In this document: one piece after another, positions 1-64,000 of the stretch
Layout of the letters: the number at the start of each line of letters is the position of its first letter
Position numbering within the stretch: position 1 is the stretch's first letter
NCBI GenBank assembly: GCA_902500805.1
Contig: CABVSA010000011.1
Location: 1-64,000 of the forward strand
Reading direction: 5' to 3'
From: an uncultured Nitrospira sp.
Lineage (GTDB): Bacteria; Nitrospirota; Nitrospiria; Nitrospirales; Nitrospiraceae
DNA length: 64,000 nt
Program-made: the position numbers and the translations under genes
The notes under the pieces: generated by a model
Databases searched by the model: none
Told to the model about the DNA's origin: nothing
The model's input: the letters and a program-made list of their open reading frames with translations, nothing else

Positions 1-550
1 TGTTGAGACGGTCCTTCACTTCTTCCCAGAGACCTGCCCCTCGGAGACTGCGCTCGACGATCTCATCCAACACCGCCCGGTTCTTCAAACCTTGCAGCCG
101 CGGACCGTAGGCAACATTTTCATGAATCGACTTCGGAAAGGGATTGGATTTCTGAAAGACCATGCCCACGCGTTTTCGCAGATCGGTGATGTCGATTATG
201 GGATCGAAAATATCCAGGTCGTCGATAAGGATATTTCCTTCATGCCGCGCCCCTTCGATGAGGTCATTGAGACGATTCATGCAGCGGAGCAATGTGGACT
301 TCCCGCATCCGGACGGCCCAATAAACGCCGTCACTTGGTGTTCAGGAATAGCCATGTCGACTTTAAATAGAGCTTGGACAAGGCCATAATAAAAGTTAAA
401 GCCGTCTACCCGAAGCTTCGGTTTGCCAGAAACGCCAGGCTGAGACTGTGAGGTAGAATCAGGATAGTCCATACTCTCGATCTCCAATGAGGAAACAGCC
501 TGGGGAATGGTCCGGACACTGGACTTCACGTCATACTGCTGATCCAGCAT
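1..550 (-). CDS. pstB: Phosphate ABC transporter ATP-binding protein PstB (partial, C-terminus off the window)
   Basis: ATPase that powers phosphate import through PstC/PstA at the inner membrane. Reading leftwards from the ATG at 550, about 183 codons are present. A Walker A motif GPSGCGKST lies near residues 78-86 and a Q-loop (VFQKSNPFP) near 131-139. The signature motif and Walker B lie beyond the window edge. The N-terminus carries about 45 extra residues before the ABC domain. The start has a strong AGGAGG-type ribosome site inside the end of pstA; the two genes overlap by 20 bases, so translation is probably coupled. It is the last visible gene of the pstS-pstC-pstA-pstB run. Confidence 0.95.
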
Positions 551-1946
551 ATTTCCTCCTCATCCGATTGCGCAAGACGATTCCGGTCAAATTCAGCACC
601 ACCACAACGAGAATCAATACCAAGGTCGTCACATAGACCATGGGTTTGGCCGCTTCGACGTTCGGCGATTGAAACCCCACATCATAGATGTGAAACCCCA
701 AGTGCATGAACTTCCGGTCTAAATGCAAAAACGGCCAGGTCCAGTCGATCGGCATCGCCGGCGCCAGTTTCACCACACCGGTCAACATCAAGGGAGCGAC
801 CTCTCCTGCCGCACGGGCCATCGCCAAAATCAGTCCGGTCAGAATGCCTGGCAGTGCTGTGGGAAGGACCACCTTCCAGATGGTTTCCCATTTGGTTGCA
901 CCCAAGCCGATCGACCCTTCGCGGTACTCCCGTGGCACAGCCGCCAGCCCCTCCTCCGTCGCGACAATCACGACGGGAACGGTTAGAAGCGCCAATGTGA
1001 GAGAGGCCCAGAGAATACCTCCTGTGCCGAAGGTCGGAGTCGGCAACCGGTCGGAGAACCACAGGGCATCGATCGTCCCGCCGACACCGTACACGAAAAA
1101 CCCTAACCCGAACACCCCGAAGACGATGGAAGGAACCCCGGCCAAGTTATTGACGGCGATGCGGACGGTCCTCACGATGACACCCTGACGGGCATATTCT
1201 CTGAGGTACAAGGCTCCGATCACGCCGAAGGGGGTCACTATGAGGCTCATGATCAGCACCATCAGCACGGTGCCGAAAATGGCCGGGAAAATTCCGCCCT
1301 CCGTGTTGGCCTCTCGTGGTTCCGTAGTCAGGACCATCCAGACGTTGCCGCCGTAGACCCACAGCTTTTCCCACGTTGAGAGATTGTTGGGGCGTAAGAC
1401 CCGCACAACTTGGCTGAGTCCGATGGATTTTTCTCTACCATTGGCATCGGCAACAAGTACTGTGTAGAGACTCTCTGCTTCACTTCCTTCCGCCTGCCGA
1501 ATCAGAGCCGGAAGGGACTGCCAAACCGCTTCCGCCCCTTCAGCTACGGATTGGTCTTCCTTGGTAATCGTCAGGAGACGTCCATAGAAATTGCCCCACT
1601 CCCGCCGCTCCATCATGACGAGATCAGATGGCTGAGCCCGTTCGGTGATCTGGTCGGTATTGATCCATCGATAGTCTAATCCATACAGATCACGATTCCC
1701 GATCTTCACTCTGATACGGGGAATCCCCTTGGGACCGATTTCCTCTCCAGCCAACTGACCGATCACATGTTTACCGTCCTTCAGAGTTAATTCAACAAGA
1801 TCCGCCGGCCAGAAATACCCGAACCCGTTCATCAGGATAAGAGCAAGAAGTCCGCCGATCATCAGAAGCGACAAGGACAGCCCCGCCCCACAGCCCCAAA
1901 TGAAGAGCTCCCCGCTTGCCATAAAATGTCTGACCCACTGTTTCAT
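531..1946 (-). CDS. pstA: Phosphate ABC transporter permease PstA (extended form)
   Basis: Inner-membrane permease of the high-affinity phosphate transporter. At 471 residues it is much longer than the roughly 280-300 of the E. coli type. A transmembrane segment near residues 15-40 is followed by a soluble insert to about residue 215 (probably periplasmic). The canonical permease domain follows, with the coupling (EAA) loop near 330-360 containing [20 protein letters not shown]. Extended PstA proteins of this kind occur in other Gram-negative bacteria, paired with a long PstC as here. The 95-base gap to pstC and the overlap with pstB suggest one transcript. Confidence 0.93.
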
Positions 1947-2040
1947 TGAATCACTCGTTCACCGGCATGGCCGGCTCTATGCAGGAGACCTGGTTTCTTT
2001 CGCCCCATCTCGACTTCTGGTCTTTTGACCGCTTCTGTCT

Positions 2041-4362
2041 CTAGAATTGGCTATACTTCTCCCTAAGCCGCTGTCGAACAAGTTCCGCGACCGTGTTGAG
2101 TAGAAAGGTTGCGATAAAGAGAAGCAACCCTGCCAGAAAGAGCGTGCGGTACAGGGTCCCTCCGTGCGGCGCCTCAGGGATTTCCACCGCAATATTCGCG
2201 GAAAGCGTCCGAAATCCATTGAACAAGCTCCAGTCCATGATGGGCGTGTTCCCCGTCGCCATCAGGACAATCATGGTCTCTCCAACCGCTCGGCCGAGTC
2301 CAATCATAAGGGCTGAAAAAATTCCTGGACTGGCTGAGATGAGAACGAGGTAGATCAATGTCTGCCAACGCGTCGCGCCGAGCGCCAAGGAGCCAGCGAT
2401 CAGATTCTTGGGAACATTGGTCAGCGCCTCTTCCGAAATACTGTAGATGATTGGAATAATCGCAAAGCCCATGGCCACACCGACGACAATTGCGTTGCGC
2501 TGGTCATAATTCAGACCCAGATGGGCCTGAAGCCAGGGTTTATAGTGACCACCGAATAAGAAGGACTCCCACCAGCCATTCGTCGCCAGGCATCCCCAGA
2601 CCACGGCAATGACCACCGGGATCATGAGGAAGGCTTCGACACCAGGCCTGATTCGATTCCGAAGGGACGCAGGCAGCAGGAGAAAGAGCCCGGCGGAAAT
2701 AGCAACGGCAAAGGGGGTCAACAGGACCATCCCGGCCATCGCGGGAAAGTTTCGCTCCAGCACCGGGGCAAACCAAAGCCCGGCCAGGAATCCGAGGACC
2801 ACCGTCGGGAGTGCCGCCATGATTTCAATGATCGGCTTGATCTTGGCGCGATAATCCGGATGCATGAACATGGAGGTGTAGATCGCGGCTAGGACCGCCA
2901 GGGGAACCGCGATAAGCACCGCATAGATAGTCCCTTTGATCGTGCCAAAGATGAGCGGCGTCAAACTAAACTTGGCTTCGAAGTCATCCGACCCACTTGA
3001 GGACTGCCACACCAGCTCCGGTCGCTCATAACCTTCATACATCACCGGTGAGAACAAAGTCGCCAGGGTAATTTCCGGATAGGGATTGTCAATCTGGTAG
3101 TGGATCAGCTGATTCGTGTCGGTCACACTGACTACCCCATCCGCCTTCGGTGAAAAATAGGTGCTGCGGATCCCGCCCTGTCGCGGAGTGAGCGTGAGTA
3201 ACGTCTGCGCAGACGTCGAATGGTGCAGCCGGATTTCTCCTTCAGCATCGCTCGTGATAAACCCCTTATCGCGCTGGGAGATCGTGATGTCGCTGACGGC
3301 GCTCTGGTGAGGAGCAAACCGATGGATCGCCGTCATCTTGGTCTGGTTCGTTGTTGGATGTTCACGCACAGGCATCCACACAACCACCTGCCCTGCCGCA
3401 TCACCGGTGACAAGACTCCGGTCTCCCATCAGATAGGCCAGCGCGGTAATCGCCTGATCCGGATCAGACGCCTGTGTCGTCTCCACCAGAACAGGCTTGG
3501 CCGCATCCCGAAGATCAAAATGGTAAACCTTGCCGTCGGCCGTACCGACAGCAAGAAGCTCTGCCCGGCTTGCAAGGGTGAGCGCCGTGATCCGACCGGG
3601 GATGTTAGACGTCAGATCAACCTGTGTGGTTGAAGCAGCGGTCGTTCCATCAGGGCGGGAGACGCTGCGACTGGTGGTCAGCCAGAGATGCTGATCTTGC
3701 AGGAGCGCGGCGACGCGCATTTCGGAATCCGTACTCTGATAGGCTAGTTTAGTAATTGGCTGTGGAGTCGGTGCCGCAGCAATGGGAGTTCCCATCTTGA
3801 CCGATGGAGCGATCGAACGTTCTTGGTCGTGAAAGTCCTGCGTAAATTCGATCGTGACGGGGACGATGCGGCCGTCTCCCGTACCGAGAGCAAGATTGTG
3901 CCCCTTGCCTAAGGCTCGTGTTAATGCAGTAACCGTTCCGTCCGGCCATAAGCCCCGCGATGGTACCTTTGATATGGCAGCCGTGCCTTCCCCGAGGAAG
4001 ACAAACTCCAAAGAGTCATCCCGCAACACATAAGCAAGCTCCTGGTGTTCGTCAATGCCAACAAGGGTTGAGGCCGCCGGATTCTTGAGTTGAGATAAAG
4101 TGATCGGCTCCCTGAGGCTCGCCTGAGTCGGAAGAAAAAGTGGGATCACTTCCTTCACGAGAAAGACACACATCCCGATAATGCAGAGGATAATACTGAC
4201 CCCGCCCGCCTTGATAATGAAGCGGGTGATGCCATCGGTCAGTGATCTAATTTGGCGTCGAGTAAAAAGCCCCTCCATAAGGGTCGGGGCCGACATGCGA
4301 CCCCGACCAGGGGAGGGCTCTCCTTGAAGCGCTGGTGCTGGAGTGAGCGGCGGCACGTTCAT
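2041..4362 (-). CDS. pstC: Phosphate ABC transporter permease PstC with beta-propeller-like N-terminal extension
   Basis: Second permease of the phosphate transporter. The C-terminal ~290 residues form the membrane domain, with coupling loop EEALTNVPKNLIAGSLALGA. Ahead of it, after one transmembrane helix, lie ~350 residues of WD40-like repeats (for example LAVGTADGKVYHFDLRD and VTGDAAGQVVVW), probably a periplasmic propeller. The start is uncertain. The frame is open to 4404 with a GTG, but ATG at 4362, 4296 or later are alternatives; the sequence around 4270-4350 is a CG-rich palindromic stretch and the N-terminal residues look unconserved. Long PstC proteins with this architecture are known in proteobacteria. 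Confidence 0.9.
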   Translation of the reverse strand: MNVPPLTPAPALQGEPSPGRGRMSAPTLMEGLFTRRQIRSLTDGITRFIIKAGGVSIILCIIGMCVFLVKEVIPLFLPTQASLREPITLSQLKNPAASTLVGIDEHQELAYVLRDDSLEFVFLGEGTAAISKVPSRGLWPDGTVTALTRALGKGHNLALGTGDGRIVPVTIEFTQDFHDQERSIAPSVKMGTPIAAAPTPQPITKLAYQSTDSEMRVAALLQDQHLWLTTSRSVSRPDGTTAASTTQVDLTSNIPGRITALTLASRAELLAVGTADGKVYHFDLRDAAKPVLVETTQASDPDQAITALAYLMGDRSLVTGDAAGQVVVWMPVREHPTTNQTKMTAIHRFAPHQSAVSDITISQRDKGFITSDAEGEIRLHHSTSAQTLLTLTPRQGGIRSTYFSPKADGVVSVTDTNQLIHYQIDNPYPEITLATLFSPVMYEGYERPELVWQSSSGSDDFEAKFSLTPLIFGTIKGTIYAVLIAVPLAVLAAIYTSMFMHPDYRAKIKPIIEIMAALPTVVLGFLAGLWFAPVLERNFPAMAGMVLLTPFAVAISAGLFLLLPASLRNRIRPGVEAFLMIPVVIAVVWGCLATNGWWESFLFGGHYKPWLQAHLGLNYDQRNAIVVGVAMGFAIIPIIYSISEEALTNVPKNLIAGSLALGATRWQTLIYLVLISASPGIFSALMIGLGRAVGETMIVLMATGNTPIMDWSLFNGFRTLSANIAVEIPEAPHGGTLYRTLFLAGLLLFIATFLLNTVAELVRQRLREKYSQF

Positions 4363-4477
4363 ACGTTGACTTTCGTCTGTCCTTCCAACATTCAGACCGT
4401 ACACACATCGAAACAGTCTGCGTGGTCATCATCTTCAGGACGATCACCCTACACACCGAACGATCGAAGCCGCAGGC

Positions 4478-5488
4478 CTATTCGACCTTCGACAATTCCT
4501 TCTCAATGATGCTCTGTGGCAGTGGGAAAAACCCGTCCTTGATGGTGACGGCTTGCCCTTCCTTACTATAAATAAACTTGATGAATTCCTTCACGAGCGG
4601 ATCAAGCGGCTTATTTGGCGCCTTATTGACGTAGACCAACAGATGGCGCCACAAGGGATAGGACCCATTCATGGCATTGGTCTGCGATGGCTCTACAAAG
4701 GGTGCTCCCTCTCTTTCGGCCAACGGAAGAACCCGAACACCGGAGGTCAGGTAGCCGATCCCGCTATACCCAATACCTGCTTGATCTTCCGTAATGCCTT
4801 GCACAACGGATGCTGACCCTGGCTGCTCCTTGACCTCATCCTTGTAATCCCCGTTTTTCAAGGCAAACTCTTTAAAGAACCCGTAGGTGCCTGATGCTGA
4901 ATTACGACCATAAATGCTGATCGGTGATGCCGCCACTTCGCCTGTAATCCCGAGTTGCCCCCACCGCTCAATGTTCTGCTGTGCCCCAAACCGCCGCGTC
5001 TTGGAGAAGATCGCATCCACTTGCGCCATCGTGAGCCCTTGGACAGGATTATCCTTATTGACATACACTGCCAGCGCATCAATGGCCACCGGGAAGGCTG
5101 TTGGTTTGTATCGATACTTTTTCTCGAAAGAATCGATCTCCGTGCTTTTCATGGCTCTAGACATTGGCCCAAGCTGGGCCGTGCCTTCGATCAGAGCCGG
5201 CGGTGCGGTGCTGGAACCCTTGCCTTCAATTTGAATTTTGACGTTTGGATATTGCTTGCGAAAGCCTTCCGCCCAGAGCGTCATCAGATTGTTGAGCGTG
5301 TCCGAACCAATACTGTTGACATTGCCGGTTACCCCGGTGACCTTCACATACCCTTTTAGAGCTGGGTCTAACACAATGTGATCATCGGCATAAACAGAGG
5401 GAATCGTCGAAGCAAGCGCTCCAAGAAACGCAAAACAGGAGAGACCAAATTTGGTCGATTTGTTCATAAACAGTCCTTTCATCATCAC
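4478..5488 (-). CDS. pstS: Phosphate-binding protein PstS
   Basis: Periplasmic phosphate-binding protein that feeds PstCAB. A Sec signal peptide ends at about SVYA/DDH. The mature protein has the PstS features [36 protein letters not shown] and GYSGIGYL, which build the phosphate site. Two starts are equally supported by ribosome sites: ATG at 5488 (AAGGG upstream) and ATG at 5467 (AAGGA upstream, giving MNKSTKFG). It is preceded by a Pho-box-like repeat array, so induction under phosphate starvation is likely. pstC begins about 115 bases downstream. Confidence 0.95.
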
Positions 5489-5521
5489 TATCCCTTCTTT
5501 CTGCCCACTCTACTCTTATCT

Positions 5522-5561
5522 GATTGCGATTACATTACGCGAATATTACAGACGTGTTACA
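5522..5561 (-). promoter_or_regulatory. Pho-box-like array upstream of pstS (four heptamers, 11-bp period)
   Basis: Reading the minus strand, TGTAACA, TGTAATA, CGTAATG and a weaker CGCAATC follow one another with exact 4-base spacers (starts at 5561, 5550, 5539, 5528). Heptamers at an 11-bp period are the layout bound by PhoB-type regulators. A possible -10 (TAGAGT, 5506-5511) lies 10 bases downstream, the usual distance when a Pho box replaces the -35. The binding protein is inferred; no phoB is in this window. Confidence 0.65.
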
Positions 5562-5589
5562 TCTCGGCGAACCGCCTTACATCCAGGCT

Positions 5590-5627
5590 GCACGAAAGGG
5601 GCAGGCCCTTGCCTGCCCCTTTCGTGC
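5590..5627. terminator. Strong hairpin immediately after the porin stop codon
   Basis: A perfect 17-bp inverted repeat (5590-5606 and 5611-5627) with a 4-base loop sits directly against the porin stop codon at 5628. It lies between the porin gene and the pstS promoter. There is no clear T-run after it, so it may act as a terminator or as an mRNA-stabilising structure. Confidence 0.6.
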
Positions 5628-6971
5628 CTAGAAGTTATATTGCAGCTGGGTCCGGACAATATCGCCTTCACGAATGTTATAGGGCGCAGTCTGAGTGTCC
5701 GTGCGTCTGCTCCGCGCATAGGCAATCGTGAACTCTAACGATTTCGCGATCTGCCACTCCATTCCAACTTCCCACTCCCGCACAACATTGAATGGCGAGT
5801 TGGTCCGGTGCTTCTTTCCACCGCTGTATTCCTGGTACCGCACGTAGGGAATCAGGCTGGTCAACCAGGGCTTATTCACGTCCCACTTGTACATCCCCTG
5901 AACATAGCCGCCCTGAATGTCCCCTTCTTCGATGCGAGTTCTGGTCGCGTTCAACTGTGGACCATTACCCCAGTTCCACTCTGCTTGGAATCCGATCGGT
6001 TGCGGATACAGCACAAAATGGACACCGACTCGCTCATCGAGAATATTCCCGCTATTTTCGACTGTTGGAGCTGCTGGGAGACCTGTGCCTGACGGGGTAC
6101 CGACGTTGAATGTTCCCCGGTAGGCATCAACGCCGAACTGAATGATCTGCCCATAGGGTAATTCCATTGGATAGGTGGCATGCAGGACGACATGCTTGTT
6201 GTCGTTTCGCTCGTTCACATTGATGGTTTGGCCGTTATAGACCCCGATGCCCAGGACACCGTAGTCACCGGTTCCTTTGAGACCCGAGTCCACCAGCTTT
6301 TTGAATAGCTTCCTGGTCTCCTTCGGCGTGTAATAGAGGAAAAATCCAAGGTCGCGTTCACCGTTCACCGCACTATTGATCCCGTCGCTGCGGTCAAATG
6401 TGAGTCGATTTTGACTAGATTGAAGATTTTCCCACCCAAAGGGGACCTTCGATTGCCCAACGCGAACCCGCAATTCCTTTTCCTCAAAGAACAGGAACGG
6501 GATGGGCATAAAGACATCGGCATAGGCGTCGCGAAGTTGAACAAAGTGATTACTCTGATCCCCGGTCGTGCCTGGCACGGTGCCTGCAAATTCAGGCTGA
6601 ATATAGAACGATAGCCAGTCCGTGATATCGCCTGAAAAGACGAGGCGGACCCGGCGGAAGGCGAATCCGGTATTGTCTCGAATGGTGTTATCATACTCGC
6701 TCCGGATGGATTTATCTCCGGGCAGGTAGGTATAGCGGGCTTGAACGTAGCCGCGAATGCTGATCTTGTCAAACCACTTCTTGATCGCGGCCCTCTCGGC
6801 AATGATCGCATCGTCTCGTTCATGCTCCGCTTTCAACTTGAGCCATTCTTCCTTCGTAATCTGTCCTTTTTCATACAGGAGATCCTCCACGTTGGCTTGC
6901 GCCACATTGGCCGTGAGGAATACGCCGAAACTAATCGCGCACAAGGCGCCTACCAACCTCCATCCCTTCAT
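5628..6971 (-). CDS. Phosphate-selective porin O/P family outer-membrane protein
   Basis: Outer-membrane beta-barrel of the OprO/OprP type, 447 residues. An N-terminal signal peptide (cleavage near NVAQA/NVED) is followed by a short helical segment with charged heptads (residues 30-65), as in other porins of this family. The rest is alternating amphipathic strands ending in the outer-membrane signature QLQYNF. Phosphate specificity is inferred from the family, from its position beside pstS and from a shared regulatory array in its promoter. The start is ATG at 6971 with GGGAGG just upstream. Closed by the 5590-5627 hairpin. Confidence 0.88.
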   Translation of the reverse strand: MKGWRLVGALCAISFGVFLTANVAQANVEDLLYEKGQITKEEWLKLKAEHERDDAIIAERAAIKKWFDKISIRGYVQARYTYLPGDKSIRSEYDNTIRDNTGFAFRRVRLVFSGDITDWLSFYIQPEFAGTVPGTTGDQSNHFVQLRDAYADVFMPIPFLFFEEKELRVRVGQSKVPFGWENLQSSQNRLTFDRSDGINSAVNGERDLGFFLYYTPKETRKLFKKLVDSGLKGTGDYGVLGIGVYNGQTINVNERNDNKHVVLHATYPMELPYGQIIQFGVDAYRGTFNVGTPSGTGLPAAPTVENSGNILDERVGVHFVLYPQPIGFQAEWNWGNGPQLNATRTRIEEGDIQGGYVQGMYKWDVNKPWLTSLIPYVRYQEYSGGKKHRTNSPFNVVREWEVGMEWQIAKSLEFTIAYARSRRTDTQTAPYNIREGDIVRTQLQYNF

Positions 6972-7013
6972 TCATCTACCTCCCTTAGTTGATCCGAGAC
7001 TGAAACGAGGGAC

Positions 7014-7068
7014 TGTATAGATGGCAAACGTTAAGATGATGCTACGGAGTTGTTACGCGATTGTTAAA
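7014..7068 (-). promoter_or_regulatory. Pho-box-like array and -10 element of the porin gene
   Basis: On the minus strand the heptamers TTTAACA, CGTAACA, CGTAGCA and CTTAACG (starts at 7068, 7057, 7046, 7035) are separated by exact 4-base spacers. The match to the array upstream of pstS is clear, and the YTTAAC form also resembles cyanobacterial Pho boxes. TATACA at 7014-7019 lies 9 bases beyond the last heptamer and fits a -10. The array overlaps the 5' end of the divergent reading frame at 7021, which argues for a later start for that gene. Confidence 0.7.
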
Positions 7069-7089
7069 TTCGCTACGATCTCACTACGC

Positions 7090-7527
7090 ATGGCACACGA
7101 TTCTCAGAATGCACATCACCAGAGCCAGGCTGAGCCACCCCTGTGGTCGATCGGCATGGCCATGCTGATTATTTTGCTCGCACCGCTTGTCTTGTACTCA
7201 TTTTCCCCGACCGGCCCCATTCGACAAGGCGACACCGTCTTCTCGGACGGCGAACAGCGCGCGCGATTCACCAAACCGATTGCGTCCCATTCTCTTCACC
7301 CTGACGAGACCTGTTTACTCGACCCCAACAGCCCATTAATTGTAATCGAGAACTCAACGCATGGAACAGATAGTTTCATCACAGCAGAAGTGCAAGGGAA
7401 TCCGACTGCAGAATGGCCGTTTTGTCCGGTGCATGCTGAAGTACGACTCAGCCTTCATCAGGTTTTTCAAAAACCGGCTGTCTTGGGAACGGTGCGGGAT
7501 ACGCTGATGAGATGGTTTGGGAAGTAG
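7090..7527 (+). CDS. Hypothetical single-pass membrane protein
   Basis: Not recognised. From ATG 7090 it gives 145 residues: a short basic/His-rich N-terminus, one hydrophobic segment (IGMAMLIILLAPLVLYSF), then a probably extracytoplasmic domain with two cysteines (DETCLLD, EWPFCPVH). The same frame is open to an ATG at 7021 that has a better ribosome site (GAGGGA), but that segment overlaps the porin Pho-box array and would encode an atypical basic N-terminus. It is divergent from the porin and may share phosphate control. It converges on msrA with only 18 bases between them. Confidence 0.6.
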   Translation: MAHDSQNAHHQSQAEPPLWSIGMAMLIILLAPLVLYSFSPTGPIRQGDTVFSDGEQRARFTKPIASHSLHPDETCLLDPNSPLIVIENSTHGTDSFITAEVQGNPTAEWPFCPVHAEVRLSLHQVFQKPAVLGTVRDTLMRWFGK

Positions 7528-7545
7528 AAAGTAGAATTGTTGGAG

Positions 7546-8109
7546 TTAGGTCTTGAGCCTCTCGGCAAATTGTTTACGAAACTTCGCCACTTTTGGCCCC
7601 ACCACGAATTGGCAATACCCCTGGAGCGGGTTCCGAACAAAATACTCCTGATGGTAGACTTCTGCTTCATACCATTGTGTTGCCGCGACTACTTGCGTCA
7701 CGACCGGAGCCCCATACAGCTTTTCGTCCGTCACAGTTTTGATGACCTGTTCAGCCGTCTGGCGCTGAGCTGGATTCCCGTAAAAGATCGCTGAACGGTA
7801 CTGCGTGCCAATATCATTACCCTGTCGATTGAGTGTGGTCGGATCATGAACCACAAAGAAGATTTCGAGCAGTTCTCGGTACGAGATCACAGCGGGGTCG
7901 AACGTGATGCGCACGGCTTCGGCATGGCCGGTCTGCCCCCCACACACCGCTTCATAGGTCGGCTTGTCCATGGCCCCGCCGATGTACCCGGACTCAACCG
8001 CTTCCACGCCTTGCACCTGGTCATAGACAGCTTCGAGGCACCAAAAGCAGCCGCCGGCAAGGATGGCAACATCCTGCCCTGACAGGATCGCTCGTGGTTC
8101 ATTGCCCAT
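7546..8109 (-). CDS. msrA: Peptide-methionine (S)-S-oxide reductase MsrA
   Basis: Repairs oxidised methionine. The catalytic motif GCFWCLE places the nucleophilic cysteine at residue 21, and the family blocks SGYIGG, YEAVCGGQTGHAEAV, FFVVHDPTTLNRQGNDIGTQYRS and YHQEYF are all present. At 187 residues it has normal length. It is a stand-alone gene with no msrB nearby and no clear ribosome site at the ATG. Confidence 0.95.
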   Translation of the reverse strand: MGNEPRAILSGQDVAILAGGCFWCLEAVYDQVQGVEAVESGYIGGAMDKPTYEAVCGGQTGHAEAVRITFDPAVISYRELLEIFFVVHDPTTLNRQGNDIGTQYRSAIFYGNPAQRQTAEQVIKTVTDEKLYGAPVVTQVVAATQWYEAEVYHQEYFVRNPLQGYCQFVVGPKVAKFRKQFAERLKT

Positions 8110-8162
8110 GGTGTGATTGAATCAAGTGACGTGTGGGATTCTTTACGGCAGACAGAGACTGG

Positions 8163-8324
8163 CTAATCCTCTTCATCTTCCTCAATGTCCTCAATCCCTT
8201 CGTAACTCATTTCCGGGAACGAGGCCGACGCTTTTTCACAGGCCGTCTCGACCATTTCCTCAGCGTCTTCTGCTGAATCAGCATCGACCACAAACTTCAC
8301 CGTGATTGCATACCGCTGTTCCAC
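8163..8324 (-). CDS. Small acidic-tailed protein of unknown function
   Basis: About 53 residues from a GTG at 8324, chosen because AAGGAG precedes it by 6 bases; the upstream extension of the frame to 8435 looks non-coding. The product has a beta-strand-like start (YAITVKFVVDADSAEDAEEMV) resembling short ferredoxin-like DUF proteins, and ends in an acidic run IEDIEEDEED. Function unknown. Confidence 0.55.
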   Translation of the reverse strand: MEQRYAITVKFVVDADSAEDAEEMVETACEKASASFPEMSYEGIEDIEEDEED

Positions 8325-8574
8325 TCTCAACTCCTTTCTCGAATAACCTGCCTCGTGATCGAGGCACCGCAGACCTTCGTACTTTCTGATAGTTGTGGTG
8401 GCTGTGTCAACCGTTTGGGAGTAGTGGAGCCCCACGGCGTGATCCGTCCTCCGTAGCAGACTACTGCGGAGGACGGGCAGCTGTGGCTCCCCACGTCGGT
8501 GGGTGAAGAGACAAACCAGATATGGGAACAGACGTGGATGGAATGTACAAATCCACGAGACGGGGGGAGGGAGG

Positions 8575-8955
8575 TTACTCGTCCCGTTCGAGATCGGTGA
8601 GAACCGATGTCAGCTTGACCAACTCGTCTGGAGCCATGCGCGAAAAGGCGAGTCCGAAGCTATTTGTACCGACCCACCGCACGATTGCTTCATCTACTCG
8701 TAACGGCCAGTCAAGACCTGGGATGTGGAGGCGACATTCGAATTTTGCGCCTTGCTCGACCTTCATCTCACTCTCAATCTTACAGCCGCCGGCAGAAATA
8801 TCGACCGTTCGTCCCTGTCCTTCCTGTTTATTCCCTGAAAACGTACTGCGAAACTGGGCGGTAAACCGCGGTTGAACTCGGCGCTCATCCGGCCCTGCCT
8901 GTTCCTGGGCAACTTCAACCGGTTTTGATTTGAAGAATGAACTCAGCTTTTTCAC
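8575..8955 (-). CDS. PilZ-domain protein (probable cyclic-di-GMP binding)
   Basis: 126 residues. The PilZ signature is complete: RRVQPRF (RxxxR) near residue 25 and DISAGG (D/NxSxxG) near residue 53. Together these bind cyclic-di-GMP in the family. The N-terminus is a short basic segment with no membrane anchor, so it is a single-domain adaptor. Its target is not evident from neighbours: pal lies upstream and the small acidic protein downstream. Confidence 0.85.
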   Translation of the reverse strand: MKKLSSFFKSKPVEVAQEQAGPDERRVQPRFTAQFRSTFSGNKQEGQGRTVDISAGGCKIESEMKVEQGAKFECRLHIPGLDWPLRVDEAIVRWVGTNSFGLAFSRMAPDELVKLTSVLTDLERDE

Positions 8956-9032
8956 AGGGACGATTCCTCATCAGAACCGCGTGACCAGCAGGATCAAGGA
9001 GTCGCGCGACACTCACTTCAAGACGCCGCTTC

Positions 9033-9674
9033 TTACTTCGTCGACAGCAATATGTGTCCTCGTCGATTTTGCTGATAGCAGGATTCCTGTCGCTCGCTGC
9101 AGAACGGTCGTTCCTTCCCATACGACACGATCGCGAGCTGATTGGGACTGACCCCTGATTCCTGCAAATAATTGCGAGCTGCTTTGGCACGCTTGTCGCC
9201 GAGGACCATGTTGTAGTCGCTCGTCCCCCGCTCATCACAATGGCCCTCTATTTTGAGCACAGCACCAGGATGATCTTTCAGATAGTGCGCATCGAGATTG
9301 AGCGCCTCCATGCCTGCTTCGGATAATGTCCATTGGTCATACCCGAAAAATACATCTTGCAACCCCGCTTCGACAGCAGCGCGCTCTTCTTTCGTCAACT
9401 CCGCTTGCTGCCGCCCCGGAAAGCTTGACGGGTTTAGACTCGTTGGATGTCCACCTTGTCCGCCCGACGAAAGGCGTTCCTCAACGGGATTCCGAGAAAA
9501 CCCCTTGAGTTCCCCACTTGAGCTTCCACCGGAAATGCTCGGAGCCTTTGAGCTGGTGCTTCCGGACCCCCCTTCGCTCTCGGACTGTACCCATTTCTTA
9601 CTACACCCCTGGTTCGACAAAAAAAGAAATCCCACAGCCACCACCACCCCCACCTTCATTACCACTCTGGTCAT
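9033..9674 (-). CDS. pal: Peptidoglycan-associated lipoprotein (Pal/OmpA family)
   Basis: Outer-membrane lipoprotein tethering the envelope to peptidoglycan. The start ATG 9674 is preceded by AGGAGAAAGG. The lipobox LSNQGC gives a lipidated cysteine at about residue 24, followed by a Ser/Gly-rich linker. A C-terminal OmpA-like domain has HYLKDHPGAVLKIEGHCDER, GTSDYNMVLGDKRAKAARNYL and SYGKERPFC. The last part has two extra cysteines (CSERQESC), which could form a disulfide. No tol genes adjoin it, so its membership of a Tol-Pal system rests on the family. Confidence 0.88.
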   Translation of the reverse strand: MTRVVMKVGVVVAVGFLFLSNQGCSKKWVQSESEGGSGSTSSKAPSISGGSSSGELKGFSRNPVEERLSSGGQGGHPTSLNPSSFPGRQQAELTKEERAAVEAGLQDVFFGYDQWTLSEAGMEALNLDAHYLKDHPGAVLKIEGHCDERGTSDYNMVLGDKRAKAARNYLQESGVSPNQLAIVSYGKERPFCSERQESCYQQNRRGHILLSTK

Positions 9675-10005
9675 AGCCTTTCTCCTCTTATGGCCTTCTA
9701 TACTCACAACTCAGCCCCGTCATTCATCACCACTTGAGGCAGTAATGATTTCAGCATGCGCCTTCGCTCTGCCTGCAAGCACAGTTATCGCCAATGATGA
9801 TAAAGCGATGCAGTAACAGGAGTTTAGCCGATTGCCCGCAGGATGCCTAACAATTTTTCATATCCAGCCGGATGACCGGTTCGGTAGGGAATGATCTCTC
9901 TAGAGGGATAGAATGGGATGGCTCGGAGAGAAGGAACCATTCGATTAATGAGGTACACACGCAGCAGTCGACGCAATCCACTATGCTGAGAGACCACCGT
10001 CCTGT
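9675..10005. other. Non-coding stretch between pal and a short membrane-peptide ORF
   Basis: No convincing gene on either strand: the open frames here have no ribosome sites and no family-like composition. It presumably holds the pal promoter, but no element stands out by eye. Confidence 0.4.
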
Positions 10006-10146
10006 TCAGCGAGAGCCGCTACGATCAGCCCAGCGGACAGGTCGCAACACGGCTCCCATGCCGGCGAGTGCGCAGATAAACAACAGCATGGCCAGAGCAA
10101 TCACCAGGAAAAATGCCGCCCTCATGTCGTGCAAAACAGGGATCAT
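10006..10146 (-). CDS. Short one-TM peptide (46 aa)
   Basis: A small reading frame from ATG 10146 to TGA 10006, preceded by a purine-rich site (GAGGAGGGACGAGG). It encodes 46 residues with one strong hydrophobic helix (AAFFLVIALAMLLFICAL) and a basic C-terminal tail, a typical small inner-membrane peptide. It lies 27 bases downstream of a short zinc-ribbon ORF on the same strand, so the two may be co-transcribed. No family recognised. Support comes from composition, ribosome site and pairing only. Confidence 0.5.
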   Translation of the reverse strand: MIPVLHDMRAAFFLVIALAMLLFICALAGMGAVLRPVRWADRSGSR

Positions 10147-10173
10147 ACCTCGTCCCTCCTCTTGCTCGATGCA

Positions 10174-10338
10174 TCAACTGCGCCATCCACAGACACAGAC
10201 CCATGGACTCATTGGATCGATTTTCTGAAGAGGTCTCCCACAACAAGGACATTGCCGAGTCCATACTTGCCTGACATGCTGACCAACGTCCATAGCCGCC
10301 CGCGTTTCCTGACTGCTATATCGGACAAACCAGCCCAC
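10174..10338 (-). CDS. Small zinc-ribbon-like protein (39-54 aa)
   Basis: Frame ending at TGA 10174. The conserved-looking part is CPCCGRPLQKIDPMSPWVCVC followed by GW, i.e. a CxxC...CxC treble-clef or zinc-ribbon pattern in under 40 residues. Start either ATG 10293 (39 aa, weak ribosome site) or GTG 10338 (54 aa, AGGG seven bases upstream). It is followed after 27 bases by the one-TM peptide gene. Not recognised as a named family. Confidence 0.45.
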   Translation of the reverse strand: MGWFVRYSSQETRAAMDVGQHVRQVWTRQCPCCGRPLQKIDPMSPWVCVCGWRS

Positions 10339-10756
10339 GGGATTACCCTGTCCCCGGTTAAGTCTAGATCATGCTTAGCGCCTGGTCTATGCCGCTTCCC
10401 ATTGAGACCAATCTCGACATACCCACAACCTGTTGTAACCGCTGTTAAACCTAGGGACTGCTTTACGCACCCGCAGGAACCCACCCTTCGACCGACCCAT
10501 TGCATGATACGGCTAACCGCATCAATCTGCCGAAAAGGTCCCCCACTCGGACGTTACACAGGTAACCGAGAGAAAATCAAGGCAGGATTTCCGCAACTCT
10601 GCTACCTCGTGGCGACAGATACACTCTATAGGCGAATCGTGACGCCCATGTGCAATGCAAGATCCTACTTTATCTCTGATTCAGATCCGGTCAATATGGC
10701 GCGAGAGAGGAAATCTGTACTCGCGACTGGAGACCAGGCTCCGGCTCATACGGTAG
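10339..10756. other. Non-coding stretch upstream of the zinc-ribbon ORF
   Basis: About 420 bases with only unconvincing frames (low-complexity or basic translations without ribosome sites). It could hold a promoter or small RNA; nothing can be named from the sequence. Confidence 0.35.
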
Positions 10757-11120
10757 CTAATGCAGCAATTCATACTGCACGGCGCGGAGTAACATGGAGA
10801 GATCCAAAGGCTTCGCAAAGGTCTGCCGCGCCCCAAGCAGTCTGGCTGTCTGCAGTTCATCGGAAGAGTGTCCGCTCATGGCAATGACCTTCACATCCAG
10901 AAACGCGCGGGTTAGTTCCAAGATGAGGTCCAACCCATTCATTTCCGGCATCTCCAAGTCCGTAATGACCAAATCCATGGGTTTCGCACGGAACTGCTCA
11001 AGCCCTTCTCGGCCGTTGGCGGCCTCGTAGGTTTGATACCCCGCATCCTCAAGGATCTGCGCCAACAACACCCGCACCGACGCGTCATCCTCGATCACCA
11101 GAATCGTGCGTGGCCTCATC
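10757..11120 (-). CDS. Stand-alone response regulator receiver (CheY-like)
   Basis: A single receiver domain of ~120 residues with no output domain. It has the acidic pair in ILVIEDDAS, the phospho-acceptor Asp in DLVITDLEMPEMNG, the switch Ser in VIAMSGHSS and the conserved Lys in QTFAKPLDLS. ATG 11120 is chosen because AAAGGG precedes it; the frame extends to 11161 without support. No histidine kinase is adjacent, so the partner is unknown. Confidence 0.88.
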
Positions 11121-11168
11121 ACCGTATCCCTTTCGTGCTCTGCAACTTGCACCTTACACACCCCTTCA

Positions 11169-11405
11169 TTAGGCGGCCAACGATTCCACCTCCTCTGAGT
11201 CCCAATCCAGATTGAACGCCTCGTGAGCCGCCATCATCGCCATCACCGGTTTGGCGGACAACTGACGATGGTGCTGGATGACGGCGTCATCTCGATGACC
11301 ACAATTGACACAGCGTGTGCTCACACTCCACATTTCGCCGTACCCCCCTTCCATATCGATCATGCGCTCATCCAGCATCAACCCTTGGCAACGTGTACAA
11401 TTCAT
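11169..11405 (-). CDS. Small C4 zinc-ribbon protein
   Basis: 78 residues. Two CxxC knuckles, CTRCQG near the N-terminus and CVNCGHRDD near residue 32, predict one zinc site; the tail is acidic. It resembles the protein at 32280-32468 (shared pattern CxxCxGxM...ER...RCxNCG), so the window holds two members of the same small family. Function unknown. It lies 49 bases upstream of the receiver gene on the same strand. Confidence 0.65.
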   Translation of the reverse strand: MNCTRCQGLMLDERMIDMEGGYGEMWSVSTRCVNCGHRDDAVIQHHRQLSAKPVMAMMAAHEAFNLDWDSEEVESLAA

Positions 11406-11746
11406 CGTGGCTCCTCCTGGTTTGTGCTCACAATCGGGCTAAGAGAACTGTACCAGGGAGTATCATTCCAACTAGATCTGAAAGAGTTACGTCGAAAGGG
11501 GGGGGAGGGAAGTAGGCAACTCGGACTTGTGTGATTTTGCAGGAATACAACTCGGTAAAAACGACTCGTATGGGGAGGCCTCTCCGTGTGGGAGGCAGCC
11601 AGCCGATCGGAGGCGGCCGGACTAGGACGGGTTATCAAAAACTGTGGATCGAGCTCAATCCGTGTTGGAATGGATGAGGGCCTGCACCCCCTGTTGAACC
11701 AGGAAGGCGTGTGAGCTTGGGAGATTCTGAGAACTCAGTTAATCTG
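11406..11746. other. Non-coding stretch upstream of the C4 protein and downstream of tRNA-Arg
   Basis: No gene supported. A G-run (eight consecutive G at 11498-11505, then GAGGGA) stands out but has no evident role. This is the likely 5' region of the C4-protein/receiver genes. Confidence 0.35.
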
Positions 11747-11823
<77 letters not shown>

Positions 11824-11889
11824 AACCAGTCTCAACATGAATCATGTTCCGGCAAGACTTGTCAAGATTGAGAGAAGCAATTAAGAGCA

Positions 11890-12390
11890 CTATAGGCATG
11901 ACAGAATGTCATCGGCCACTTGTGAGACGGACTTTCCCTCCGTCTCAATCACACGATCAGCCGCCGCTTGATACTTCGGAACACGCTCTCGCAACACATC
12001 TTGGATTTCATCAATAAAGGATTTGGTGCCGGTGAGAGAGGGTCGTTGCGTGTCGGACCCAATTCGCCTGGCAATGGTCTCCACTGACGCCGTCAGCCAG
12101 AACAGCTTTCCCGTGCGTTTCAGTATGTCGACATTCTGTGGTCTGAGAATGGCACCCCCACCGGTATCGAGCACCAACCCTTCCTTATTGGCCAGTTCCT
12201 GGCACATCTTGGTTTCGAGATCACGAAAGTACTCCCAGCCATGCTGTTCAACGATCTGGGGAATGGTTCGCCCTTCCGACTTTACAATCTCAGCATCGGT
12301 AGAAAGCAATTCGCAACCGAGACGAGCTGCTACAACCTTTCCCACCGCGCTTTTCCCCGTACCACGATAGCCGATCAGCACGACGTTCAT
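11890..12390 (-). CDS. aroK: Shikimate kinase
   Basis: Phosphorylates shikimate in chorismate synthesis. Walker A is GYRGTGKSAVGK (residues 7-18); the shikimate-binding STDAEI, LDTGGGAI and the lid region TQRPSLTG are present. Length 166 is normal. Its ATG overlaps the aroE stop by 4 bases (ATGA), indicating coupled translation. Confidence 0.93.
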   Translation of the reverse strand: MNVVLIGYRGTGKSAVGKVVAARLGCELLSTDAEIVKSEGRTIPQIVEQHGWEYFRDLETKMCQELANKEGLVLDTGGGAILRPQNVDILKRTGKLFWLTASVETIARRIGSDTQRPSLTGTKSFIDEIQDVLRERVPKYQAAADRVIETEGKSVSQVADDILSCL

Positions 12391-13241
12391 CGGAAATGCG
12401 ACTCCAAGACCGTCCGCATCACTGCAACCGGAGCGGGTTGATTGGTCCAGAGTTCACATTGTGTCACCGCCTGGTTCAGAAACATCTCTAGCCCTGGAAT
12501 CGTCTTGCACCCCACCCGTTTGGCATCTTTCAGCAACTGCGTTTCCCGCGGGTTATAGACGATATCCATGACAGCGAGCCCCGCGTGGAGAAGCGACGCC
12601 GGGACACAAGTCATGTCGGCTTTGGGAGACATACCGACCGGGGTGCAATGAATCAGGACGTGCGCGTCAGGAAGAACGCGACGCAGAGCGGCCTCATCGA
12701 GATAAGAATCCTCTACCGTGACCGCTGTCGTGGGACGAATGTCCTCGGCCAAGCGCGTCCGCTCTAGCTCCTCAATTCCCAGCAACGTCAATTGTTCCGC
12801 GCCGGACTCCGCCGCCAATGCGAAGGCGATTGCTCGTGCCGCCCCCCCCGAGCCAAGCACCACAATGTGTCGGCCCGTCAGCTCAATTCCGCCTTCACGT
12901 AGTGCCCGCAATGCACCGGTCGCATCGGTGTTGCGCCCGGTCAACTTGCCTTTTTCCGCCACGATGGTATTGATTGCACCAATCCGCTTGGCGGTTGGCT
13001 CCACATAATCAAGAAACTGCATCGTTGCCACCTTGTGAGGAATTGTCACGCTCGCCCCTCGGAAATTTCCCAGAGCACGAAGTCCCTTGATGGCATCACC
13101 GATTGCTTCCACTTGCCAGGCCAGATAGACAAAGTTGAGCCCTAATGCACGAAACGCCGCATTATGGATGGCAGGCGACAAAGAATGTCCGACTGGATTG
13201 CCAATCACCCCGCAAAACTGGGTTTGAGCATCAATGTCCAT
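12387..13241 (-). CDS. aroE: Shikimate dehydrogenase
   Basis: NADPH-dependent reduction of 3-dehydroshikimate. Substrate residues lie in GHSLSPAIHN, VTIPHK (catalytic Lys) and GRNTDATGA; the nucleotide-binding loop is VLGSGGAARAIAFAL. ATG 13241 is preferred because AGGGACAAGA precedes it; an in-frame ATG at 13256 adds five residues. It lies between an SDR gene and aroK, with very short spacings. Confidence 0.93.
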   Translation of the reverse strand: MDIDAQTQFCGVIGNPVGHSLSPAIHNAAFRALGLNFVYLAWQVEAIGDAIKGLRALGNFRGASVTIPHKVATMQFLDYVEPTAKRIGAINTIVAEKGKLTGRNTDATGALRALREGGIELTGRHIVVLGSGGAARAIAFALAAESGAEQLTLLGIEELERTRLAEDIRPTTAVTVEDSYLDEAALRRVLPDAHVLIHCTPVGMSPKADMTCVPASLLHAGLAVMDIVYNPRETQLLKDAKRVGCKTIPGLEMFLNQAVTQCELWTNQPAPVAVMRTVLESHFR

Positions 13242-13264
13242 TCTTGTCCCTATCATCGCACCGG

Positions 13265-14026
13265 CTATCCCTTGTAGACCGTCATCCCGCCATCAATCGT
13301 GAATGTTCCCCCAGTCACCCATACAGCCTCGTCAGACACAAGGTACAACACCATACTGGCAACCTCCTCGGGAGTCCCGGCACGGCGAATGGCATATTGC
13401 GAGAGCAGCGACTGGAGCATCTCCGGGTTCGCCATAAGCGGTGCCGCCATGGGAGTATTGATCAGAGCAGGATTGACCACATTGCACCGGATCCCGTCTT
13501 TGGCATAATCGATGGCCAGCGCCCTCGTGAGCGCATCAAGTCCGCCTTTGGACGCGGTGTAGGCTGATAACCCAGGGATACCGACCAAACTGGCAACAGA
13601 CGAGATGTTCACAATGGCGCCACGTCCCTGTTTCAACATCTGCGGAACAATCGCCCGAGTCATTCGAAACACACCGGTCAAATTGATATCCAAGACCATG
13701 CTCCATGTCGCATCGTCGGTCTCATGCAACCGCTTCCCAAAATCGCCGAGCCCCGCATTGTTCACGAGAATATCAATTCGACCGAAGCTATCGACGGTTT
13801 TCCTGACCACATCTTGCACATGCTTTTCGTCCGTGACCGACCCGGCTACAGCCAGGACCTTCCCGTTGCCCTGCTGAAGGATCTTCACCACCCGATCCAA
13901 CTCCGATTGCCGACGCCCGGTGACCACCACTGACGCCCCTTCATCGGCAAAACGTTTCGCGATTGCTTCGCCGATCCCGGCGTTCCCTCCGGTCACCACA
14001 GCGACCTTGCCGTTCAACCTGTTCAT
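13265..14026 (-). CDS. Short-chain dehydrogenase/reductase (FabG-like)
   Basis: NAD(P)-dependent oxidoreductase with a complete classical SDR core: TGGNAGIGEAIA (cofactor loop), NNAGLGDF, the catalytic Ser in NISSVAS, YTASKGG (Tyr and Lys) and a C-terminal VTGGTFTIDGG. 253 residues. It resembles 3-oxoacyl-ACP reductases, but so do many SDRs of other substrates, so the substrate is open. The start overlaps the trmI stop by 4 bases. Confidence 0.85.
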   Translation of the reverse strand: MNRLNGKVAVVTGGNAGIGEAIAKRFADEGASVVVTGRRQSELDRVVKILQQGNGKVLAVAGSVTDEKHVQDVVRKTVDSFGRIDILVNNAGLGDFGKRLHETDDATWSMVLDINLTGVFRMTRAIVPQMLKQGRGAIVNISSVASLVGIPGLSAYTASKGGLDALTRALAIDYAKDGIRCNVVNPALINTPMAAPLMANPEMLQSLLSQYAIRRAGTPEEVASMVLYLVSDEAVWVTGGTFTIDGGMTVYKG

Positions 14027-14907
14027 TCGCTCTGCTCCTCTTCTACATCCTCGGATGTCACATCCTGGGCTCCATCGGAAGAATCCTCTCTCCTGGCTAT
14101 CGAACGGAACAAACCCGGTTCCACTTTCCTTGCCACCGTGAGAAATCCTGAATGCGCCACCATCCGATGATCAGGCCGCACGCTCCTGCCCTGTATCGAC
14201 CAGGTCCGCAGCAACGTCTCAAAGGTTTCGATCATCCCAAACACAGTTGTCCGCTCAAGTGCCTCAACGGTTTGCATCACTTGCGGAATCGTGGGAACAA
14301 AGCTCAGATAGATCCCGCCTGATCGAAGCGCATTGACGGCATGGGGAATGACCTGCCATGGTTCCGGCAAGTCAAGCACCACTCGATCGAAGGGAATCCC
14401 ATCGTCGAGGAGCTCGATACCCTCATAGGCGCTTTTCCTAAACGTACGCAAGTTCATCGGATTCATCACGCGGGCGATATTCGTCTGCGCCGTCCGTGCA
14501 AAGTCTTCTCGGAGCTCGTACGTCACCACGAGACCCTCTGGTCCCACGGCACGCAACAATGCCATAGTCAACGCCCCTGAACCGGTGCCAGCTTCAAAGA
14601 CCCTCGCTCCCGGATAGACGTCTGCCCACATAGGAATAATGGCAAGATCTTTTGGATAGAGAACCTGTGCTCCGCGCGGCATTTTGAGCACATAGTCGCC
14701 AAAGGTCGGTTTGAGCGCCATCATCCTCTTCCCGCCTGAGAGCGTCACGATGGACCCGTCAGGTCGGCCGATGAGCGCGTCATGGGCGATCTTCTGCCCG
14801 CTGAATTGATAGGTTTCTCCCGCCTTCAGCGTGAGGGCATACTGACGCTTTTTTTGATCGACGAGGTGGATGCGGTCGCCGTTGGCAAGCTGAGACATGG
14901 CGCGCAT
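14023..14907 (-). CDS. trmI: tRNA (adenine-58-N1)-methyltransferase TrmI
   Basis: SAM-dependent methylation of A58 in the T-loop of tRNA. An N-terminal beta-domain precedes the Rossmann core: FEAGTGSGALTMALL (SAM loop), VVTYELREDF and LDLPEPW (catalytic-loop region). 294 residues including a charged C-terminal tail (EDVEEEQSE). Start ATG 14907 has GAGGG upstream; ATG 14898 is also possible. First gene of the trmI-SDR-aroE-aroK run. Confidence 0.9.
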   Translation of the reverse strand: MRAMSQLANGDRIHLVDQKKRQYALTLKAGETYQFSGQKIAHDALIGRPDGSIVTLSGGKRMMALKPTFGDYVLKMPRGAQVLYPKDLAIIPMWADVYPGARVFEAGTGSGALTMALLRAVGPEGLVVTYELREDFARTAQTNIARVMNPMNLRTFRKSAYEGIELLDDGIPFDRVVLDLPEPWQVIPHAVNALRSGGIYLSFVPTIPQVMQTVEALERTTVFGMIETFETLLRTWSIQGRSVRPDHRMVAHSGFLTVARKVEPGLFRSIARREDSSDGAQDVTSEDVEEEQSE

Positions 14908-15004
14908 TCTAGGTGGTTCCCTCCTCGGTTTGCAACCAATGGCTCTTCCTTGACAGCGTAGTGAGGGGCTCGTAAGATCTTCTTATCCTTAGATACTTCC
15001 GACA

Positions 15005-16333
15005 ATGCTTCTTCAAAGTCGGCTCAGGAGCTGTTCACGTTGGCCTAGCCTCACAGCAGCGATTGTGAGTCTCTGTGTGGCCTTCTGTCCGATTCTTTCC
15101 CTAAGCCCCGCTCATGGCTCTGAGATCGTGGTAGCAACCTATGAAGGGGTCATTAACCCCGTCGCGGCGGAGTATCTGCACGATGCTCTCACATTCGCTC
15201 AAACCTCGGGTGCCCACGCCCTCATCTTGAAGCTGGACACGCCCGGAGGGCTAGACACCTCCATGCGCTTGATGATCAAAGATATGACCGCATCCACCAC
15301 TCCCGTCATCGTCTATGTCGCTCCTTCAGGAGGGCGCGCCGCCTCTGCCGGTGTCTTTCTCACGATGGCCGCCCATGTAGCCGCGATGGCCCCCGGAACC
15401 AACATCGGAGCCGCCCACCCGGTCGCCATGGGCGGAGGGGAGATGGACAGCACGATGAAGGAAAAGGTCGAGAACGACGCCGTGGCCTATATCAAAAGCA
15501 TCGCGGACCAACGCAGACGTAATGTCTCCTGGGCTGAAGAGGCAGTTCGTAAAAGCGTGTCCGTCACAGAACAAGAAGCCTTCAAGCTGAAGATCATCGA
15601 CATCGTGGCTGAGAACATGCCTGCCCTATTGAGACAGTTGAACGGCAGGAAAGTGAATCTTCCAAACGGTTCGCTCACGCTCTCAACCGATGACGCGACG
15701 CTTCATGACTTCCCAATGGGAACACGTCTCGAATTGCTCAAGATCCTGAGTGACCCAAACATCGCCTATCTGCTGATGTCGATCGGGACGATCGGGATCA
15801 TGGCCGAACTCTATAGTCCCGGAGCGATCTTGCCCGGAATCATCGGCGCCATCAGTTTGATTCTGGCTTTCTATTCACTCCAGTCACTTCCCGTGAACTA
15901 TGCTGGAGCGCTCCTGGTCATCCTCGGTGCGGTGTTCCTGTTGCTCGAGATCTCAGTCACCAGCTATGGACTGCTGGCACTAGGTGGCGTGGCGGCAATG
16001 ACTTTGGGCGGCCTCTTGCTTATCAAGAGTGATGCGCCCTACCTCCAAGTGTCGCTGTCATTCATATTGCCGACGGTCCTGACCGCCGGTGGCTTGATCG
16101 GAGCGGTGGTATGGATGGCCGTCAAGACTGGTCGGAGCAAACCGGTCACCGGAGCGGAGGCAATGATTGGTTCGATCGGAATCGCCAAGACAGACTTAAA
16201 CCCACGCGGCCAGATCACGGTCCATGGGGAAATTTGGGAGGCGATCAGTCAGCATCCGATTCGACAAGGGGAGTCCGCGGAGGTGGTGTCGGTCGAGGGA
16301 TTGACCGCGACCGTAGCCCCACCTCATCAATGA
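15005..16333 (+). CDS. nfeD: NfeD-family membrane serine protease (ClpP-class)
   Basis: Long-form NfeD. A signal peptide (to about residue 38) is followed by a ClpP-like protease domain with the Ser nucleophile in GGRAASAGVFLTM (Ser114), several membrane helices (residues ~255-375) and a C-terminal NfeD OB-fold (GSIGIAKTDLNPRGQITVHG). It is followed after 24 bases by a stomatin-like gene, the usual partner: in characterised archaeal pairs the protease cleaves the stomatin. Likely a membrane-quality-control unit. Confidence 0.9.
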   Translation: MLLQSRLRSCSRWPSLTAAIVSLCVAFCPILSLSPAHGSEIVVATYEGVINPVAAEYLHDALTFAQTSGAHALILKLDTPGGLDTSMRLMIKDMTASTTPVIVYVAPSGGRAASAGVFLTMAAHVAAMAPGTNIGAAHPVAMGGGEMDSTMKEKVENDAVAYIKSIADQRRRNVSWAEEAVRKSVSVTEQEAFKLKIIDIVAENMPALLRQLNGRKVNLPNGSLTLSTDDATLHDFPMGTRLELLKILSDPNIAYLLMSIGTIGIMAELYSPGAILPGIIGAISLILAFYSLQSLPVNYAGALLVILGAVFLLLEISVTSYGLLALGGVAAMTLGGLLLIKSDAPYLQVSLSFILPTVLTAGGLIGAVVWMAVKTGRSKPVTGAEAMIGSIGIAKTDLNPRGQITVHGEIWEAISQHPIRQGESAEVVSVEGLTATVAPPHQ

Positions 16334-16357
16334 CCCGCCCGAAGACAAGGAGCTGTT

Positions 16358-17104
16358 ATGTCGTTACTGATCCCGTTTATCTTACTTGGCCCGTTGCTCT
16401 ATGCCAGCTTTAAACGCGTCATGGAGTATGAACGGCTTGTGGTGTTTGTTCTCGGCAAGTTCCACACCGTCAAAGGCCCGGGAATCCGATTGGTGATTCC
16501 TGGGCTGCAGCAGATGGTACGGGTCAATCTTCAAACAGCTACCATGGAAGTCCCTTCGCAGGATGTGATCACACGCGACAATATCTCGGTGAAGGTGAAC
16601 GCCGTCATTTTTCTCAGGGTGGTGGATCCGCAGCGTGCAGTCTTAGCGGTTCAGGACTACCTATATTCTACCTCGCAGATTGCCCAGACCACCTTGCGCA
16701 GCGTGCTTGGGCAGAGCCAGTTCGATGACCTGCTGTCGAAGCGTGACGACATCAACGCCGAGCTACAGCGAATCATCGATCAGCAGACTGAACCATGGGG
16801 CGTGAAGGTCGCAGCCGTTGAGGTGAAGAATGTCGATATTCCGCAAGACATGCAACGGGCCATCGCTCGACAGGCCGAGGCTGAACGGGAACGTCGTGCC
16901 AAAATCATCCATGCGGAAGGAGAGTTTCAGGCCGCACAGAAGCTCGCAGAGGCCGCCAACGTGATCAGCCAAAACCCAGCCGCCCTTCAACTCCGTTATC
17001 TCCAAACGCTGGTAGAAATCGCCGCCGAAAAGAATTCCACGACAATCTTTCCGATTCCCATCGATACGCTTGCTCCTTTCATTAAGGGTCTCTTATCGAA
17101 ATAG
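16358..17104 (+). CDS. Slipin / stomatin-like SPFH protein
   Basis: 248 residues: one N-terminal hydrophobic anchor, then the SPFH domain ([38 protein letters not shown]) and a coiled helical region ([22 protein letters not shown]), ending in a hydrophobic C-terminus. It forms oligomeric scaffolds at the inner membrane. It has GGAG-type spacing after nfeD and surely shares its transcript. Confidence 0.92.
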
Positions 17105-17370
17105 TGTGGCGTTTCGGTCGAGAGCTGATGCGAATTCCACATAGATGCCGCATTCATGCGACAGTGCCCTTCAATTGTTCTCATTAACTCACGTTAATCT
17201 TCTCGATTTATCGAGCTGATCTCCTTCTTCATTTCTCATCTTCCAGCCAGCATCTCTTTTGCTTCTTTGAACCACTGCATACGGCCTGATCTGGATGAAT
17301 CTTTTCGGCTGAACCGAGCTCAAACGAGTGAGCGAAAGAGGATGTTCAACCTCATAGGAAGGGTGGCGCC

Positions 17371-18627
17371 ATGAAAGAAGAATTGCGGGTCGAAGAAGAG
17401 ATAGACGTGCAACAGAAGTTTTCCTCCGATGTCGATGCCGACGACGCCAGGGCAAGCGGAATGCTAGGCCGAATTGGTCGCAGCACGGGTGAGGCGTCCC
17501 GCTCGAAGCGAAAATCCAGACCGGCCACGCGAGCGAGTCAGGCGGCCAGTCCATTTCTCTTGGAATCGTTATACTTCCGTTCATTCGGTGAGCGAGGTCT
17601 CCTGTCGCGCGAAGAAGAAATCCTGATTGCCAAGCGGGTGGATCAGGGAACCAGGCGCATTCGAGCTGCTTTACGGCAAGCCACGAGAACGTTACTCAAG
17701 GCTCGACGGATTCCTGCTTGTGCAGAGAGTGCAAAGCTGCTCCTATCGGTCCGACGACTAAGCGGTCTCTCTGCCACTGCGTTGGACAGTGCAGAGAAGG
17801 CTTTGAATACCGTGCTCCATCCATCTAGTGCCGACCTTCATCCCCCGGCTTCCCTTGCGAAACCATTGGAGATAGTGCTGGGCGAAATACGCACTGCACG
17901 AGTGATTTTAGAACAAGGCAAGGATGAGCTTGTTCGGTGTAATCTTCGCTTGGTCGTCGACGTCGCCAAACATTACACCGGTCGAGGGTTGAGCCTGTTG
18001 GATCTCGTGCAAGAAGGCAACATCGGGCTGATGAAGGCGGCGGAACGGTATCAATATCGAAAGGGATTCAAGTTCAGCACATACGCGACCTGGTGGATCC
18101 GTCAAGGGATCACTCGATCGCTTGCGGACCAATCTCGAACGATCCGCGTTCCGGTTCATCAAACCGAAGCCTCGCACCGTATTCTTCGAGTGATGCGGAG
18201 ACTGTGTCAGCAATTGGGACGACCGGCCCGCCTGGAAGAGGTCGCTCATGTGCTCCGCATGCGCCCCGAGCGACTCCGAGAGACGGTACAGGCCTTCCAG
18301 GAACCGGTGGCCTTAGAGACGCCGATCGGTGATGGGGATACCCAGTTTGGCGATGTCATTCCGGATCATCAGGCCGTCCCACCGGACGCCAATGTCCACC
18401 GGAGTGAGCTGACGGAACAACTCGATCATATCTTGAGCACGCTCACCCCGCGCGAACAGACGGTGATCCGGCTACGATTTGGCATAGGGTATGACGAATC
18501 CAGTACCCTCGAGCAGGTGGGGCAAAGCCTGTCTGTCACACGAGAGCGGATCCGTCAGATTGAGGCGAAGGCGCTGAAGAAACTGAAGACCCCAGCGATT
18601 AAGGAACTGTTCGCGGCGATCAGGTAG
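17371..18627 (+). CDS. RNA polymerase sigma-70 family factor (group 2, RpoS/RpoD-like)
   Basis: 418 residues with a complete sigma-70 core. Region 1.2 is around SLYFRSFGERGLLSREEE; region 2 contains DLVQEGNIGLMKAAERYQY and FSTYATWWIRQGITRSLAD; region 3 begins at TIRVPVHQTE; region 4 has LTPREQTVIRLRFGIG and the recognition helix VTRERIRQIEAKAL. There is no long region 1.1 and the first ~70 residues are basic and unconserved-looking, so this is an alternative group 2 factor rather than the housekeeping sigma. An unusual ~50-residue insert sits before region 2. Stress or stationary-phase role is only inferred. Confidence 0.88.
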   Translation: MKEELRVEEEIDVQQKFSSDVDADDARASGMLGRIGRSTGEASRSKRKSRPATRASQAASPFLLESLYFRSFGERGLLSREEEILIAKRVDQGTRRIRAALRQATRTLLKARRIPACAESAKLLLSVRRLSGLSATALDSAEKALNTVLHPSSADLHPPASLAKPLEIVLGEIRTARVILEQGKDELVRCNLRLVVDVAKHYTGRGLSLLDLVQEGNIGLMKAAERYQYRKGFKFSTYATWWIRQGITRSLADQSRTIRVPVHQTEASHRILRVMRRLCQQLGRPARLEEVAHVLRMRPERLRETVQAFQEPVALETPIGDGDTQFGDVIPDHQAVPPDANVHRSELTEQLDHILSTLTPREQTVIRLRFGIGYDESSTLEQVGQSLSVTRERIRQIEAKALKKLKTPAIKELFAAIR

Positions 18628-18694
18628 ACATTCGAATGTACAAAAAGCCGAGAAGGGTTTTAGAGTAGCTCGATTTTCGATAGAGCCTGCCTTC

Positions 18695-18739
18695 CCTCCG
18701 CATGGTGAGTTATGCCAGAATGACTTCACCATGCGGAGG
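18695..18739. terminator. Hairpin between the sigma factor gene and lipB
   Basis: A perfect 14-bp inverted repeat (18695-18708 and 18726-18739) with a 17-base loop follows the sigma-factor stop by about 70 bases. There is no T-run on the plus side. It probably ends or attenuates transcription from the sigma gene. Confidence 0.5.
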
Positions 18740-18837
18740 CCTGGTATTCTCGCATCTCCCGCCACTGTCCGGCATCGATATCTGTGCGGATCTGACTATT
18801 TTTTAAAAGGGCACCGCTCCCTAGGGTCTGCCACCTT

Positions 18838-19551
18838 ATGATCCACTCCACTCCCGTGACGACTCCACAGGGGAATAGTCGCCAGATACAGGAAGGTGTG
18901 GTTCGTCTTTTCTCTGCACCGGTCCCCTATCTCGCAGGATGGGACTTGCAATGTCGCCTGCACGAGGACCGGTTTCTCGGCCTACAACCAGACACTGTTC
19001 TCATCCTGGAACACCAGCCGGTCTACACACTGGGACGACGGACCCGACAATCTGATTGGGGTGGAAATGAAATGGCATTATGTCAATCAGGCGCGGAGCT
19101 GCACCGGGTGAATCGTGGCGGCTCGGTGACGTATCACGGTCCTGGGCAAGTTGTGGCGTATCCTATTCTCAAGGTTGATCGCCATGCTACCGGGCCGAAA
19201 CAGCTCGTCCGACTCTTCGAAGACGTCGTGATTCGATTACTCGGTTCCTGGAATATCACCGGCAGTCGCCTCGAGGGAAAGCCAGGTGTTTGGGTGATGA
19301 CCCCAGAACCTCGGAAAATTGCCTTTATCGGAATACGGATCCAACGTGGGGTCACCTTGCATGGCTTGGCCATCAACGTCGATCTCGACCTGACTCCATT
19401 TCACCGGATCCACCCCTGTGGACTGACCGACTGTCTGGTCACATCAATGGCAGCGCTGCGCCACGCTCCGATCTCAGTTGATGCCGTCAAGCAGGTACTG
19501 GCTCAAACCTTCACAGAGGTGTTTTCTCTTTCTGAAACCAGTGCGGAATGA
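18838..19551 (+). CDS. lipB: Octanoyltransferase LipB
   Basis: Transfers octanoyl from ACP to lipoyl-dependent enzymes. Family motifs are HRVNRGGSVTYHGPGQVVAY, EGKPGVWV, the Lys in RKIAFIGIRI and the catalytic Cys in HPCGLTDC. 237 residues. Its stop overlaps the frame that leads into the glutamate dehydrogenase gene. No lipA is in view. Confidence 0.92.
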   Translation: MIHSTPVTTPQGNSRQIQEGVVRLFSAPVPYLAGWDLQCRLHEDRFLGLQPDTVLILEHQPVYTLGRRTRQSDWGGNEMALCQSGAELHRVNRGGSVTYHGPGQVVAYPILKVDRHATGPKQLVRLFEDVVIRLLGSWNITGSRLEGKPGVWVMTPEPRKIAFIGIRIQRGVTLHGLAINVDLDLTPFHRIHPCGLTDCLVTSMAALRHAPISVDAVKQVLAQTFTEVFSLSETSAE

Positions 19552-19595
19552 TAAACCGGTCTACACGCGCGGATGGATCGCCCTTAAGGAGGCCT

Positions 19596-20846
19596 ATGCA
19601 GGAGTTTGATACACCAACCTTCCGTTTAGCAGTGGCCCAGTTCGATCAAGCAGCGGAGGCCATGGGGCTTGATACCAATCTCCATGAGCGGCTGAAACTC
19701 CCCCAACGCTCCCTCGTGGTCAGTCTCCCAGTGCGAATGGACGACGGACGTGTTGAGGTCTTTACCGGTTACCGTGTTCAACATGATTCCTCACGAGGGC
19801 CTTCGAAGGGAGGCGTGCGCTACCATCCGGATGTACGCCTTGGCGAAGTAGCCGCCCTCGCTATGTGGATGACATGGAAGTGTGCACTCGCCGGGCTTCC
19901 CTACGGCGGTGCAAAAGGCGGGGTGCAGGTGGCTCCCAAGAGTCTTTCATCTGGTGAACTTCAGCGATTGACCAGGCGATATGCCGCAGAAATTTTTCCA
20001 CTAATTGGACCGGATAAGGACGTTCCGGCCCCTGATGTCGGCACCGATGCGCAGATCATGGCCTGGATGATGGATACGTATAGTCAGCAGGTCGGCTATG
20101 CGGTTCCAGGAGTCGTGACCGGTAAACCGCTTTCTATTGGAGGGAGTCTTGGCCGTGAGGAAGCCACCGGCAGAGGTGTCGTATATGTCACATTGGAGGC
20201 TTGTCGCCATCTCAATCTACCGATTGAGACCGCGACTGTAGCCGTGCAGGGATTTGGAAACGTCGGTGCACACACCGCTCGCATCATGCAACACCATGGC
20301 GCACGTGTGATCGCGGTCAGCGATGTCTCTGGTGGAATCTATAATCCAAAAGGACTCAATATTGAACAGCTGATGCAGCGCGACCTCAATCAACCGCTGA
20401 ATCAGACCAAGCTGGGTGACGCCATCACGAACGAGGAATTGCTTCAACTGGAGTGCACCGTCCTTGTACCCGCCGCCCTGTCGGAACAAATCACCGGCAA
20501 GAATGCCGATCGCCTGAAGTGCCGTATCCTCTCCGAGGGTGCAAACGGTCCGACGACACTGGAGGCCGACCGCATCCTGGCCGACAAGGGTATCTTTGTG
20601 ATTCCTGATATTCTCGCGAATTCGGGCGGCGTGATCGTCTCCTATTTTGAGTGGGTGCAGGACCTCCAGCGCTTTTTCTGGAGCGCCGCTGACATCCAGA
20701 ATCGCCTGCAAGACATCATTACCTCTGCCTTTCACCGGACCCTTCGATTCTCCAATGAACGACGCGTGTCCATGCGGATGGCGGCCCTCATGAGCGGGAT
20801 TGACCAGGTGGCCCAGGCGCATCTCCAACGTGGGCTCTATCCCTGA
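19596..20846 (+). CDS. gdhA: Glu/Leu/Phe/Val dehydrogenase (probable glutamate dehydrogenase)
   Basis: Reversible oxidative deamination of an amino acid. The active-site lysine block GLPYGGAKGGVQV, DVPAPDVGTDAQIMAWMMD, the NAD loop VAVQGFGNVGAHTA and the C-terminal NSGGVIVSYFEWVQ are all there. ATG 19596 is chosen because AAGGAGG precedes it by 4 bases, giving 416 residues, the usual size; the frame is open to 19548. Substrate assigned from the closest-looking subfamily (hexameric GDH). Confidence 0.9.
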   Translation: MQEFDTPTFRLAVAQFDQAAEAMGLDTNLHERLKLPQRSLVVSLPVRMDDGRVEVFTGYRVQHDSSRGPSKGGVRYHPDVRLGEVAALAMWMTWKCALAGLPYGGAKGGVQVAPKSLSSGELQRLTRRYAAEIFPLIGPDKDVPAPDVGTDAQIMAWMMDTYSQQVGYAVPGVVTGKPLSIGGSLGREEATGRGVVYVTLEACRHLNLPIETATVAVQGFGNVGAHTARIMQHHGARVIAVSDVSGGIYNPKGLNIEQLMQRDLNQPLNQTKLGDAITNEELLQLECTVLVPAALSEQITGKNADRLKCRILSEGANGPTTLEADRILADKGIFVIPDILANSGGVIVSYFEWVQDLQRFFWSAADIQNRLQDIITSAFHRTLRFSNERRVSMRMAALMSGIDQVAQAHLQRGLYP

Positions 20847-20960
20847 ATAACCGTTTGGTTGCAGACACCTCTTTCAGTTCCTCACGTATGACTTGCTCCT
20901 CGACCGGTCCCTGCGTTAGGGTGCAGGCATCCAGCCGATCGTTTGACCAAGGAACCGCTC

Positions 20961-21254
20961 GTGGATCGTAACGCGATTATCACTGCATGGGAACACCATT
21001 GTGCGGATGACTGGCCTCAGTTCTCAAGCACACATCAAGGGCCATTAATGACGATCGACACCGTGATTGGTGGTTGTGTCGTCTACTATCTCGACAGCCC
21101 GGGTGACCTCGATGAGCAGCGACGGGCCATTCTGAAGGACTGCTTGGATGACTTAGATGAGTTGACCGACCAGCTCGATGCTGAGTGCCAACCATACTTT
21201 CTCCGACTTCGACACCTCGGAAGCCTGTTGCTGGACACACAAGTCTCGTCATGA
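20961..21254 (+). CDS. Hypothetical small protein
   Basis: 97 residues from a GTG at 20961 (AAGGA upstream); the frame is open to a TTG at 20943. It is acidic and soluble, with a helical stretch RRAILKDCLDDLDELTDQLD. Not recognised. It lies downstream of gdhA with an ~114-base gap. Confidence 0.55.
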   Translation: MDRNAIITAWEHHCADDWPQFSSTHQGPLMTIDTVIGGCVVYYLDSPGDLDEQRRAILKDCLDDLDELTDQLDAECQPYFLRLRHLGSLLLDTQVSS

Positions 21255-21426
21255 TCCACAACAACAAGGATACCCTTTGAGGTTCGTAGAAATACCGCGC
21301 CTCCCTGCACGGCTTTCTTGCACGTACAGCAGATGATTCGTTACAATTTATCGAATAGGTTTTCCTGATCGAACACCTGACGACCGCAAGAGACCACCTA
21401 GCACCCTGATAGAGAGTGACCATATC

Positions 21427-21963
21427 ATGCAAAGAACTTCACAGTATTTCGCACTCGTCGTATTCATCGGCCTTCTCTCCATCTCCGGCTTCGCTCCGGC
21501 TGAACCCTATGAGTTAAGTGAACACGACGTCACAGAACCAAAGGCCATTTCGAGCAGCACCGTGTCCCTCTTTGGTGTCAAACTCGGCGATCCAGAGGGC
21601 AAAGCCGTCGAGACCCTTGAGATGCTGGTAAATCGGAAGGCGCTTGGAATTAAAGTCGAACAGGAAGCCACCTTCATCTTCCTGCTCGACCAGCGCAAAC
21701 CGACTGGTCCGATGGCCGGTGCACGGATTCAGGACGGCAAGGTCGACTTGCTGTTCATCAATAACCGATTTGCCCATCGGACAAGAGGAATCTTTCGCAA
21801 TGTCCTCAACAGCGAAAGCCCTGACGACATCAGAAAATTACTAGGCAAGGAAGAATACGGCGATGAGAACGTGATGGGGGCCATCATGGCCTATGACACG
21901 CAAGGGTTTCAGGTGAACTATCTGGGGAAAGACATCAATATAGAGTTTTCCCAACCGCATTAA
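21427..21963 (+). CDS. Hypothetical secreted protein
   Basis: 178 residues with a Sec signal peptide (FALVVFIGLLSISGFAPA). The mature part looks like a small alpha/beta domain: VSLFGVKLGDPEGKAVETLE, then GARIQDGKVDLLFINNRF and a C-terminal YGDENVMGAIMAYDTQGFQV. The layout (GVKLGDP... then YDTQGFQV) recalls small periplasmic domains with a substrate groove, but no family is assigned. Last ordinary gene before the accessory island. Confidence 0.6.
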   Translation: MQRTSQYFALVVFIGLLSISGFAPAEPYELSEHDVTEPKAISSSTVSLFGVKLGDPEGKAVETLEMLVNRKALGIKVEQEATFIFLLDQRKPTGPMAGARIQDGKVDLLFINNRFAHRTRGIFRNVLNSESPDDIRKLLGKEEYGDENVMGAIMAYDTQGFQVNYLGKDINIEFSQPH

Positions 21964-22056
21964 TTCGTCCGCCTTCCTCTCTCGTCAGCTTGTTAGGTCT
22001 TGATCCACTCCCATTGGAGGCGGACCTCCGATAGCCAGTTCTTCCTTCCCTTCGCT

Positions 22057-22125
22057 ACAAGACAGGGCCGCACACCTGCCGAGGTCTGGGCGGGCATCGA
22101 TGTGTTTACACCCAAGCCAGACTAG
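22057..22125 (+). pseudogene. 3' scrap of a DDE transposase (copy 1)
   Basis: Only the last ~20 codons remain (QGRTPAEVWAGIDVFTPKPD then stop at 22123-22125). They match the C-termini of the transposases ending at 24262 and 31077. The upstream part is gone. It marks the left edge of the accessory island. Confidence 0.75.
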
Positions 22126-22356
22126 GGTCACAAGGCGAGTGGCGAGAACACACGGGGGGCTCAAAGAGGTGCCCACCAGGATAAGAAATCCGTCTACTCG
22201 AACCGATGGGAACCGGACAAAAACAGGAGCGTTGAGCACAGAGCTTAGCTCAGACGGGAGCAGAAATCTGTTCAGGATGAGATACTGAGACAGGATTTGG
22301 AGGAAACTCTGCCACCGAATCCCTCAAAAACGTCCGCCGGATACGCGGACGGGACA
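22126..22356 (+). repeat. Transposase-associated 3' tail, copy 1, with terminal hairpin
   Basis: The 231 bases after the transposase stop end in CTCAAAAACGTCCGCCGGAT followed by ACGCGGACGGGACA. Inside this, CGTCCGC (22331-22337) pairs with GCGGACG (22345-22351). The same ending occurs after the other two transposase copies at nearly the same distance (228 and 237 bases), so it is the right end of the element. A matching inverted repeat on the left side was not found. Confidence 0.6.
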
Positions 22357-22640
22357 CCGTGATCGGCAAGGGATTGCCCTTCGCATCACAAGGTGATGTC
22401 CGTCTGGCTCCCTTTTGGGTCCGTGATGCGGGTCACTTGGTTAAACGTCGGCTCAAAGACGAAACTGGTCGTGGCCGCAATACTCTGTTCCGTGGTGGTG
22501 AGCAGATTGCCCTTGGCGTCATAGGTCATCGTGGTGACGGCACCGTTGGGCCGGGTGATTGTGAGCGAATTCCCTTGGGGGGTCCCGCTGGATCACGGTC
22601 GTCCGGTGCAACGGATCAGTGGTCGTGAGGAAGCAGGATG
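22357..22640 (-). pseudogene. rhs/YD-repeat core fragment with frameshifts (copy A)
   Basis: Translated on the minus strand this gives YD-repeat sequence (ITRPNGAVTTMTYDAKGNLL, FNQVTRITDPKGSQTDITL, then DAKGNPLPITV in another frame). At least two frame changes are needed to read through. It stops exactly where the element tail begins. It is a remnant of an rhs gene other than the one at 24931-29457. Confidence 0.75.
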
Positions 22641-22669
22641 ACGGGTAGGCGAGCATCACGCAGGCATGC

Positions 22670-22675
22670 TATACT
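22670..22675 (+). promoter_or_regulatory. Candidate extended -10 promoter of the first toxin-antitoxin pair
   Basis: TATACT preceded by TGC (extended -10 form) lies about 30 bases before the antitoxin ATG; no good -35 is visible. Confidence 0.35.
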
Positions 22676-22704
22676 CTGCGACACCGGAAGGAAAGAGGAC
22701 AGCG

Positions 22705-22962
22705 ATGAAAGCGGTCAAATGTACGAAAGACGGCGTGGTCATTCCCTCGGCCTGGGTCAAGGGTTGGGGCAAGCCCGTCGTCGCATATCGGAGTGCCGAG
22801 GTTGTAATCTTGGAATCTCCGGCTCGCGCTGCGAGCCGCAAGCGACTCGCCACGATGATCCGGAAGGTCCGCCGCGCCGCCCACGAACTCGGTCCGCTGT
22901 CTCCGGATCAAATTGCCGCCGAAGTGGCCGCAGTGCGAGCCGAGCGTGCGCGTCGTTCTTGA
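22705..22962 (+). CDS. Putative antitoxin (AbrB-like N-terminus), partner of the PIN toxin
   Basis: 85 residues from ATG 22705, with GGAAAGAGGA upstream. The first ~35 residues (KCTKDGVVIPSAW, then VVAYRSAEVVILESP) look like a small SpoVT/AbrB-type swapped-hairpin DNA-binding fold. The remainder is a basic helical tail ending AEVAAVRAERARRS, suited to wrapping a toxin. Its stop overlaps the PIN gene by about 17 bases, the common layout of antitoxin followed by toxin. The role is inferred mainly from this pairing. Confidence 0.6.
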   Translation: MKAVKCTKDGVVIPSAWVKGWGKPVVAYRSAEVVILESPARAASRKRLATMIRKVRRAAHELGPLSPDQIAAEVAAVRAERARRS

Positions 22963-23365
22963 TACCAATATCCTCGTCTCTGGGCTGATGTCCGTGAGTA
23001 GCCCACCTGCCCAGATCCTCAATGCTCTCCGAGCGGGTCAGATTGTGGCCGTGATGAGCGAGGCCACCGTAGCGGAATTGGCGCAGGTACTCCGACGCCC
23101 CGCCGTCCGCCGGTACTTGACCCACTCCGCGATCACGCCCGACGCGTTTCTTGCGGAGCTGCGGCTGCACGCCGATCTGATGATTCCCCGTCCCACCACG
23201 ACCGTGATTCGCGACGAGCAGGATCGCCCCTTCCTTGATCTGCTCGCCACGATCCCCCCACCACAATATTTTGTGACGGGGGACAAGGATTTCGAGGCCC
23301 CCCACTACAGTGGCGTGCCGGTCATCACAGCTGCCGAGTTTGCCCGCCTGCTCAGGCGTCGCTAA
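22946..23365 (+). CDS. PIN-domain toxin (COG1569-like putative VapC)
   Basis: About 139 residues from GTG 22946 (VRVVLDTNILVSGLMS). The acidic residues of a PIN ribonuclease are in place: VLDTN, EATVAELAQVL, the D/E cluster RDEQDRPFLDLLA, and TGDKDF near the C-terminus. Length and spacing fit the PIN toxins annotated as putative toxin components. It overlaps its presumed antitoxin and is followed after ~50 bases by a transposase gene. Confidence 0.8.
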   Translation: MRVVLDTNILVSGLMSVSSPPAQILNALRAGQIVAVMSEATVAELAQVLRRPAVRRYLTHSAITPDAFLAELRLHADLMIPRPTTTVIRDEQDRPFLDLLATIPPPQYFVTGDKDFEAPHYSGVPVITAAEFARLLRRR

Positions 23366-23416
23366 CTCCACCCTGCCCCCACTTCCTTACACCTGAAAGA
23401 AGGGCACCATGACACG

Positions 23417-24262
23417 ATGGCTGGCACAGCTGTCCGTGATGGGACTGCAAATCTAGCGCTGACTCAGGCGACATGTTCTGCATCGGATAGAAACGCGCCG
23501 GTGGGCACCTCGTCTTGGACAGGCACTCCGTACAAGGTCTTCGCCCAGCCGAAACCCCAGTGGGTCCGTCATGAAATTATTCGACTCAAGGCGCTGATGC
23601 CAGAGGCAGACTGTCGCACGATTGCGCATCACTTCAATCGGCGGTGGCAATCCCAACGGCAGATGACCGTGAGTAAGACCCATGTCGCGGACACCTGTCA
23701 GCGGCACCAGTATCTGATCTACGAAGCCAGACGAAAACTGAAGCATCGCGTACCACGACCCATCCCGCGGAATCGGATCTGGGCCTGTGATCTGTTGACG
23801 AAGACGGATCAGCGTGGAACTCCGCACGTCGCATTGGCGATTCTGGATCATGGCAGCCGGGCCTGTCTGCGCTTGCAGTCGCTCGCAGACAAATCGTCCT
23901 GGACGTTACTCCAGGAACTCGTGCAGGCCGTACGACGCTATGGGCGACCAGAGTTTCTTCGGACGGACAATGAAGCCGTGTTGGTGTTTCGTCTATTTCG
24001 ATTTGGCCTCTGGCTGCTCAGCATTCGTCAGCAGCGCATCGAGCCTGGCTGTCCCTGGCAAAACGGACGGGTGGAGCGGTTCATTGGAACCGTGAAGCGG
24101 GAGTTACGGCAGGAGGTGCTACCAAGTAGTCGCGAGTTTGATCGCAGGCTGAAAGAGATTCGACAGTGGTACAACCATGATCGGCCGCACGATCATCTCC
24201 AAGGCCGAACGCCAGCGGAAGTCTGGGCCGGGATCGATGTCTTCAGAGCGAGGCCGGGGTAG
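23417..24262 (+). CDS. DDE (rve-type integrase core) transposase, copy 2
   Basis: 281 residues. An N-terminal helix-turn-helix part (EIIRLKALMPEADCRTIAHH) is followed by the integrase core with Asp in WACDLLTKTD, Asp in LRTDNEA and Glu in NGRVERFIGT, then WYNHDRPHDHLQGRTPAEVW. All three catalytic acids are present, so this copy may be active. The first ~45 residues look like read-through of non-transposase sequence and the true start could be later. It is followed by the 228-base conserved tail. Confidence 0.8.
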   Translation: MAGTAVRDGTANLALTQATCSASDRNAPVGTSSWTGTPYKVFAQPKPQWVRHEIIRLKALMPEADCRTIAHHFNRRWQSQRQMTVSKTHVADTCQRHQYLIYEARRKLKHRVPRPIPRNRIWACDLLTKTDQRGTPHVALAILDHGSRACLRLQSLADKSSWTLLQELVQAVRRYGRPEFLRTDNEAVLVFRLFRFGLWLLSIRQQRIEPGCPWQNGRVERFIGTVKRELRQEVLPSSREFDRRLKEIRQWYNHDRPHDHLQGRTPAEVWAGIDVFRARPG

Positions 24263-24490
24263 CGGGGAAGAAGCAAGGAGCGAGTACGCACCATCACAAG
24301 AGGCTGTCCGGAGTGGCAAGGGATCTGACTGCTCGAACCGAGGTGGGCAGATGGGAAAAGGGAGAGCAGACAGAAGAAATTCGCGTAGGCAGACTCAGAA
24401 ATCCGGTCTCACAAGACGTTGAGAGGAGATTTGGTGGGAAATTGTCCTGTAAATCTCATGAAAACCCTCGGCGGACACGCGGACGGGACA
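24263..24490 (+). repeat. Transposase-associated 3' tail, copy 2
   Basis: 228 bases from the transposase stop to the shared end CGGCGGACACGCGGACGGGACA (ending 24490). The next base starts rhs core sequence, so this is the junction between element and rhs. The hairpin is less perfect than in copy 1. Confidence 0.6.
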
Positions 24491-24640
24491 CCGTCAGCAG
24501 GTTGCCGTTGGGGTCATACGTAAACCGCGTGAGGCCTTGCCGGGCGTCCGCAATCTCCGTCACTCGGTTGAGCCCGTCATAGCGGAACTGGGTTTGCAAG
24601 CCACGCGGATCGGTTACGCTCGTGAGTCGGAAGGCGGATA
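24491..24640 (-). pseudogene. rhs core fragment (copy B), 49 codons matching the main rhs gene
   Basis: The minus-strand translation RLTSVTDPRGLQTQFRYDGL and onward nearly repeats residues of the main rhs protein encoded around 26725-26865 (RLTSLTDARGLQTQFRYDGL). It stops at the element end at 24490. It overlaps the last codons of the immunity gene, so the end of that protein is encoded by rhs-derived DNA. Confidence 0.75.
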
Positions 24641-24934
24641 GGGAACAGTTCCTCGTGTCAACGCTAGAAAATACCCGATACCTTCTTCAAGGTTCTCAGG
24701 TCCACACCGAATACAGAACATTTCATTCCTAACAAAACAATGAGCCCAATCCATTGCGGAGCGATTTATCTTAATCGCATCATACTTGATATCCTCCAAG
24801 CTCGTACCTGCGAGAGAAATATCAACTTCCCATCCTGGGTTGTCCAACGTACGAATCTTAATCCCGTCGCCATGCTCCCAATCTCCGTCACATTGGGCCC
24901 TAAACCAAGACGACAGCTCTTCCAAATGGCTCAT
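24614..24934 (-). CDS. Immunity protein (Imm53-like) for the Rhs toxin
   Basis: 106 residues. The N-terminal half carries the Imm53-type pattern SSWFRAQCDGDWEHGDGIKI, TLDNPGWEVDISLAGT. Its ATG overlaps the toxin stop by 4 bases (ATGA), the typical tight coupling of toxin tip and immunity gene. The last residues (PPSDSRA) come from the adjacent rhs fragment, so the C-terminus may differ from other family members. Family assignment is by recognition, not by a search. Confidence 0.75.
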   Translation of the reverse strand: MSHLEELSSWFRAQCDGDWEHGDGIKIRTLDNPGWEVDISLAGTSLEDIKYDAIKINRSAMDWAHCFVRNEMFCIRCGPENLEEGIGYFLALTRGTVPYPPSDSRA

Positions 24935-27900
24935 GGCGGAATTTCTCCTGGTAGCGCAGATCGCACTCCTCCTGGCGCCGAAGGATCATGGACGTGCGGA
25001 GTAGGAATACTTTGCCCTGTATCTTTATTGTAGTGACTGGCTCCTGTACGATCAAAACGTTTCTGAGACTCCCACGGGTTTGGATCTCGAGGGTTAGATT
25101 GTGGCTTCCAAGTTTCGTAATGGTTCACCTGCCCTGTATTTGGATCTCTCCTATAAGTCGAATGCGGACCTTGGGCAGAAGGATCAGGATTTAACTTCTT
25201 TGAAGAACGTCCTTTCTTGGCAGCGTTTGCCGCCTTCACGACAGCGGTAGCCTTAGAAAGCCCACCGGCTGGGAGGAGCGAATCGGCACAGCCTAGGTTG
25301 TGCAAGCCTCGCTGTATAGGGTCCTTACGTTCCCCAATCTTAGGCGGTTCACAACCAGGCGGAATATGCCCCGGAGCTCTAACCGCTAGACCAAACGCAT
25401 CACGAAAATTGACAGGCGAATTCCAAACATAGGCATACAGATTGATATCGCCACCACCAAACTCCAACGGGTCTTCACTCAGGAACCGGCTCTGTGAGGG
25501 GCTGTAGTACCGTGCGCGGTAGTAATACAGACCATTCCCGTCGTTCTCTCGTCCCGTGAATTGGAACGGGTTGGTCGAGGTGCCCGTGACGCTGGTGGCG
25601 CCGAATGGGCCATAGGTGTAGGTCGTGGTGACGGCGCCCGCCTCGTTGGTGAGGGCCACCGTCGAGCCAAGGTCATTGGCGAGATAGTACTCGTTTCCGC
25701 TGGAGGTTTGGCGGACCAGTGGCTCGTCAATGCTGAGCGTACTCAGATAGCTGGCATTCGATGCACCGGATTCGGTGACGATGTCGGCGCCGTCATACTG
25801 ATAGGTCCTCGTTGTCCCACTGATCGTCTTGGCAATCCGACGGTCTAAGGCGTCGTAGCTGAACGTGGCGCTGGTGTTGCCGGTGATGCCGATCAACCGA
25901 TCCCGCGCATCCCAGTCATATGTCCGCACGACGGAACCGGTGCCATCTTTCTCTTTCCACAGATTCCCATTCGCATCGTATTCGAAGGATTGTCCGGCAA
26001 ATGTGGTCTGTGCATTCACCGCATCGTAGGCCGCCGTGATTGCGGGCGGCAGGGCGGTCGCGCTCTGGATCAGCTGACTCACCTGGGTCATATTGTCGGC
26101 GGGATCAAACGTGTGGGTCAGCTGCTCAAGGACCGTCGCCCCTTTCGCATGGCTCATTCCGAGCAGACGGGATGCCACATCATAGTTGTAGGTGGTCGAG
26201 ACCCCATTAGAGCGCTGCAGTTGCGTACGCCGACCCACGGCGTCATGCGTCATGGTGGCGGAGAGGCTGCCTTGTGTCACTTGAGCGAGCTGCGACTTGG
26301 CATCGTAGCCATAGGTGATGGGTTGTTGGCCATTGGCCCGCATCGTCAGGCGGCGGCTTACGGCATCGTAGGTGTAGCTCACGGTACCTTGCTGCGTCAC
26401 TTCCTGCAGCACGCGGTCGAGGACATCGTAGGTCCAGTCAATTGAGCCCGTTCCACTATCCGTGAGCTTCGTCACGTTGCCCACAGCATCGTACGCAGCG
26501 CTGACATTCGTACCATCCGCGTAGATCGTCTTCGTCCGTCGGTTCAGCCCATCGTACTCAAACGTCGTCTGCTGATTCTTCCGATCCGTGAACTGGCTCA
26601 AGTTTCCCGCCAGGTCGTACTGGTAACTCTCTGGACGATTTAATGCATCTTTACGCGTGGCCAGCCGATCCATATTGTCGTACGTGTAGGTCGTCTGCTG
26701 ATTCTTGGCGTCGATCACCGTCAGCAAATTCCCATTCGGATCATAGGCAAAGCGGGTGAGGCCCTGCCTGGCATCGGCGATTTCCGTCACTCGGTTGAGC
26801 CCGTCATAGCGGAACTGGGTCTGCAAGCCTCGGGCATCCGTCAGACTCGTCAGTCGCGACACGGCGTCATATGCCCGAATGGTTTCGTTGTTCAAAGGAT
26901 CTTTAGTTGAGATCAGATTCCCGTTCGTATCATAGGCAAATGTCGTGGGTGGCTCCGTCGCAATCGGGCCTTGCACACTCGTGGGCTGCCCGAATGCATT
27001 GTAGGCGATGGTCGTCACATGCGTGAGCGGATCTTTCACCGTAAGCAGATTCCCGTTCGCGTTGTCGTAGGTGAACTCGGTCATGTTGTTCAAGGCATCG
27101 ATGATCCTCGTCACTCGGTTCCAGGTCGGATGATACTCAAACTGCGTCGGTTGATTATTGGGATCAATGATCTTTTTCACATTTCCTGCGGCATCATATT
27201 CGTACCTGGTCGTCCGACCCAGCGCGTCGGTGCTGCTCAGCACTTGATTCGCGGCACTGTAGACCGTGGTGCTGGTTTGCCCCAAGGCATCGGTGGTGCT
27301 GATGGGATAACCGCGGGTATTAAATCTCGTGATCGTCGTATTCCCTCGTGGATCCACGACGGTCGTGGCGAGCACTGTCCCGCCCGTCATGCTGTAGCCC
27401 GCTTGGAAATTCTCCCACGAATCCACCGTGGGACAAGGCGCTGCTCCTCCTACGAGCACGGTGCTGTAGGGGATGGCCGTCCCGGGCGGTAGGACCGGGC
27501 ACCCCGGACCGCTCCTGGTCCCGCCGCTCACCTGATACCGGAACCGGAATTCGCTGCCGTCCGCCTGAATCTGCCGGAGCACCCGTCCACTGGAGCCGTA
27601 GAAGTTCTGGAGATAGGTGATGTTCTTCGGATCCGTGATGCGGGTCATCCGGTTGTTATTGTCGTACTCATAGCGCGTCGTCCCGCCTTCGGGATCGGTG
27701 ACGGTGGCCAGATTCCCTTGCCCGTCGTAGGCATATTGCACGGTGCGCCCAATGGGATCGGTCACCCGCGTGGCGCGATTACTGCCATCATAGTCGAGGA
27801 GGAGTTGTCGCCCGTCCGGGCCGGTGATCGTCGTGATCCTGGTGCCGCTCCAGGTATTGGTGATGGTGTTGTTGTTGCGATCACGCTGCTGCGTGAGGCC

Positions 27901-29457
27901 CAGATTCGTGACCCCGAACTGACTGGAGAGCGTGACTCCGAAGGCCCAGGTCGAGCCGTCCTTCCACCGCAGCGTCGGCACCCCGCCGGGAGAGGTCAGC
28001 ACCGCCCCTTGCAGCAGGCCGTCGGTGAGATTGCGGTAGGAGCCGTCCGGTTGAAGGGACAGAACCAAGCGTCGGCCATCGCCGAATTGGATAGACCGCC
28101 GGTCTCCTTCGACCAACATCACGACCTGCGTCGTGTGCGTCGTGCCACGCCCGAAGGGGCCGCTCACCGCTCCATTGGTCTGGTAGGTCCGCGTCAGCGT
28201 CACCGGCAGGCGACCCGGAAGGACCATGTCGGTTTTGTTCACGACGAGCAGGCCCGTCGCCGCATCCACGGGATCCCCGAAGAACGCGTCCGCCGTATTG
28301 CGCCAGCCGCCACCGAAATAGAAACTTCGAAGCGCATCAATGATCCCCGCGATATTGATCCCGCAACAGAACCGCGGCTGGCCATATTGCTTCCCGGTAT
28401 TCGGATCGATATCCGGGACAATCTGACTGCCGTCTTGAGACACGGTGCCGGTGCCGTACTTGGCCCATTGATTGGGACGGGAGCCGTCCGGGGCTTCATC
28501 GTAGAACCAGAGTTCCGCCTGCGCGCCTGGCGGCAGATCGAGATCATTCGGCAGCGTCACCGGAATCGGCTCGGAGGCCGTCCCGCCACCGGGTTTACCG
28601 AAGTAGTCCATATAGGCGGCAGTGGTATAGAGCCCAGCCGGGGGTGGCGGCACAGGGATGCGATCGATCGGCACGCGCCGCACCGAGATCTGGGTATTGG
28701 GCTGCCCATCCCACCCGATGATCTGCGCCCCGGCAGGAATCTTCATCTGAAAGCCCGGCAACTCCGGATCCGTCACGATCCGTTCCACCCCCGTATTGGA
28801 AATATCCACCATCCCCGTCGTCTTCTGAAAGTGCAGATGCGGCACGAAGCTCAACACATTCGCCTGTCCCGCCACGATCATCACCTTGTAGGGAATCACC
28901 GGCAGACTCTTCCCCGGTGTCGAGGCCGGACCACCGTCAATGAACAGGACTTGATCGGCACCGACCGGCGCATTCGACATCAGGAAATTCCCCGCATCGT
29001 CGGTCGAGACTTGTGTCGTACCGATCTTGATCAGCGCGCCCTTCACCGGCTTATCCTCTTCATCCAAGACCTGCCCCGCAAAGGTTGTGGCGCCGGCGGC
29101 CAAGACTTGGACATTCACCGTGAGACTGCGCGGGGTCGTTACGCCGTTCAGTGAGCCGGTGGCGACAATCGTGATGGGGTGCGTGCCGGTCGGCGTTGTG
29201 CCGTTCGTCGTCAGCGTGAGTAATGAGGATTGTCCCGCGCCGATCGTGCCGATCGAGTAGAGGGCCGTCATGCCCGTGGGCAACCCAGTCACGGACAGGC
29301 TGGCGAGAGTGGTAAAGCCCTCGGTGCCCGTGAGTCCCACGGCGAAGGATCCCTGGCCCAGCGCCGGCACCGCACTGATTATCCTGTGTTGTTCTGGATA
29401 TGTGAGTGAGATTTTCATCTCGTTCCGGTACAATAACACCACTGAGTGACGAATCAA
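24931..29457 (-). CDS. RHS/YD-repeat protein with C-terminal polymorphic toxin (type 24-like)
   Basis: 1508 residues. Residues ~20-115 are Ig-like, then a carboxypeptidase-regulatory-like segment (FAGQVLDEEDKPVKGALIKI), then about 900 residues of YD repeats (GRTVQYAYDGQGNLATVTDP and many more) that form the Rhs cocoon. The core ends with FLSEDPLEFGGGDINLYAYV and NFRDAFGL (~1357), the border of the variable tip. The ~150-residue tip ends in HSTYRRDPNTGQVNHYETWK, ASHYNKDTG and PTPHVHDPSAPGGVR, which I recognise as a type 24 toxin pattern. There is no signal peptide and the first Ig strand seems cut, so the 5' end is probably truncated. Confidence 0.88.
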   Translation of the reverse strand: MIRHSVVLLYRNEMKISLTYPEQHRIISAVPALGQGSFAVGLTGTEGFTTLASLSVTGLPTGMTALYSIGTIGAGQSSLLTLTTNGTTPTGTHPITIVATGSLNGVTTPRSLTVNVQVLAAGATTFAGQVLDEEDKPVKGALIKIGTTQVSTDDAGNFLMSNAPVGADQVLFIDGGPASTPGKSLPVIPYKVMIVAGQANVLSFVPHLHFQKTTGMVDISNTGVERIVTDPELPGFQMKIPAGAQIIGWDGQPNTQISVRRVPIDRIPVPPPPAGLYTTAAYMDYFGKPGGGTASEPIPVTLPNDLDLPPGAQAELWFYDEAPDGSRPNQWAKYGTGTVSQDGSQIVPDIDPNTGKQYGQPRFCCGINIAGIIDALRSFYFGGGWRNTADAFFGDPVDAATGLLVVNKTDMVLPGRLPVTLTRTYQTNGAVSGPFGRGTTHTTQVVMLVEGDRRSIQFGDGRRLVLSLQPDGSYRNLTDGLLQGAVLTSPGGVPTLRWKDGSTWAFGVTLSSQFGVTNLGLTQQRDRNNNTITNTWSGTRITTITGPDGRQLLLDYDGSNRATRVTDPIGRTVQYAYDGQGNLATVTDPEGGTTRYEYDNNNRMTRITDPKNITYLQNFYGSSGRVLRQIQADGSEFRFRYQVSGGTRSGPGCPVLPPGTAIPYSTVLVGGAAPCPTVDSWENFQAGYSMTGGTVLATTVVDPRGNTTITRFNTRGYPISTTDALGQTSTTVYSAANQVLSSTDALGRTTRYEYDAAGNVKKIIDPNNQPTQFEYHPTWNRVTRIIDALNNMTEFTYDNANGNLLTVKDPLTHVTTIAYNAFGQPTSVQGPIATEPPTTFAYDTNGNLISTKDPLNNETIRAYDAVSRLTSLTDARGLQTQFRYDGLNRVTEIADARQGLTRFAYDPNGNLLTVIDAKNQQTTYTYDNMDRLATRKDALNRPESYQYDLAGNLSQFTDRKNQQTTFEYDGLNRRTKTIYADGTNVSAAYDAVGNVTKLTDSGTGSIDWTYDVLDRVLQEVTQQGTVSYTYDAVSRRLTMRANGQQPITYGYDAKSQLAQVTQGSLSATMTHDAVGRRTQLQRSNGVSTTYNYDVASRLLGMSHAKGATVLEQLTHTFDPADNMTQVSQLIQSATALPPAITAAYDAVNAQTTFAGQSFEYDANGNLWKEKDGTGSVVRTYDWDARDRLIGITGNTSATFSYDALDRRIAKTISGTTRTYQYDGADIVTESGASNASYLSTLSIDEPLVRQTSSGNEYYLANDLGSTVALTNEAGAVTTTYTYGPFGATSVTGTSTNPFQFTGRENDGNGLYYYRARYYSPSQSRFLSEDPLEFGGGDINLYAYVWNSPVNFRDAFGLAVRAPGHIPPGCEPPKIGERKDPIQRGLHNLGCADSLLPAGGLSKATAVVKAANAAKKGRSSKKLNPDPSAQGPHSTYRRDPNTGQVNHYETWKPQSNPRDPNPWESQKRFDRTGASHYNKDTGQSIPTPHVHDPSAPGGVRSALPGEIPP
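29406..29434 (+). promoter_or_regulatory. Candidate sigma-70 promoter of the DUF104-VapC pair
   Basis: GTGAGA (4/6 to TTGACA) and TACAAT at 29429-29434 are 17 bases apart and 65 bases before the antitoxin ATG. They lie within the 5' codons of the divergent rhs frame. Confidence 0.35.
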
Positions 29458-29498
29458 CTGGAATCAGTATCGGTCGAAGAAAGAGGGGTCCACGCATC

Positions 29499-29735
29499 AT
29501 GCGCCAGACCATCAAAGCCCGCTATCATGACGGGGTATTAGAGCCGCTGGAACCGCTCACCCTTGCTGACGAGGTTGAAGTGCAGGTGACGGTGGAGACA
29601 ACTGCGACGATCAGTGCTGATGACATTCTGCGACGAGCCGCACAGGTCTATCAGGGGTTAACCGCCGAACAGGTCGCGCACGTCGAGACCATCGCCTTGG
29701 ACCGTCGCCACTTCTTCCGTGAGCCCGCCGCCTAA
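29499..29735 (+). CDS. DUF104-family antitoxin
   Basis: 78 residues from ATG 29499 (AAGAGGGG upstream). The N-terminus IKARYHDGVLEPLEPLTLAD matches the DUF104 (AF2212-like) pattern of short beta-rich antitoxins; a helical tail follows. TAATG: its stop shares one base with the toxin start. Different family from the antitoxin at 22705. Confidence 0.8.
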   Translation: MRQTIKARYHDGVLEPLEPLTLADEVEVQVTVETTATISADDILRRAAQVYQGLTAEQVAHVETIALDRRHFFREPAA

Positions 29736-30145
29736 TGTCGCAGCGGCTGGCCCTGATCGATACCGATATTCTGTCCGAACTCCTCAAACAACATCCGCTC
29801 GTGACTCAACGAGCCCGGCTGTACCTAGCCGAGCACGACCGGCTCGCCTTCTCCATGATCACACGGTATGAGATTCTGCGTGGGCTTAAAGTCAAGCAGG
29901 CGCGTGTTCAAGAAGCCGCGTTTGACGCCCTCTGCCAGGCCAGTCTCATTCTGCCGCTGACCGACCGCATCATCGAACGAGCCGCGACTCTCTATGCCGA
30001 GTTGTATCACCGTGGCGAGCTGCTGCCCGATGCCGATCTGCTGATCGCGGCCACGGCACTGGAGGCTCAGCGCATGGTGGTCACGAACAACCTCGCCCAC
30101 TTCCAGCGCATTCCTACCCTGACCATCGAGAATTGGAAACAGTAA
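29735..30145 (+). CDS. vapC: PIN-domain toxin VapC
   Basis: 136 residues. PIN catalytic acids are seen in LIDTDILSEL, TRYEILRGLK, LLPDADLLIAATAL and the final TNNLAHFQRIP, where Asn replaces the more common Asp. The layout is classic VapC with a directly preceding DUF104 antitoxin. The start overlaps the antitoxin stop by one base. It is followed by the decayed transposase copy 3. Confidence 0.88.
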   Translation: MSQRLALIDTDILSELLKQHPLVTQRARLYLAEHDRLAFSMITRYEILRGLKVKQARVQEAAFDALCQASLILPLTDRIIERAATLYAELYHRGELLPDADLLIAATALEAQRMVVTNNLAHFQRIPTLTIENWKQ

Positions 30146-30369
30146 GCACGGCTCCGTCGACTGCGCAGCATCCATTCTGGCCTTAACGATGCACGCAGCA
30201 GAACCACGAGTCCTGACCAAGGAGACTGTGCGATGCCGCGATGGCTCGTTCGACTCATCCACCTCTGTCGTCGGTGGTATGGTTCGCTATGGGAGCACCT
30301 CACACGGTCCACCCCATGTGGACCATGGGGACGAAGAGGTCTGCCGGAACACCAGCCGAGATGTCACAT

Positions 30370-31077
30370 GCCGCCCAAGCCCAAGTGGGTCAAGGACGAG
30401 GTCATTCGGCTCAAGGCGCTCATGCCGGAGGCAGGCTGTCGCACGATTGCGCATCATTTTAATCGGCGCTGGGCAGCACGACGGCAGATGACCGTGAGTA
30501 GGCGGACACCTGCCGGAAAGAGTAGTACCGAATCCTCCATGCCCGGCGGAAGCTGAAGCATCGCATCCCGAGGCCGATGCCGCGGAACCGGATCTGGGGC
30601 TGCGACCTGTTGTCGAAGACGGATCAGCGAGGAACTCCGCATGTCGCCCTCGCGATCGTCGATCACGCAAGCCGAGCCAGTCTGCGCTTGAAAGCCCTCT
30701 CGGTTAAGTCCTCGCTCACACTGGTGCGTGAACTGGGTGAAGCGGTCAGACGGTATGGACGCCCGCAGTTTCTGCGGACGAACAATGAAGCCGTGTTCGT
30801 CTCCCGCTGGTTTCGGTGTGGCCTCTGGCTGTTGGGGATCCGTCATCAACGCAGTGAGCCGTGGTGTCTCAGGCAAAACGGACGGGCCGAACGATTCATC
30901 GGGACGGTGAAACGAGCGCTCGCAACTGAACCTATTTCTGGCAGCAAGGAGTTTGCGGAAGCATTACAGCAAGTACGCACCTGGTACAACCATGATCGGC
31001 CACACGATCACCTACAAGGTCGGACACCGGGAGAAGTCTGGGCGGGCATCGATGTCTTCATAGCGCAGCCGGGCTAG
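30370..31077 (+). pseudogene. Decayed DDE transposase, copy 3
   Basis: Starts MPPKPKWVKDEVIRLKALMP in one frame, loses register near 30500 through a 10-base deletion relative to copy 2, and resumes as RIPRPMPRNRIWGCDLLSKTD to the end. The second catalytic Asp is Asn here (LRTNNEAV instead of LRTDNEAV). Two independent inactivating changes mark it as dead. The first Asp and the Glu (NGRAERFIGT) remain. Confidence 0.85.
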
Positions 31078-31314
31078 CTGATGCGTGAGGGGTGAGGCGT
31101 AAAGGGTGTAGAGCAAATCCCGGGACGAGTGTCCGGCAGAACAGGAAGAGATCTGTGCGAATGGCGCCAGCCAAGGAGAACACGGAGGCCGAATCGCAGA
31201 AATTCGATCCGATGGGAGCAGAAATCAGTTCACGATGAGGTAGTGCGGCGGGATTCTGATGGAAACTTGCGATCGGATCTCTCAAAAACATCCGCCGGAC
31301 GCGCGGACGGGACA
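31078..31314 (+). repeat. Transposase-associated 3' tail, copy 3
   Basis: 237 bases from the stop to the shared ending CATCCGCCGGACGCGCGGAC plus GGGACA. Here the far side is not rhs DNA but the 3' flank of the DD-carboxypeptidase gene, so this is the right edge of the accessory island. Confidence 0.6.
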
Positions 31315-31332
31315 ATCCAAGAAGGGCAGCGA

Positions 31333-32265
31333 TTAGTGCATGGTATTGGTCAGACGAAACCCGTAATCGATCAGGCTCTTTGCGGTGGTCCATCGACGAT
31401 TCGAATTCAAAATAACAAGTAACAAATCACTCCCGTTTTGCGACACCTTGGCGATGAGGCACCGGCCTGCCTTGGACGTAAACCCGGTCTTCACGCCTTC
31501 CACGCCGGGAATCCGACCGAGTAACCGATTCGTATTGTGCAAGACATAGGCGCGATAGCCGCTGACCGGTGTGATGATCTCACGCTCAGCTTTCACTAGA
31601 TTTCGGAACGTTGCGTTTTGCATGGCAACTACACTGAGCTTGGCAAGATCCTCGGCCGTTGAATAATGATCAGGGTTATCAAACCCACATCCGTTACTGA
31701 AATGCGTATCGGCCAGTCCAAGCGCGGCCGCCTTGGCATTCATCAGCGTCACAAACTGTTCTTCGTCACCACCGACGTGCTCGACAGCCGCTAAACAGGC
31801 GTCATTCGCTGAGACCATCATCATGGCCTTCAACAGATCACCCAAACGGAAGACCTCACCAACCTTGATCCGCAAATGCGTCTTTGGTGCCCGCGCGGCA
31901 TTTTTGCTCACGGTTGCCAGCTCGTCGAGCCGGGCTTTCTCGAGAATCACCAACGCCGACATGATCTTGGTCAAGCTGGCAGGGGAAAGACGTTTCTCTG
32001 TGTCATGTTCAAAGAGTACGCGTCCCGATCGTAACTCTTTGAGGAGAATGCTATGTGCGGGGATACGCTTCCAGTGAAGCGCGTGAGGAGCGTAGTCGAT
32101 TGATCGACCTGCATTCTGAACATTGTGCTGAGTTCTCGCCTGAGTTTGAAGGGGGGTAACGGCATTCCAGAGAAATGAGCATGCGATCAGAAGTGTGACC
32201 CGATACAGGTCAGGTCTGCTGTTCCACGGACGATGAGGAGGCTGGATATGATCCGCTCGTGCCAA
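31333..32265 (-). CDS. D-alanyl-D-alanine carboxypeptidase (PBP5/6-like)
   Basis: Serine DD-peptidase trimming peptidoglycan stem peptides in the periplasm. A signal segment (LLIACSFLWNAVTPLQTQA) is followed by the three active-site motifs: SLTK (SxxK) in SPASLTKIMSALV, SAN in MMVSANDACL, and KTG in GVKTGFTSKAGRC. 310 residues, lacking the long C-terminal domain and amphipathic anchor of PBP5, so a short soluble form. The element tail copy 3 ends 18 bases from its stop. Confidence 0.92.
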   Translation of the reverse strand: MARADHIQPPHRPWNSRPDLYRVTLLIACSFLWNAVTPLQTQARTQHNVQNAGRSIDYAPHALHWKRIPAHSILLKELRSGRVLFEHDTEKRLSPASLTKIMSALVILEKARLDELATVSKNAARAPKTHLRIKVGEVFRLGDLLKAMMMVSANDACLAAVEHVGGDEEQFVTLMNAKAAALGLADTHFSNGCGFDNPDHYSTAEDLAKLSVVAMQNATFRNLVKAEREIITPVSGYRAYVLHNTNRLLGRIPGVEGVKTGFTSKAGRCLIAKVSQNGSDLLLVILNSNRRWTTAKSLIDYGFRLTNTMH

Positions 32266-32279
32266 ATACCACCGCCTCG

Positions 32280-32468
32280 CTAAAACATGAATGATTCTCG
32301 AACCTTATCACCTTTGCTCCCGCTATCAATAACTTTGTAAAAAAATCGAAGAAGGTCGGCCAGATCAATCCAGAATCCGCAGTTGAGGCATCGCGCGTAG
32401 ATTCTTCGGTTGATGAGGGTATAGTGGCGTTCGACCATCATAAACCCTCTGCACTTGAGGCATTGCAT
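32280..32468 (-). CDS. Small C4 zinc-ribbon protein
   Basis: 62 residues with CLKCRGFMM and CLNCGFWID knuckles, the same plan as the 11169-11405 protein. Function unknown. It lies directly upstream of the carboxypeptidase gene on the same strand. Confidence 0.6.
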   Translation of the reverse strand: MQCLKCRGFMMVERHYTLINRRIYARCLNCGFWIDLADLLRFFYKVIDSGSKGDKVRESFMF

Positions 32469-32518
32469 ACATGTCCTGCTCTCTCTAAACAGGATGCTGA
32501 AAAAGACGGCCTGCTACG

Positions 32519-32725
32519 TTATCGAATACGATTCATAATTAATGCGACACATCCGGCGAGGAGTCCCCCACCGAGAAGGGTAGTGCCAAAATAGACGAAC
32601 ACGTTCGTGCCCCCGGAAGGCTGGGTCCCTTCCCATAAGTCGCGAACCCCACCCTGGACCATCAAGACTGACAGTGTCAGAAGAGCCCCTATCATGAACC
32701 ACCATGCAAAGGATCGCAGCGCCAT
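32519..32725 (-). CDS. Small two-TM membrane protein
   Basis: 68 residues: two hydrophobic helices (WWFMIGALLTLSVLMVQ and FGTTLLGGGLLAGCVALIM) separated by a short polar loop, with a basic C-terminus. Not recognised. Supported by composition and by position in a row of minus-strand genes. Confidence 0.55.
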   Translation of the reverse strand: MALRSFAWWFMIGALLTLSVLMVQGGVRDLWEGTQPSGGTNVFVYFGTTLLGGGLLAGCVALIMNRIR

Positions 32726-32818
32726 TCTTCCGCTCGTAACTCGTGGTCTATCCGGCCTTTTTCAACTCTAGCGAAGGGCTCCTACGCTGTCAAGAAATAG
32801 ACCAGGATCGCTCGATGC

Positions 32819-33997
32819 TCACCTCTTCGGATCAGACCGTGCGAGGGACTTGAGCCCACGGTGAAGAAAAATGGACACGCTGCCGCTTCCGTTGTCAGCG
32901 ATGGCGAGACCCGGTTCTTCCTCCCCCGTCGTAGTGACCCGAAAAGAGGAGAGCGCAAATGGACCGGATTTCGTCCGATAGTTTCTCGGGGGATAGTGAA
33001 AAGTTCCATCGCCCTTCCCGAATAGAATCGACAAGTCGCTCGATTGGAGATTCACAATCGCCACATCGACCAGCTGATCACCGTTGAAATCTCGGGCAAG
33101 ACCAAAGTTTGGACCGGCATCTGCACCAGCATCCTTCCCTGGTCGAAAGGTCGCATTGCCGTTTCCCAAAAAGGTCGTAAAGCTATCCTTTTCTCCATTA
33201 ATGACCAGCAGATCGCTATTGTGATCATTATTGAAATCGCCGAAACTCACCCCCAGAGGACGCCTGCCGGTGGAATAGTCCTTGGGGTCGCGAAAGGTCC
33301 CATCCCCGTTCCCCAGCCAGACGGATACCGCATTGGACATCGGCCCCCCATTGGTGACGACCAGATCGATCTTGCCGTCGCCGTTGAGATCCGAGAGAGC
33401 TACGGAAGTCGGAGTATCCCCATGCTCATATTGCGCTCCATGTCGCAGCTCACCCTTTCCATTTCCCAGAAACACCTTGACCTTGTCGTTTCGAAGGGCC
33501 ACGGCCAGATCGATATGATGATCACCGTTTACGTCTTCGGCAGCCAGTGACACTGGACTTCGATGGACCGGATACCGAGCCCCTTCTTCAAATTTTCCGT
33601 TCCCGCGGCCGAGCAGCAGCGCAACTTCATCCCCACCTGAGCAAGCTAAGGCCACATCAGCATGTCCGTCTTCATTGAAGTCATTCATGGCAAGGGCTCG
33701 GGGCTCTTGACACACATGGAGCTGCATCTGGTCTTTAAATGTGCCGTCGCCGTTGCCGAGTAAGATGGAAACGGTATTGCTCGAAATATTCGTCGTGATC
33801 AGATCGGTAAACGAGTCGTGATTGAGATCACCGGTCGTAATCGTCGTTGGGTTCTTGCCGACGGGGTAACTCGCAAAATAGTAAAACGGATCAGGTGGGA
33901 GATACGGCTCTGCCTTGGAACAACCCCACAAACCGATTCCCATGAGGACATAGAGTCCCACCGCACCGTAGATGGCCGCCTTCGCATCACATGTCAT
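32819..33997 (-). CDS. FG-GAP/VCBS-repeat lipoprotein
   Basis: 392 residues. A lipobox (MGIGLWGC) makes Cys ~26 the likely lipidation site. The rest is a run of ~45-residue FG-GAP repeats, for example GDLNHDSFTDLI, LLGNGDGTFKD, DVNGDHHIDLAVAL, DLNGDGKIDLVVT and DFNGDQLVDVAIV, i.e. a calcium-binding seven-bladed propeller. Probably outer-membrane or periplasmic-facing. Partner unknown. Confidence 0.85.
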   Translation of the reverse strand: MTCDAKAAIYGAVGLYVLMGIGLWGCSKAEPYLPPDPFYYFASYPVGKNPTTITTGDLNHDSFTDLITTNISSNTVSILLGNGDGTFKDQMQLHVCQEPRALAMNDFNEDGHADVALACSGGDEVALLLGRGNGKFEEGARYPVHRSPVSLAAEDVNGDHHIDLAVALRNDKVKVFLGNGKGELRHGAQYEHGDTPTSVALSDLNGDGKIDLVVTNGGPMSNAVSVWLGNGDGTFRDPKDYSTGRRPLGVSFGDFNNDHNSDLLVINGEKDSFTTFLGNGNATFRPGKDAGADAGPNFGLARDFNGDQLVDVAIVNLQSSDLSILFGKGDGTFHYPPRNYRTKSGPFALSSFRVTTTGEEEPGLAIADNGSGSVSIFLHRGLKSLARSDPKR

Positions 33998-34313
33998 TAC
34001 ATGTCATTTCCGTATAAACAGTTTGAGTGATGCCCTGCCAGAAGGTTCAGAACTCTAAAAATCTCGTCCTCGGGAGACGAGTCCAAGGGATCAGGAACGG
34101 AAGGAACAAAGCCTTACCGCCGCCCCTGCACAACGACTACTCAGGCATAGCCGATAGACCGATGGAACACCTATTGATCTGTCAACCGCTCTGGGAGAAG
34201 GGCCAGTATACAGATGCCCCATCTGGACCCGCAATCTTCTATGACCTCCCATCGGCCTTTGAATTTCGAGATCTGTTTACGTTATGATCAACGGATATTT
34301 CTTGGAGGACTCT
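33998..34313. other. Intergenic stretch between divergent genes
   Basis: About 316 bases between the FG-GAP lipoprotein and the gene at 34314. Frames on the plus strand have no ribosome site or recognisable content. It probably holds both promoters; no element stands out. Confidence 0.35.
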
Positions 34314-34637
34314 ATGAGTAAGATGATGAACGTTGATATCACGATGTATGGCATTGCTGAAGTTCTCAACTGGTGCCATGATCGAAACAAGGGACGTGTT
34401 CCCGGCGTTGATACGGCAGGTTTTAAGAAGATGCAGGAGTTGTTGGCACAAAAGCCGCAATCCGGGGACTATTTCACTCTTGACCAGTTCTGGAAAAAGA
34501 AGGTCAGCTTACCGCTGACTGAAGACGAAGTGGCAACCATCGACCGATGTCTCTACGATATCCCAAACTTTGACAATGAGCCGCTTCCCCAAATCCGCCA
34601 TAAATTCTGGCCCCAGGAAGTGGCAGCACACCAATAA
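34314..34637 (+). CDS. Hypothetical small soluble protein
   Basis: 107 residues from ATG 34314 with GGAGGA upstream. Mixed helical sequence with VLNWCHDRNKGRVPGVDTAG and FTLDQFWKKKVSLPLTEDEV. No family recognised and no membrane segment. Isolated gene. Confidence 0.6.
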   Translation: MSKMMNVDITMYGIAEVLNWCHDRNKGRVPGVDTAGFKKMQELLAQKPQSGDYFTLDQFWKKKVSLPLTEDEVATIDRCLYDIPNFDNEPLPQIRHKFWPQEVAAHQ

Positions 34638-34972
34638 CGCTCTTCAAGCGAAACCAGGCGTCACTCTCTAGGCGCCTGGCAACTCTTGAGCTTTACTGTG
34701 GCATCTAGGATGGACGAAGCTGTCTTCCAAGCCATCGTCCAAATGCTTTCACAGCTCTCTGCTCGGTTAGCTAATCGAACCTGTACCGACGCCAATACCT
34801 TCTGACCCACCCAAGCACCTCCCAAGAATGACCCAAAAGGGAGAAGCCCCATCACAATTCGTTGCAAAGATCACGGCGAGAAAAATTGAGGCGGAGTCTT
34901 ATCAGTGTGGCAGTCGGGATAAGACGGGTGAAAGGCAAAGAAAAGGGCTAGACGTACAAAGCAACTCTGGTC
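34638..34972. other. Intergenic stretch with weak hairpin
   Basis: No gene supported; a TTG-initiated 68-residue frame on the minus strand lacks a ribosome site. CCAGGCG (34654-34660) can pair with CGCCTGG (34673-34679), possibly ending the gene at 34314-34637. Confidence 0.3.
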
Positions 34973-35968
34973 CTAGAGAGTGCCTTCCCCTTTGAGATAC
35001 CTGCGAAAACGATCCATAAGTTCAGCTCCAAGCGTGCCACCTTCAGGTTTTTTAGTTGTCGGATCGGCAAAGTGGCCGCGGATCTCCTGGAGGCGTTTCT
35101 CTGCCTGGTCATTGCCCTGCAGACGCTTGGTCTTCTTGATCGCGGTCTCAAAGGCATCGAAGGTCAACTCCTGATAGCCGAATGAGCGGATACGTTTGAC
35201 CGCCTTCATCATCGCCTGATTCCGAAATGTCGTCAAATGTTCTGGGTCGATCTCCTTCAAGCCCAGCTTGCGAGCCCGCCGCTCGGCGGCTTTTCTGATT
35301 CCACTTCGAACAAAGTCCGGAGATGTCTGAAGCCGTTTCCAGGCCTCATCCGTCCACGCAATTTTGGCTTGAGGGGTATCCCAGATATCGCGGAGCGTTG
35401 ATTCATCGATACGCGTCAGATGTTTCTCTCTGGCGAGGTCTTCGGTGTCGCGCTTCAGCATATCCATCACAAAGTCTGCCGCGATAGGCGGGGACTCTTT
35501 GACTTTGTCCTGAAGGAGCGCCAGGGCGCCCTCCGTCCACTCCATCGAAGGTGTCTCCTCTTCGCGGATATCACCGAGTGCCTCAACCTTTTCAAACAAT
35601 TCGACGTTCACTTCGAGATGGCCTCGTTCCTTGGCGATCTCCTCCGCAATCTGTTTGATCATGGCCTGCATGAATTCCGGCACGGTGGCCAACCGCTCCT
35701 TTGCCGCAGCCGTCCATGGGAGCCGCCCCTGCTCCATCGCTTCAGCGGCAGCCGTCATGCCGGCTTCACCGCCCATTCCTCCCATCATCTGCCCCTTAAA
35801 TCGTTCAAGAACCTCTTCTGTAATTTCTTCATACCCCAATTCCCGTGCTTTTTTTTCAGCGAGCCGACGGACCATGCCACGAAGAAAAATTGGTGCGCGT
35901 TCCATACGCTTGAGGGCACCATCGGTCCACCGGATATCCGTGACTGGAAGTTGAGATGGGTCTGACAT
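34973..35968 (-). CDS. Protein of tandem PCP_red-type domains
   Basis: 331 residues built from about four ~45-residue units of the pattern WTxxAxxRLxxxPxFxRxxIxxxAExxAxxxGxxEI: near residues 12, 82, 143 and 208 (for example DGALKRMERAPIFLRGMVRR and DEAWKRLQTSPDFVRSGIRK). This is the small helical domain known from the C-terminus of light-independent protochlorophyllide reductase subunits. Nothing here suggests chlorophyll synthesis, so the domain has another job, perhaps iron-sulfur or protein contact. A relative lies at 50716-51438. It follows the HU/IHF gene after 31 bases. Confidence 0.65.
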   Translation of the reverse strand: MSDPSQLPVTDIRWTDGALKRMERAPIFLRGMVRRLAEKKARELGYEEITEEVLERFKGQMMGGMGGEAGMTAAAEAMEQGRLPWTAAAKERLATVPEFMQAMIKQIAEEIAKERGHLEVNVELFEKVEALGDIREEETPSMEWTEGALALLQDKVKESPPIAADFVMDMLKRDTEDLAREKHLTRIDESTLRDIWDTPQAKIAWTDEAWKRLQTSPDFVRSGIRKAAERRARKLGLKEIDPEHLTTFRNQAMMKAVKRIRSFGYQELTFDAFETAIKKTKRLQGNDQAEKRLQEIRGHFADPTTKKPEGGTLGAELMDRFRRYLKGEGTL

Positions 35969-35999
35969 CGATCTGAATCCTTATGAGGGCGCCACGTCG

Positions 36000-36278
36000 T
36001 TATTGATTCAGTAACTCTTTGATCTCTTTGCCTGCTTTGAAAAATGGGACCCGCTTAGCCGGAACTGCGACGGTCTCTCCGGTCTTAGGATTTCGTCCTT
36101 CTTTCATCCGACGAGCACGCAAGCGAAAGCTGCCGAACCCTCGAATTTCCGTCTTATCCCCATTTTTCAGTGAGTCTCGCACGCAATCAAAAATCGTATT
36201 GACCACGACTTCGGCCTGCCGCTTGGTCAATGTGGTCACTTGCTCCGAGACTTTCTCGATAATTTGCGCTTTCGTCAT
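36000..36278 (-). CDS. HU/IHF-family DNA-binding protein
   Basis: 92 residues from ATG 36278 (AGGGAAGAAG upstream). The family core is complete: EVVVNTIFDCVRDSLKNGDK, IRGFGSF, RKPRxGRNPKTGE-like arm (MKEGRNPKTGETVAVPAKRV) and FKAGKEIKELLN. The arm and the FGSF form fit an IHF-like subunit, but HU cannot be excluded. A different HU is at 62904. Downstream of sppA. Confidence 0.88.
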   Translation of the reverse strand: MTKAQIIEKVSEQVTTLTKRQAEVVVNTIFDCVRDSLKNGDKTEIRGFGSFRLRARRMKEGRNPKTGETVAVPAKRVPFFKAGKEIKELLNQ

Positions 36279-36323
36279 ATCTTCTTCCCTCCGCTTGATG
36301 ATCACCACATGTTTAAGACACAG

Positions 36324-37226
36324 CTAAAATGCCATCAAGTATTTCAGGCTGACACCCGGCTGCATATCCAATTTAGGGAACATCATGCTCAGTTTCGAGT
36401 CCAGCATTTCACGAAGGGAAAAACGGCGGCGTGGTTCGACGACTTTTGGTTCCCCTTGGATCCCTACCACATCCGCAGCTAATTGAATGGCATCATCCAG
36501 GTCTCCGAGTTCATCCACCAGCTTGACGTCTTTGGCCTGACGACCGGTGAAGATGCGCCCATCCGCCAGAGCTTGTGCCGTTTGCAGCTCCAACGAGCGG
36601 CCTTCCGCCACCGCTTCAATAAATTGCCTATGGACGTCATCCATCACCCCTTGGAGCAATCCTCTCTCCTCAGCGCTCATCTTGCGAAGGGGAGATCCCA
36701 CATCTTTAAACTTTCCGCTCTTGATGACGACCCCTTCCACGCCGATTTTTTGAAGTAACCCTTCCACATTGGCGGTTTCCATTATGACACCGATGCTTCC
36801 GGTCAAAGTCCCTGGATTCGCGACGATCCGATCCGTCGCTGCGGCAATATAATACCCCCCTGACGCCGCCACACTCCCCATCGAAGCAATCACCGCCTTG
36901 TTGGACTTATTCCGTACTCGCTTGACGGCATCGTAGATTTCCTGAGATGGCACCACGCCACCCCCTGGCGTATCAATCCGAAGGACGATCGCCTTGATGG
37001 AAGGGTTTTCACTGAAACGCTTCAGTTCGCTGACCGTCGTTTGGGAATCCATGATGACGCCTTCAACACGAATCAAGGCGATCCGATCCTCACTCGATAA
37101 ATCGAGGTCAGGATAAAGGAGATTCATCAGCACCATCGCACCCACCCCTGCCGCAAAGAGCCACACGACTTTGCGAAGCAGATGGCGTTTGGGTGGGCGC
37201 ACGTCCTGGGTCACATCATCCGCCAT
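36324..37226 (-). CDS. sppA: Signal peptide peptidase SppA (short, single-domain)
   Basis: 300 residues. One N-terminal transmembrane helix (VVWLFAAGVGAMVLMNLLY), then the SppA protease domain with the Ser nucleophile in SMGSVAASGGYYIAAA and the Lys region GVVIKSGKFKDVGSPLR. Degrades leftover signal peptides in the membrane. Single-domain forms work as octamers. Lies 29 bases after rpsA. Confidence 0.92.
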   Translation of the reverse strand: MADDVTQDVRPPKRHLLRKVVWLFAAGVGAMVLMNLLYPDLDLSSEDRIALIRVEGVIMDSQTTVSELKRFSENPSIKAIVLRIDTPGGGVVPSQEIYDAVKRVRNKSNKAVIASMGSVAASGGYYIAAATDRIVANPGTLTGSIGVIMETANVEGLLQKIGVEGVVIKSGKFKDVGSPLRKMSAEERGLLQGVMDDVHRQFIEAVAEGRSLELQTAQALADGRIFTGRQAKDVKLVDELGDLDDAIQLAADVVGIQGEPKVVEPRRRFSLREMLDSKLSMMFPKLDMQPGVSLKYLMAF

Positions 37227-37255
37227 AGTATCAACCGGTCCGGTTCAGGAATCCC

Positions 37256-38971
37256 CTATTCTTGATCGTCGGCTTGCGCTCGCTTCCGACTCTGCTTAAC
37301 AGCCCGACCAAGACTCTGATCAATAGCGCCCTGCGACGAATGATAGTCGTCGACCTGCTTGCGCTCCCAGTCGAGTTGATGATCGCGAAGGCTGAGTGCG
37401 ATCTTGCGTTCCTCTCGATCGACTTTGATTATCTTCGCCGTCAGGTCCTCCTGCAACTTAAACTTTTCTTCCAGCTTCTGGGAAGAATCAAGACCGGATT
37501 CGCTGACATGGATCAACCCTTCCACACCACCGTCCAATTCAACGAAAACCCCGAAATCGGCGACTTTCGACACCTTACCGGTCACCGAGTCGCCGACATG
37601 ATATCGGGACGGGATCACCTCGTCCCACGGATCACGCGTCAGCTGCTTATAACCAAGTGAGAGCCGTTCTTTTTCCTTGTCGATGCGCAGGACAATCGCC
37701 TCGACCTTTTGCGCTTTCTTGAAGAGTTCTGAAGGATGTTTGATGTGCTTCGTCCAGGACATATCGGAAATATGGATCAGCCCATCAATACCTTCTTCCA
37801 GTCCGACAAAGACCCCGAAATCCGTCAAACTCTTTACTTTTCCTTCAATGCGGGTGCCGATCGGATATTTCCCCTCGATCATATCCCAAGGATTCGGGGC
37901 GGTTTGTTTCATGCCTAAAGAAATCTTCCGGCTCGCCGGATCCACATTAAGCACCGCCGCTTCGACTTGGTCGCCAACCGCCACAACGCGGGACGGATGC
38001 CGAACCTCATGTGTCCAAGACATCTCTGACACGTGTACCAAGCCCTCTACACCTGGCTCAAGCTCTACAAATGCTCCGTAATCAGTCAAACTGACGACCC
38101 GACCACGGACTCTGGTCCCGATGGGATACTTGCCAGCCACATTGGTCCAGGGATCAGCGCTCTTTTGCTTGAGGCCCAGAGAAATACGTCCGGTCTCGCG
38201 ATCGTACTTGAGCACCGTCACTTCCACTTTATCGCCAACCGTAAACAGTTCCGACGGGTGTCCGACTCGTCCCCACGACATATCCGTAATGTGGAGCAAT
38301 CCATCGATCCCACCGAGGTCAATAAATGATCCGTAATCGGTGATGTTTTTCACCGTTCCCTGAATCAGCTGACCTTCCTTGAGATTCGCCAAGGTTGTCT
38401 GCCGTTTCTTATCGCGAGTTTCTTCCAGCAATACCCGACGCGACACCACCACGTTCCCTCGTCGGTGGTTGATCTTGATGATCTTGAGTGGGAACGTCTT
38501 CCCAACGAGCCCGTCTAAATCACGCACCGGATGAAGATCGATCTGCGATCCCGGCAGAAACGCTTTGACACCGATGTCCACCATCATCCCGCCCTTGATG
38601 CGAGACACGATCTTGCCCTCGATACTCTTCTCGTCCTTGTACATCTTCTCGAGCTCTTCCCAAATCTTCATCTTGTCGGCTTTTTCTTTGGAGAGCACGA
38701 GATTGCCGTCTGCGTCTTCACATTCTTCGATATAGACTTGGAGCCGATCGTCGATCTTGAGATTCGCCAAGTCGTCCGACGAGAACTGATCGTTCGGGAT
38801 CATGCCTTCCGACTTGTACCCGATATCAACGATGACCTTGTCCTTGGTCAGCGCCACCACTCGCCCCTCGGTAATGGTGCCTTCTTCTAGGTTGCGGAAG
38901 GTTTCTTCATACAACGCCGCTAAGGCATTGCGGTCTAACTGCGCGTCGCTGCTGTTGGATACCGTACCCAT
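37256..38971 (-). CDS. rpsA: Ribosomal protein S1
   Basis: 571 residues with six S1 RNA-binding repeats; each carries the S1 pattern such as GTVKNITDYGSFIDLGGIDG, GLLHITDMSWGRV, GRVVSLTDYGAFVELEPGVE and GKVSKVADFGVFVELDGGVE. Brings mRNA to the 30S subunit. The set cmk-(plsC)-rpsA-ihf on one strand is a common arrangement of these genes in many bacteria. Confidence 0.96.
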   Translation of the reverse strand: MGTVSNSSDAQLDRNALAALYEETFRNLEEGTITEGRVVALTKDKVIVDIGYKSEGMIPNDQFSSDDLANLKIDDRLQVYIEECEDADGNLVLSKEKADKMKIWEELEKMYKDEKSIEGKIVSRIKGGMMVDIGVKAFLPGSQIDLHPVRDLDGLVGKTFPLKIIKINHRRGNVVVSRRVLLEETRDKKRQTTLANLKEGQLIQGTVKNITDYGSFIDLGGIDGLLHITDMSWGRVGHPSELFTVGDKVEVTVLKYDRETGRISLGLKQKSADPWTNVAGKYPIGTRVRGRVVSLTDYGAFVELEPGVEGLVHVSEMSWTHEVRHPSRVVAVGDQVEAAVLNVDPASRKISLGMKQTAPNPWDMIEGKYPIGTRIEGKVKSLTDFGVFVGLEEGIDGLIHISDMSWTKHIKHPSELFKKAQKVEAIVLRIDKEKERLSLGYKQLTRDPWDEVIPSRYHVGDSVTGKVSKVADFGVFVELDGGVEGLIHVSESGLDSSQKLEEKFKLQEDLTAKIIKVDREERKIALSLRDHQLDWERKQVDDYHSSQGAIDQSLGRAVKQSRKRAQADDQE

Positions 38972-39026
38972 ATGAACATCCTACTCTTCCGACTCTCGTC
39001 GGGTGCTGATGGTGAAATCGCCGAGC

Positions 39027-39719
39027 TCACTCAGCGTTGTGAGCGTCGGCGGTCGACCTGCTCGGCGAATCGCTCGCCATATCGTCCTTCCTTGTTGGAA
39101 CGGGAACTTCCCCCAAGGCTGCGATATGTTCGATCACCGTACGGCTGACCTGTTGATAAAACTGCTTTGTTTCCGCTCTTTCTTTCTGCTTCCCCGCATC
39201 AAATGTGATCGGAGCTCCAAGCCGCACAGTCACGGGACGGCATCGAGGCCAAGACGCCCCTGGTGGCAGCACATCGAAGGTGCCTCGCAAATACGCTGGA
39301 ACCACCGGACATCCCGTCTGCGACACAATCACTCCGATACCGGCCTTGGGCTGTCGAAGGTGTCCATCCTGCGTACGTCCCCCCTCAGGGAAAATAACCA
39401 CCACATGACCGGCTCGGATCAGGTTAACGGCCTTCCCGAACGCCTCCCGATCCAGACGGCCCAGCTTCACCGGAATCCACCCGAGCGATTGCAACAGGCC
39501 GTTCAACACCGGGATAGGAAACAAGTCGTGACGCCCCAAATACCAGGCCCTTCGATTCATCCCGCAACCGAGGAGCGGAATGTCGAGGTAACTTGCATGG
39601 TTGGCGGCAACCAGCATTCCTCCGGTGCGAGGAACCTGACCTTCAACACGGTACCGAAAACAGAGCCAGGCGACGCTTCGCGCCAGAATCCACAACAATC
39701 CGTAGACGATCCCGCTCAC
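39027..39719 (-). CDS. plsC: 1-acyl-sn-glycerol-3-phosphate acyltransferase PlsC
   Basis: 230 residues. Acyltransferase motif NHASYLD (HX4D) near residue 40, then GRHDLFPIPVLNGLLQ, FPEGGRTQDG and VVPAYLRG, the four conserved blocks of the family. Makes phosphatidic acid at the inner membrane. The start overlaps the cmk stop by 4 bases. Confidence 0.9.
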   Translation of the reverse strand: MSGIVYGLLWILARSVAWLCFRYRVEGQVPRTGGMLVAANHASYLDIPLLGCGMNRRAWYLGRHDLFPIPVLNGLLQSLGWIPVKLGRLDREAFGKAVNLIRAGHVVVIFPEGGRTQDGHLRQPKAGIGVIVSQTGCPVVPAYLRGTFDVLPPGASWPRCRPVTVRLGAPITFDAGKQKERAETKQFYQQVSRTVIEHIAALGEVPVPTRKDDMASDSPSRSTADAHNAE

Positions 39720-40375
39720 GACCCAGTCGACACAGCCACGATCATCTGCTCCACGACCTGATCGGGACTGAGAGTAGAGGTGTCGATAAATCGTGCATCC
39801 ACTGCAGGAACCAATGGATCAATGGAGCGGGTACGATCTCGCTGATCTCGCGCCGACAGATCATGGGATGTGGTTTCAATCGAGTCCCCGCGCCCTGCAG
39901 CGACCAACTCACGATGCCGTCGTGCCACTCGAACATCGGCATCGGCATCCAAGAAAAATTTGAACGAGGCTGCGGGAAAAACTTTCGTGCCGATATCACG
40001 ACCTTCCGCCACGACGGAACCTCCCTGGCCGATCTGTCGTTGGATCGGCAACAGCAATTCACGAACGGCCGGAATAGCGGACACGATAGAGGCAGCGGCA
40101 GTCACGTCTGGTGCACGCAGTTGCCCAGTCACGTCAGAGCCATCGACCAACACCTGCATCGCGCCCTCGTGAAACTGCATATGAATCGACGTGGTTGGCA
40201 AGAGAGTAGCCACGCGTGCATGGTCGGCAGGACGAATCCTCGACTGCAAGGTTTTCCATGCGACAGCCCGATAGAGTGCCCCGGTATCCAGATAGAGATA
40301 CCCCAGCCGACTCGCCAGTAATTTGGCCACGGTGCTCTTTCCCACCCCGGCCGGCCCATCAATCGCAATAATCAC
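39716..40375 (-). CDS. cmk: Cytidylate kinase
   Basis: 219 residues. P-loop GPAGVGKSTVAKLLA at the N-terminus, YLDTGALYRAVAW, and the CMP-specific VVAEGRDIGTKVFP with FFLDADADVRVARR. Phosphorylates CMP/dCMP. Between aroA and plsC, with a 23-base gap and a 4-base overlap respectively. Confidence 0.94.
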   Translation of the reverse strand: MIIAIDGPAGVGKSTVAKLLASRLGYLYLDTGALYRAVAWKTLQSRIRPADHARVATLLPTTSIHMQFHEGAMQVLVDGSDVTGQLRAPDVTAAASIVSAIPAVRELLLPIQRQIGQGGSVVAEGRDIGTKVFPAASFKFFLDADADVRVARRHRELVAAGRGDSIETTSHDLSARDQRDRTRSIDPLVPAVDARFIDTSTLSPDQVVEQMIVAVSTGS

Positions 40376-40398
40376 TCATCCCTCGCCGAGTCAAACCG

Positions 40399-41721
40399 TC
40401 ACACCGAATAGGTCAACAGCTCTGCCAACCTGCCTTCAAAATTTGGAAATGACGTCTCGATACAGCCGGTATCCGCGATCGTCATCCCCTGTTCAGCCGT
40501 CAAGCCACCAATGGCTAACGACATCGCCACCCGGTGATCTCCATGGCTCTGTGCGTTGCTGGCAGCCTGCAATCGGCCGTTTTCTCCCCCTCGGCCCAAC
40601 CCACGAATCACCATACCATCCGGTCGCTCTTCGATCAGAGCTCCCATGGCCGTCAACTCTCGACTCATCGTCGCAATCCGATCACTCTCTTTGACCCGCA
40701 ATTCTTCCGCACCGGAAATGACGGTATCTCCCTCCGCAACCGCAGCTGCCACGCACAGGACCGGAAATTCATCAATCGTTTGTGGGATAAGGTCATGGCT
40801 GATCGTCACCCCCTTCAGGGCGGAAGACTGCACGCGCAGATCCCCGACAGGCTCCCCAGCCGACTCGCGTAAACCCAATACCTGAATATCGGCCCCCATC
40901 ATTCTCATGACGTCGATGAGGCCAGTTCTGGTCTGGTTCATCCCGACATTTCGAATAGTGACGTCGGATCCTGGCACGATCGTCGCGCCAACCAAAAAAA
41001 AGGCCGCAGCCGAGAAATCACCAGGCACCGTCACCTCCACCCCTCGCCACCCAACCGATGGTCTCCCATCCAAGATCAACGCGCCTTCTTCTCGTCTGAG
41101 AGGGATACCAAAGAACTGGAACATCCGCTCCGTATGGTCTCGTGACAATCGTGGCTCGCTGTAACGAGTCTGCCCTTGCGCAAAAAGACCGGCGAGAAGG
41201 AGCGATGACTTCATCTGAGCGCTCGCCACGGAGGAGCGGTAGTCGATTCCATGAAGGCCTGCACCGGTAATCGCTAAGGGAGCCAATTCTCCTCCCTTGC
41301 GGCCCGCAATGACGGCACCCATCTCACGTAGCGGCTTGACCACTCGCCCCATGGGACGTCGTCGGATCGATTCATCGCCGGTAAGGACGGAGAAGAAATC
41401 TTGACCAGCCAACAGGCCAGCCAACAGCCGAATCCCTGTCCCGGAATTTCCGCAATCGATCGGCCCACTCGGCTCGGTCAAACCCCAGAACCCCTTTCCG
41501 CAGACGGTCAATTCGGTCGGCGTCTCTGCGATCGAAATCCCGAGGGCCTGACAGGCTCTCATCGTATTCAGACAATCTTCACCGCGACAGTACCCGGCAA
41601 TGGTGCTCGTTCCTTCGGCCAACGCCGTGAGAATGATCGCCCGATGGGTGAGAGACTTATCGCCCGGAACAGTCGTGGTTCCCTTGAGTGGACGGCCTGG
41701 ACTGATGGTGAATGACCTCAT
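40399..41721 (-). CDS. aroA: 3-phosphoshikimate 1-carboxyvinyltransferase (EPSP synthase)
   Basis: 440 residues. Motifs VPGDKSLTHRAIIL, CGNSGTGIRLLAGLLAG, the RxxP block RRRPMGRVVKPL, and C-terminal KESDRIATMSREL and HGDHRVAMSLAIG. Sixth step of chorismate synthesis. Its ATG overlaps the tyrA stop by 4 bases. Confidence 0.95.
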   Translation of the reverse strand: MRSFTISPGRPLKGTTTVPGDKSLTHRAIILTALAEGTSTIAGYCRGEDCLNTMRACQALGISIAETPTELTVCGKGFWGLTEPSGPIDCGNSGTGIRLLAGLLAGQDFFSVLTGDESIRRRPMGRVVKPLREMGAVIAGRKGGELAPLAITGAGLHGIDYRSSVASAQMKSSLLLAGLFAQGQTRYSEPRLSRDHTERMFQFFGIPLRREEGALILDGRPSVGWRGVEVTVPGDFSAAAFFLVGATIVPGSDVTIRNVGMNQTRTGLIDVMRMMGADIQVLGLRESAGEPVGDLRVQSSALKGVTISHDLIPQTIDEFPVLCVAAAVAEGDTVISGAEELRVKESDRIATMSRELTAMGALIEERPDGMVIRGLGRGGENGRLQAASNAQSHGDHRVAMSLAIGGLTAEQGMTIADTGCIETSFPNFEGRLAELLTYSV

Positions 41722-42611
41722 GAATGACGCACAGTCGAGATCGCAAGTTTTTCGCGTTCGCCTTTTGCCCGGTCGAGTGCTTTTTCGATACCCGCCGCAT
41801 CGCCAGCCTTAATCAGCTGCTTCAATTCTTCCAAAGCTCGTGTGTACCGGTCGATATACGCCACCACATTCTCTCTGTTCCACAGAAAAATATCTCGCCA
41901 CATTTCAGGAGAACTCGCGGCAATCCTCGTCGTATCCCGCAACCCTCCCCCGGAATGACCAGCAAGATCGAGAGACGGCAACGCCTGATCGCGAAGTTCA
42001 GACAAGGCATTCATCAGCGCAAAAGCAGCCACATGCGGCAAGTGACTGACGGCACCAAGAATTTGATCGTGGAGATGAGGGTCCATCGTCAACATGATCG
42101 ACCCGGCCTCCTCCCACAATTGTCTCACTCGTTCTAAAGCCGTGGCATCTGTCCGTTTCGTGGGAGTCAAAATGCAACGCGCCCCTTTGAACAGTTGATC
42201 GGTGCCGGCGGCGACTCCGGTCTTTTCTTTCCCTGCGATGGGATGCGCTCCGACGAAATGCACCCCTGCCGGCATCGCGATCTCCGACCGTTCTACCAGC
42301 GCCCCTTTCACGCTTCCCACATCACTGACGATCGATCCGGGAGCGAGGCAATGGGCCCACTCCTGGAGATGTCGCTCATACGTATCCACGGGCGTAGCCA
42401 GAACGACCAAATCCGCCCCCCGCACACCCTCCTGAGGATCTGCCACATACCGATCGATCGCCCCCAAGGTGACGGCGGTCTTCAGATTTTCCACTCGACG
42501 ACCAACGCCGACCACGTGATCGGCTAAGGCCTTGCGGCGGAGGATCATGCCGAGCGATCCACCGATCAGCCCGACCCCGATAATGGCGACTTGTTTAAAA
42601 TGGACCGGCAT
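41718..42611 (-). CDS. tyrA: Prephenate dehydrogenase
   Basis: 297 residues. NAD-binding loop IIGVGLIGGSLGMIL, VVLATPVDTY, VGSVKGAL and the catalytic-His block GAHPIAGKEKTGVA, then ILTPT. Oxidative decarboxylation of prephenate toward tyrosine. Lies 7 bases after aroF. Confidence 0.93.
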   Translation of the reverse strand: MPVHFKQVAIIGVGLIGGSLGMILRRKALADHVVGVGRRVENLKTAVTLGAIDRYVADPQEGVRGADLVVLATPVDTYERHLQEWAHCLAPGSIVSDVGSVKGALVERSEIAMPAGVHFVGAHPIAGKEKTGVAAGTDQLFKGARCILTPTKRTDATALERVRQLWEEAGSIMLTMDPHLHDQILGAVSHLPHVAAFALMNALSELRDQALPSLDLAGHSGGGLRDTTRIAASSPEMWRDIFLWNRENVVAYIDRYTRALEELKQLIKAGDAAGIEKALDRAKGEREKLAISTVRHS

Positions 42612-42618
42612 CGAGATG

Positions 42619-43632
42619 CTACAACTCTCTTCCCACGGCTTTCGCGATATTCTTCAGATCTCCCATCAGCGTCTTGAATTTCGACGGCTTGATCGATTCT
42701 TCTCCGTCACAGAGCGCACATTCCGGATTTGAATGAACCTCAATGAGCAGCCCATCCGCTCCCGCCGCGACGGCCGCTTTGGACATCGGCGCCACGAGAT
42801 CCCACTTGCCTGTGGCATGGCTGGGATCCACGATGACCGGAAGATGAGAAAGCTCTTTCAATGTTGGAATGGCCGCCAGATCCAAGGTGTTCCGGTACTG
42901 CGTCTCGAACGTGCGGATACCCCGTTCGCACAACATCACATTCTGATTGCCGCGTGACATGATGTACTCAGCCGACAAGAGAAACTCTTTGATCGTAGCC
43001 GATAACCCTCGCTTCAGGAGCACGGGTTTGTCGTAGGCCCCGACTTCCTTCAGCAGCTCGAAGTTCTGCATGTTCCGAGCGCCGATCTGGATGATATCCG
43101 CCTTCTCTAAAAACAGCTCGATATCACGAGTATCCAAGATTTCACTGACCACCGGTAAACCCGTTTGCTTTCTCGCCTCAACGAGGTAGTCCAACCCTTC
43201 CCGCCCCAGCCCTTGAAACGAGTAGGGAGACGTCCGTGGTTTATAGGCCCCACCCCGCAAAATTGTCGCGCCTGAGGCTTTGACTTCATGGGCAATGCCA
43301 ACCGTCAGCTCGAGTCGCTCCACTGCACAGGGACCAGCCATGATCGCGATTTTCTTGGCGCCGATTTTGACTCCGCCGACATCAATGATCGTAGGTTCTT
43401 TCTTAAACTCGCGACTGACAAGCTTCCAAGGGGCCAGGATGGGCAGGACGCTCTCGACACCGGGAAGGGCCGTCAATGGCTGATTATGCAGGATACGATC
43501 GTCGCCGATGACCCCGATGATGGTGCGCTCCTGGCCCGTCGAGATTTGTGATTTCAGGCCAAGATCACGCAGTCGATCGATAATATGGTCGACTTCGCTC
43601 TCCGATGCTTCCGGTTTCAATACAATAATCAT
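42619..43632 (-). CDS. aroF: 3-deoxy-7-phosphoheptulonate synthase (class I-beta)
   Basis: 337 residues. N-terminal ferredoxin-like regulatory domain (residues ~1-70), then the catalytic barrel: [66 protein letters not shown] and [12 protein letters not shown]. This is the Thermotoga/Bacillus-type enzyme, where the N-terminal domain senses aromatic amino acids. First committed step of the shikimate pathway. Confidence 0.93.
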
Positions 43633-43650
43633 AATTCCCTCTTACGACTC

Positions 43651-44736
43651 TTATCTACCGCCACCCAAGACCTTGCCGAGCGCCTGAAGGAAGGCGGTAT
43701 TTTCTTCGGGTTGGCCGATGGTGACACGCAGCATGGTCCCCTCGATATGCCTTGCAATAATGCCTTCTCGCAGGAGTGCGTTAAACACCCCATGTCCATC
43801 CTGTTTGGCGTCAAAGTAAAGAAAATTGGTTTCCGTCGGAATCGATACGAGTCCGAGCGCTCGCAGCCCTTGCGCCACCTGCTCGATCCCGGCGGCGTTG
43901 ACCGCCCGGCTCTTCGCCACATGATCGTCATCGGCCAGGGCAGCCAGCGCGGCTTTCTGGGCAAGACTATTGGCATTAAATGGAGGCCGAACCCGATTCA
44001 AGTAATCGATGACTTCCGGAGTACTGATACCATACCCAATTCGCAATCCGGCCAGCCCATAAATCTTCGAGAACGTCCTCAGGACAATCGCGTTCCGCCC
44101 CTGCTTCACATAGCCCAGCGCATCTGGAAATTGCGGATGGCGGACATACTCGTAATATGCTTCGTCGAATACCACAATAACATCGTCCGGCACTAGTGCC
44201 ATAAAGCGCTCGACCGCGTCGGCCGACACCATCGTCCCGGTGGGATTATTGGGATTGCAGAGAAACAGCAACCGCGTTCGCGGCGTAATCGCCTGAACCA
44301 TTGACTCCAGGTCGTGAGTCCAGTTGACGAGAGGAACGATCACCGGCCTTCCGTGAACGGCCGTGACCTCCATCTTGTAGATCACGAAGGTGTGATCCGC
44401 CATCACGGCTTCATCGCCAGGAGCCAAAAACGTTCTGGCGAGCAAACCGATGATCTCATCGGACCCGTTTCCAAGAATGACCCGCTCCTGAGTCACTTTC
44501 CAGCGATCGGCAAGCGCCCGGCGCAGTTGATAGGCACCTCCATCCGGATAGCGATGGAGCGTATCCTGCGCGCCACTGAGAGCCGCTACGGCTTTTGGGG
44601 AAGGCCCCAGGGGATTCTCGTTGGAGGCAAGCTTGATGATGCGAGTCAGTCCGAGCTCCCGCTGGAGCTCATCAATCGGCTTCCCGGGGACGTACGGACT
44701 GAGGGATCGGATATCAGGATGGACCTGGAGTGGCAT
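43651..44736 (-). CDS. hisC: Histidinol-phosphate aminotransferase family (HisC)
   Basis: 361 residues, PLP aminotransferase. Motifs are SNENPLGPSPKA, LGNGSDEII, FLCNPNNPTGT, VFDEAYYEY and RTFSKIYGLAGLRIGYG (PLP-Lys). The sequence is a HisC type, but its seat between pheA and aroF suggests it also, or chiefly, transaminates phenylpyruvate and hydroxyphenylpyruvate. Close spacing to both neighbours. Confidence 0.88.
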   Translation of the reverse strand: MPLQVHPDIRSLSPYVPGKPIDELQRELGLTRIIKLASNENPLGPSPKAVAALSGAQDTLHRYPDGGAYQLRRALADRWKVTQERVILGNGSDEIIGLLARTFLAPGDEAVMADHTFVIYKMEVTAVHGRPVIVPLVNWTHDLESMVQAITPRTRLLFLCNPNNPTGTMVSADAVERFMALVPDDVIVVFDEAYYEYVRHPQFPDALGYVKQGRNAIVLRTFSKIYGLAGLRIGYGISTPEVIDYLNRVRPPFNANSLAQKAALAALADDDHVAKSRAVNAAGIEQVAQGLRALGLVSIPTETNFLYFDAKQDGHGVFNALLREGIIARHIEGTMLRVTIGQPEENTAFLQALGKVLGGGR

Positions 44737-44739
44737 AAT

Positions 44740-45816
44740 TTAGTTATGTGCCGGGTAGGAGCCCAAGATCTTCATAAAGAGACAGCGGGCCTTCACTTCC
44801 TCCACGGCTTTGCTGACTCGATCATCATTGATATGTCCTTCGACATCCACAAAGAAAATATACTCCCAGGCTTTCCGCTGGGAGGGACGTGATTCGATCT
44901 TTGTCATACTGATTCCATAAGAGGCGAACGGACGAAGCAAGTCGTACAGAGCTCCGACTTTATCCTTCACCGACAGCATCAACGACGTTTTATCCTTCCC
45001 CGTCTGCTCGGAAGGTTTTTGAGACAGCACCAGGAAACGGGTGAAGTTATTCAGGTTGTCTTCGATCCGGGCCTTGATCACTTTCAGGCCATAGAGCTGA
45101 CCAGCCAACTCCGATGCAATGGCGGCAGAGGCCTGATCATCGACGCACATCTCGGCGGCCCGGGCCGTGCTCGCCACCTCCACCGTAGGAACATGGGGGA
45201 GATTGGTCTCAAGCCAGTTCCTGCACTGAGCCAGGGCATGCGGATGCGACTGAATTTTCTTCACATCTCCCATGAGGCCTGATTTGGACAGCAAATGATG
45301 AGAGACCTCTTGAAGAATTTCTCCATAGATCCGCAAGCTAGAATCGATAAACATGTCGAGCGTATGATTGACCACACCTTCCGTCGTGTTCTCGATCGGC
45401 ACTACGCCGAAATTAGCTCGGCCTCGTTCCACTTCGCTGAAGACTTCTTTAATGCTCTGGACCGGCACATACTGGACGGATGAGCCGAATTTCTGCATGC
45501 AGGCCATATGGGTAAAGGTTGCCCTCGGTCCTAGATAGGCGACCTTCTGGGGAGCCTCAAGCGACAGAGACGCTGACATGATTTCCCGATAGACAGAGCG
45601 AATGGCCTCGCTGGGGAACGGACCGGTATTGAGCTTGGTGAGCCGTTGGATGATCTCAGCCTCCCGGCCAGCGGTATGGAGGTTGGCATCCGCATCCCTC
45701 TCTTTTTTCAATCGCCCGATTTCGATGACACTCTTTGAACGTTCGTTCAGAAGCCGAATGATTTCATCATCGATCCTATCGATTTCCTTACGATATTCTG
45801 GCATGTCCTTGGGCAT
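44740..45816 (-). CDS. pheA: Bifunctional chorismate mutase / prephenate dehydratase
   Basis: 358 residues from ATG 45816; the frame is open to 45954, but those extra residues are atypical. An N-terminal AroQ mutase domain (EYRKEIDRIDDEIIRLLNER) is followed by prephenate dehydratase (YLGPRATFTHMA, FGVVPIENTTEGVV, NNFTRFLVL with the catalytic TRF) and a C-terminal ACT domain with the phenylalanine-binding ESRPSQRKAWEY. First gene of a long biosynthetic run. Confidence 0.93.
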   Translation of the reverse strand: MPKDMPEYRKEIDRIDDEIIRLLNERSKSVIEIGRLKKERDADANLHTAGREAEIIQRLTKLNTGPFPSEAIRSVYREIMSASLSLEAPQKVAYLGPRATFTHMACMQKFGSSVQYVPVQSIKEVFSEVERGRANFGVVPIENTTEGVVNHTLDMFIDSSLRIYGEILQEVSHHLLSKSGLMGDVKKIQSHPHALAQCRNWLETNLPHVPTVEVASTARAAEMCVDDQASAAIASELAGQLYGLKVIKARIEDNLNNFTRFLVLSQKPSEQTGKDKTSLMLSVKDKVGALYDLLRPFASYGISMTKIESRPSQRKAWEYIFFVDVEGHINDDRVSKAVEEVKARCLFMKILGSYPAHN

Positions 45817-45979
45817 ACGGCGTCTCGTTTCAAGCACCCGTTCACAGGAGGGCTTCCTCATCCCCTTGAGGGACGGGGATCGTTGAGACAAGTGGGGAAT
45901 TCTACAGGATCGGCGGAAACTATTGCAAGAACAGCTGATGCCCGCGGAAAGCACGCGCTTAGAGTGGAGCGTGTCCGGC

Positions 45980-46984
45980 TTACATCAGCAAATGCGACGG
46001 TCGCTTGAAATGGTCGTACGCCAACTTCGTGACCTGACGGCCGCGCCCTGTACGGTCCAAGAAACCTGCCTGAATGAGATAGGGTTCGTACACATCCTCG
46101 ATCGTGCCCTTATCCTCTTGAACAGCAGCCGCCAAGGACTCCACCCCAACCGGCCCCCCGTTGAACTTCTCGATAATGGTGAGGAGGACTTTGCGGTCCA
46201 TGTCGTCGAACCCGGCCTCATCGATCCCGAGCCACGCCAGCCCCTCCTGCGCGACCTCTTGAGTGATACGGCCATCAGCCTTAATTTGGGCATAATCTCT
46301 GATCCGCTTGATAAGCCGATTAACAATTCTCGGTGTTCCTCGTGCCCGACGCGAGATTTCTGCTGCACCGGCGCGATCAATGCCGACTCCCAGGACACCT
46401 GCCGATCTCACCACAATGGCCTCCAACTCTGAGGGCTCGTAAAACTCCAGCCGATAGACTAATCCAAAACGATCACGGAGGGGAGAGGTGAGGGAACCAG
46501 CCCTCGTCGTGGCTCCCACTAGTGTAAACGGTGGAAGATCGAGTTTCACGGTTCTGGTAGCTGGTCCTTGTCCGACAACCAGATCCAGCTGGAAGTCCTC
46601 CATAGCCGGATAGAGCGCCTCCTCCACAGAAGCAGGGAGGCGATGAATTTCATCGATGAACAGCACATCATGTTCTTGGAGATTAGTCAGAACGGCGGCA
46701 AGGTCGCCGGCATGAGCAAGCACCAACCCCGAGGTTGAACGCAACGCCGCTCCCATTTCCCGTGCAATGATATGCGCAATGGTCGTTTTACCGAGACCGG
46801 GCGGGCCGTAAAAAATGGCGTGGTCAAGCGATTCTCCCCGCTGCCGAGCCGCTTCGATGCAAATCCGAAGCGACTCCTTCATCTTCTCCTGACCGACATA
46901 CTCTTCAAGCGTCTGGGGACGCAGGACATTTTCCAGTCCCCGCTCCTCATCTGCTGCATGATTGGTGACAAGCCGTTCAGTCAT
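45980..46984 (-). CDS. ruvB: Holliday junction branch-migration ATPase RuvB
   Basis: 334 residues from ATG 46984 (the frame runs upstream but is not family-like). AAA+ motifs [13 protein letters not shown] (Walker A) and LFIDEIHRL (Walker B), sensor 1 [10 protein letters not shown] and sensor 2 [10 protein letters not shown]; a winged-helix domain closes the protein ([20 protein letters not shown]). Works with RuvA on Holliday junctions. Confidence 0.96.
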
Positions 46985-47000
46985 AGCCGAGCATCGGCGG

Positions 47001-47489
47001 TTACTTATGATCTGGCACCTGTTGGTACAGTGGAGGCGGGGGAATCGCCCCCTGGCCAGGTTTTGCCGTATCGCCACAATCCGGAGGGCATGCCTTGTAT
47101 CCTTGAGTGGCGTCCGGGAACGTGGTCTCCATTTTTCGCAGTTGGCACTGAGTCAGCCGTCCCCCATCACTGGTTCCACAACGCGCAGGAACCGAGGAAC
47201 TCCCGATCTCCGCATAACCCTCAGGACAAGCTCCACAGACTCCCAGCATGTTCGCGCCAAGTGGCACGCATTGCACGAGCGTCCCTTCCTGATCTTTACA
47301 GATATCCTGAGATTGAGTGACGCCGGTCGTTGCATAGCCGTCCGGACACTTCCCGCAGGTCATCCTGATTGTTTTCGGCTCCGTAGATTCCTCCGCACGG
47401 CTCATAGATGAAGAGAAAAGAATAACCGATGTCCCCATCATCGCACCGTACAGGATGACCCTGGCAGCAGTCCCCGCATGAGATCGCAT
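47001..47489 (-). CDS. Cysteine-rich secreted protein of unknown function
   Basis: 162 residues between ruvA and ruvB. A signal segment ([21 protein letters not shown]) precedes two copies of a cysteine unit, [13 protein letters not shown] and [13 protein letters not shown], each followed by further cysteines; the C-terminus is [12 protein letters not shown] and proline-rich. It probably folds through disulfides in the periplasm. Not recognised. Start and stop are only a few bases from ruvA and ruvB, so it is co-transcribed with them. Confidence 0.6.
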
Positions 47490-47495
47490 AAGTAT

Positions 47496-48104
47496 TCACC
47501 CCCTTGCTAGCTCCTTGAGCCCTTCACGAATCAGCTCCTTCAGTGCCAGCGAGCCTGATGCGGCCTTTGTCACCCGCCTTAAGGCTTCTTTGGCATCTTG
47601 AGCACGGTAGCCCAAGTGTACCAGAGCGGATAACGCATCCTCGAAGAGATCATCGAATTCCGCAGGCTCTGCCGCGGGAGAACGGGGGTGGATACCTTGA
47701 ATCTTACCGACCTTATCTTTGAGTTCGAGCGCGAGACGCCCGGCCGACTTCTTACCGATCCCCGGAACAGTCTCCAGCTTCTCGGTATCCGCAGTCTGAA
47801 TGGCATGAACCAAATCTGTAACCGATAAACTCGACAGCACACTAAGCGCCAATTTGGGGCCGACTCCGGTGACGCTGGTCAACAGCAAAAACGCCTCCTT
47901 CTCGCTCTGTGAGAGAAAGCCAAACAGCTGGATCGCATCCTCCCGGAGATGCGTATGAATATGCAGCGCCGTACTGTCGTCGAGGTTTGGAAGCGAGTAA
48001 TAAGTACTGAGGGGAATATGAACTTCATACCCGACCCCCTGCACATCAATCGTCAGGTGGGTCGGTGCTTTGACTGCTAACCGCCCCGTGAGAAAGGCGA
48101 TCAT
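47496..48104 (-). CDS. ruvA: Holliday junction recognition protein RuvA
   Basis: 202 residues. N-terminal OB domain (MIAFLTGRLAVKAPTHLTID, VGYEVHIPLSTYY), helix-hairpin-helix blocks (SVTGVGPKLALSVLSSL and TVPGIGKKSAGRLALELKDK) and a small C-terminal domain that contacts RuvB (ALVHLGYRAQDAKEALRRV). Complete and normal length. Confidence 0.95.
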   Translation of the reverse strand: MIAFLTGRLAVKAPTHLTIDVQGVGYEVHIPLSTYYSLPNLDDSTALHIHTHLREDAIQLFGFLSQSEKEAFLLLTSVTGVGPKLALSVLSSLSVTDLVHAIQTADTEKLETVPGIGKKSAGRLALELKDKVGKIQGIHPRSPAAEPAEFDDLFEDALSALVHLGYRAQDAKEALRRVTKAASGSLALKELIREGLKELARG

Positions 48105-48152
48105 CTCGTCTCGTTATCCCAAGACAAGTGCCATGCGAGAGTCACCAGATGA

Positions 48153-48911
48153 TCAGCCCTCCGCCGTCGCAGCTACTTTTTCCATGACGTCATCCGGAAT
48201 ATCGAAGTTCGCGTGAACCTTTTGCACATCGTCATGCTCATCCAGAATCTCCATCAATTTCAGCATCTGTTCGGCCGACTTCTCTTCGAGGCTGATGGTA
48301 TTCTGGGGCACGTACGTGATTTCTGCCAGTGTCGTCTCAACGTTTGCGTCGGCCAGCGCTTTTTTGACGGCTTCGAATTCTTGTGGTCCGGTGATGATTT
48401 CGATCGATTTGTCACCGGTTTTCACGTCTTCCGCTCCGGCATCGAGTGCCAAGGAGAGCAAGGTATCCTCATCGACCTTTCCCACCTCGATCGTCAGGAG
48501 CCCCTTCTTGTGAAACTGCCATGCGACGGCACCGGCCTCAGCCATGTTGCCATGATTCTTGGTCAATAGACTTCGGATCTCCGCCACGGTCCGATTCCGA
48601 TTATCGCTCGTAATGTCCAAGAGCAGCGCGGTTCCTCCGGGCCCATAGCCTTCTAGCGCGAACTCTTCGTAGGTCACGCCTGGCAGCTCCCCGGTGCCGC
48701 GCTGAATCGCTTTCTTTAAGGTATCGCCCGGCATGTTGGCTTCCTTCGCCTTGGCAATGGCCAGACGAAGCCGTGGGTTCCCGTCCGGATCTCCCCCTGA
48801 ACGGGCAGCGATTGTCACCTCACGAATAATTCTGGTAAAGATTTTTCCACGTTTTGCGTCCTGAGCCCCCTTGTGGCGCTTAATCGTTGCCCAATGACTA
48901 TGTCCACCCAT
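48153..48911 (-). CDS. yebC: YebC/PmpR-family transcription or translation regulator
   Basis: 252 residues. Starts MGGHSHWATIKRHKGAQDAK with RGKIFTRIIREVTIAAR, then NPRLRLAIAKAKEANMPGDT, the DUF28 signature. Members relieve ribosome stalling or regulate genes. Very often next to ruvC; here the next gene is ruvA, and no ruvC lies between them. Confidence 0.93.
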   Translation of the reverse strand: MGGHSHWATIKRHKGAQDAKRGKIFTRIIREVTIAARSGGDPDGNPRLRLAIAKAKEANMPGDTLKKAIQRGTGELPGVTYEEFALEGYGPGGTALLLDITSDNRNRTVAEIRSLLTKNHGNMAEAGAVAWQFHKKGLLTIEVGKVDEDTLLSLALDAGAEDVKTGDKSIEIITGPQEFEAVKKALADANVETTLAEITYVPQNTISLEEKSAEQMLKLMEILDEHDDVQKVHANFDIPDDVMEKVAATAEG

Positions 48912-49055
48912 GTGTGTCCTCCTCTATCCAGCCATACCCTCTCGGCCGGTTAGAGATGTGTGATAGAGCACGAATGACCTGTGAAGGGTTAGAGGTAGCA
49001 CAGGCCTCAGAAAGGTGTCAAATCGCACCGGTACCAGAGGAAGTTTTGCGGGCAC

Positions 49056-49811
49056 TTATTGGGAATAGACGAGAAGCAGAAGGCCAAAAAGGATCACACA
49101 TCCCGCCCAGGCGACTTCCCATCGTTTCGTGGCACAAGGCGATATCCCGGAGAACGAGGAGGCCAAGCCTTTTGCCAATGCCGCGCCGATACCCACGATG
49201 GCTAATAATGAGTGCTGAAACTGGATCTTTGCGATAGCAGGATGATCCCCATGAGAGTGGACGAACAGCCAAAGCGAACCGGCCAATGTCGCAATGACCA
49301 GTGGCGCCGCCCACATCGGGTGGCGAACCCTACCCAACCGACGAAGTGTTTCACACAAAGCAACCAGTAACGCCATGAATCCATATGCCTTGTGCTCGAT
49401 GATCTCACGATCCTGACCGAAAAACGTCTCGCTAAAGCCAAGTGAGCCAATTGGCCAGGCATCATGGTCACTCCAGATGAGTACAAACCCACCCACGATG
49501 CCCAACGCACCGGGAAGAACAAGGCGAGTCCATAGCGGCAGCGGATACTGTAGCGCATAGCCCAACTCGGCAAGGCCGAATACTACATCGCAAAGGCCAG
49601 CAAAGCGATGGTTGAACTCTGAAAAGGCTGTCCCTTCAGGTGAACCCTCCCAACGCCCACTGGCCTGCCCCATTTGATGATTATCCGTCGCGATGGTTCG
49701 GTCCGACACACTGTGATGCCCTGATTGAGCTTGTGCGGGTTCAGCCGCCATCCCAGTGAACGGGAGCATGACGAATAGAAACGCGGACAATCGAGAGAGC
49801 AACAGCTTCAT
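49056..49811 (-). CDS. Multi-His polytopic membrane protein, paralog 1
   Basis: 251 residues: signal-like N-terminus, then about six membrane helices. Conserved with its neighbour are FSEFNHRFAGL, IWSDHDAWPIGSL, IIEHKAYG, RHPMWA and FVHSHGDHPAI. These histidines at helix ends suggest metal or haem binding. Not assigned; the layout is reminiscent of CopD-like membrane proteins but that is only a resemblance. Confidence 0.6.
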   Translation of the reverse strand: MKLLLSRLSAFLFVMLPFTGMAAEPAQAQSGHHSVSDRTIATDNHQMGQASGRWEGSPEGTAFSEFNHRFAGLCDVVFGLAELGYALQYPLPLWTRLVLPGALGIVGGFVLIWSDHDAWPIGSLGFSETFFGQDREIIEHKAYGFMALLVALCETLRRLGRVRHPMWAAPLVIATLAGSLWLFVHSHGDHPAIAKIQFQHSLLAIVGIGAALAKGLASSFSGISPCATKRWEVAWAGCVILFGLLLLVYSQ

Positions 49812-49873
49812 ACAGCAAAACCGATGATACAGGGGGAGATGAGGTGAAGTGTCGGAGAGTATGCCACAGACGG

Positions 49874-50650
49874 CTACTCAGAATACACGAGCAACTGAAA
49901 TCCCATGCCGATCACAAGGCCTGCCCAAACCAGCTCCCATCGTTTCGCCGTTTGAGGCGAGATTCCGGATGCCCACGCGACCATCGCACTCGAGACGGCA
50001 GCCCCAATACCGAAACTGCCGAGCACGGTGTGGTGCAACACAATCATGTGATTCCCTGGGTGATCTCCATGCGAATGGAAGAAAAGCAGCAGCGCTCCGC
50101 CCAGACCGAGAACAAGCAAGGGAATCGCCCACACAGGATGTCGAGCCCAGCTGATCCGACGGAGTGTCTCGCTCACCGCTGCGATGCCGGAAAAGACTCC
50201 GTAGAGTTTATGCTGGAGAATTTCCGGATCCTCCCCCGAGAACGTCTGCACGAAGGTGAGAGACCCGATCGGCCAAGCCTCGTGGTCGCTCCAGATCAGG
50301 AGGTACGTGCCGATCACACCGGGCAGCACCAGACGAGGCCACACAGGCAAGCGATACCGAAGCGCATGTCCCAACTCCGCCAAGCCAAACAATGGAACGA
50401 ACAGCCCGACGAAGCGATGATTAAATTCTGAGTAAGCGATCCCTTGTGTCGATCCCTCCCATTTGCCCTCATCGGGTTCGTTCTGGAGATTGTGTAGTGT
50501 GCCTGTGGCGACGGAGGCCAGGTGATGTTCAGAGGATGATTGGGCACGAGCATCTGCGCCCAGGAAAAACAGCGACGTCGTCAGCACCAAAACCAGAACC
50601 GGAGAAGCCCACTGCTTCACGTAACAGAACCGTCGACCGAATGGACCCAC
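49874..50650 (-). CDS. Multi-His polytopic membrane protein, paralog 2
   Basis: 258 residues, clearly homologous to the 49056-49811 product throughout: YSEFNHRFVGLFVPLFGLAE, IWSDHEAWPIGSL, ILQHKLYGVFS, RHPVWA, LFFHSHGDHPGN, and a common C-terminal KRWELVWAGLVI. It lies 62 bases upstream of paralog 1 on the same strand, so a tandem duplication inside one operon. Function unknown. Confidence 0.6.
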   Translation of the reverse strand: MGPFGRRFCYVKQWASPVLVLVLTTSLFFLGADARAQSSSEHHLASVATGTLHNLQNEPDEGKWEGSTQGIAYSEFNHRFVGLFVPLFGLAELGHALRYRLPVWPRLVLPGVIGTYLLIWSDHEAWPIGSLTFVQTFSGEDPEILQHKLYGVFSGIAAVSETLRRISWARHPVWAIPLLVLGLGGALLLFFHSHGDHPGNHMIVLHHTVLGSFGIGAAVSSAMVAWASGISPQTAKRWELVWAGLVIGMGFQLLVYSE

Positions 50651-50656
50651 ACAATC

Positions 50657-50690
50657 AAAAGGCCCATCCAGGCGGCCGGATGGGCCTTTT
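50657..50690 (-). terminator. Intrinsic terminator of the zinc-ribbon/PCP_red gene
   Basis: A 13-bp perfect stem AAAAGGCCCATCC (50657-50669) / GGATGGGCCTTTT (50678-50690) with an 8-base loop, 26 bases past the stop of the gene at 50716. A/T-flanked, so it can end transcription in both directions. Confidence 0.8.
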
Positions 50691-50715
50691 GTATTCAGGC
50701 AGAAAAACGTTGTGC

Positions 50716-51438
50716 TTACATAAACTTCATGAACTTGTCCTTGGCGTCATCCATCACCTGTGCCGTGATGGTCGCAAGCCCACGCTCCTTGGCCATTCGC
50801 TCCACCTCTTTACGGGCCATGGGACGGATGAAGTCAGGAATATTCTCCAACCGCTGCTCGGCTTCACGTGACCAGGTCATCCCTTCAGGAGAATAATTCT
50901 TGGAATCATCCATCACTTGCAGCGAGATCGTCGTCACCCCCTGCTTGCGCGCATAGCCCTCGACGCTCGCTTGCACCATCGGTTTCACGAATGCAGGAAG
51001 CCGCTCGAGTTTCTCCTTGGCATCAGCAGTCCACGTGAACTCAGAGGGTCCACCGTTCGCCGGCTTACCGGAGTTGGTCAGACCCATTTCTGCAACCATG
51101 GCGGAGAAGGGACAGCCACTTGCCTTCTCGGGCGCCTTTGCAGGCGACGCCTCCGTGGCCACCACGGCCGGTTCAGGAGAACTCGGCTTCGGCGCGGCGG
51201 CAACTTGGCCATTTCCCCCAAGCGTGCGAAGCCCTTCCATAGAGGCCGCTGGTTCTGACTTGGCCCCGAGTTTCAACCCCAACGAATTCATCATGTTCGT
51301 TTCGCCGGCATTGGTCACCATCGAGAATTTCGCGTTACAAGACGGACAGGCAAAGAAGACTCCGAGGGAACCCTCTTGCGGCTTTTCGACCTTCTCCAGA
51401 CTCATATAGGTTTCACAGTTCAGACAGACGAATTTCAT
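50716..51438 (-). CDS. Zinc-ribbon protein with two PCP_red-type domains
   Basis: 240 residues. An N-terminal ribbon (CLNCETYM ... FFACPSCNAKF) is followed by a low-complexity Ala/Pro linker and two helical units: DAKEKLERLPAFVKPMVQAS with QGVTTISLQVMDDSK, and REAEQRLENIPDFIRPMARK with RGLATITAQVMDDAK. A CPF motif (SGCPFSAM) sits before the first unit. Related to the repeats at 34973-35968. The second unit ends near the stop. Not assigned a function. Confidence 0.7.
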   Translation of the reverse strand: MKFVCLNCETYMSLEKVEKPQEGSLGVFFACPSCNAKFSMVTNAGETNMMNSLGLKLGAKSEPAASMEGLRTLGGNGQVAAAPKPSSPEPAVVATEASPAKAPEKASGCPFSAMVAEMGLTNSGKPANGGPSEFTWTADAKEKLERLPAFVKPMVQASVEGYARKQGVTTISLQVMDDSKNYSPEGMTWSREAEQRLENIPDFIRPMARKEVERMAKERGLATITAQVMDDAKDKFMKFM

Positions 51439-51666
51439 ACAAACTCCTGTTCTCTCCGCCGAAGTAGTTCTTTAAGGCGTGTCGAGCCCATAATCAATAA
51501 GAAACTTACGCTATCACAAGGGTTTTGAGGGAGTCAAACCGACTGAGGATGGAGAAGCGAGAGTCGAGTAAGAGATCAGCATACACATTTTCAGCCGGAT
51601 CTGGTCTTTGGCAAGACAAGCAACTGCGTTACCTGAGATCAGCAACCTTCGCTTTTTCGATGGAGT

Positions 51667-53454
51667 TCAAACCGATGGCGTCTCCGGCGTTGTCATTGTG
51701 GGCTCATCGTTTCCGAGCCACTGCTTATACTTCCTGTAGTGCTCGAGTTGCGCACTGCGCACCCAGTTTTCTCGCTGAATGCGCCCCCCAAAGTTGGGCA
51801 GGAGGAACTCGAATTTGTCGATGTCCGCCTGGCTCCAAGTCGCCACTTGGCTGAACCAGAAAACGCCCCGTTTGTGGAGAAACCGTTCTAACGCTGGCCC
51901 GACCCCGCGGATATGTTTCAAATCATCAGGTGACTCGGGGCCTGATGATCCCTCATCCAACTGCACCACGGCCTCGACGGCCTCGGCATAGTCCAGATCC
52001 CCAACTGATTCGCTGGTCATTTCAACAGGTATGTCTCCATTCTTGACGACAATCTGTTCAGCATGAGCCTCGATCCGCATCTTATCAACCTTCTGATCGA
52101 CCCGTGAAGATACGGCTTGAGTTTCAACAGTCTGCGCATGAACATCGGGGCTCTCATGCGGCGGTTCGCCCTCGCCGAGCCACTGCGCATACTTCCTATA
52201 GTGCTCGAGCTGCGCACTGCGTACCCAGTTTTCTCGCTGAATGCGCCCCCCAAAGTTGGGCAGGAGGAACTCGAATTTGTCGATGTCCGCCTGGCTCCAA
52301 GTCGCCACTTGGCTGAACCAGAAGACGCCCCGTTTGTGGAGAAACCGTTCTAACGCCAGCCCAACCCCGCGGAGGTGTTTCAAATCATCGGGCGACTCGG
52401 GACCTGCCAGTCCCTCATCCGGCTGCACCGCGGTCCTTGCATGGTCTGGCTCCCCCCTGTGTTCGCTCCCCTGAATGACCGGCAACTCCCTCTTCGTTTC
52501 ACTAGGAGTCTCGCCCTGCGTCCCGACGACCTTCTCACCGGCCTGCACAGACGACTCCCAAAGCTCTACGATCTTCGCACGAAGCTCGACAATCTCGGCC
52601 ACTTCGCCTTCCAACGCCTTGATCCGCGCCAGATGCTCCGGATTGTCGACTGGCCCCGCCCCGTTTTTTTCAATGGGAGGCTCGCTCTGCTTCTCATCTG
52701 CCATCCCCCCAGCCTGTCCCAACGCGTGCTGGAGCCCAGCAATCTGCGCACGAAGCTCGGCGATTTCGGCCACCCCGGCCTCTAACGCCGTGATCCGCGC
52801 CAGAGGTTCCGGACTGTCGACCGGCAGCTCTCCATTCTGCTCAGTGAGAGACTCGATGTTCTTCTCGGCGACCTTCTCTCCAATGTCCACGGACGCGGCC
52901 TGGAGCTCAGCAATCTGCACGCGAAGATCGTCGATGACAGCCACTTCGCCTTCTAACGCCTTGATCCGGTCCAGGTGCTCCGGAGCATCAATGGGGACCA
53001 CCACCCGCCCTTCACTACCCCTTTCCTCGGCCTGTGTAGAAACAGTTTGGAGTTGAATGATCTGCCCAAGTAAGCGAAGGATCAGAGCGACCTCGCTTTC
53101 CAACGCCTTAATTCTGGACAGATGCTCCGGATTGTCGACCGGCCGATCGACGACCTTCTCCACGGTCTTTTCAATCGGCACCTCCACCAGCTTCTCAACG
53201 ATCTTCTCAACCGGCACTTCAACCTGTTTGATCACCACCCGTTCGACCGGCACCTCCACTCGCTTCTCCACCGTTCGTACCTCCGGCGGTTGATTGGCGA
53301 GCTTGGTGAGCATGGTGACCTTGCTCGTGAGCCGTTCCACCTCCCGACGCCTGTCATCCATCACTGCCCCTAGCACCAGCCCCTTGATCCCCCACCCGAG
53401 GCACCCAGCTCCCACCACCGTCCCGAGCCAGCATGTCCAGTGCGTCGACATCAT
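51667..53454 (-). CDS. Membrane-anchored repeat protein with two helix-hairpin-helix-like modules
   Basis: 595 residues. One N-terminal transmembrane helix (TCWLGTVVGAGCLGWGIKGL), then VEVPVEK repeats, then four ~55-60-residue units of the form DNPEHLxRIKALExEVAxIxELR. Two copies of a module follow, LKHLRGVGLALERFLHKRG ... GGRIQRENWVRSAQLEHYRK (~352-430 and ~515-590), recalling the domain at the C-termini of some L21 and NuoE proteins. The modules are nearly identical at DNA level. Its start overlaps the OmpA-domain gene stop by 4 bases, so the pair is one unit. Confidence 0.65.
   Translation of the reverse strand: MMSTHWTCWLGTVVGAGCLGWGIKGLVLGAVMDDRRREVERLTSKVTMLTKLANQPPEVRTVEKRVEVPVERVVIKQVEVPVEKIVEKLVEVPIEKTVEKVVDRPVDNPEHLSRIKALESEVALILRLLGQIIQLQTVSTQAEERGSEGRVVVPIDAPEHLDRIKALEGEVAVIDDLRVQIAELQAASVDIGEKVAEKNIESLTEQNGELPVDSPEPLARITALEAGVAEIAELRAQIAGLQHALGQAGGMADEKQSEPPIEKNGAGPVDNPEHLARIKALEGEVAEIVELRAKIVELWESSVQAGEKVVGTQGETPSETKRELPVIQGSEHRGEPDHARTAVQPDEGLAGPESPDDLKHLRGVGLALERFLHKRGVFWFSQVATWSQADIDKFEFLLPNFGGRIQRENWVRSAQLEHYRKYAQWLGEGEPPHESPDVHAQTVETQAVSSRVDQKVDKMRIEAHAEQIVVKNGDIPVEMTSESVGDLDYAEAVEAVVQLDEGSSGPESPDDLKHIRGVGPALERFLHKRGVFWFSQVATWSQADIDKFEFLLPNFGGRIQRENWVRSAQLEHYRKYKQWLGNDEPTMTTPETPSV
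51714..51967. repeat. Intragenic direct repeat, copy 1 (about 254 bases, offset 462)
   Basis: Aligns with 52176-52429 with only scattered changes; the offset of 462 bases (154 codons) keeps the frame. It encodes the second helix-hairpin-helix-like module of the repeat protein. Confidence 0.7.
52176..52429. repeat. Intragenic direct repeat, copy 2
   Basis: Partner of 51714-51967. It encodes the first module. High DNA identity indicates a recent duplication or gene conversion. Confidence 0.7.
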
Positions 53455-54032
53455 GGCTCCTCCCCCTTGGTTCCAATGGAGAATTCGATCTGCTGGTGTG
53501 GCTCACGCGCCTCATCGGTCGAACTGTCAGTGATCGGTTGTGATGCTCCATATCCTGTGGCAATCAGACGATCGGCAACAATCCCTTTTGAGATCAGATA
53601 CTCGACGACGGCCTTAGCCCGCTGTTCCGAAAGCAACCGATTCGCGTGCTCCGGTCCGACGCCGTCTGTATGGCCGGCAACTTCAAAGACACTCGCGGGA
53701 TCTTCTTGTAAAATCGCGGCCACGCTATTCAGGACAGCTTTCCCCTCTGGGACCAGCAGGGCGCTGTTCATTCGAAACATCATCGCAGTCCCCACCAACA
53801 GCTCATCGATCTTTTTTTTCAGCACAACTGACGTGGAGACCGGCGGCACTGGTGGTGGCGATAACGGCGGCTCAATAAGCCTCTGGACCGGCGGAGGAGT
53901 TTCAGACGGGTTCTGCAATGCAACCGGAGGAGATGACGTCACCGCCCCTTTACCACAAAAGAAGAATGTCGCACCAAGGATGAATACCCCGAGGAATACC
54001 AAGAACGGGTCTTTACCCTGCATGAACGTCAC
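53451..54032 (-). CDS. OmpA-domain envelope protein
   Basis: 193 residues. N-terminal membrane segment (DPFLVFLGVFILGATFFFC), a proline-rich linker (LIEPPLSPPPVPPVSTS), then an OmpA C-terminal domain (SVFEVAGHTDGVGPEHANRL, EQRAKAVVEYL, ATGYGASQPITD) that binds peptidoglycan. The Cys in FFFCGKG could be lipidated or not; the spacing fits a lipobox only loosely. Upstream partner of the 51667-53454 protein. Confidence 0.8.
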   Translation of the reverse strand: MTFMQGKDPFLVFLGVFILGATFFFCGKGAVTSSPPVALQNPSETPPPVQRLIEPPLSPPPVPPVSTSVVLKKKIDELLVGTAMMFRMNSALLVPEGKAVLNSVAAILQEDPASVFEVAGHTDGVGPEHANRLLSEQRAKAVVEYLISKGIVADRLIATGYGASQPITDSSTDEAREPHQQIEFSIGTKGEEP

Positions 54033-54248
54033 TTTAGCCTAAGGAGAATAAATGAGTGCGTCACAACAGAATAGTGGTATTAGACAGGGCCGTCAAGAGG
54101 TCGGCCTTGTGCCATCATCTGATAGGCAGGAGACTCGCGTCCTGGCGGTGTCCCACGGACGGTGGATTGGTGCCACGTCTTGTTTCGCGCAGCCTGATGA
54201 GGATGCCCACAACCTTTCCCCCGTTGTCGAGGGAATGAACGCCAGGCG

Positions 54249-54400
54249 TCAGTTCCTCCAGCGTTTCAATTCTTCAACAATACGCGCTGCGCGCCATGTC
54301 GAAATCTGTAGCAGGCCTGCAAGGCCAACATCTGTAGTCAGATGCGGTTCTTCTGCTGTCTTGCTTGTGTGGGAAGCAATGGCACAATCGACACGAGTCG
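54249..54400 (-). pseudogene. Decayed copy of the cysC 3' end
   Basis: The minus-strand translation HTSKTAEEPHLTTDVGLAGL ... ARIVEELKRWRN mirrors [20 protein letters not shown] ... [11 protein letters not shown] at the end of cysNC, and the DNA also matches (shared CGTTTCAATTC at 54263 and 54493). It is a partial, diverged tandem copy about 230 bases downstream of the true end of the gene. The rest of 54033-54437 shows no gene. Confidence 0.7.
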
Positions 54401-54437
54401 ATGACCAGCAGGGTCGATTATGTCGGGTGCCGCTGCT

Positions 54438-56282
54438 CTAAATAGAATATTGAAAGACCGGCTTTGCCCCGATGGCTTGGGCCAAGACACCCCGACGTTT
54501 CAATTCATCCAAGATTCGGGCAGTGGCTGCATCAAAGTCCGTGGGACCCGTCAGGACAACATCCGTATTGGGTGGCGGCTCCTCTGCGGTCTTGCTCATG
54601 TGGACCGCGATGACCGGCGCAGGATGGACGAGGGTCCTGATGGCTTCTGAGGCTTCGCGATAGGCCATCCCGAATGGATTCGTCGTCGAGACGACGATGA
54701 GACCGGTGTCGATGAGGAGTCTTGCCACTTCGCCGTAGCGGCGGGCCATTTCAGTTGTCTGTCCTCGCTCTTCTTCGCTGAGATCCGCATCCAAGCCGCG
54801 GCGCAGGTTTTCTCCATCCAGCAAGTAGGCATGACGTCCGTCTGCCACAAGACGGCCTTCGAGCTTTCTCGCCAAGAATGATTTCCCCGTGTGTCGACCT
54901 CCGGTAATCAGGACGATCGCCGCCCGATGGCCGTATTGCTGTGCCCGATCTTCGACGGTGACTTCACCCTTCACCCAGGCAAAATCGCGACGCCTCGCCT
55001 CTTCGCGGAGAAACTCCTGATCGTCATGGACGAGTTCAGTGATGATGCCCCCGCCCGCGATATCATACTCGTCGACGAGGACAAACCGGCCGGTAGCCTC
55101 AAATGACGCCGATAGGTCGAAGGCGACCGGGGCCTTGGTCCGCAAGGTCAATTCGGCCACTTGATTCTTCCCGACACTGTTACTGCCCTGTTGCTGCGCG
55201 AGGTCCATTGTATCGATGATTCTGTGAATCGAGGCCACCTCACAGTCCACTTCCTTCGTGGCGACGCGCAACAGATATTTGCGGCCTTTTTCCAACGGCT
55301 TCTTCCCCAACCAAAACAGATTGGCCCGGAATGCTGTCGAGACCGACGGCAGCTGCTCTTGATGCGAGGCCATCTCACCTCGCTCCACGAAGATCTGCTC
55401 ATCAAGCGTGATGCCGATCGATTGACCGGCCTGGCCTTCAGTCGGCTGTGGCTCGATATTGAAGGCCTCCACCGTTCTGATATTCGCCCGCTTGTTGGAT
55501 GGTGAGAACACGAGATGATCGCCCACCTTCAGCCGCCCTGCTGTAATTCGACCGGTGATGATCCGCCGCGCATCGAACTTATAGACATCCTGGACAGAGA
55601 GTCGCAGAGGTTGCTCGGAGCGAGCGGTTTCCTTTTGAAACGCGCTGAGTGTGTCTAGCACGGTAGGACCGCTGTACCAGGACATGGCCTGGCTACGGTT
55701 CGCGATATTGTCCCCGAGCTTGGCACTCACCGGAATGAACTGTGCCGGCACCGCTTTAAATTGCCCTAAAAATTCCCGGTATTCTTTTTCAATCCCGTCG
55801 AACACATCCTGCCGATAGCCGACCAGGTCCATCTTATTCACCACCACGGCAAACTGGCGGACCCCCAGCAGCGACAGAAGATATCCATGCTTCTTGGACT
55901 GCTCCTTGACCCCTTCCAATGCATCGATCAACAGCAAGGCGGCCTCAGCACGAGCTGCCCCGGAAATCATGTTCTTCAGAAACTCTTTGTGCCCCGGGGC
56001 ATCGATAATAATGTACTGCCTGCCCTTCCACATGAAAAACGTGCGAGCCGTGTCGATCGTAATCCCCTGCTCCTGCTCCTCAAGGAAGGCATCGAAGAGA
56101 AACGCGTACTCGAACTCTTTCCCCTGCTGTTTGCAGATGGCCTGCACTTTTTCCAACTTCCCGTCAGGCAGTGAGCCCGTATCGGCATACAGTCGACCCA
56201 GCAGGGTGGACTTACCATGATCCACATGACCGACGATGACGATATTCAAGTTTTCAGATGGTTTTGTCACATTGACTTGCAT
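54438..56282 (-). CDS. cysNC: Sulfate adenylyltransferase large subunit fused to adenylylsulfate kinase (CysNC)
   Basis: 614 residues. CysN part is an EF-Tu-like GTPase ([25 protein letters not shown]) driving ATP sulfurylase; the C-terminal ~190 residues are APS kinase ([16 protein letters not shown]-loop, [16 protein letters not shown]). Together with CysD it makes APS and then PAPS. The APS-kinase P-loop is atypical (GGRHTGKS against the usual GLSGSGKS) but keeps the GxxxxGKS form. Confidence 0.92.
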
Positions 56283-56380
56283 GCGTGCTCACTCGTGAAT
56301 GGTTGAAGGGCAATGGTTCACGATCAATGAAGAAATACGCTGTTTTTCATCTCTCACTCATTAACCATTCACCCTTCTGT

Positions 56381-57178
56381 CTACATATAGCCATCTTTGC
56401 GCAGGAGCTCCATGCCCCGACCTTCGTCCTGCGCTCGGCCTGACCGCTCGGCCACGGTCGTATGTCGTAACTCCTCGATAATGTCATCCACAGTCTTGGC
56501 CGTCGATTTGATCGGAGTCGTACAAGGCGCACAACCAAGGCTGCGATAGCGTGTCCCGTCGCCCTTATCGAGATAGAGGTCGATGAACGGAATGTTTTCG
56601 AGTCTGATGTACTCCCAAATATTGATTTCAGTCCAATCCAAGAGGGGATGAATTCGGATATGAGTGCCTGGTGGAAAGGTAGTCTTGTATTGATCCCAGA
56701 GCTCGGGCGGCTGATCTCGAAAATCCCAGTCGCCGTGCTTATCCCGAGGAGAGAAATACCGTTCCTTCGCCCTCGTCCCTTCCTCATCGGCCCGGACCCC
56801 AAGAATGACCCCGGTATAACCTTTGTGCTCTAAGAGTTGCTTGAGGCCGTTCGTCTTCAGCGCCGTGCAACAGACCACACGGCCCAGGGTGTGGTTCATG
56901 CCGGCCGCCAAGGCTTCTTTATTTTGGCCAACAACCAGATCCAATCGCCACTCTCGCGCCAGACGATCGCGATACTCGATCATCGCCGGAATTTTGTAGC
57001 TGGTATCGACATGGAGCAGTGGGAACGGCACGTGCCCAAAGAAGGCCTTGCGGGCCAGCCACAGCAGCACGGTGGAATCCTTGCCCATCGACCAGAGCAT
57101 GGCGAGATTGTTGAAATGCTTGTAGGCCTCTCGCAGGATGTAGACGCTTTGATCTTCCAATTGACGAAGGTGTTTCAT
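56381..57178 (-). CDS. cysD: Sulfate adenylyltransferase small subunit CysD
   Basis: 265 residues, PP-loop ATP pyrophosphatase fold: [53 protein letters not shown] and [14 protein letters not shown]. Pairs with CysN, about 100 bases downstream. Slightly shorter than E. coli CysD. Confidence 0.93.
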
Positions 57179-57204
57179 GACCTCTGTTCTTCCCAGTTCT
57201 TGTT

Positions 57205-58245
57205 CTACGCCGCCACCGACTGCTTGACGAGATCCTCCAGCTTGCGAGCCGCAGCGCCGCCTTCAATCGTGGCGCGAGCTGCTGCGAAACAGGCCGCAAG
57301 CGATGTCCCTTTCCCTGCGGCATACAGCAACATCGCCGCATTCATCAGCACCCAATCCTTTTGACCGCCCTGCACTCGACTCTGCAGGATTCCACGAAGG
57401 AGATCTGCTTCCTTCTCGCGCTGGTCCGGTGGAAATCCAGCCATCTCGCGGGAGGGGGCCAATGCCAAACCAAAATCCTTTGGCGCCACACCGATCGGCG
57501 TGATCCGCTCGTCGCGCAATTCCAATACTCTGGTCGCCATTGAGGCCGACAACTCCGGATCACCCTCGACTCCCCGCACGACCAATGCATGGGGGCACCC
57601 AAGGATGCGCAAGGCTTCGGCCGTCTTTTCAAAGTGAGGCGGATGCGACAAGCCCACGACCTGCACCTTCGCCCGAGCCGGATTCAGCAGTCTGGCGATT
57701 GGATGGAACACGTTCCTGACCCCAAGCGTCTGGCGCATTTCCAGGAATCGATAGACCGGTGGGTGGTAGAGGCCGATGTCCAAATAGGCGAAGCCGCTGC
57801 GGTTCACCTCCTCGGCGACCTGCTTGGGCTCCGCATCCACCCGGATCCCCAGCGCCTTTAACACCCCGGCTGCGCCAGGCCGTGCAGGGATTCCATCGTA
57901 GCCGTGCATCAAGACTGTTGCCCCGGCTGCTGTCGCCACGATCGAGGCCGCGACAATTGCGTGAAAGGTATCCTGCTTCCCGGCGTAGGTCGGCACATCC
58001 ACGACAGCTAACCCCCGCGAGACAGCCAACGGCGGCACATATTGTCGAGCAGCCGCCGTCAATCCTGCCAACTCGGTGACGGACTCCATTTTAAATCGCA
58101 TGGCGATAAGGAAGGCTCCGACCTGAGCGGGGCTGGCTTCACCCTCCACCAAAGCCTTCATCGCTTGCTTACACTCGTCCCACGTGAGGTCTTTGGACGC
58201 TTTGGGGCCCTTGGCAACTTTTGCGAGAATTTCGTGAAATGGCAT
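57205..58245 (-). CDS. TrpD2-like / anthranilate phosphoribosyltransferase-family protein
   Basis: 346 residues of the TrpD fold: N-terminal helical domain ([20 protein letters not shown]), then [20 protein letters not shown] in place of the usual glycine loop, [20 protein letters not shown] and [15 protein letters not shown]. The catalytic GTGGD motif of true TrpD is not seen, so this is a YbiB/TrpD2-type protein, some of which bind nucleic acid. It sits inside the sulfate operon, one base from cysH and ~27 from cysD; its part in that pathway is unknown. Confidence 0.75.
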
Positions 58246-58246
58246 A

Positions 58247-58942
58247 TTACGACTTGTGAAGCCCGCACTCGGTTTTGGCGCTACCCTGCCAACGGCCCGA
58301 TCGAGGATCTTGCCCCGGCATCACCGGCTTAGTGCAATGGGTACAGCCAATGCTGGGGTAATGCTGATCATGCAGCGGGTTGTAGGGAACTTCGTAAATC
58401 TTGATGTAGGTCCAGACATCGGTCCAGCTCCATCGAGCCAACGGGTTCACCTTGACCAACTTAAATTTCTGGTCCCACTCGACTAAACCGGCATCCGCCC
58501 GGGACGGGGCTTGCTCCCTCCTGATTCCGGTGATCCACGCATCATACCCTTGCAGCACACGAGTCAACGGCTCAACCTTTCTCAATTGGCAACACTGATC
58601 TGGATTGCTGGTCCAAAGTGCATCGCCATAGGACGCTGCTTGTTTCTGAGGTGCCAGCAGTGACTTTACCTGTAAAACCTGAGTCGGCTTCAGCCCATAT
58701 TGTTCAATCACTCGATCTCTGGTCGCATAGGTTTCCGGAAACAAAAAATCAGTATCGAGATAGAACAACGGCACCGAGGGATTGATCCGATGCACCATGT
58801 CGACCAGAACGACATCCTCCGCTCCAAAACTGCAGGCCAAGACGATCTTTGGATGGTACGTCTCAATGGCATAGCCCAACAAATCCTGTGGCGATTTCGC
58901 TTCGAAGGAATCACTAAGCGTCTTGAAATCAGGACTCGTCAC
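58247..58942 (-). CDS. cysH: Adenylylsulfate (APS) reductase CysH
   Basis: 231 residues from GTG 58942, with GAGGGATAGG upstream; it overlaps nothing but abuts the sulfite-reductase stop. The CC...CxxC cluster (QCCQLRK and GCTHCTKP) ligates a [4Fe-4S] centre and marks the APS-reducing type; the C-terminal KTECGLHKS holds the catalytic cysteine. Reduces APS to sulfite, so PAPS synthesis by CysC may serve other uses. Confidence 0.92.
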   Translation of the reverse strand: MTSPDFKTLSDSFEAKSPQDLLGYAIETYHPKIVLACSFGAEDVVLVDMVHRINPSVPLFYLDTDFLFPETYATRDRVIEQYGLKPTQVLQVKSLLAPQKQAASYGDALWTSNPDQCCQLRKVEPLTRVLQGYDAWITGIRREQAPSRADAGLVEWDQKFKLVKVNPLARWSWTDVWTYIKIYEVPYNPLHDQHYPSIGCTHCTKPVMPGQDPRSGRWQGSAKTECGLHKS

Positions 58943-58943
58943 C

Positions 58944-61448
58944 CTATCCCTCGACCTTCTCAACCAGAATTCGATAATGCGACGCTTCCGCCTCCAAGGC
59001 CTCTTGGATCAATACCTTATGCCCATCATTCTTGAGGCTCATCGGTACGTTCTTGATTGGCTCCCCCGCATCCAACCAGACTTCCAGCGTTTCTCCCGCA
59101 TCCATCATTTCGAGCTTCAATTTAGTCTTCACATAGTTCATCGGGCAGGCGACGCCACGCAGGTCGTAGACCGGCGCACCGGTCGGAGCCGGAGTTGCCG
59201 GCTTCACTTCGGTGGCGATTGGAGCTACCGCCGCGGCAACTTCCTGTACAGGAGCCGCCGTCTCTTGGACCGGGGCAAGCTTCAAATCTTTTCCCATCTG
59301 TTCCGTTGCGGCACGGCACGCCTCAACAAAGCCCTTCGCAAAGGTCATCTTTTCACGCGCCGATTCACCAGTTGTGTCCTTCGGGCCAAGATCGCCGACC
59401 TTCTTATTGAGCTCGCGATACTGCGCAGGGATGACCCCTTTTTGCGCAATCCGACTGTCAAACTCAATGAAGGTTTCCGAGTCACTCGACGGCTCAAGCC
59501 CCTCGGTCACCAACATCGCCTTGGCGGCAGCCAACACGGCGCGATACGATTTATTCACCGACACGGAATACTGATGCTTCTCGACCAGTAACTTGGCTTG
59601 ATATAGCTCTTGATCTGCCTCTAAAATCCCGTTTTCAATCATCTCCAATGCACCGCCGGCACATTCACCTGGGCCAAGATCCTCCAGAATGAACTCGTCC
59701 TCCCCTTCCCAGTCGTAGTAGAAGGTAGAATCCTCTTCGTAAGACGGGACGATCGTGTAGGGAATCAATTCGTCCTTCAGCTTGGTCTTTCCCGTGCGGA
59801 CAATGAACGTCGTGAGGCTTTCATTCGCCTGACGATCACGCCGATATACGTCGACCAAATGAGAAAGCGCTGCCGGGACGGCTTTCGCCGGCAGTTTCAC
59901 GATCATCTGGCCGATCTTGGCCGCGCCATTGACCGACCCGCCGAGGTGCAATTCATAGTGCGGTGCGACATGCTCTCCAATCCGCTTCCCGACGCCATGC
60001 AACCCGATCGTGGAGATATGGTGCTGAGCGCAGGAATTGTGGCAACCGCTGATTTTGATATCAACCCCTTCCAAATCTTCCGGTACTCGACCGGCAGGAA
60101 ACACCTCGGCTAACGCTCGTGCTAAACCTTTTGATGAGGTGATGCCCAACCCACAGGTATCGGTTCCCGGACAGGCGATGATATCTTCGACGAGTTCAGC
60201 GCCGGGATCAGCCAACCCGTGAGAGGCCAAATCCTCATAGAGATATGAGATCCGATCAGCGGGAATCCACCGGATCACCAGGTTCTGATTGATCGTGGTG
60301 CGAAGATTTCCGTTGGAGTACCGTTCAGCCAGATCCGCAACAAACAACAGTTGCTGGGAAGTGATATCGCCCATAAAGAGCTTGATTGCTGCCGTCACAT
60401 ACCCATCCTGCTTTTGCCGGACGACGTTGGTCCGCCTCCACATGTCAAATGGAGTCTCGTGGCCGATCGGATGGGTTCCGTTTCCGTTCCCGTTTCCATT
60501 GGCTGTCCCGTTGCGAGTCGGCATGATGAGTGCCGGCGGTGCATCCTGATAAGCCAGTAAGGCGATCGATCCATTGTTCGGAAGGGCATGCCCCATTGCG
60601 GTATAGGCAGCCTCCCATCGGCGCTTGAATTCCTCGAAGCCCAGCTTGTCGATGACAAATTTCATGCGGGCCTTGTTCCGGTTTTTCCGATTACCGAGGG
60701 TATCAAATACCTTAATGACGGCTTCGATACTGGGAATCAGCTCCTCCATCGGGGTGAACTCTCGGAGCAGCTGGGCAATCCGCGGTGTGGAACCCAACCC
60801 CCCACCCGCAACCATACGAAATCCGATGACCCCGTCCGCACGCTTGACTGCCAACAAGCCGATGTCGTGAATCGGCGTGAGAGCACAGTCGTGCGCGCAA
60901 CCGGAAAACGCAATTTTAAACTTGCGCGGCAGGCTTTGATTCAAGGGATTCCGCAGCAGGTGGTAGGCAACCGTCTTTGCATACGGTGTCACATCAAACA
61001 CCTCGCCTTGGCACACGCCGGCCAGGTGGCAGGCCGTCACATTTCGTACCGTATTTGCACAAGCTTCGCGAGTGGTCAGGCCGACTTCGGCAAGACCTCG
61101 CATGATGGTCGGCACATCTTTCAGCTCAACAAAGTGCATCTGAATATCTTGCCTGGTTGTGACATGACCGACACCCGTCGCGTAGCGGTCTGCCAGTTCT
61201 GCCACGCGGCGGAGTTGGTTGGCAGTAATTCCCCCGAATGGAATCTTGATCCGCACCATCTGGACCCCCGGCTGACGCTGACCATAAATGCCGTACTGTA
61301 ATCGGAACGGCTTGAAAAGGTCCGTGGAGATATCTCCCGCCAACGTCCGCATGGCTTCGGTTTCAAAGGTCTCTATTTCTTCCAGAATGGCAGAAGGAAT
61401 CGGTTGTGTCTCAATATGGGGAATGGCAAGAGATGCAGTGTCATTCAT
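58944..61448 (-). CDS. Sulfite/nitrite reductase fused to HEPN-like and TusA domains
   Basis: 834 residues. Two ferredoxin-like/siroheme halves: Cys140, 146, 184, 188 (TACHLAGVC, SGCAHDC) and Cys426, 432, 469, 473 (ACPGTDTC, SGCHNSC), each a complete CX5C...CX3C set for a siroheme-[4Fe-4S] centre. A Gly/Asn linker lies at 312-325. Residues ~605-720 look like a HEPN helical domain; residues ~758-834 are TusA (DLRGVACPMNYVKTK, Cys768). Assimilatory sulfite reduction is inferred from cysH next door; nitrite reduction is an alternative. Second gene of the operon after the Rrf2 regulator. Confidence 0.85.
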   Translation of the reverse strand: MNDTASLAIPHIETQPIPSAILEEIETFETEAMRTLAGDISTDLFKPFRLQYGIYGQRQPGVQMVRIKIPFGGITANQLRRVAELADRYATGVGHVTTRQDIQMHFVELKDVPTIMRGLAEVGLTTREACANTVRNVTACHLAGVCQGEVFDVTPYAKTVAYHLLRNPLNQSLPRKFKIAFSGCAHDCALTPIHDIGLLAVKRADGVIGFRMVAGGGLGSTPRIAQLLREFTPMEELIPSIEAVIKVFDTLGNRKNRNKARMKFVIDKLGFEEFKRRWEAAYTAMGHALPNNGSIALLAYQDAPPALIMPTRNGTANGNGNGNGTHPIGHETPFDMWRRTNVVRQKQDGYVTAAIKLFMGDITSQQLLFVADLAERYSNGNLRTTINQNLVIRWIPADRISYLYEDLASHGLADPGAELVEDIIACPGTDTCGLGITSSKGLARALAEVFPAGRVPEDLEGVDIKISGCHNSCAQHHISTIGLHGVGKRIGEHVAPHYELHLGGSVNGAAKIGQMIVKLPAKAVPAALSHLVDVYRRDRQANESLTTFIVRTGKTKLKDELIPYTIVPSYEEDSTFYYDWEGEDEFILEDLGPGECAGGALEMIENGILEADQELYQAKLLVEKHQYSVSVNKSYRAVLAAAKAMLVTEGLEPSSDSETFIEFDSRIAQKGVIPAQYRELNKKVGDLGPKDTTGESAREKMTFAKGFVEACRAATEQMGKDLKLAPVQETAAPVQEVAAAVAPIATEVKPATPAPTGAPVYDLRGVACPMNYVKTKLKLEMMDAGETLEVWLDAGEPIKNVPMSLKNDGHKVLIQEALEAEASHYRILVEKVEG

Positions 61449-61488
61449 GGGTCACTCCTTAGTCGCCTGGAAGAAGAAGCCTTTTCTA

Positions 61489-61938
61489 TCAGATATGGTA
61501 CATGGGGCTACGTTGCGCATCCGCAAGCCGCTGACGTGCCGCCAACTGTTCAATCGTGATGCCCTCGAGAACTTTCCGCTCGGCCTGTTGAAGTTGTTCG
61601 CACACATCGCCCAGAAGGAGATCAGATTTTCCCATGTGGCGAGGTCGAGGCAGCGGATTGACGCCCGACCGATGAAAGACCGGCCCTTCAAGGGATTCAA
61701 ATATCTCGGCAAGCGAAAGGTCTTCTGGTTTTCGAGACAACAGATACCCGCCCTGTGCTCCACGTTGGCTTTCAACCAAGCCGGCATTCTTCATGGTATG
61801 AAGCACCTGTTCAAGAAAGCGAAGAGGAATGCCCTGGCGCCTTGAGACAGCCTTGGCCTGAATCGGAGCGTCTTTCGCATGGATGGCCAGATCAATGGCT
61901 GCCAGGATTCCATAGCTCACACGCTTGGACATTTTCAT
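61489..61938 (-). CDS. Rrf2-family transcription regulator
   Basis: 149 residues. Winged-helix DNA-binding domain (SYGILAAIDLAIHAKDAPIQ, GIPLRFLEQVLHTMKNAGLV, RGAQGGYLLSRKPEDLSLAE). Only one cysteine (GDVCEQ) is in the region where IscR has three, so it is nearer CymR-type regulators that sense through a partner or sulfur metabolite. First gene before the sulfite reductase, 40 bases upstream, so a likely regulator of the sulfate operon. Confidence 0.85.
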   Translation of the reverse strand: MKMSKRVSYGILAAIDLAIHAKDAPIQAKAVSRRQGIPLRFLEQVLHTMKNAGLVESQRGAQGGYLLSRKPEDLSLAEIFESLEGPVFHRSGVNPLPRPRHMGKSDLLLGDVCEQLQQAERKVLEGITIEQLAARQRLADAQRSPMYHI

Positions 61939-61945
61939 TCTTTAC

Positions 61946-61961
61946 AATTCCTGTAGGAATT
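61946..61961. promoter_or_regulatory. Palindromic operator candidate upstream of the Rrf2 gene
   Basis: AATTCC-TGTA-GGAATT, a perfect 6+6 inverted repeat 7 bases before the regulator ATG. A second half-site ATTCCC lies at 61964-61969. Position and form fit autoregulation of the Rrf2-led operon. The rest of 61970-62248 shows no gene. Confidence 0.55.
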
Positions 61962-62248
61962 AGATTCCCTCACTCTACCTACCAGATCGTGAACCTGTCA
62001 AGATCGACTTACCCGCATCAGCATCGCGAACTGCCGGCGCTCTAAGTATTTTCACCTTTGCGTCCTGTTTTATTGCCGCCTCCCAATTCCAAGTCTCTGT
62101 CGATCTCCAACTCTTTGTAGATCTTGATCCTTTTCCACGCATCACGCCTCACGGAACGCTGTCCGGCAGAAGGCCCTGGCCGAAAATCCGATTGACATCA
62201 ATTCCGCCTCGGGCAATAATCCGCGCTCTTCTTCTACATGGTGCCTTC

Positions 62249-62839
62249 ATGCCAGCATCACCGCCGACATACAATATCGTATTGCTTACGACGGACTCCT
62301 CCGTCCAGGCTCAAGTTCAACAGATCTTTACGGATTCCTCCATCAGCATGTTTCGTGATGCAGCCGCCTTCCAAAGCGAATCATTGAACCATCAGCAGGT
62401 GGATGTCCTCATCGAGGAATTATCTGACCCACAAAGCGCGGTCACTCCACGGCCCGAGCATCTTGATTTCACTCAGACTCTTTTCATTCAAGGTTCGCGC
62501 GCGGTCTTACGACAAACCTTGAATATGATCCAAACTGTGGTCACGCCAGGCAGCCCCCAGTTGAACAAAGCCCGGGATGGGTCTCTGGAAAACTACTTGG
62601 AAGTTAAAATGGGTGAATTCGTCAAAGGAATGCGCAACGGGTCCGCAAGGAACCTTCACCCGATCCTCATCTCCGCCGTTGAGCGCCCTCTCATCACATC
62701 GGCGCTGCAAGAAACGCGAGGCAACCAGATTCAGGCGGCCGAGTTGCTTGGACTGAACCGGAACACGTTGAGAAAAAAGATCGTGGATTTGCATATTCCG
62801 CTGAAGCAGACCAAGTTGAGGGCGAATCGGAGTGTATGA
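62249..62839 (+). CDS. Fis-type HTH protein with degenerate receiver-like N-terminus
   Basis: 196 residues from ATG 62249 (the frame is open to 62192). The C-terminus is a Fis helix-turn-helix (LITSALQETRGNQIQAAELL, GLNRNTLRKKIVDL). The N-terminal ~90 residues (YNIVLLTTDSSVQAQVQQIF) look like a receiver fold without its conserved acids. Not an NtrC-type protein, as no AAA domain is present. It may be a Fis-like nucleoid or regulatory protein; it lies just ahead of an HU gene. Confidence 0.75.
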   Translation: MPASPPTYNIVLLTTDSSVQAQVQQIFTDSSISMFRDAAAFQSESLNHQQVDVLIEELSDPQSAVTPRPEHLDFTQTLFIQGSRAVLRQTLNMIQTVVTPGSPQLNKARDGSLENYLEVKMGEFVKGMRNGSARNLHPILISAVERPLITSALQETRGNQIQAAELLGLNRNTLRKKIVDLHIPLKQTKLRANRSV

Positions 62840-62903
62840 GTGTGCCAATGCAGTGTCACCGGAGTCATTTTCTCCATTTCTTCACTACCCATTAAGGAGG
62901 GAC

Positions 62904-63179
62904 ATGATGACAAAGGAAGAGCTGATCGCGAAGATGGCCGCCTCGGCGGGAATCACTAAAGTCGCGGCGGGAACTGCCCTTGAAGCATTCACCGGTGCAG
63001 TGACCTCCTCACTGAAGAAGGGGCAACGTGTCTCCCTTGTCAATTTTGGCACCTTTACGCTTTCCAAGCGGAAAGCACGAATGGGAAGGAACCCCAGAAC
63101 AGGCGAGTCACTCCGGATTCCGGCGGCGAAAGTGCCCAAGTTTTCAGCCGGAAAAGAGCTTCGCTCCGCAGTGAAGTAG
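62904..63179 (+). CDS. HU-family nucleoid protein
   Basis: 91 residues from ATG 62904 (AAGGAGG six bases upstream). TKEELIAKMAASAGITKVAA, VSLVNFGTFTLSKRKARMGR, NPRTGESLRIPAAKVPKFSAGKEL are the standard HU core and arm. Differs from the IHF-like protein at 36000. Confidence 0.92.
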   Translation: MMTKEELIAKMAASAGITKVAAGTALEAFTGAVTSSLKKGQRVSLVNFGTFTLSKRKARMGRNPRTGESLRIPAAKVPKFSAGKELRSAVK

Positions 63180-63312
63180 ATTGTTTCTGGGTGCCGGCGA
63201 GAGGAGAAAGAGAAGGTGGTGGCTCCTTCAGGTTTCTGAAGGGCGACTGTCTTCTCTTTCGTTTTCTTGACAGTGTCCTCGGGGCTATATTAGCATGCCT
63301 CCTCTTCTTGAT

Positions 63313-63387
63313 AGGCGCGTAGCTCAGGGGGAGAGCGCTACCTTGACACGGTAGAGGTCGACGGTTCAAGACCGTCCGCGCCTACCA
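63313..63387 (+). tRNA. tRNA-Val (anticodon GAC)
   Basis: 75 nt with 3' CCA encoded: acceptor AGGCGCG/CGCGCCT, anticodon stem CTACC/GGTAG around loop TTGACAC, T-arm GACGG-TTCAAGA-CCGTC. Anticodon GAC reads GUC (Val). Confidence 0.94.
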
Positions 63388-63472
63388 TAGTGGAACATGA
63401 ACGGTTGGGTTTGTCTTTACCGACGCTCACCCTCTGTGATTTTCCTCGTGCGCTCGGTTGTGTAGTAGACTC

Positions 63473-64000
63473 GATGAAGATTGCTCTCAAGGACGGCCAC
63501 AGTACCGATACGAAAGCGGGCGACACGGCAGGAACCGTTCTTTCTTCTTTGGGGGTGGCGGGACCTGATGTGCTCGCAGCCAAGGTGGATGGGACCGTGG
63601 TTGACCTGTCACGACCTCTTGCCGGTGGTGTCCTGATCGAACCGCTTCGGTTTGACAGTGCGGAAGGGCGGGAGGTCTACCGCCACAGCAGTACCCACGT
63701 CATGGCTCAAGCGGTGAAAGAGCTGTTCCCTTCAGCTCAACTGACGATCGGTCCTGCGTTGGACGATAGTTTTTACTATGACTTTGCCTTCGAGCGTCCC
63801 TTCACACCGGAAGATCTGGAGAAGATCGAAGCTCGTGTCGCAGATATCATTCAACGCAACCTCCCCATTACACGGAGGGAGTTCTCCAAACAGGAGGCCA
63901 TCGATTTCTTCACATCTCGTGGGGAGCAGTACAAGGTTGAGTTGATTCAAGGATTTCCCGATCATGAGCCGATCACCGCGTATACGCAGGGTGATTTCGT
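63473..64000 (+). CDS. thrS: Threonyl-tRNA synthetase (partial, C-terminus off the window)
   Basis: About 176 codons. N-terminal TGS domain (IALKDGHSTDTKAGDTAG), then the editing domain with HSSTHVMAQAVKELFP (HxxxH) and YYDFAFERPFTPEDLEKIE. The start ATG 63473 has no clear ribosome site. Charges tRNA-Thr. The remainder of the gene lies beyond the edge. Confidence 0.93.

What the first reader, a model, noticed from the sequence alone, without database searches (positions are those of the whole stretch)
51667..54032. Possible new envelope module: OmpA-domain protein plus an anchored repeat protein with duplicated HhH-like domains
Both proteins have one N-terminal membrane segment and are coupled by a 4-base overlap. 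The larger one combines VEVPVEK repeats, four ~55-residue coiled units and two copies of a domain normally found on cytoplasmic proteins. This combination is new to me and suggests a scaffold joining the inner membrane to peptidoglycan.
Basis: inference. Interest (0 to 1): 0.55.

Follow-up and report, generated by a model that had tools for sequence, protein, structure and literature searches.

The report
Conserved trans-membrane wall-tether gene pair
Two neighbouring genes of nitrite-oxidising Nitrospira-type bacteria appear to make a tether that grips the cell wall outside the inner membrane and reaches into the cell with a head domain that, in another bacterium, sticks to DNA.

Summary
The 193-aa OmpA-domain protein and the 595-aa repeat protein overlap by 4 nt, and the repeats are as described (two HhH domains, 71 of 74 residues identical). 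The pair is strongly conserved. In 76 named relatives, 50 of 52 membrane-anchored HhH proteins have an OmpA gene directly upstream (-4 to +14 nt). The window locus is a genus-level paralogue of an older pair found across the Nitrospira family: a BON-OmpA protein resembling Mycobacterium Rv0899, plus a TM-coiled-coil-HhH protein.

The proposed topology needs correction. The HhH protein's membrane segment has no K/R before it and several after it, and a sister HhH protein has no membrane segment at all. The HhH heads are therefore most likely in the cytoplasm, while the OmpA half keeps the residues known to bind peptidoglycan. Each HhH domain matches the C-terminal domain of the phasin PhaH, reported to bind DNA nonspecifically.

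Best reading: a trans-envelope tether (wall, inner membrane, cytoplasmic coiled coil, HhH head), possibly holding the nucleoid. Topology, PG binding, partner contact and DNA binding are inferred, not shown. Natural fusions lacking the OmpA domain, and a GhG-to-GhD change in one genus, count against parts of this.

The parts
53451..54032 (-). ompA-type gene, 193 aa; N-terminal TM, proline-rich linker, OmpA domain
   Evidence: closest homologues
53952..54008 (-). transmembrane segment of the OmpA protein (residues 9-27)
   Evidence: hydropathy, sequence itself
53475..53780 (-). OmpA domain (residues 85-186) with D123 and R138, at the 15-residue spacing of the diaminopimelate-binding D271/R286 of A. 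baumannii OmpA
   Evidence: dN/dS 0.14-0.29
53451..53454 (-). ATGA overlap of the two reading frames
   Evidence: -4 spacing also in most type A pairs
51667..53454 (-). HhH gene, 595 aa: N-terminal TM, VEVP repeats, four coil units, two HhH domains
53362..53439 (-). transmembrane segment of the HhH protein (residues 6-31), W/C/G-rich and nearly invariant; no K/R before it, DDRRRE after it
53131..53277 (-). VEVPVE-type repeats (residues 60-108)
   Evidence: dN/dS 0.15-0.17
52477..53142 (-). four coiled-coil units of about 50-57 residues (three in register at 52477, 52648 and 52819; a fourth at about 52990-53142)
   Evidence: helices in the low-confidence model
52174..52395 (-). HhH domain copy 1 (residues 354-427)
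51712..51933 (-). HhH domain copy 2 (residues 508-581), under the strongest purifying selection in the protein (dN/dS 0.025-0.06)
54068..54096 (-). promoter-like site upstream of the ompA gene (TTGACG-17-TATTCT), consensus match only

Best explanation
The two genes encode a trans-envelope tether. The OmpA protein sits in the inner membrane with its C-terminal domain in the periplasm, bound to peptidoglycan. The HhH protein sits in the same membrane the other way round (N-terminus out), so its VEVP stalk, coiled-coil units and HhH heads project into the cytoplasm. The two are taken to pair through their conserved membrane segments, giving a link wall - membrane - cytoplasmic rod - HhH head. The heads most likely bind DNA nonspecifically, as the same domain type does in Caulobacter PhaH, so that the nucleoid is loosely held to the cell wall; one to three or more heads per rod would tune avidity. 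Shown: the genes, their conservation, the domain matches and selection. Inferred: topology (strong), PG binding (strong), pairing of the proteins (moderate), DNA as the ligand (moderate to weak).
For: Pair conservation: 50 of 52 TM-bearing HhH ORFs in 76 loci have OmpA at -4 to +14 nt upstream; 23 type A pairs examined are at -55 to +5 nt, 16 of them at -4; the same pair occurs in a MAG labelled Deltaproteobacteria (L168). Family-wide spread: 110 of 175 genomes match the anchored-HhH profile. Topology: type A, 21 distinct N-termini, 0 K/R before the TM and at least 3 in the 20 residues after; type B, 63, mean 0.08 before and 2.8 after; a TM-less sister whose N-terminus resembles the post-TM stretch; protein-O's HhH follows a TM hairpin whose Cys10 and Cys59 ends are on the cytoplasmic side. 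PG: 106 of 114 distinct OmpA domains keep the D...R pattern, residues critical for diaminopimelate binding in A. baumannii. DNA: isolated HhH copies match PhaH's C-terminal domain at E=6e-11 and 7.5e-10; PhaH is reported to bind DNA nonspecifically through an HhH domain; mean net charge about +4; weak profile matches to the HhH region of DNA polymerase IV/Dbh, E about 0.007-0.05. Coupling: in-frame natural fusions of the OmpA protein's TM to the HhH protein's TM. Constraint: dN/dS 0.025-0.06 in HhH2, 0.10-0.13 in HhH1, against 0.34-0.67 in the linker.
Against: The fused forms (G004, G067, probably G075) have lost the OmpA domain, so the wall-binding half of this locus is dispensable there. A Gammaproteobacteria MAG has the anchored HhH protein with no OmpA beside it (L201). 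The same HhH type sits on NuoE, ribosomal L21 and S2 and on RC-LH1 protein-O, where DNA tethering is not an obvious need, and the aligned part of protein-O's domain has net charge -3. In genus g2 (L117, L118, L121) the second glycine of the HhH hairpin is Asp, unfavourable for phosphate contact. The pair is absent from many genomes of the same genus (35 of 79 without a match). No experiment, and no confident structure: pLDDT 46.7 and 44.7.
Confidence: 0.4

Rival explanations
1. A cortical scaffold or shape complex, like Csd5-CcmA of Helicobacter: same topology, but the HhH heads and coiled coils bind proteins (each other, bactofilins or cell-wall synthesis enzymes) rather than DNA, and the wall link patterns cell shape.
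For: Csd5 spans the membrane, binds PG with an SH3 domain and a bactofilin in the cytoplasm (passages). Six bactofilin genes over the Pfam cut-off in the window's own genome. The TM-less sisters are long coiled-coil proteins (722-1129 aa in those with an MSTL start). HhH of this type is attached to unrelated cytoplasmic complexes.
Against: No bactofilin or cell-wall enzyme gene was recognised beside the pair in the loci listed (by eye, not by a family search); type B neighbours are mostly purH/purD (named from recalled sequence features). The only HhH of this type for which I found a reported ligand binds DNA.
Confidence: 0.3
2. One reading: both proteins face the periplasm, and the HhH and coil domains form an exported scaffold between inner membrane and peptidoglycan.
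For: OmpA domain with PG-binding residues; HhH domains can work outside cells, e.g. the Thioalkalivibrio DNase (PMC4777378, listing and start of abstract only; that it is extracellular is recalled).
Against: Charge asymmetry in 84 distinct N-termini, TM-less sister protein and the protein-O precedent.
Confidence: 0.08
3. A membrane organiser of respiratory complexes: the HhH heads dock a partner shared by HhH-bearing NuoE, L21, S2 and protein-O, fixing such assemblies to the wall.
For: The best family match of the HhH domain is the NuoE C-terminal extension (E=1.1e-17); PDB matches are complex I and RC-LH1 subunits.
Against: In the window's genome the HhH search found only this envelope system (3 places), so there is no HhH-bearing NuoE or L21 to share a partner with; no bioenergetic gene was recognised beside the pair in the loci listed.
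Confidence: 0.1
4. Two independent envelope proteins that merely share a transcript, without physical contact.
For: OmpA domain lost in the fused forms; HhH protein without OmpA in L201.
Against: Pairing kept in 50 of 52 cases and at two separate loci; in-frame TM-TM fusions.
Confidence: 0.12

Closest known systems
PhaH phasin of Caulobacter crescentus (NF045508)
   Same: C-terminal HhH domain of the same sequence type; reported to bind DNA nonspecifically and place PHB granules on the nucleoid (review PMC13052382, passages)
   Different: PhaH is a soluble granule protein; the N-terminal phasin part is not matched, and scores are far below the family cut-off
Rv0899/ArfA (OmpATb) of Mycobacterium tuberculosis (PDB 2l26)
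   Same: An alignment dominated by the type B OmpA partner (13 of 17 rows) matches 2l26 over positions 29-287 of 292 (E=2.8e-35)
   Different: The window's own OmpA protein has no BON part; no HhH partner is known to me for Rv0899 (recalled)
Protein-O of the Dinoroseobacter shibae RC-LH1 complex (PDB 8yy9)
   Same: N-terminal membrane helices followed by a cytoplasmic-side HhH domain
   Different: Two helices, no coiled coil, no OmpA partner, sits between RC and LH1; function unknown according to its authors
Csd5-CcmA helical-shape complex of Helicobacter pylori
   Same: Links peptidoglycan to a cytoplasmic assembly across the inner membrane
   Different: Unrelated domains (SH3, bactofilin); one polypeptide spans the membrane; no HhH
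NuoE and ribosomal L21/S2 with HhH C-terminal extensions (PRK12373, PRK12278, PRK12311)
   Same: Same HhH domain type
   Different: Only the extension matches; soluble or complex-bound proteins without TM or coil

Membership tests
OmpA C-terminal-like peptidoglycan-binding domain (PF00691) | profile match over the curated cut-off | tested here: met
   76.8 bits against 27.2
OmpA C-terminal-like peptidoglycan-binding domain (PF00691) | Asp and Arg that contact diaminopimelate | tested here: met
   D123 and R138 in the window protein; pattern in 106 of 114 distinct domains; role in A. baumannii
OmpA C-terminal-like peptidoglycan-binding domain (PF00691) | actual peptidoglycan binding | not testable with these tools
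   needs pull-down with sacculi
Rv0899/ArfA type (TM-BON-OmpA) | BON-type region before the OmpA domain in the window protein | tested here: not met
   no BON match in the window protein; type B partners only approach the Pfam cut-offs (23.0 against 24.1 bits) but their alignment matches 2l26 along its length
PhaH phasin | C-terminal HhH domain of this type | tested here: met
   positions 171-229 of 234, 42.9 and 39.4 bits for the two copies
PhaH phasin | N-terminal granule-binding part and score over the cut-off of 250 bits | tested here: not met
   79.8 bits for the whole protein, best stretch matching 110-229 only
HhH DNA-binding superfamily | hairpin glycines (GhG) | tested here: inconclusive
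   both glycines invariant in type A; second one is Asp in three g2 sequences; Pfam HHH_5 below its cut-off (19.9 against 27)
HhH DNA-binding superfamily | DNA binding by this protein | not testable with these tools
   needs gel-shift or nucleoid co-localisation
Csd5-type trans-envelope shape complex | linked bactofilin partner | tested here: inconclusive
   six bactofilin matches in the genome, none on the window's contig C11 or on C80/C97

The most novel reading that the evidence does not exclude
A bacterial counterpart of the eukaryotic LINC idea: a two-protein chain that ties the nucleoid mechanically to the peptidoglycan wall across the inner membrane, with PhaH-type DNA-binding heads on a membrane-anchored coiled coil and an OmpA partner on the wall side, duplicated and re-tuned (1 to 3 or more heads) within one genus of Nitrospira-type bacteria.
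Probability: 0.3. Interest if true: 0.85.

Novelty: new variant of a known kind. Interest (0 to 1): 0.6.

Why it matters
No described system, in the searches made here, joins peptidoglycan, inner membrane and a DNA-binding-type head in a dedicated two-gene unit. If the heads bind DNA, this gives a direct, testable physical link between chromosome and cell wall in bacteria that matter for nitrification. If they bind protein, it is still a conserved, unnamed trans-envelope scaffold spread through a whole family.

Tried and rejected
AlphaFold2 on the natural fusion and on the window HhH protein gave mean pLDDT 46.7 and 44.7, so no fold search was run: a low-confidence model gives meaningless matches. 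Pfam hits of the HhH protein to CHASE3, Mito_fiss_reg and the like are below cut-off and fall outside the HhH domains; many weak Pfam, SMC and lamin/tropomyosin matches of the type B proteins are ordinary coiled-coil noise. An alveolin-type match (IMCp, PF12314, 24.0 bits against 21.1) appears only in the short variant L079, not in the window protein; the literature search on bacterial alveolins gave nothing usable. The nesting of type A inside type B genomes was typed by hand and is not independent, because the A2 profile also matches type A heads; it is not used. The coil-unit comparison was out of register and is not used. In one search the type A 'before TM' count covers only the few residues before the conserved W; for the two loci whose longest ORF begins 17 codons earlier (L041, L050) I assume the conserved ATG that restores the -4 spacing. 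The charge comparison used only the aligned part of protein-O. HMMs used to count pairs were built from these proteins themselves, so they find this type and may miss others.

Novelty searches: (PMC open-licence papers only) gave no paper that describes the OmpA-HhH pair, judged from titles and abstract starts, plus passages in PMC13052382 and PMC7806268. The original PhaH paper is not held; what is said of PhaH rests on passages of the review PMC13052382. Other papers: PMC12079452, passages and section 2.3; PMC6572160, passages; PMC9507126, passages; PMC4777378, listing only.

Full report
OBSERVATION. The two ORFs lie on the minus strand, at 53451-54032 (193 aa) and 51667-53454 (595 aa), and share four bases. 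The smaller has one hydrophobic N-terminal stretch and an OmpA domain (PF00691, E=1.7e-21). The larger has an N-terminal membrane segment, VEVP(V/I)E repeats, coil units (three of 171 nt in register plus a fourth sharing the core) and two HhH domains that agree in 71 of 74 residues, against at most 19 of 74 in 100 shuffles.

WHAT THE HhH DOMAIN IS. Pfam HHH_5 is only suggestive (19.9 bits, cut-off 27). NCBIfam places the domain with the C-terminal extensions of NuoE, ribosomal L21 and S2 and the phasin PhaH. The two 74-residue copies on their own match positions 171-229 of the 234-position PhaH model (E=6e-11 and 7.5e-10). Sequence relatives in the PDB are the O chain of the Dinoroseobacter RC-LH1 complex (8yy9) and a complex I subunit (9wqv). 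In the RC-LH1 paper (section 2.3 read) the authors describe two N-terminal membrane helices with Cys10 and Cys59 on the cytoplasmic side and a flexible C-terminal domain of unknown function; the HhH follows that cytoplasmic end. A review (passages) states that PhaH binds DNA nonspecifically through its HhH domain and so sets PHB granules on the nucleoid; the primary paper could not be read.

CONSERVATION OF THE PAIR. In the window's genus 44 of 79 genomes match the HhH protein at E<=1e-5; the weaker of these matches are to the second system described next. Among 23 type A pairs for which both ORFs were laid out, 16 have the 4-base overlap, 4 a 5-base gap, 1 a 1-base overlap, and 2 a 55-base overlap that becomes 4 at the conserved start codon. 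The upstream neighbour in the window and in G004 is a cysN-like gene (name recalled from sequence). The own genome carries a second system (contigs C80 and C97): a coiled-coil-HhH protein without membrane segment, an OmpA protein with an extra BON-like region, and a TM-coil-HhH protein. This 'type B' pair is the widespread one. Its anchored HhH profile matches 110 of 175 genomes of the family (80 of 114 of good quality; the profile also picks up type A heads) and, with a single-sequence query, 55 of 295 sampled from the phylum, all 55 in this family. A scan of named genomes gave 76 loci, nearly all labelled Nitrospira or Nitrospirae, including Candidatus Nitrospira defluvii (FP929003.1). Of 52 TM-bearing HhH ORFs in them, 50 have an OmpA gene directly upstream (-4 nt 21 times, +4 17, +14 7, +3 5). 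The two exceptions are L170, cut by the contig end, and L201, a Gammaproteobacteria MAG with the HhH protein alone. A MAG labelled Deltaproteobacteria (L168) has the full pair. Of the 76 loci, 2 gave no HhH ORF, and 37 further HhH ORFs have no membrane segment, 15 of them with a complete-looking MSTL start, the rest mostly cut by contig ends or masked stretches.

The OmpA alignment, 13 type B and 4 type A rows, matches Rv0899 of M. tuberculosis (2l26) over positions 29-287 of 292 at E=2.8e-35, so the type B partner is of the ArfA/OmpATb kind; the window's protein has lost, or never had, that BON-like part.

TOPOLOGY. In 21 distinct type A N-termini there is no K/R before the membrane segment and 3 or more in the 20 residues after it; in 63 type B N-termini the means are 0.08 and 2.8. 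By the positive-inside rule this is N-out/C-in. Fifteen sister proteins with an MSTL start have no membrane segment at all and begin with sequence like the post-membrane part of the anchored ones, which fits a cytoplasmic coiled coil shared by both. The OmpA half must be periplasmic to meet its ligand: 106 of 114 distinct OmpA domains keep the Asp and Arg at 15-residue spacing, the pair shown critical for diaminopimelate binding in A. baumannii OmpA (D271, R286; abstract and introduction passages of PMC6572160). Of the other 8, 6 did not fit the pattern, one has Gly (G064) and one Glu for the Asp.

COUPLING. In G004 and G067 the OmpA gene's first 66 or so codons (TM and linker) are fused in frame to the HhH gene and the OmpA domain is gone; G075 shows an ORF of the same build, whose junction I did not read residue by residue. 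This makes a two-helix hairpin followed by HhH, the build seen in protein-O. It supports opposite orientation and proximity of the two membrane segments, but it also shows that the wall-binding domain of this locus can be lost.

SELECTION AND EVOLUTION. Against three relatives, dN/dS is 0.025-0.06 in HhH2, 0.10-0.13 in HhH1, 0.08-0.24 in the TM, about 0.15-0.17 in the VEVP stretch, 0.14-0.29 in the OmpA domain, 0.32-0.41 in the coil and 0.34-0.67 in the linker between the heads. The window's two heads are closer to each other (94.4% of nucleotides) than to any head compared from another genome (at most 91.2%, 12 genomes in the comparison), so they are recent or homogenised. Head number runs from 1 (G004, G013) to 3 (for example G005, G032, G078).

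MECHANISM. Putting these together, the pair looks like a tether across the inner membrane: wall-bound OmpA outside, coiled coil with HhH heads inside. DNA is the best-supported ligand because the only HhH of this type with a reported ligand that I found binds DNA and the heads are basic (mean +4). Against this, the same domain sits on NuoE, L21, S2 and protein-O, the aligned protein-O part is acidic (-3), and three g2 sequences replace the second hairpin glycine by Asp. A shape or cortical scaffold in the manner of Csd5-CcmA is the main rival, and six bactofilin matches are present in the genome, though none lies on the window's contig or on C80 or C97. Structure prediction was too poor to help.

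VERDICT.

Noticed in passing
window 50716-51438 (-): The gene downstream of the pair encodes two stretches of the PCP_red domain (C-terminal domain of BchB-type reductases, PF08369 E=1.1e-32) after a cysteine-bearing start, without the rest of the enzyme.
   Followed up: no
window 49056-49811 and 49874-50650 (-): Two adjacent, similar-looking membrane proteins of about 250 aa with no Pfam match above cut-off.
   Followed up: no
L063 (G004), L078 (G067), L061 (G075): In-frame natural fusion of the OmpA protein's TM to the HhH protein with loss of the OmpA domain.
   Followed up: partly
L037 11602-16853, L042, L043, L047 and others: Second system with a TM-less coiled-coil-HhH protein (722-1129 aa where it starts MSTL) upstream of the BON-OmpA gene; seen in the window's genus, not in the loci of other genera laid out.
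   Followed up: partly
L040 about 8838-10029 and L062: A third, more diverged OmpA copy in G001 and G063 with only fragments of an HhH partner, in a stretch of G001 with transposase-like genes.
   Followed up: no
L079 61-798: A short 245-aa variant (TM, one HhH) with an alveolin-type IMCp match over the cut-off (24.0 against 21.1 bits).
   Followed up: no
own genome C190, C46, C82, C5, C25: Six bactofilin matches over the cut-off in the window's genome.
   Followed up: no
window 51713-51971 and 52175-52433: The two HhH copies are more alike to each other than to orthologues, suggesting recent duplication or gene conversion inside the gene.
   Followed up: yes
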